Source of the DNA: Cliona cf. orientalis | Lineage: Eukaryota; Porifera; Demospongiae; Clionaida; Clionaidae | Length of the DNA: 64,000 nt | NCBI GenBank assembly: GCA_963930775.1 | Contig: OZ005706.1 | Location: 186,001-250,000, forward strand | Reading direction: 5' to 3' | In this document: piece by piece, positions 1-64,000 of the stretch | How the letters are laid out: every line of letters begins with the position of its first letter | Position numbering within the stretch: position 1 is the stretch's first letter | The notes under the pieces: model-generated | Told to the model about the DNA's origin: nothing | Seen by the model: the letters and a program-made list of their open reading frames with translations, nothing else | The model's database searches: none | Translations under genes and position numbers: made by a program

Positions 1-996
1 CTATTTTGTGGTCATGTTAGTTCAAACAAACAATTAATTCTGTGTGGCCTTAGATTGATTTTATTTTTCTTCCCACTAATAGGCCCAGTCATATTCAAAG
101 TCATATTCAAAATAAAAAAATTCTGATTTTTGACACAAAAATAGTCCCAATCATCCCTCCCCCCGGGCCGAGGTGCCGCAGCTTCGGTGATCCGTTTGGG
201 AGTGACACTGCGGACATTACCGCAATTGGCCATACTTCCAGGGATGGGGGGTATTCAAGGGAGGAACCTGGGCGACCCCTAAGCCATATATGCCCAGGAC
301 CATGTGCAGTTTTCAGCTGCAGGTGCCAGAGGGGATACCCCTGACACCGTCTAGCCCCGTTATCGATAGTACCTCCCAGAAAATGCTATTTATTGAGCTG
401 GGACAGGGGGTAGCAAAACGCGTATGGTTTTCACGTTGGAATGTACAGACCGTGACGTAATTAATTAAAAACTATGAATATCATTAATTCTATACCGCGG
501 CGCGCGCCAAAGTGTATCTCACCAACGGAAAGAGCTATGGAGCTGGAACAAAAACCAAAATGTACCTCTTGAGCAGATGAAAGCAGCTATCATGGTCCTG
601 AACAATGTCATACACTGATAGTATACTAACAAACTTCTTAAGCTTACATGCATGTCACAATAATATCTACACATTATTTTTGTGACTGTGACCTCAGCCC
701 CATGCATGTGCATGCCTTGGAAAGAAATTGTATGATTTTCATGAAGGCTCGCCCCGCACAGATGATTTTCATCACCACTATAAGTTTTTTTTTTATTATA
801 TGTCATTGTCAGCAATACAATCATGTACTCAGTCATCAAAATAATAATATTATTACTATAATAATTATATTATTATTCATAATTCTCATCTATGAAAATT
901 AATGTAAAAAATGGACTATATAGCACACAAACACTCTCATTATAAAAAAAGCACTCCACTACATGTAGGAATAATTATCACTAGCAGCAACATTAT
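1..996. other. Intergenic sequence beyond the 3' end of glycogenin
   Basis: I see no convincing gene here. Positions 225-400 are relatively GC-rich, with short self-complementary stretches such as AGGGGATACCCCT near 333. Positions 780-900 are AT-rich with TAATAATATTATTA-type palindromes. A 73-codon open frame on the minus strand at 12-233 has no recognisable domain. The GC-rich part could be the edge of a gene or repeat lying outside the window. Confidence 0.4.
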
Positions 997-998
997 TT
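993..998 (-). terminator. Poly(A) signal overlapping the glycogenin stop codon
   Basis: On the minus strand the last codons read GGA GAA TAA A, so AATAAA is formed by the last two bases of the Glu codon, the stop codon and the next base. If used, the 3' UTR would be only about 15-30 nt. Use of this signal is inference. Confidence 0.35.
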
Positions 999-3900
999 AT
1001 TCTCCACCTGCCTTTTCTGGCACAGTAACATCTATCCCTGCTTCTTCTTGACCTGTCTCCCCAGACACTCCTCCCTCCTCCTCCTCCTCCTCTCCTGCCC
1101 CGGCAGCTGCTTCTTGATCTGGTTCATCGCCGACTCCTAACTCTTTCTCCTCTTCTTCATCCTCTAACAAAATGGCGTCAATTCTCTGCTGAATGTTCTC
1201 AAAACTGTCTCTTCCATGATAGTCTATTCGGCCATTTTGAAAGTCAAGTCTGTGTTGGTCCACGGCGGGTGCACTAATCCCTTCGCCCCCAGTTGCTCCC
1301 ATTTCCTGTGTGGGAGGAGTAGCCACGCCCACAGCAGTGATGTCATCGTTTTCGGTGGTGACAGGGGTGAGGGGTGATTGTGTAGTGTGTGTAGGTGAAA
1401 AAGGAGACATTTTAAGGTAAGGTAGCACTGAATCAGATATACGGACAGCAGGCTGCCGCAATTCAGGCAGCTGTATCACATGACTGTCACGTGACCTAGG
1501 AATCATGATGTCATCGTCATTTTCAGTGCCGCCAAATTCTAGAGAATGACTACTACTACTGTGCAAGCTGTGAGTATCATGATTGTCATGAGTGGTGAGT
1601 GAATTGGGAAACTCAATATCACCGGAATGGAGATGATGGGAACGGAGAATGGGTGAATGAAAAGATGAGGAATGACCAAAACTGGGGGAATAGAAATAAG
1701 GAAATGATAGTTGCCTTCTCAGGCTAATTTGATCCACACCAACGTCTGTATCAAAATTATATCGTTTTCTCTCTCCGTTATCAGCAGCAGGCTCGCTGCC
1801 ACCTAACCGTCCAGGTTTGGAATAGAACGAGAGAGATGTGTGGGCGTGGTGATCGGAATAGGGAATGGACATGAGATTCTGAAAACGAGCCGTTTCAGGA
1901 TTGAGATTGGCTTCGGTGGCTGGGGGTTGGGAATGTGAGGGGGGTGGGGGTGAGAATGGCTCGCTGTGCTGTGTGTCTACAAAATAACTGTCTTGAGGCA
2001 AATCATAGTGACCGGTAGAAAGTGGGTGTGGCACATAAAGCATAGATTGTGAGGTGGAAGTGTGAGGGGGTTGAGTATAAATAAGTGATCTGTGAGGGTG
2101 TGAGTGGTGAGGGTGTGCAGGGGCCGGAGGAGGGCCACGCCTCCCGACACCTCCTCCTCCCGGGTGATCAGACTGAAATGAAGACAAGAAAGAATGACAA
2201 CACTCGATGAGATAGAAATGCTTTTTGCTGACCTGACGCTCATGACTACTCAGCGGAATTATAATTATAGCTACGAACTGACTAATCACTACTGCTGTCA
2301 TGTGACCAGCTTTCTCTATAATATATAGCTACATATTATATAGGCATGTAACTTTGTTGTATATCTACACAGCCAAGGCTGGCCTGAGATTATGTTATAG
2401 CACAGTGGTACAAAAGAAAATTGACTGATGGAAGAACATTTTCTACTCACCTGTTCGAGTGAGGTCCACGTCTCCCACCATCTCTTAATGAAGTCGTAGG
2501 CTCCTTGCTGTGAGGCGTACGTGCCCGGGGAGAAGATGACCGCCCCATTCTCAATGACGTAATGGTGTTGCCATGGCTTCACAGGACCAATGAAATGAAC
2601 AATCTTTATGTTGGTAAGAAATCTAGAGAGAGGAGATGAGAGAGAGAAAGAGAAGGAGAGAGAGGGTGAGAGAGAGAGAGAAAGGGAGAGAGAGAGAAAG
2701 AGAAGGAGAGAGAGGGTGAGAGAGAGAGAGAGAGAGAAAGAGAGGGAGAAAGAGAGAGAGAGAGAGAGAGGAATTTTATCTAATCAGTTCAGTGGAGTTC
2801 AGTAGAGTTCAGTCCCACTCGAGAATTAAAATTCCACCCACTCCTTTTGGTTTACATAGCAGACATTTCCCCCTCTTCCCACAAAAAGGCGGCAAGCCAG
2901 GCAGCCACGCAGCCAGGCAAGTATGCATTCAGAGGCTGACTTACTGTAGGTAGGCTGGAGTGTAGCCATAGGAAACGTTTGGAGTGACATTGTAGATGAA
3001 CGGTAGATGGTGTTTGATGTCCTTTGTTGCCCAGTCACTCCAGAACATGTTGAGTAAGCCTTGATCACCACCTGTGATAGAGAGAGGGCGGGGAAGGGAG
3101 AGAGAGAAGGGGGTGGGGTGAGATTGGCTACTGAAGGGAATCCGGCCTAGTGCATGCCCAGGGCATATGCTAGCTAATAAGACAAAAAGGTCAGCACTTT
3201 TGTGTGGTGAGACTAATAATGATTAATTCCAACCAGAAGAATGCAGAGGCAAGGAAGGGGACAGTTCTATTGTTTCATAAAATTTATGTGATCTAAGTCA
3301 TTAGCAGTTTTGTGCTGGTCAACTGACTTACCATCAAAGCTGCCAGTCTGTCTCGCCATGGCAACCAGGCTATTGAAAGTATCCTTCGAAGGCTCAAATA
3401 CGAAAACGCCCGAGTTGAAACAATCTGGCCAACCGATATCAGGAGCTGCCGATAATTCCTCTCTATCAAATAGTTCATCGACGTTTTGTAGCACCAGCGT
3501 ATCGGCGTCCAGGAACACACACTTGGTGTACTGCGTCAGGCACCAGGCATGGAGTTTGGAGAATGTGACTCCGAGTTCCGGTCTGGAGAGAAGGGCTAGG
3601 TGCTCAGTATCACCACTGTCCAGCTCCTCCACCACAACCAGCTCATCCCATACACGCTCTAGGCGACGTCTGAGAGGGGGGGGGGGGAGAGAGAGAGGGA
3701 AGAGAGAGAGGTGTAATGGCAACAGAACTCCTATTATGTCCATTCCACTCTGATACAATTATACTACAACTCCTCTAACTATAGAGCACATACTTCCCTC
3801 CTCAAATGATGTTGGCATTAGCTTCCTCCTCATAGCTTCCTTTTTAACAAATGCCAAAGGCACTAACAAGGGAGGGGAGCTAACAGCAACATGTACATGT

Positions 3901-5734
3901 AACTCCACCACAACTGGTGGACATTTAAGAAGCTAATGAGGTGACCAAATCATTCCCTTCCCTCCCCTTTCTCCACCTCAACAATAAATACCAGATGTAT
4001 GCATAAACACAATACAGAATAATGTGTACATTGTATGGTTTGTTGTAGTGCATAGTTCATGCTTCACTCCTAATGAACAAAGCTTGCCATTGTCGACTAC
4101 AATATAAGGTGTAGAGCCATTGACCGTGCATGGGAAAGCTTCACCATCAGAGGGCACCAAACTATTAGCATACTGTAGGGACGAGCTCCAGCTGGTCCCC
4201 ACTCTTAAATTGTATACTACAACATAATATGCACCTATAGCAAAGGAATTGAGCTAGTCCTGCTAGCATGGCCACATCAGGCATGCTTTGAGCATGGAAG
4301 CTATGGAGTCGTATCCAGCTGTGTTGAGCAGTCGAGTGTGCACTATTGATGGCTGGATGGATAGGTCAGATGGATCTATGGATGGCTGGGGTGACCAGGT
4401 CGGCAGTGATCATGATTCAGTGCACACTCACCAGATACACTCTCAAGCACTTGAGCCAAAGAGAGCAGCTGCACTCATGGCAAGCTGATACTAGTATGAG
4501 GGAAGAATCTGACCAATCAAAATCATTCACCTCCTGGCTATGAACACCTCTGGCCTCAAATTAAGTCCAATTCTCACAGAGGACAGAGAGCACAGCTAAC
4601 TAACTAGTAGTAGGGAATGGGAGAAGGAGAGTGGCAATAAGCGGACCTTATACTGCACCACTGCCCCCAACTGTGGCTGGAGAATGGAGTAACCAAGACA
4701 CACCAAGGTGCACACTGAATGCACGAGCTCACTATCTCACTATTTGGCCATATGCATGCAGACATGCCCACAACCAGATGGACTATCAATAAATAAAGTC
4801 ATTGTGAATATGTTTTGTAGAGTACATTCTACAATTATTATTATGTATTGTGATATTGTGATAGTGCACACAATCCATACTGGCCTTACAAGGAATCACT
4901 GCACATGTAGTACCTACCTACAGGAGTATGTTTGTGAAAGCGGTGTAGTTATCTAAATCAACGATTCCCCGCTATCCCAATGCACTGCAGTACACTACAC
5001 TATGCAAGAAGTGTACAAGAGTATGGCTGATCTAGTCTTGACTGTACAAGGGCCACACTTCCTCTTAGGCGGAATAGATAAACTGAAGTCATAGCAAATG
5101 GTAACAGGGGGGGTAGGCTGCAAAGAAATTGCCATTTCAGCAAAACACAGCATTGCATTCTCAGCTAATGATTCTAGTTGACCTTAATTATTATTGAACC
5201 TCACCTCATGTCTGGCGATATTGAGTTGGTAACGAGAAGGGCCAGCCTCCTTGATGTGTGCGTCTGTCTGATGGAGTGCCCCAGTGCCAGTGCACCCTTG
5301 GCATAGAAATCATTGGTGGCCAGCGAAACAAACGCCTCTAAAAATGTCATAAAAAGAACAAATTTGATATCAAGAAGTTGTAGTGAGGTGCAGTATGGTA
5401 TAGGGGTCACTATTGGCTGGGAAGCCTTAGGGCAGAGGGCTCAAGGGCATCATGCAGAGACAAGGAGAACAGCTGATAATAAACCCAATTAGTGGGGGTC
5501 AACGATAGGTTCACTTTTGAGCGCCAATTTGGCAGCCACACCCAGCTGCCTTCGGTAGATCGCGATCGCGGTAGATACACTGGGCGGAGATGGTAGATGA
5601 TCAGGCCTCTTATTAGATCTACGATTTCGAGTATTATACGTATCGCTTGCATGATAATAAATGGAATATAATGTATAAATTCGTCGACGCACGCACAAGA
5701 GTGTACACATGTGCTACTGACCTCTTCCAGACAT
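997..5734 (-). CDS. GYG: Glycogenin (self-glucosylating primer of glycogen synthesis)
   Basis: Glycogenin is a cytosolic GT8-family glucosyltransferase that attaches the first glucoses to its own tyrosine and then docks glycogen synthase. Six exons splice in frame: 5722-5734, 5205-5337, 3332-3669, 2945-3071, 2451-2622 and 997-2172, giving 652 aa. Exons 1-2 give the typical N-terminus with [18 protein letters not shown]. Exon 3 carries the DxD motif in [13 protein letters not shown] and then [20 protein letters not shown]. Exon 4 has [19 protein letters not shown] and the acceptor-tyrosine region [17 protein letters not shown]. Exon 5 has [14 protein letters not shown]. Exon 6 adds a long His/Ser/Pro-rich linker and near its end the conserved glycogen-synthase-binding motif [18 protein letters not shown]. 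Acidic and Gly-rich residues follow. The 13-nt first exon was chosen because it restores the family N-terminus (MSGREAF) and the frame. The protein is longer than mammalian GYG1 because of the linker. Confidence 0.95.
2636..2771. repeat. GA-rich microsatellite in glycogenin intron 4
   Basis: Imperfect (GA)n with AAAGAG and GGAGAG interruptions lies immediately upstream, on the coding strand, of the exon 5 acceptor at 2622. On the minus strand it reads as a polypyrimidine CT tract, so it may double as the splice-site pyrimidine tract. Confidence 0.85.
3670..5204. other. Long intron 2 of glycogenin, no gene seen
   Basis: This 1.5-kb intron has a poly-G run at 3677-3688 and a patch of TGGATGGAT-like simple sequence near 4350-4390. 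Open frames on either strand are short and unrecognised. Confidence 0.6.
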
Positions 5735-6048
5735 GTCTGTCAGATCGATGCTAGGTAGATCCAACGATCACGATCCTTTTCTCTTCCAAATCGACTCGGT
5801 TGTGAGCTCCGAAGCCGTGATCTACGCACGCTTCACCTCTCTCCCTGCAGAGCGCGCTGGGCTTTCGGTGCTGGCTCTAGCGTCAATCGATTGCTACTAC
5901 GGTACACGTATACGGGCGGTGTGATGTACATGTGAATTACCGCAAACAGGAAACAAGAATAACCCTGATTTGTAATAAAATATTTAACCCGTATATCACT
6001 AATTTTCACGCACACGTGCATACAATCTAAAACCATTAATCAATATCA
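5735..6048. promoter_or_regulatory. Divergent promoter region between glycogenin and the GPR180-like gene
   Basis: 314 bp separate the two start codons, which point away from each other. The interval must contain both 5' UTRs and at least part of both core promoters. I see no TATA box or X-box. A 63-codon plus-strand open frame (5733-5924) overlaps glycogenin exon 1 and is probably chance. Confidence 0.5.
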
Positions 6049-8134
<2,086 letters not shown>

Positions 8135-8355
8135 CCAATAATTATTATTCATAGCAGTTTATTAACTAGTCAAATTAATAGGGGCCTTAGAAGATCATTT
8201 TTAATAATATTATTGTGTGATTAACAATCTATTAGTATTAATTTTAGTAGAATGTCATAATAATAATTCCTATGTTGGAGTTATAATTATCAAGTTTGCT
8301 AGCGCGATTTTGTGTAATGTCAGCTAGTGAGCCAAATTTCATGACAATGACAATG
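8135..8355. other. Convergent 3' junction between the GPR180-like gene and CCDC39
   Basis: 221 bp of AT-rich sequence lie between two facing stop codons. They must hold both 3' UTRs. No AATAAA is obvious on the plus strand. Confidence 0.6.
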
Positions 8356-11300
8356 TTAGCTTGGTCCAATGGTGAGGTCCAGATCTTTCTTGCTCCCTCT
8401 TTGTCTCGGCTGGCTGCTCCTTGAAGAAGAAGCTCTGGAGCTAGCTCTCGAGCTGGCGTTGGAGGAGGGAGGTCGCGATGACTGCCTTGAGCTAGCCACA
8501 CTGCCACTGCCTGTCTTAGAGGGAACTCTCCTGCCAGCTCCTCCTCCTCCTAGTGAACTGGTGCTACTGCGAGGGGACATACCTGCAGGCACAAGTGCAA
8601 AGGGTAAGAGAGAGAGAGAGAGCTCATAAGGTCTTAATTTAGCAACAATAATTATTAATAACCATTAGTGACACTCAGTAACCATCCATATACACCCATG
8701 CATTGTATTAGATTAAGTACAGTAATAATATTATTATTGTGCATGTATGAGGATTACCTTGTCTAGGGGTGGTGGATGATGACTTGCTCAGATCCACATC
8801 TCCAATGTTGATAGCCTTTGGAGTGCTGGGCGTGGCTGAGAGCTGGGAGGCGGAGCTCCTGTGTATGTGTATGTGTATGCGTGATATTATTTCTTACATC
8901 ATGATGATGTAATATATAACGCATTGACACATCCCAAATCCAGTGCTATACTCACTTTACGTGAAAACAAAACAGGAAATGCCCAGGATTCCTACGTATC
9001 CCAAATTCAGTGCTATACTCACTTTACGTGAAAACAAAACAGGAAATGCTCGGGATTCCTAGCTAGCTAACACAACAGATTATCACTGATGGTTACCTAA
9101 CAGATGATGCAGTGCTGAGCTGGCTGACGGAGCTCCTAGCGGAGGACAGGGTGGAGCCCGTCCTGCTGGCCGTGGGTGAAGGGGGAGGGGGCAGCCCGGC
9201 CTGAGAGAACAGCAGCTGGAGGGTGGACATCATGTCTGGATTGTTGGCCGCCTTGCTGCCAAGCTGCTGGATCACAGAGTTGCTGAAATCTCTCATCTCT
9301 CTCAGCTCTATGTCCCTCTCCACTTCCCGGGGGGTGTGGCCGGACCCTTTCTGCTTTGATTTCAACTCCTTTACTAATTTGATTGTCTGTGTGGGGGAAT
9401 AATATTATGAATGCACAATCATCTTGTTGCGTTGTAGCCTCAGCTACTTCGGCATCGTTATGGTGTGATTTCCTTTACCTGTTTGCTGACTCTCTCTTTC
9501 TTGGCTTTGAGTTGCTCTAGATCTCTATCGAGCTGATTTATCGCATTTTGCTTTGCCTCCAGGTCAGAGGTCAGTGTGGCCTCGTCAGATTTCAATGATG
9601 ACAGGGTCCTCTCCATAGCCTATGCAATGCATATAGACATTCATGTACACAAATGTGCTCCTGCTAATGCTGCATCGCATGGAAAAATTGAAAATTACCT
9701 TTAAATCTTCCTCCAACTGTTTGACATGTCTCTTTCTTATCTTATGCTTGTCTAGAGCTGCTCTCCACTGTCCCTCCAGAGTCTCAAGCTGCCCTATCTC
9801 TTCACCTAAAAATCACACAATCATTGATAAAATTAATAATAATTATTATTATTGCAAATAATGTTGATCAGCATACTCGATTTGTCCACTTTGGTGAGGC
9901 TCCTCCTGTAGCCTTCATTCTTGGAGTTCATCAGAGCAAGAGTGTTCTCCATTGCCCTATAATAATGCACAGCGCTAATTAATTTTATGAATATCACACT
10001 TTCATGGTGCCGTGGAGATATTTTGGCAAAGTTAATAACTCATCTACATGTACCACCCCTCTCTCTTTCACCTGATCTCCCTCTCTGCCTTTCTGATCTT
10101 GCTGTCGAGTTCATCTCCCTCTCTCTGCAGCTCCTCTCTCTCTTGCGCTGCCTTGATGACGTAGTAAGCCTGTGAGTGTTCCTCCCCGTCGTCTGCGGGA
10201 GGGGCCATCGACACACTAAGGATCTCATAGCGTTTACGGAGTTTATCTATTTTGGATATTCGCTCGTGTAGCTCAGCACTGCATAATAATGTTGCCATAA
10301 TAATGAGTAATATTATCGTTTCATGGTAGTGGCTCACTTGACAGTCTGTCTCTCTGATTCACAGCTCTTGATCTGAGCTTTCAACATGTCCTTGTGTACA
10401 GATATCTCGCGACTTCTCTCTGACATGGCCTGCACAAGATATAATACACCAGTAATATTTTTTACAGACATTCATTGATCATAATCCCCAATAACTAAAC
10501 TTCTCTCTCTAACTCACTGTATCTAGCTGAAGTTTTCTTTTCTCCAGTGACTGGACCTCTCCAGCGTGGGAGAACAGTCCGTCCCTGAGCCTCTTGATCT
10601 CGAGTTTGGTGATGTTCTCGTCGACCATGAGGCTTTGCTTCCCTCCCACCACCTTCTTCAGCTCCCTCTGGGTACTGTCAATGTGGAGGTTGATCTCATC
10701 TGTAAAAACAGAAAATTAGTAGTTAGTAGAGTTTGGTAAATTCTAAAAAAGCATACCAATCTTTTCTTCAAGGTTATCTTTCTCCTTCTGCCTGGTCTCT
10801 AGTTGCCTGTTGATCCTCCTCAGGTCCTCCGTGAGCCGCTTGAGCTGGCTGCGGAGGATATGCTCCTCCCCCTGCTGCCGCTCCCACTCACCCTCAAGAT
10901 CCTAGTAATCAGTGTGATTATTAATTTCACATCTATAGATACAAGGCTAGGTAGCTCTGTATGCCAATTAATACCGTATAGGCGGAAAAATTGGCGGTTT
11001 GATTCGTACTCCCTTATACATGTATGGCGATCCTGTACCAAACCGCCAAATTTTATATCCACTAATATTCTTGCAATAGCGATTTTGGGCTCAACCGCCA
11101 GATTTAATTCCCGTCAATATTTCTGGCTATACGGTACACGAAAACAGAATTTTATACATTTTCATGCATCATCTACAGAACTGATACTCTATTTCACTCA
11201 CAGCTATTCTTGTGTTGAGGGCCAGCTTCTCATCATCCGTCCTCTCCCCCTCCATTCTGTTGAACTTGTGCTGAAGCTGCTGTAGCTGAAAGTCCTGTGT

Positions 11301-12084
11301 GTAGAGTATCTCCTGCTGCTTCAGTGCTTCCTCGTCCAACTTGTGGATCTTGGATCGTAGATTTCTCACGGAGGCCCTTCCTCCCTGGATCTCCGCTTGC
11401 ATGGTAGTCTCTTTCTGCTTCAGCTCAAACAGCTCCTGGGCGTGCTTGAATTGTCTCTCTCTCAGTGTGCTGAGCTCTTTCTCCAGCTGCCTGACTGTTC
11501 CTTCCTCCTGGGATAGCATCTCATCCATCTTCTGGGCCCTCTCTTCTGAGGAGAGGGTCTTCTGGGTGCTCTTTTTGAGCTCCTGTTGTAGTAGTTCACG
11601 CTGCTTCTGGGTAGTCTCAAGCCTACACAAAGTTTAAATAAAGTACAATGCAATATATAGTATATTGCACATGATGAAATTTAAAATTTTCTAGCTGATA
11701 CGCTCTGATTTCATCAACAATTCACATGAAGGGCCCCCTTCTTATCAAGCTATAATAAAGGTGGAGCCTGGCCCCATGAGATTAAAATTTAACATGATTT
11801 TATGTACTTTTTCCTTCTGTCCCTGATCTCCCTGGTCAGCTCCCTGCTCTGAGCTCTGGTGCTGTCTAGGTCGCTAGCCACTCGGTCTACGGAGTACTTG
11901 AGTGTCTCCAGCTCATCTCTGAACTGGATTCTGCTGGCCTCGGCATCTTGGTGGCCCAGCCTCATCTTAGCTGACAGCCTCTCTGCATCGTTGAGCTTCT
12001 TATCTTTCTCAGAATTGTTCTTTTTCTCGTTGTCATAAAATTCCTATATTGTTGGTGAAATGTGTATAGGAGGGAGAAAGAGAA

Positions 12085-12127
<43 letters not shown>

Positions 12128-13513
12128 GCGTGCATGTTTGTTTGTATCATAGGAATGATACTTGGCAGATACTCAATTATCTACTAGTCGGCCATGTTGA
12201 GCGCGGGCAGCGTAGACACTGTGACTTTCACACCGTTGGCACTTGAAGAACCACACATCACAACCATTCACACCAACACACCAACACACGTGTAGCTCAA
12301 CAAGGCCTATTTGTAGCAGCAGTGAGTCAACTCACCTGTTTCTCTCTAATATGGTTCTCCTTTGCCTTCACTTCGGCTTTCAGTCCTGCCAATTCCTACA
12401 GATTTAAACATACCCATATTATATGAATAGAAAGGGACATGCCCCTACAATCATGCTCGCCTAATTAATACAACTCACCCCCGCACACTTGTCCATTTCC
12501 TGGTCTCTTCGTTTCATCTGGTCGATGATCTGCTCCCACTGCTGAATCAGCACCTCTCTTTCCTCGTGTGCGATTCGGAACTCCTCTGCTGTCTTGTCCA
12601 TTTCGATTTGAGCCGTCAGTGTCTCTGTCACCTCGTTGTTCAACGTCTTCCTTTGCTTCGCACAAGACTCCGTAAGGTGCTCCAATTTGAGGGTGAGTGC
12701 CTGTCAATTAGTAGTAGTGTCTTAATTAAAGGGGCAGCCTCTTCCGTGCATTTTTTTTGTTTGGGAAGGGGGGGACAGGCTAACCTTAATTTTGCTTTCG
12801 TCCGCCCTGGCGTATTTTGCGAGAGTCATGGTGTCTTCGTCTTGCCTTGCCGACTCCTCTAGCCACGCCTCCAGGGCCTGCTGGTCCCAGTTCATCTGAG
12901 ACTTGAGTTGGTCCGTCTGCTGGTTTGTTCGGAAGATCGTATTCTGAGAGAAAGAGAGAAAAATCGTAATTATATTAGCAGTCTATAATAATGGACTATG
13001 CCTCTCATTTGTTTGTATGTACCTCGTAAATGTTCATTTTCTCTTTGAGATCTTCTCTCTCCAGATGGAGTCGTCTCATTTCAGTCTTCAGACGACCCTC
13101 CTCCCGCTCAGCTACACACACACACACAGTGCCACCTCAGCTAAAATTATAACTCCTGTGTTAATTACTAATTACCTATCTGTTTCATGTGATCTTCTGA
13201 TTCCACATCTCTTTTCCTGGCTTCAAGAAGACCCTACAAAATTGATGTAGTTAGCCGCACCCACACCCCTCCAAAGCTTGACTGCAGGTGTATTATGTAC
13301 CTGTGTTTGCTGCAGCTCCTGCCTGACATTTCTGAGGTGGTCGCTGATGGCCTGGGCACGGTCCTTGTTCTCATCAATCTGCAGCTGTAGAGAGTTGATT
13401 TCTCTCTCCTTCTTCTGTACTTTGGACTCCAGCTGTTTGTTCTCGGCGTTGGCCACTGGTAGGCCGAGCTGATCCAAGTCTATCCCGCCACTTTCTAAGT
13501 CTAGGGCCGCCAT
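8356..13513 (-). CDS. CCDC39: CCDC39, axonemal molecular ruler coiled-coil protein
   Basis: CCDC39 pairs with CCDC40 to form the 96-nm ruler that positions radial spokes, inner dynein arms and the nexin-dynein regulatory complex on ciliary doublets. Eighteen exons close in frame to 1009 aa: 13301-13513, 13176-13233, 13023-13111, 12785-12943, 12479-12700, 12336-12395, 11808-12043, 11202-11622, 10757-10901, 10518-10699, 10338-10429, 10072-10278, 9877-9956, 9699-9805, 9479-9619, 9097-9386, 8758-8858 and 8356-8582. The protein is almost entirely coiled coil. Family-specific stretches are [11 protein letters not shown] (exon 1), [17 protein letters not shown] (exon 4), [20 protein letters not shown] (exon 5), [18 protein letters not shown] (exon 8) and [19 protein letters not shown] (exon 12). 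The tail is Ser/Arg-rich, as in vertebrate CCDC39. A consensus X-box lies just upstream. Confidence 0.95.
8932..9061. repeat. 67-bp tandem duplication in CCDC39 intron 16
   Basis: Two adjacent copies (8932-8998 and 8999-9061) share CAGTGCTATACTCACTTTAC and AAAACAAAACAGGAAATGC with only a few differences. It is intronic and probably neutral. Confidence 0.85.
10972..11136. mobile_element. Small inverted-repeat element (family A, copy 1)
   Basis: A 165-bp element in CCDC39 intron 8 begins TACCGTATAGGCGGAAAAAT and ends with CTATACGGTA; the reverse complement of the end matches the start. Internal TTGGCGG and CCGCCAAA segments also pair. It has no coding capacity. The same structure recurs at 39608-39781. 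A TA target is suggested by the TA at both ends. The class is a MITE-like, non-autonomous DNA element. Confidence 0.75.
12085..12125. repeat. (GA)n microsatellite in CCDC39 intron 6
   Basis: About 20 near-perfect GA dinucleotides lie close to the exon 7 acceptor. On the coding strand this is a CT tract. Confidence 0.85.
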
Positions 13514-13728
13514 GATGACAACTGCTTTCTAGTTCTTGTTTGAAGGCGTTGCTAAGTAACGAAATGGGCGGAGCATCGTATGCGACTGCACGTCACATCT
13601 GCGCATGCTCAGATCCTCGATACAGAAGTTCCGTTTCCCGTTTCTCACAAGCCATAAAGCATCACCTTTTTGGCAGCCAAAGCAAAAGTCTATCAATTGG
13701 TTTTACTTGAAAGCTTCATTTCTGTGCG
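13514..13728. promoter_or_regulatory. Divergent promoter region between CCDC39 and the Dok-like gene
   Basis: 215 bp separate the two start codons. The interval contains an X-box at 13548-13560 next to CCDC39, and TGCGCATG-type sequence near 13600. The shared promoter implies the Dok-like gene may also respond to RFX factors, because the X-box is near-palindromic. Confidence 0.6.
13548..13560. promoter_or_regulatory. X-box (RFX-binding motif) upstream of CCDC39
   Basis: GTTGCT-A-AGTAAC fits the RYYNYY-N(1-3)-RRNRAC consensus at every position. It lies 34 bp before the CCDC39 ATG. RFX factors drive ciliary genes through such sites in animals. Binding here is inferred from sequence alone. Confidence 0.7.
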
Positions 13729-16192
13729 ATGTTCAAGAGAGGCGGACTGATCAGTCGCTCGCTGCATGCGCCGCGCGGAGTCAACATCCATGGCGAGTCG
13801 AAGCAACCACTCGGTCCCGCGGCGAGCAAAATCAAAAGAAAGTTCTCATGGGCCAGTTCCAGAGTGCGAGGTGCGGTCAGCGAGAGCGCTCTCACTCACC
13901 GGCAGCTGGTGTTGAAAGAGGGATTTCTGTACAAACCTGGATTCCTAAGAATTGTAAGATAATAATGCTAATAATGCGGTCACTCGTGGAACAAATTTGG
14001 GGTTTTGTAGTAAACACTCGTGCAGTTTGCAACAATAATCTATCGTAATTTTTGTCGTGCAGGGTGGCAGAAAGCGGAGGTGGTGTGTTTTGCGCACCTA
14101 CAACCAGACCGAGGCCAGTCTCGATATCTACACCGATGAGACCAAGAATCGCTATAAGGGCAGCGTGACTCTGGATCGCGATGTCTCGCCCATGCTCGTC
14201 GTGAAAAACTACGACAAGAAGAAGAAGACTGCCAAAAATTGCTTCCTGTCGATCAAAGTGGCCAAACACAGCTACCAATTTGCAGCTGACTCCTTCAAGG
14301 AGCTGAGGGAGTGGGCGGCTCTGCTCAGACAAGCCATTGACAATGGTAAGTCAGCCAAAAATTAATTCTAAATTGTTGGCCTAGCTACTATAATACAATC
14401 TATAACCAGTAAAACAAACTGATGTAAATGTAAATTGGTAAGGTATTAAATTTAATCATTTTCACCATTGAATGCTGCAGGCCATATCTACTCTGGCAAA
14501 GTGACAGAGCCCCAGTGCATTGAACAAGGAACAGTCAACGTCAAATTTCACATCAACTGCATTGCTCTGGTTTGCCCCCTCACAGAGGCGCCGATCAAGA
14601 AATGGCGACTAGACCACATCACCTCGTTTGGCCAGTGCGGAGGAATTTTGACGTTCGAGTGCTGTTCCACGTGTTCCGAGGCCAGCACGGCAAGATGCTG
14701 CATAAATATAATTCAAGAGAAGCCCTCCACCATCCTCAACTTAATGGAGAAGGCCATCAGGAATAACCCAAACACTGGGGAGATCCATTATGAAAGGAGC
14801 ATCCTGGGTGATATCTACCACTGTGATCACGACTGCTGCCAGACTCAACGGCTGCTACCGGCTTTCTCTGATCCAAATATCTTCCGTAGCTCAACGGCAA
14901 GTCCACAAAAGGGGATAACCACAGTGCCAGTCGATGTACACGCAGATTTCGATATTCCTTCCAACACACTTGGTAGCAATGATTCAGGCCTCCCTGGCAC
15001 CCCAAAGCAGCCTGATGCACTGAGCATCAACAGCAATATTCCATCGCCAACGCAGCAAAGTTCAAGGAGCTCCCCTAACAGATCAGGCAGGTACCAGAAC
15101 CATCGGCTAAGAAGCATGAGCACGACTGAGGTGGGTCAGGTATCTCCTTACCTTGGGGACGTCACGATGCAGTACGCCAGGAGACAGAGTGATGAAAGTC
15201 AGAGGACGTCATCGTACAATAATGGCAGCAATGGAACAGCTCCGCAGCAGGAGGGTACCCGCAGGAGACTGGTCTATGCAGCCGTTCAACCACCAAATTC
15301 GGCAAGAAAGAGTGCAGCAATTGAAGAAGATTCAGTCACTTATAGCACGGTGAATGTCACTTCACCAGGGTCAGAGGACAGGCGGAGAAGTGGGGGGTTA
15401 GTACCTCTAGATGAAAATGATGGAATTTATGATTATCCCCCCATTGAGCCAAGCTACTGGGATATCGGTGGAGACAGTGCATTCTCTCCCCCTGGTACAC
15501 CACTAAGAGATGGTGGAAATCGCAAATCGTCAGCTCAGTCGACGTTGAGTGTTTACGAGCCAGGCAGTGATATTCGTGAGAGAGAGGAAGATTTTGAGGA
15601 GCTACCCCCAGTTCCAAAGCATAATCGTAGGACACGACCCCCTACCAAGGAGCTGGTCAAGTTGAACAGTACAGGAACAAATGTGTCAGCCAGGCATAGG
15701 CTACACAGCACTGGGGATGTCTTAGAATCGCGACCAATGAAAACAAGTAGTGCCTATGGACATATGGGCAGTATGGACAACCTCGACCAAGCTGGACGAA
15801 ATCGATCCCATTCTCTTGCCAACCCACTAGCAGTAGAGTCTCGTCTGGGAAATGCAGAATTTCTAAGCAAACTTCACGAAGAGGATGAAATGTTGACTCG
15901 TGTGCTTGCAGCTTCGAGAAGGGAGAGAAACGAAGAGGTTATAGACGAGAACCGTGTCTATCTCTCTCCAATCTCTCAGCGCCATCGCATGTCCTCTCTC
16001 TCCCCTATCAACTCACGAAGTAACGTAGACAAATTCTTGACCAAGAAAGCTAGCGACACGGTCCGAGGCTACGCATACAAGATACAAATTCCTCTCTCAA
16101 ACACTGAGTATGACGTACCAAGAAGAGCCGCACCTGCTCCAGACTTGACCAATTTAAGAAGTGATGCACCTCCAAAGCCTTTGAGGAGTTAG
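13729..16192 (+). CDS. Dok-like PH-PTB docking protein
   Basis: Three exons (13729-13953, 14063-14345, 14481-16192) give 739 aa. After a basic N-terminus, a PH domain spans about residues 60-168 (LVLKEGFLYKPG, RKRRWCVLRTYN, ADSFKELREWAALLRQAI). An IRS-type PTB domain occupies about residues 172-275 (VNVKFHINCIALVCP, WRLDHITSFGQCGGILTFEC). The long disordered tail carries tyrosines in SH2-ligand-like contexts: YAAV near 435, YSTV near 456, YDYP near 484, YGHM near 594, YLSP near 661 and YDVP near 711. Proline-rich patches (ELPPVPKHNRRTRPPTKE, APPKPLRS) could bind SH3 domains. PH plus PTB plus multi-Tyr tail is the Dok/IRS architecture. It would act at the membrane as a substrate of tyrosine kinases and a scaffold for SH2 proteins. 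Dok fits better than IRS by size. The exact orthologue is not resolved. Confidence 0.85.
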
Positions 16193-17150
16193 CTACTGCA
16201 TGCATGCAGTGAGAACAAGTGAACAGTTGCCCACTGTGCCAATTATTTTGTGTTTGTAGTGTGATAAGTATTTAACTGAGCATTTCACCCTCCCAGCCAA
16301 ACTCTTCCTGCAGAGTTGCCAAAACAACTTGTTTTTTTTTTCTGGACCAAATGCCTAACACATCGATATCACGTAACGCACTTTATAATTCTTACATACC
16401 TACACACGTCTGTATGCTCACTTTTTTCCTACTGTGGTGTTTCTGTACAATACCCTTTATTGGCAATTGATCATGAGCCTGTCACTTATTATTCTGAGTA
16501 TATAACCCTCTACATGAATTGTACACAATATTCCATAATAATTATTACAATGTCAGGTAACTCCTGTATAGTTACAGCATCACAATTTTTGAATTCTGTC
16601 TTATTATTAAAAATAATATTATTATCTTAAATGAATTCTGAGCAGTGTTACGAAGCACCAGGTCAATCCTATAATATTATCAGATTCTATTACATTATCC
16701 TTAAATAGACAACACATGAAGTTCTTCAAACACTCATTAGGTTAATGGATACAAATGAGGAGATTTTTGACTCCAATTAGCACTGCACGTGAATATCATG
16801 ATCTATAACATTAGTATAAGTATACAGAAACTGCACAAAAATTTTGATACACTATACTGAATAATAAAGTGAGCAGGTTGCCATATTTGAAATGATAATA
16901 AGCTTAAAGCATACCAACACCAATTGAACCTGTGCTGTTGAGTAGACACAAACGTACACACATACGCACGGCACGGGGGGACAAACAATGCATTAAAAAG
17001 TTCCTAAAAGAGGTGGATGTCCAACAGAGACCAAAGGTGGCTGCATATTGTGACTCTGAACCACTCCACGCTAGACACACAAATAAGCAAAATTAACACT
17101 TAATGAGTTTGACACTTAATGATAATTTTGGTTAGCTGTAATAATATAGG
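16193..17150. other. Convergent intergenic region between the Dok-like gene and DNAH2
   Basis: 958 bp of AT-rich sequence hold the 3' UTRs of both genes. AATAAA occurs on the plus strand at about 16861-16867 (AATAATAAAG). I see no gene. Confidence 0.5.
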
Positions 17151-49669
<32,519 letters not shown>

Positions 49670-49840
49670 TCAAAACAGTGGCCCGCCATAAGGGGAGAAC
49701 AGGTTGTCATGGTAACTAGTTCACTAATTACATCATACCTTGAGCCACACCTCCACGGCCACTATAATTCTTAACCAACCACGCCCACTTTCTAATTTGC
49801 AGATTGCAGCTCGGAGCAGAGATCAAAGACGAGATCGAGA
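49670..49840. promoter_or_regulatory. Divergent promoter region between DNAH2 and the gasdermin-like gene
   Basis: 171 bp separate the two start codons. The interval contains an X-box at 49703-49716 close to DNAH2. Both 5' UTRs must be very short. Confidence 0.6.
49703..49716. promoter_or_regulatory. X-box (RFX-binding motif) upstream of DNAH2
   Basis: GTTGTC-AT-GGTAAC matches RYYNYY-N(1-3)-RRNRAC at every position. It ends 33 bp before the DNAH2 ATG, nearly the same spacing as in CCDC39. It lies about 125 bp from the gasdermin-like ATG. Confidence 0.7.
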
Positions 49841-52800
49841 ATGGCTGCTCAAACTCTTTTCAACAGGACAGTTGGCTTCCATCTTCCTTCTGCTATCCCG
49901 ACGCAGCTGGAACGCATCGATGAATTCGGGATCGGGAAGGTACTGATCTACTCTAAGAAGCCGAAACGATTCACTCCGTGGCGCAAACACGAGCTGTCGT
50001 TCACTGGGTGGTCGATTTCTAGCCTCCTCAGCACGCAAGCCGAAGACCCGCCGCTAAAGATAGCGACCGCAAGCAGCTTTATGTTCGACCTGGGCAAAGG
50101 GTCTAGCTCGGCTACCGTACAAGTCAACCTCGACACTGAACTAAATCTTCGCGATGCGCTTCTCAGCTTGAACGCCAAGCTCAATGTTGACGAACAAAAG
50201 AAGCTGAACATCACGGCGGACTTTGGAAAAGTCACTCACGTTTCTACCGACCTCCTCACCAGCTGCTCGTCCAAAAAGCTCCACGTGAACACGGAGCACC
50301 CGATAGTGCAGGAGGCGATGGGGAAGGGAGGTGCAATGTTTGTTATAACGTCAATGTACACCGCTGAGCACTGCAACGTCCAGGTGAATATTTCAGGCAG
50401 CATGGACGAGACTCTCGGGGCTGGAGTCAAGCCTGGCGGCGGAGGAAATGAGACAGTGAAAGATTCCGACACAACCACACACGGTAAACTTTCAATATCT
50501 GTCAGTTTGTGGTGTCTTCCGTGTATTGCGTGTACATGGTAAAATGCTAAACAGATGTCAATCCACGTTATAATTCCTATTTTGAACAGTTTGTAAGGTG
50601 TAAATGTTTTAGTATAGTAACTACACTTTAACGATACTTTTGCAGTGCTGAATCGTAGTGAGCCTACGCCCATTGCCTTCCTCCTGTTGAGGCTGGAGAT
50701 TGGGAAGCTGGGTGAGATCAATCCTCGGATTAACACACACCTGAGGAATGTCAAGGTGAGAGAGCAGAGGTTACGGACAATGATTAGACAAACACGTGGT
50801 TACAGATAAGGGGCATGTATTCCCATTATGCTGTTTAATCCTGCGATTGGGATCCACAGTAAGTATGATGAGGTCCTTCCTTGGATTGCATAAATTTTTT
50901 GTATCCATGAATTTTTGCCAACAGAAAACCTGCAGCTGCCCACAATAATTTCTTTGAAGTACATAGTCTCATTAGAAATAGTTGGCAATTGGTGTGATGC
51001 CATGAAATTCTATAATATTTTTGTGGTATATTATTAATCAACTGCTTCATTGGTAGACCATACCTATTGCATCATTGACTGCTGAATGAATTGATTTGGT
51101 TATTGTTGCCTTGCTAGAGTGACTATGAGGTACTGAACAAGCTGGGAGCATTCCCCAAACCTCCTAGCTCCAAAATGGTGAAGCTGCCTCAATTACAGAC
51201 GCAGGAGTCCCAAGATTTTCATGACTGGATCATTATTGATGTCGTAGAGGAGGTGAGGGCAGAGTGGAGAGGCAGAATAAATTTTTAGGGAGAGAAGGTC
51301 TTTAGCTATGAAATAGTAGGAGTAACGAAATGGTGTTTATTAGTTAGTCGGTATGCTTGTAGTTAATTCATATCTACTCGAGTGTATTGCATTCTACAAA
51401 TTTTAGGCATAAATTAGTGAAGATAATATATAGAATTTCTTAGTAAAACTAGCTAATCAGTAGCTGCATGTTTTGGTAAATTGCTATATGCTTCATGGAA
51501 GTGACCTCTTTGAAAACATCTCGTATTTCAGAGTGAAGCGGCCACTAGAGAAGCAGAGGCTAAAGTTACTGGAGATAGTGAGGCGTCCATTGTTGAGCCT
51601 CAGACAGTAGCTAGCAGTGAGGCGGGCCCACAGGCTCCCGTAGAAGAGGTTGCCACGGTGAAGGTGTCCTCCGATCTAGGCTTGGCTCCACCACCTCCTT
51701 CTAATGCACAGGTACTCAATGGACTAGTTACCTAACCCTTTATCACGATGGGCAGCTGCAGCAGTACATTAGAGCTGACTCCCCATTGTTGCTATTGTAC
51801 AGTATTTTGCACTAGTCTTCATGTTCTCACGGGTGTTATCATTAAGGTTATTGTCATTAAGGGTATAGTATGCCTTCAATGCTCCCTCATGGTGGGCTTC
51901 AAAAGTGTAAAGTTTACCTGTCAACGTACTTGAGTTACACCACAAAATTTAATTTATTTCGGGAGCACTTGAAGATATTTGCATTGGCTGCTGAATCTCT
52001 ATGGCCTATTGTGATTCTAGTGTGGCGTATAGTATAGTATGCTGTACATGTGCATGTGAATACAACATGTACATGTACATGTACATGTACTTGTGGGTGT
52101 ACGTACAGACATGTATACAGTTTGTATAGCAGTAGCAATAAGCATTGTGCTTCTGCTTACTTTGGAAGATGGTGTAAGTGCATGAGATCAGGATATCTTC
52201 TCATTGCTTTTTTTTGTGCTTCAGGTGAACACCCCCTATGCCACGCCCATGAGCGAGGTACAGAAAGTTGCTGACTCAGCCAGCGGTGGTCACGAAGAAA
52301 CAGACTCACCCACCATTGACCAGCACTATGTCTACAGCCTCAGGGACTTTCAGCCGTTTGAAAGTACCACCTACCAAGGTAGATTACTTATCCTTCATTG
52401 AAGAAGCTTTCTCGATGTAATATTCGGAGACTATAGTGTGCAAGTAAATATTTAAAATTTTGCCGACTTGTTGCAGGTATCCTAGGTGAAGTGGATGAGT
52501 GGGTGGAGCCTCTTGTATCCAATTCGCAGCTGCACAGTGCCTACCTCAACTACATTCGTCCTCCCCGGACTCTAGAGAAACTCAAGGCCCTCACCACATT
52601 CGTGAGTTTCATACAAAATCTGTATAGCCAGCGGAATCTTCCATTGTTCCCAGATCTGCTTCAGGCTGTCTTTTCTATAATAATTGTTGATATTGTGCTA
52701 TAAACCCTACCCCATTTGTCTTGCATGGCGTGTGCAAAATGTGGTGTAGTGTCAGGTCAGCTGCAAATGCAGCTGTGATCCCCCCATGATCATCGGATCA

Positions 52801-53711
52801 TTGTTGATGTTGTACTATGAACCCTACCCCATTTGCCTTGCATGGCGTATGCAAAATGTGGTGTAGTGTCAGGTCAGCTGCAAATACAGCTGTGGTCAGA
52901 TCATTTTGTTGATTACAGCCATTCATTAGAGCCAGGAGTACGGAACACACGTAGCAGTAGTACAAACACCTCTTTACAGATTTGACAATGTATCATAACT
53001 ACCCTTGTACAATAACCAATCTTTTTGAACAATATGACTTTTTTATCTGTAGCTTCTTGAGCATGGGAATGCCCTGCGGACTCACAAGCTGGTGCCTGTC
53101 AACACCAACAAAGACATCGATGCCATCATGACAAAGCTGAGCCAAGAGGTCAAGGTTCAGCTGGATGAGGTGACATCGCTGATTGTGACGAGCGAGGCTT
53201 TGGACGAGTTCCCCCAGTTCCTGGTGATGAAGGCAACGGAGCTGCCCAGCGAGAAGAGACAAGCACTCATCAACGTGGTAAGCTAGGGGATCAGTCATCA
53301 CTAAGATGATCAGCACACAATTACGACTTAGTGATTGTCAGCTTCCTTTTAAAGAGCCGTGCAACAAACATCATAATATTTCATCCACACCTCATTTCAG
53401 CATCAAGCTGTACAAAATCAGCGCTCTTATAACTATTATTATAGCAATGCACTTAATCTCGTTTCTCTATAAACATTATATTGTTCCTCAATCTGCAGAT
53501 CTGTCAAACTCCATATGGCACTAACCGTCATGTCTACTCCGACGTTGGGCCCTACAAGGATCCTGACATCTACCCATTCATGGCCAAGATGGGTTTCTCT
53601 CTCCCTTCGACCAAGAAGAACCTCATCTTCACCAGTGGGGACGACACAGAGGAAGACATCCTGGCAGCTGGTCTCATCATGCTCAAGGCTACCGTACCCT
53701 CACCTAACTAG
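49841..53711 (+). CDS. Gasdermin-like protein (putative pore-forming cell-death effector)
   Basis: Eight exons (49841-50483, 50646-50755, 51118-51252, 51532-51711, 52225-52378, 52477-52601, 53053-53277, 53499-53711) close in frame at 594 aa. The first 250 residues resemble the gasdermin E/pejvakin pore-forming domain in layout: an amphipathic start, KVLIYSKKPKRFTPWRKHEL at the KK(K)RF position, the FGKVTHVSTDLL strand, PIVQEAMGKGGAMFVIT, then PTPIAFLLLRLEIGKL. An acidic, Ser/Pro/Ala-rich linker follows (exon 4, about residues 297-356). A C-terminal half of about 190 residues comes last and may be the autoinhibitory domain. In the family, protease cleavage in the linker frees the N-terminal domain to form membrane pores. 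I cannot identify a cleavage site with confidence. Family assignment rests on pattern, not on a search. The C-terminal half is not recognisable to me. Confidence 0.7.
52683..52916. repeat. 117-bp tandem duplication in intron 6 of the gasdermin-like gene
   Basis: Two copies (52683-52799, 52800-52916) share AACCCTACCCCATTTG, TTGCATGGCG and GCAAAATGTGGTGTAGTGTC with few differences. Confidence 0.85.
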
Positions 53712-53913
53712 GTAGTATTATATAGCTGACCGACTCAAGCCAACACAAAATTAATAATTATCCATACACTGCATGCAACGCTGCATAATTTTTAATCTTG
53801 AAAGCAGATTCTACAGTATTAATAATTTTGTTTTTTTTTTCCAAATAATTGTGTGCATAATGATGAGAAATGCGTGCAAGAACTGAAATTAATGTCATAA
53901 TAGTGGTTGAAAA
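53712..53913. other. Convergent 3' junction, gasdermin-like gene and RNASEH2B
   Basis: 202 bp of AT-rich sequence between facing stop codons. It holds both 3' UTRs. Confidence 0.6.
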
Positions 53914-55675
53914 TTATGACTTTTTTGGTTTTGGGGCAAAGAAGCTAGTTATTGATTTCATTCCTGTCTTGTCCACTTTGGCCAATTTCCTCTGATTCAC
54001 ACTCAGCTTGCTGTTGTCCTGTAATAAAAAAAAAAAATTTTTTTAATTATGGCTATATATTATAGCAGAGCACAAGAGTAGAGGTGAGAGAACAGTTGAC
54101 ACTTTTGGTCACCTTGACTGATTTCGTTGGCGGTGGAAGGGTGCCCATCTTCGTATAGTCCTCAAGAGGCTCAGGTACGCCGCCATTACAAACAGCCATT
54201 TGATCTCGCTTCTCCTCCAAATGAGGTCTCTTAGCTGGGGGCACTCCCTCTTCAACCACCAACTCTCCCCTGCAAATTTATCAAAAATTAATGATAACTA
54301 ATAATAATAGACCAATGATATTGTAATTTAATGATGATCTTGTTGATTTCTATACCTGTAGCTGTCCTCCAGTTCAGTGGCTAGCTCCTTGGGTAGATAT
54401 TCGCACACCATACCACAGGCATACTTCATATACTCACCTTTTCAAAGTTAAATCAAGAGAAAGTATATATTAGAAGTTAAAACTAGCCCATTGGCAGGAT
54501 TGAAAATGGCATACTTTTTGAAACATCACTTCTCTTGTTGGTCCTGACGAGCATGGAGCTCTGGGAACCCGTACCCACGTACACCCCCTTCTCCTCCAGA
54601 CTAGAGGCCTGGGCCGCCACCTTTGACCTCAGCCACGACACAGCCTTCTCTTTGCTGAACTTATACACTGTCACCTCATCTGTTATGCCTGAGAGGGAGA
54701 AAGAGAGAGAGAGAGAGAGAGGAGGGAGAGAATTACAACATAAAGTTTCACCCACACCAGCGAGCTAATGCTGAGGTGAAGCTTACATTTGAAGTCGCAC
54801 ACATGCTGCCATTGATTTCTCTGCACACAGTCGCTGAGAATGTGACAGCTGTTGCAGTCAGGGTCCTCCAGGATGGCATCCAGCGTGGTGAATTTCCCTG
54901 ACTGACACAAAAAAATTGTCAACTAAAAAAAAACACCAACTCCAGCTTACGATGTACATGCATTATACATACCTGTGATGCTTTGATGAGGTATGGCAGT
55001 GCTATGAAGAGGGGGTCAACTGGTGTGCACATGAATAAACTGCCATCTGAAAAAAAATCAATCAAATATTTTCCAGCATTACATTCATCTCTTCTCCTCC
55101 CATGCACCTGTCTATATACTCACCTGTTTGTATGGAGTTGTCCACAAACCAGGAGCGAGGCTCATCACTGAATTTCAAAATCTCACATAAATCACCGGAA
55201 TCATCCGCTTCGGAAGCTGATCTCCACAGATAGCGACGATTGGAGCCTGGATGAGGTGTTCAATTAATTAATAATCATTTTTAGCTATGCTGCACACAGT
55301 GATAAATTAATTTACCGGTTCTTGGGTCACGGAGGGTGGCAAAGGAGAGTGCTGATTCAGCAGATAAATCACTCCGATCACCAGCTCTACACACTTTATC
55401 TGAAAGAGAATTTAGTAAAATTGAACAATTTCACTCAATTGGGGAATAAGTTGTGTACCTGGCATCAAGCAGATCCACTGGTCTGGCTGCACTGGGAGGC
55501 CACGCCCCCTAGGTTTCTTCTTCTTGGGCACATAGTCCTCTTTTGGCGCGCTGTCTTCCTGGCTCTGGCTTTGACTCAGAGACGACGAATAACCAGACGA
55601 CGACTGGCTGTCTGAAACGGCTTCACTTTCATCACGGCTATGAGATCGAGATCGAGTCAGCATCGCAGCATGCAC
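53914..55675 (-). CDS. RNASEH2B: Ribonuclease H2 subunit B
   Basis: RNASEH2B is a nuclear, non-catalytic subunit of the RNase H2 trimer that removes ribonucleotides from DNA and RNA from RNA-DNA hybrids. Nine exons (55459-55675, 55316-55399, 55124-55246, 54973-55046, 54787-54901, 54515-54688, 54356-54437, 54113-54269, 53914-54018) give 376 aa. Characteristic pieces are LCEILKFSDEPRSWFVDNSI, LFMCTPVDPLFIALPYLIKA, SGKFTTLDAILEDPDC, YKFSKEKAVSWLRSKV, EYMKYACGMVCEYLPKELAT and the LAKVDKTGMKSITSFFAPKP end. That end contains the PCNA-interacting PIP box (MKSITSFF). A Ser/Arg-rich and KKKKPRGRG basic N-terminal extension precedes the fold and could be a nuclear signal. It makes the protein about 60 aa longer than the human one. 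The start could be the ATG at 55675 or the one at 55663. Confidence 0.93.
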
Positions 55676-55826
55676 ATGTATACAGATGTGCGCTATTTAG
55701 AGCAAATCCCGCCTTTTTTCTATAGCTCTATTTACCCGACTTAAAGAAATTTTGAATCACAAAAAATCAGGACACCAATACATGCAATAATATGAAACCA
55801 ATAATCTACAGATGATTTGGTGAGAC
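55676..55826. promoter_or_regulatory. Divergent promoter region between RNASEH2B and the NALF-like gene
   Basis: 151 bp separate the start codons, the shortest such gap in the window. I see no X-box. Confidence 0.5.
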
Positions 55827-57328
55827 ATGGCGTCAGTTAGAGCCTTTCTTTTGGTTCTGTCGACAGCTGTAGTGAGCCTTCTTGCCTTTGAAACTCAGTA
55901 TGAGTGTACAACCGAGCTCAATGCCAGTGACATTCCTGAAGGTTCATTCTACCTCCGACTCTCTCCTGCCACTGTGACAAACACATCTTCGAGCAATTCA
56001 TCTTCAGTAAGCAGCACGTGTCCAGGTGATGATCAGCGTGTGACTAATCTCGACTGTATGTGTGGGGATGGCCTCCGTAATCAGCAGAGGGATATCCAAA
56101 AACGGCTCCAACGTACCTGCAAGTACTATGAGGAGCACACAGAACCAATATCGTCCCCGCTCGGATTCTGTGAAAGAGCGCTGACTCAGCTGGGCAGATG
56201 TGTGACCTTTGAACCCTTCCCCGAGGACAATTCCACAGATCTATACGACGCGAGCAGTCTGGAGATGGATATGCGTGAGATTGACGGAATTTTGTTGGGG
56301 TATTTTTGCATCATCGACAGGACTTTGGCAGGAGTGTATCTCCGGACTGAGCCTCACCGCTGCCAGTGCCTGGTGAGTGGATAGCTTTGCTTACATGTGC
56401 AGTGATTTATTTAGAGGGGGGGGGGGGAACCAGGGGATATCCCCCCCCTGACTGGCATTTCCCCCCCCTGAAATTTGCCAACTATCATAATAATACTTAT
56501 AACTTTTGTCTAATAATCAATATTTTTGCTTGTGAAAGTAGTCTCAGAAGCCACCAGAAGCAGTCTCAGAGGTCATAGATTTCAAAATCTTCCTGGGGGA
56601 GCATGCCCCCAGACCCCCCTAGTTTGAGTATATTGCCGCACGCTATGATTTCCCCCCTCTGATGAAAAATCCTGTATAAAACCCTGCATGTGTATATACA
56701 CATATTGGATTCTCATGGAATTTTTTAGCACACACACACATACACACATAAGCCTATGCATTGATTATTAATTTTATCAGTAATACTATTATTTACCCAT
56801 ATCTCAGGAATTGTACAAGAGGTGGCTCTGTGCTACTAAGCTGACCTTCTACAGTTCACCTCCCAACTCCATCGCCACTACTGATGATGATCGTCCTACC
56901 TCCTCTAGTGATGGGGCCAGTATGGATGAGAGTGATGGGCCAGGTCGCCTGCGTCCATGTATCGGGGTTTGTGAGGATGTCCTCCAGTCCTGCCCATACT
57001 ACCTCCCCTCTCGCTTTCAGGACAGCAAGTCTATCATCTACGGAGGCTATCCAGCATTTGACTGCCCAAGTAAGCAATGGATGGATGGATGGATGGATGG
57101 AGGGGGTGGGAAGGGGAGAGAAGGAGAGAGGGTGTGGGAGAGAGAGTGTATAATTGTTATTTATTTATTCTTTTTGTAGGGCCTAAGATCTGTGGAATGC
57201 AAGGAGAGAACTGTTCCTATGGCCTTGGGAATGAGTGCTTTGGTCCTCGAGGCAGCCATGGATCCATCCTAACTATCTCCTTTTACACTTTTGTCATTTT
57301 TCAATCACTGATACTTATGATATACTAG
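55827..57328 (+). CDS. NALF1: NALCN channel auxiliary factor (FAM155/NLF-1 type cysteine-rich membrane protein)
   Basis: Three exons (55827-56372, 56808-57069, 57180-57328) give 318 aa. An N-terminal signal peptide (VRAFLLVLSTAVVSLLAF) is followed by an extracellular domain with about 18 cysteines and several NxS/T sites. The second exon has the family pattern WLCATKLTF ... RPCIGVCEDVLQSCPYYLPS ... YGGYPAFDCP. A C-terminal hydrophobic segment (ILTISFYTFVIFQSLILMIY) is either a membrane anchor or a GPI-signal-like tail. FAM155/NLF-1 and fungal Mid1 are subunits that promote surface delivery of the NALCN/Cch1 sodium-leak channel. NALF1 versus NALF2 cannot be resolved here, so the symbol marks the family only. 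Confidence 0.78.
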
Positions 57329-57480
57329 CATCTATTTATAGCACCTATTTTCACTCTATTTTTAAATGCATCACTGTAATAATCCCATAATCGAGCTAAC
57401 GCATATGATATGCGCATGAATATCATTATCGATTGTTGGACGTATCATCTTGTTGACCTTTCTCGAGTCTTTTCTTGGTA
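57329..57480. promoter_or_regulatory. Upstream region of TRIM copy 1, including a 26-bp element shared with copy 2
   Basis: ATGCGCATGAATATCATTAT(CGATTG) at about 57410-57435 recurs exactly at about 61726-61751 in front of copy 2. It marks the left part of the duplicated unit and may be promoter sequence. Confidence 0.55.
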
Positions 57481-58491
57481 TTAAGGTACCATTTAATTGC
57501 GTGGGCGTGAGCGTCAGGAATGGCTAATTCAATTAGCGAATCGTGAAGGGGCGTGGCCGAAGAGGCCATACGAGTGCTTTTGGTCGAAGGTGGGCGTGTC
57601 CAGAATCGGCCAGGGATGATTATGCGCGTGTAATTAGCGACCGGAAGTGGCCCCTGAAGAAAACACCGGTAATTGCCCACTTCAAAGCAAGATCAAAGCA
57701 TTCTTTCTTAACTATTAACCGCAACGACTTAAAAAAAAAAAAAGCCTAATTAGGCCTAATTAAGCATGTGGGCGTGTTCCTGGCACTGTGTGGAGTGTGT
57801 GCGTGTGCGTTAATGCAGGTTTTATTGCTTCCGATTGGGCGTGGCTTCACGGGCCAGTGCTTGGATATCGGGGCCTGGGACTTGGCCGCGGCGATAGGTG
57901 GGCGTATCCCGGATGCGGTGGTGACCTTTGCACCCGGCCAGGAGGCTTCGGGGGCGTGGCAGGAGGTCAAAGGTGAGGCCATGTCAGTTAATGAGGCACT
58001 GTACGCCGGTGCGATCGAGGGGACTGTACGGCTGGACGGAGGCTGACGATGGTTTGAAGCGGATGTGGTTGCGATGACGTGTTGTTACCCCGCCCACACA
58101 GGAAATGAGGTGAGCTCTTGTGTGGGCGGTGTGGCAGAACGGCCTCCGAGTGTTTGTGTGTGTTTTGGCCTTGAGGAAGCTGTGTGTTTTAATTGGGATT
58201 TATTGTGGGCTTCCGGTGGACATCCGGTGGCCAGTCGGCACGTGATTGAGAATGATGGTCCTTGAGGCGCAGGGTGGTGCTGTTTTGGGCGTGGCCTGGC
58301 CCCTCCCTTCCGGCTCGGCTTCCGGTCCATGGAGGATATTAAATGAACACTTCCGGCTCTAGCAGCCACACCCCTGAGACCTGTGCAATTAAAAGGGCGT
58401 GGTTACACAACATGCACCTCACTAATGACTTTGATGTGGTTTAGGTGTCATATCCCCTACCTCACGCCCACGCAATTTAATGGTACCTTAA
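57481..58491. mobile_element. 1-kb TTAA-flanked inverted-repeat element inserted in the TRIM copy 1 5' region
   Basis: 31-bp terminal inverted repeats with one mismatch lie at 57481-57511 and 58461-58491, beginning TTAAGGTACCAT and carrying GCGTGGGCGTGAG. Both ends carry TTAA. Copy 2 has, at the matching place (about 61780-61792), an unoccupied site. The interior is GC-rich with many GGGCGTGG/CCACGCCC words. The longest open frame (57768-58046) does not resemble a transposase. TTAA targets are typical of piggyBac-like elements, so a non-autonomous derivative is the best guess. Confidence 0.8.
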
Positions 58492-58506
58492 ACAGTTTCT
58501 AAAGCG

Positions 58507-60691
58507 ATGGCGACCGGCGGAGAAGCCAGACAGAAAGGAGTGGAGGAGCTGGAGCAAGAGGTCACGTGCCCCGTCTGCCAGGACCACTTCCAAGAGCCCA
58601 AGATCCTTCCCTGCCTTCACTACTACTGCAAGGGATGTATCGAGGCGCTGGCCAAGAGAGCAGGTGGCCCCAACCAACCCTTCCCCTGCCCGGAGTGTCG
58701 CACCCCCACCCTCCTACCTCAAGGCGACCCTGACCAGCTGCAAACAGCCTTCTTTGTCAACCGAATGAAATAGGTCCATGCTAAACTGGAGAAGGTAGAG
58801 GGAAAAGTGGAGGCCAAATGTGAAATGTGCTGTGGGGGTGTGGCCACTGCCTTTTGCCGACAATGTGCTGAATTTATCTGTAACGAATGTACCAGATCAC
58901 ATCAGAGAATGAAGGTATTTGCAGGGCATAAAGTATCTACTCTGCAGGAGCTGAAAGAGGGCAGAGCTAAGGAGATCATTGCAGCCAAGTCAACTCCACC
59001 TCCAATGTGTAAAATCCATGAAGAGCAAGCCAAAATCTACTGCTACGACTGCAAGACCCTCATTTGCCGAGATTGTGTCATCGATGAAGACCACAAGGAC
59101 CATGAATATGAGTTTGTGAAAAAGGCGATTCCTAAAGTACAGAATGGCACCGATCACTGAAAGCCAGAAAGGTATACAGGATGCCATCAAAAATGTTGAA
59201 AGTGCAAAAGCTGAAGTTATTGCAATGGACGAATCAATGACAACTTCAATCAAGCAATCGTTTCAAGAGCTTCGAGACATTATTGATAAGCAAGAGAAAG
59301 AGCTGTTAGCAGAAATAGCTGCCACTGTAGAGAAGAAGATGAATAACCTCACCGTGCAGCAGAAGAAATTGGAGATGAGTTCAGGCACCATCCAGAGCCT
59401 CGTGGAGTTTGTCGAGAGAAATGTTGAGAATATAACAGATGAAGAACTGATGACCTTCCACACCCAAATGATGACCAGGATCAGCGAGGAGACAGAGAAA
59501 CAGCGGCTAAGCGACCTAGAGCTTGACCCAGTGGAGGAGGCAGACAGAGAGGTGACCATCGACTGTTCAGGTGAACTGAAGAAGCTATGCCAACAAAATG
59601 CTAAGATGGCTGTCGTACCTGTGAATGTAGCCATTGAGAATATTGACGCTAGTGTGGGTCAAACCTCAAAGGTAGAAATGTGTCTAACCTTCCAAAATGG
59701 TCGACCAGCTTTGAAGATGCAGAATAAGAAGGTTATTCTGACATCCAAAGTGGATGGTTCACATGTGCCCATCAAGATAGTTCGGAAACAAGCGAACACC
59801 TACCAGATAGAGTTCACCCCTACAGTGAGAGGTCGACACCAGCTGGAGGTGATGTGTAACGACCAGCCTGTGTTGAGAGAGCCAGTTCAGATATTTGTGA
59901 AGATCCCACCCACCATGCTGGGAGAACCAGTTAGGAGAATTATTGATTTAGAAGATAAAGTTAGATATGTTGCTTTTAATTCATCAGAAGAGATGCTGGT
60001 GACTGTAGATGATAAAGTTACAATATTTGACAAAAATGGAAAGAAATTGCATTCCTTCACTAACAAGAAATTGAGTGCAGCTGCTGGAATAGCAGTGGAG
60101 GGGTCTAACATTTATGTCACAGACATTTCTAATGGAATTCTATTGAAATTTGACAAGACTGGCAAACTTTTGAAATCAGTTGGACAGAAGGGAAGTGGAG
60201 AAGGAAAGTTTAACAAACCATTAGGGCTGACTGTTGTTGGTGATGAAGTGATAGTGTGCGACTCTGTCAATGATCGACTACAAGTATTCACCTCTGACCT
60301 TGTGTTTGTTCGACAGATTGGATCACAAGGCAGGGGCAACGGACATTTTCAAAATCCATGCGATGTCACTCATGATGGAGATGGAAATTTATATGTCACT
60401 GACTGGGGAAATGACTGTATTCAAATCTTTAATGTGCATGGAAAGTTTCTTCGCACTCTGATGTCACCAGGCCGTATTGCCAAACCATTTGGGATTACTT
60501 ATAGCGGAAGTCTAGTGCACATCACCCAGTGGATAGAAAATGGAAAGGTGCATATGTATCACAAGAACGGTGGTGAAGTCCATTCATTTCCATACGAGAG
60601 TACTCAATATTCTGTATGCGGTATAGCTGTGGACCTAGATGGATTTATCTATATTTGTGATTGTGATAGACACCAAGTGATAGCATTTTAA
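58507..60691 (+). pseudogene. TRIM-NHL gene, copy 1, disrupted (RING, B-boxes, coiled coil, filamin, NHL)
   Basis: Single-exon relative of copy 2, with an intact ATG and RING (CPVCQDHF...CLHYYCKGC...CPECR). Two lesions break it relative to copy 2. At 58771-58773 GAG has become TAG, right after the RING. Near 59135-59144 a 17-bp deletion shifts the frame between B-box 2 and the coiled coil. The remaining frame (about 59144-60691, 515 codons) still encodes coiled coil, a filamin-type Ig domain and NHL repeats (QKGSGEGKFNKPLGLTVVGD). TRIM-NHL proteins are E3 ubiquitin ligases, often RNA-binding through NHL. If expressed, copy 1 could make only an 88-aa RING peptide unless read through. Sequence is well conserved apart from the lesions, so inactivation looks recent, or one lesion may be a sequencing error. 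Confidence 0.85.
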
Positions 60692-60949
60692 TTCTTGATA
60701 ATTATTATGATATCAACAATAATATTATTACTTGTTCTTCATGCAATAGTATAAGGCAGCTTTATAACAATCTCGATCTCAGTATCTGAACCCCTTTGGC
60801 CACGTGGAAAAAATCGAGGGTTCGGATAATTGAGGTTGGACCATATTATTTATTTTCTTTGTCAACATGTACAGTGACATTAATTACCATGCATGACAAG
60901 ATAAAAAAAAGGAATTATACAACTCAAACTAGCTAGAGGCAGAACTAAC
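60692..60949. other. Spacer after TRIM copy 1
   Basis: AT-rich sequence with an ATAATATTATTA palindrome. Nothing coding was recognised. Confidence 0.5.
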
Positions 60950-61398
60950 CTTCTTCATCTTGACAGTCAGCAGGAGCAGCACAGAGGGAATATCTTTCTG
61001 GGCTATGTTAGACTGGACAGCTCGAAGCATCTTCTTTAGCTCCTTACAGGCTGTGTCCAAGGCCTCTCCAGAATGCTGCAGAGTGTGTATGTGTCCGTGA
61101 GAAAGCGTGTGAATGTGGTAAAGGGTCGTTATGAATCATATGCACATCAACATTGCAACATGCACAATTTTCGTAATCACTCTTTACGTGCACTCTTACT
61201 TAACACCCTATATAATAAAATAACACACTCTAGCTCACAGCATAGGCCTTGATGTTGTTGTTGACAGAGGTGATCCAAGCGTCTCTCCTCATTGGACGCA
61301 GCTGTCATGTAGAAGGTCCTGGACATGTGCTGGGCGTTGCTGATGGAAACAGTCTGACTACGGAATGCCTCAGCCACACCTTCAGTACCAAGGAGAGC
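60950..61398 (-). pseudogene. Two exon-like segments of an unrecognised gene, possibly PH-domain C-terminus
   Basis: Segment 61239-61398 is bounded by AG and GT and reads VSISNAQHMSRTFYMTAASN followed by a Trp-containing helix, like the end of a PH domain. It needs a 2-nt shift in a GAGAGA run (near 61285-61295) to continue as DAWITSVNNNIKAYA. Segment 60950-61075, also bounded by AG and GT, continues in the matching phase for 42 codons (HSGEALDTACKELKKMLRAV). No further exons are visible on either side, where the TRIM copies lie. I do not recognise the gene. It may be a fragment isolated by the TRIM duplication. Confidence 0.4.
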
Positions 61399-61514
61399 CT
61401 GGAATATTAGAATTAATGGTTAATTTATACATCAGCCACTATTAGATAAATTCATGACTTACACTCAAGGAAGCCGCAAAGTTGTTAGGCCTGTGCACAG
61501 CAAAACAGCGCAAC

Positions 61515-61643
<129 letters not shown>

Positions 61644-61803
61644 GGAAGTCTAGGAGTCCGACAACAATTATTTCTGAATTGGGAGTGAGACCCTGAAATA
61701 TTGAGGAAATCTAACGATTCCGAGCATGCGCATGAATATCATTATCGATTGGGCCTTGTATGCCGCGCCTTTCTCCTTGGTAATCAAAATAGTTTCTAAA
61801 GCG

Positions 61804-63994
61804 ATGGCGACAGGTGGAGAAGCCAGACAGAAAGGAGCTGGAGCAAGAGGTCACGTGCCCCGTCTGCCAGGACCACTTCCAAGAGCCCAAGATCCTTCCC
61901 TGCCTTCACTACTACTGCAAGGGATGTATCGAGGCGCTGGCCAAGAGAGCAGGTGGCCCCAACCAACCCTTCCCCTGCCCGGAGTGTCGCACCCCCACCA
62001 TCCTACCTCAAGGCGACCCTGACCAACTGCAAACAGCCTTCTTTGTCAACCGAATGAAAGAGGTCCATGCTAAATTGGAGAAAGTACAGGGAAAAGTGGA
62101 GGCCAAATGTGAAATGTGCTCTGGGGGTGTGGCTACTGCCTTTTGCCGACAATGTGCTGAGTTCATTTGCGAAAAATGTAAGGAGTCCCACGAGCGAATG
62201 AAGGTGTTTGCTGGACACAAAGTGTCTACTTTGACGGAGCTGAAAGAGGGTGGAGCTAAGGAGATTGTTGCAGCCAAGTCAACTCCACCCCCAATGTGCA
62301 AGGTTCATGACGAGCCAGCCAAGATCTACTGCTACGACTGCAAGACCCTCATCTGTCGAGATTGTGTCATCGATGAAGAGCATAAGGGTCATGATTACGA
62401 ATTCGTCAAGAAAGCTGCTCCTAAAATACAAAAAAAGCTGATGGAGCATCTGGCACCAATCATTGAGAGCCAGAAAGGTATACAGGATGCCATCAAGAAT
62501 GTTGAAGGAGCAAAAGCTGAAGTTGTAGCAATGGACAAGGCAATGACCACTTCAATCAAGCGATCATTTCAAGAGCTTCGAAGTATTCTCGACAAGCGAG
62601 AGAAAGAGCTGTTAGCAGAAACAGCTGCCACTGTGGAAAAGAAGATGAATAACCTCACTGTACAGCAGAAGAAATTGGAGATGAGTTCAGGCACCATCCA
62701 GAGCCTCATGGAGTTTGTCGAGAGAAGTGTTGAGAATGCAACGGATGAAGAACTGATGAGCGTCCACGCCCAAATGATGACCAGGATCAGCGAGGAGACA
62801 GAGAAACAGTGGCAAACTAGTGCTGAGCTTGCTCCAGTTGAAAATGCTGACAAAATGGTGATCATCGAATGCAAAGAAGAATTAAAGAAACTATGCCAAG
62901 AGAATGCCAGTATTGCAACTCTACCAATGAATATTATTGTGAATGACACTGAAGCCCAGGTGGGTCAAAGGTCACACTTGATCACTCACCTTACCCTCCA
63001 AGATGGTCAGCCAGCTAAGAAGATGCAGAATATAAAGGTGGTTCTGACATCCAAAGTGGATGGTTCACTAGTGCCCACCAAGATAACTCGGAAACAGCAG
63101 AACACCTACCAGATAGAGTTCACCCCGACAGTGAGAGGTCGACACCAGCTGGAGGTGATGTACAACGACCAGCCTGTGCTGAGAGAGCCAGTTCAGGTGT
63201 TTGTGAAGATTCCACCCACCATGCTGGGAAAAATAGTTAGGAGAATTGATGTAGAAGGTAGAGTTAGATTTGTTGCCTTTAATTCATTAGAAGAGATGGT
63301 GGTGACTGCAGGTGATAAAGTTATAATATTTGGCAAAAATGGAAAGAAATTACATTCCTTCACAAACGAGAAGTTGAGAGGAGCTGCTGGAGTAGCAGTG
63401 GATAGGTCTAACATTTACGTTTCAGATTTTAGTAACAACACTCTACTAAAGTTTGACAAGACCGGTAAGCTTTTGAAATCAGTTGGATGTGAGGGAAGTG
63501 GAGAAGGAGAGTTTAACAGTCCAACTGGGATGACTGTTGTTGGTGATGAAGTGATTGTGTGTGACCATGGCAACCATCGACTACAAGTGTTCACCTCTGA
63601 CCTTGTGTTTATTCGACAGTTTGGATCACAAGGTGAGGGCAATGGACAGTTTTTACGTCCATTGGATGTTACACATGATGAAGATGGAGACTTATATGTC
63701 ACTTATGGGGGAAATAACGTTATTCAAATCTTCAATATGCAAGGAGAGTTTTTTCGCACTCTGACAACTCCAGGCCATATTACCAAACCATTTGGTATTA
63801 CCTATTGCAGAAATCTAGTGTACCTCACCCAGTGGATAGAAAATGGAAAAGTGCACATGTATCACAAGAACGGTGGTGAAGTCTCTTCAATCCCATACAA
63901 AAGTAGCGAGAAGGATGTATGTGGTGTAGCTGTAGACCTAGATGGATTTATTTATGTTTGTGATTTTGACAGATGCCAAGTGATAGTTTTTTAA
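61804..63994 (+). CDS. TRIM-NHL gene, copy 2 (near-intact; start region frameshifted)
   Basis: Single-exon gene with, by position, RING 61856-61992, B-box 1 at about 62110-62220, B-box 2 at about 62297-62400, coiled coil 62415-62820, filamin Ig domain 62850-63210 and NHL repeats 63225-63994. The RING frame is open from 61793 to the stop at 63992-63994 but has no ATG before 62054. The expected ATG (61804, in the context AAGCGATGGCGAC as in copy 1) is out of frame because 8 bp present in copy 1 (GTGGAGGA) are missing just after it. From the in-frame ATG at 62054 it would yield 646 aa without RING. An upstream exon spliced at the AG at 61791-61792 could instead rescue the full protein. The likely role is an E3 ligase or RNA-binding regulator of the TRIM2/3/71 architecture. 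The paralogue is unresolved. Confidence 0.75.
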
Positions 63995-64000
63995 TTCTTG

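Follow-up and report, generated by a model that had tools for sequence, protein, structure and literature searches.

A predicted X-box between an axonemal dynein gene and a gasdermin-like candidate in the sponge Cliona cf. orientalis

Organization of the locus

The stretch of DNA analysed here, hereafter the window, comprises 64,000 nucleotides of the sponge Cliona cf. orientalis (C18:186001-250000) and is taken from a 217-Mb genome of 149 contigs. Positions are those of the window unless a contig or another locus is named. Two of its genes stand head to head: DNAH2, on the minus strand, with its ATG at 49669, and a plus-strand gene, a gasdermin-like candidate, with its ATG at 49841. The divergent intergenic region that separates the two ATGs (49670..49840) has 171 bp, exactly as the initial annotation had described it. 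This spacer occurs as one copy genome-wide, and a second copy of the promoter, sought across the genome as a haplotig or a duplicate, was not found. A bidirectional promoter is defined by genes that stand head to head with their starts at most 1 kb apart; here the 171 bp are measured between ATGs and, judged from this spacing, the region may be such a promoter. Inside the spacer, the candidate 3' splice site TTTCTAATTTGCAG ends at 49802, so the plus-strand gene could have an intron in its 5' UTR and hence another start site. The spacer also contains CCACGCCC (49779..49786, plus strand), which we take to be a box of the GC/KLF type. It is placed 54 nt from the plus-strand ATG and is a candidate core element of that gene's own.

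DNAH2 (27561..49669, minus strand), the inner-arm I1/f beta axonemal dynein heavy chain gene, was assigned by PDB phmmer, Pfam and a splice check. The 3' limit (27561) was guessed from open frames, the 3'-most family-matched exon being 30214-30822. DNAH2 is the top PDB match (phmmer) of two of the three dynein exons queried; the third has an I1 1-beta dynein at the top, with DNAH2 in the fourth and fifth places of ten. The Pfam domains DHC_N1, AAA_6 and MT were matched in three of the six exons scanned, and in the other three no Pfam domain was matched. Exon 1 occupies 49499-49669 and exon 2 starts at 49333. Exon 1 joins in frame to an exon aligning with residues 80-195 of DNAH2 (PDB chain 8j07_k9), which places the ATG at 49669 well. 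By these matches, the minus-strand gene is identified as the axonemal dynein heavy chain DNAH2. An intron of the gene harbours a minisatellite of about 1.8 kb (46780-48580); the same minisatellite, recognised by its translation, is found on C2 (L009, around 7570-7880), and is thus a dispersed repeat.

A second divergent pair is formed by CCDC39 (8200..13513, minus strand, ATG at 13513, 3' limit approximate) and a Dok-like PH-domain gene (13729..16192, plus strand, ATG at 13729, exon limits approximate), whose ATGs are 215 bp apart. The CCDC39 exon at 11169-11633 matches CCDC39 in the PDB (phmmer, E 4.2e-25), and the N-terminal exon gives a weak match to the Pfam CCDC39 family (E 0.00055, under the family cut-off). 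The initial annotation had proposed that a Dok-like gene is related to CCDC39 in the same way as the plus-strand gene is to the dynein. The layout was confirmed, both in the spacing and in the presence of an X-box. The label Dok, which comes from that annotation, holds only as far as the PH domain established here (Pfam PH, E 9.9e-7), and no PTB/IRS domain was detected by Pfam in the part of the gene from 14456 to 16192. The third divergent spacer of the window (55664..55826) has 163 bp and contains no strict X-box (as defined below); this third pair shows that the arrangement is common.

The X-box and its statistics

The X-box of the DNAH2 spacer, GTTGTCATGGTAAC, lies at 49703..49716, with the dynein ATG 33 nt and the plus-strand ATG 124 nt away; its half-sites are separated by 2 nt. 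It is self-complementary at 10 of its 14 positions, in keeping with the near-palindrome that had been noted initially. The X-box of the CCDC39 spacer, GTTGCTAAGTAAC (13548..13560), is separated from the CCDC39 ATG by 34 nt and from the Dok-like ATG by 168 nt.

The window was scanned with the strict motif GTTGYYN{1,3}RGTAAC, the reversed window serving as control. The two sites found are those at the DNAH2 and CCDC39 promoters, against none in the reversed window. Genome-wide, GTTGYYN{1,2}RGTAAC has 1377 matches (751 forward and 626 reverse) compared with 564 (272 and 292) in the backwards-read control, and the genome-wide counts correspond to a strict motif about once per 157 kb. The number of strict sites expected by chance is about 0.001 in each of the DNAH2 and CCDC39 spacers, and each spacer has one. 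A fortuitous match at DNAH2, which the recurrence of the motif at this frequency and the presence of some copies within repeats would favour, is already disfavoured and can hardly be credited: against the chance expectation per spacer stand two strict sites at nearly the same distance from the DNAH2 and CCDC39 ATGs, as well as a strict site only 24 nt from the ATG of DRC1.

The site at 49703-49716 is, by its letters and position, an X-box with imperfect inverted half-sites, a spacer within the range of 1-3 nt and a location near a ciliary start. Eight exon-level matches to RFX DNA-binding domains were found in the genome which, on this domain evidence, encodes an RFX transcription factor. The site at 49703-49716 is a predicted one, most likely bound by RFX.

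The motif by itself is a poor guide to ciliary genes. No ciliary gene was recognised at the 12 of the 1377 strict-motif sites that were read by eye, and this, together with the repeat copies, makes the strict motif alone unreliable as a ciliary marker. The X-box is informative through its position rather than through its sequence alone. The perfect palindrome GTTGCCATGGCAAC was also considered as a ciliary marker and rejected: it has 43 sites against none in the control, but several among the 20 of these 43 loci that were fetched are repeated copies, as judged by eye (L005-L007; L011-L012; L016 with L018). In L005, L006 and L007 the perfect palindromes adjoin near-identical copies of a single open frame, as though the site travelled with a mobile element. 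Another perfect-palindrome locus, L020, has coiled-coil-like exons. The exact sequence GTTGTCATGGTAAC is present seven times on one strand of C1:6897699-7073669 (176 kb), among the first 100 places listed, and these seven copies probably lie within a repeated element.

Ciliary genes and their divergent neighbours

The layout at DNAH2 was compared with that of other ciliary genes in a small set of five, of which CCDC39 and DNAH2 come from the window, and DRC1, DRC2 (the two PF14772 matches) and PACRG (PF10274) were obtained via family searches. All five have a divergent neighbour at most 276 bp away, the ATG-to-ATG spacers being 276 bp in DRC1, 275 bp in PACRG, 215 bp in CCDC39, 214 bp in DRC2 and 171 bp in DNAH2. 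In every case the X-box is closer to the ciliary ATG than to that of the partner. The distances to the ciliary ATG are 24 nt (DRC1), 33 nt (DNAH2), 34 nt (CCDC39), 57 nt (DRC2) and 66 nt (PACRG), and those to the partner ATG are 238, 124, 168, 143 and 195 nt, respectively. Both orientations of the half-sites are represented among the five X-boxes, with spacers of 1-2 nt. Three of these X-boxes (CCDC39, DNAH2 and DRC1) conform to the strict motif. The other two, at DRC2 and PACRG, match the looser form only and weigh less, because in the window this form is little more frequent than by chance, with 8 sites versus 5 in the reversed window.

The partners are of mixed types: Dok-like, gasdermin-like, HECTD1-like, aspartate dehydrogenase and IQ-motif. 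DRC1 (L046) has a PDB match with an E of 3.2e-119, and its neighbour, presumably HECTD1-like, gives a weak TRIP12-like Pfam match (E 0.091); a further looser X-box match, at position 860 of this locus, falls within the DRC1 coding sequence. At L047, a gene with a match to the NYD-SP28 family (E 3e-13), which we take to be DRC2, is paired with an aspartate dehydrogenase gene (NCBIfam, E 5.6e-12). At L048, spliced frames place the starts at 356 and 632, and the partner of PACRG is an IQ-motif gene. The IQ-motif gene has a second, strict X-box (L048:673-686) within its putative first intron, and consequently this partner may itself be ciliary. The element TCACGTGA lies at most 5 nt from the X-box in the promoters of DRC1 (L046:2361-2368) and DRC2 (L047:1035-1042), and neither the DNAH2 nor the CCDC39 spacer contains CACGTG; a pairing of E-box and X-box in some ciliary promoters is possible.

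For the sponge Amphimedon, the available part of PMC4773876 gives 18,054 genes (45%) as head to head, and 11,379 of them as having TSSs at most 1 kb apart. At this rate, tight pairs such as those described above are expected. The pair of the gasdermin-like gene and the dynein is one draw from a common arrangement.

The plus-strand gene

The gasdermin-like candidate gene (49841..53711, plus strand) is single copy and its family assignment is unconfirmed. It consists of eight exons, at 49841-50483, 50646-50755, 51118-51252, 51532-51711, 52225-52378, 52477-52601, 53053-53277 and 53499-53711. Every intron is GT-AG, and the exons form a single open frame of 594 codons.

The initial annotation had named this gene gasdermin-like, a name that no tool backed, whether Pfam, the PDB, the genome-wide PF04598 search or the fold search. 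The whole protein has no Pfam match at E 0.01, and its halves and fragments have no match to Pfam Gasdermin at E 10. The NCBIfam search gave no support for a gasdermin, and the PDB sequence search (phmmer, with a sensitivity limited by filters) gave no match. Searching the 217-Mb genome with the PF04598 profile produced no candidate. Relatives of the protein were not found in viral contigs, genome contigs or plasmids, nor were paralogues found in the genome, where the nine matches are its own eight exons and one chance match (E 2.24). The single-sequence AlphaFold2 model of exon 1 is a low-confidence fold (pLDDT 34.3), with no Foldseek match at E<=0.001 among the best 50 of 98; for a model of this pLDDT the fold search is uninformative.

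The empty Pfam, PDB and PF04598 searches argue that the gene encodes an unassigned sponge protein rather than a gasdermin, in which case the cell-death reading lapses. The literature points in the same direction: in the available part of PMC11508797, Porifera are given NLR and Caspase-1 only, without a gasdermin, and the earliest animal gasdermin is placed in 'Coelenterate'. In PMC9355259, as far as available, the earliest animal gasdermin is that of Placozoa, and the words sponge, Porifera and Amphimedon have no occurrences in the main text. We give real, if tentative, weight to an unassigned protein. Against it stand features of the protein that we take to be reminiscent of animal gasdermins. 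Within residues 40-47 lies a basic-aromatic K-x-R-F-x-x-W stretch which, by eye, resembles that of vertebrate GSDME/pejvakin in its spacing from the start. A later H-P-h-h-Q stretch presumably corresponds, again by eye, to that of vertebrate GSDME/pejvakin in the same respect, and a layout of two parts joined by a long linker would, we assume, suit a gasdermin. On the strength of these motifs, the gene may be a divergent gasdermin. The likeness to the animal gasdermins of the GSDME/pejvakin type lies in the N-terminal motifs and the overall layout of the 594-residue protein. The difference is that the protein has no profile, sequence or fold match in the searches made.

Other loci

Two tandem TRIM-type genes, both with filamin and NHL domains, occupy 58481-63994 of the window; RING and B-box domains were seen in addition in the second, of which the entire frame was scanned. 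Elsewhere in the genome, a search with a motif that we take to be of the silicatein type returned 4 sites versus none in the control. Three of them cluster within 5 kb on C12 (C12:3669638-3674600), and the two fetched from this cluster encode papain-family exons. The exon at L050 has silicatein alpha as its top PDB match (E 7.7e-27), followed by cathepsin L (2.5e-22). By these matches the genome carries silicatein genes and is most likely that of a siliceous demosponge.

Discussion

The pairing of DNAH2 with the plus-strand gene is probably ordinary genome packing. As a whole, we think it likely that the locus is a tight head-to-head pair in a compact genome, in which the X-box serves DNAH2 and the plus-strand gene is a bystander. 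RFX would act at 49703-49716 for DNAH2, and the plus-strand gene would start from core elements of its own, for example the GC/KLF-type box CCACGCCC. Any effect of RFX on the plus-strand gene would be incidental. The X-box is assigned to DNAH2 because of its short distance to the dynein start, 33 nt, similar to what is seen at CCDC39, DRC1, DRC2 and PACRG. Since the same layout is repeated in all five ciliary genes with mixed partners, the X-box looks like the dynein's element and the neighbour like a bystander. From the arrangement of the sequence, DNAH2 and the plus-strand gene probably have separate core promoters, and most likely they have no functional coupling.

The initial annotation had suggested that RFX couples the plus-strand gene to ciliogenesis, a suggestion that gains no support beyond the base rate, the five genes being alike and their partners mixed. 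True co-regulation by RFX would mean that the X-box drives both genes, and that the plus-strand gene is switched on in choanocytes and other ciliated cells. X-boxes, the sites of RFX, act regardless of orientation. The 124 nt that separate the X-box from the plus-strand ATG are well within the reach of RFX, so that co-regulation is possible. A single strict, near-palindromic X-box inside a spacer of 171 bp and the two half-site orientations found among the five X-boxes speak for it, and so does the bidirectional promoter of mammalian Parkin and PACRG, whose start sites are about 200 bp apart according to the available part of PMC5951884. Against it, the partners are functionally mixed in all five pairs, the X-box is always nearer to the ciliary ATG, and at DRC2 the gene of a metabolic enzyme occupies the very position that the gasdermin-like candidate has at DNAH2. 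Overall, we consider co-regulation unlikely.

The bystander arrangement can be compared with promoters already described. In the mammalian PACRG/Parkin promoter, as presented in the available parts of PMC5951884 and PMC3555705, a gene associated with the flagellum likewise stands head to head with one from a different pathway, at about 200 bp. The genes differ: the sponge PACRG pairs with an IQ-motif gene, and the DNAH2 pair is known from sequence alone. The bidirectional promoters of Amphimedon queenslandica belong, like those described here, to a compact sponge genome; in Amphimedon 45% of the genes are head to head, GC boxes are common and Sp1/GC-box enrichment is given for its promoters in the available part of PMC4773876. 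On the other hand, the term RFX has no occurrence in the main text of that paper, as available. With the ciliary promoters that carry RFX X-boxes, the sponge sites share the paired half-sites, the spacer of 1-2 nt, the location no more than 66 nt from the starts of five axonemal genes and the presence of RFX genes in the genome. The sponge spacer differs in serving a second gene too, and RFX binding here is predicted.

If packing alone explains the pair, the locus is another sponge case of ciliary genes that share short spacers with unrelated genes and keep the X-box on the ciliary side. It is quite improbable, in our view, that the plus-strand gene is a true, divergent sponge gasdermin tied to cilia via the shared RFX site, a lytic executor made together with the choanocyte axoneme. 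Choanocytes are rapidly shed in sponges, and this is perhaps where a cilia-tied gasdermin would be used. Were the gene both a gasdermin and driven by RFX, choanocytes would have a link between cell death and ciliogenesis.

The identity of the plus-strand gene is the more interesting point, ahead of the coupling of the promoter. Should the gene prove to be a gasdermin, the history of animal gasdermins would extend back to sponges, contrary to their absence from Porifera in the available part of PMC11508797; other papers may report one. Such a gasdermin, if confirmed, would extend the account of PMC9355259, in which, as far as available, the placozoan form is the earliest. A confirmed sponge gasdermin would be of greater value than the shared promoter.
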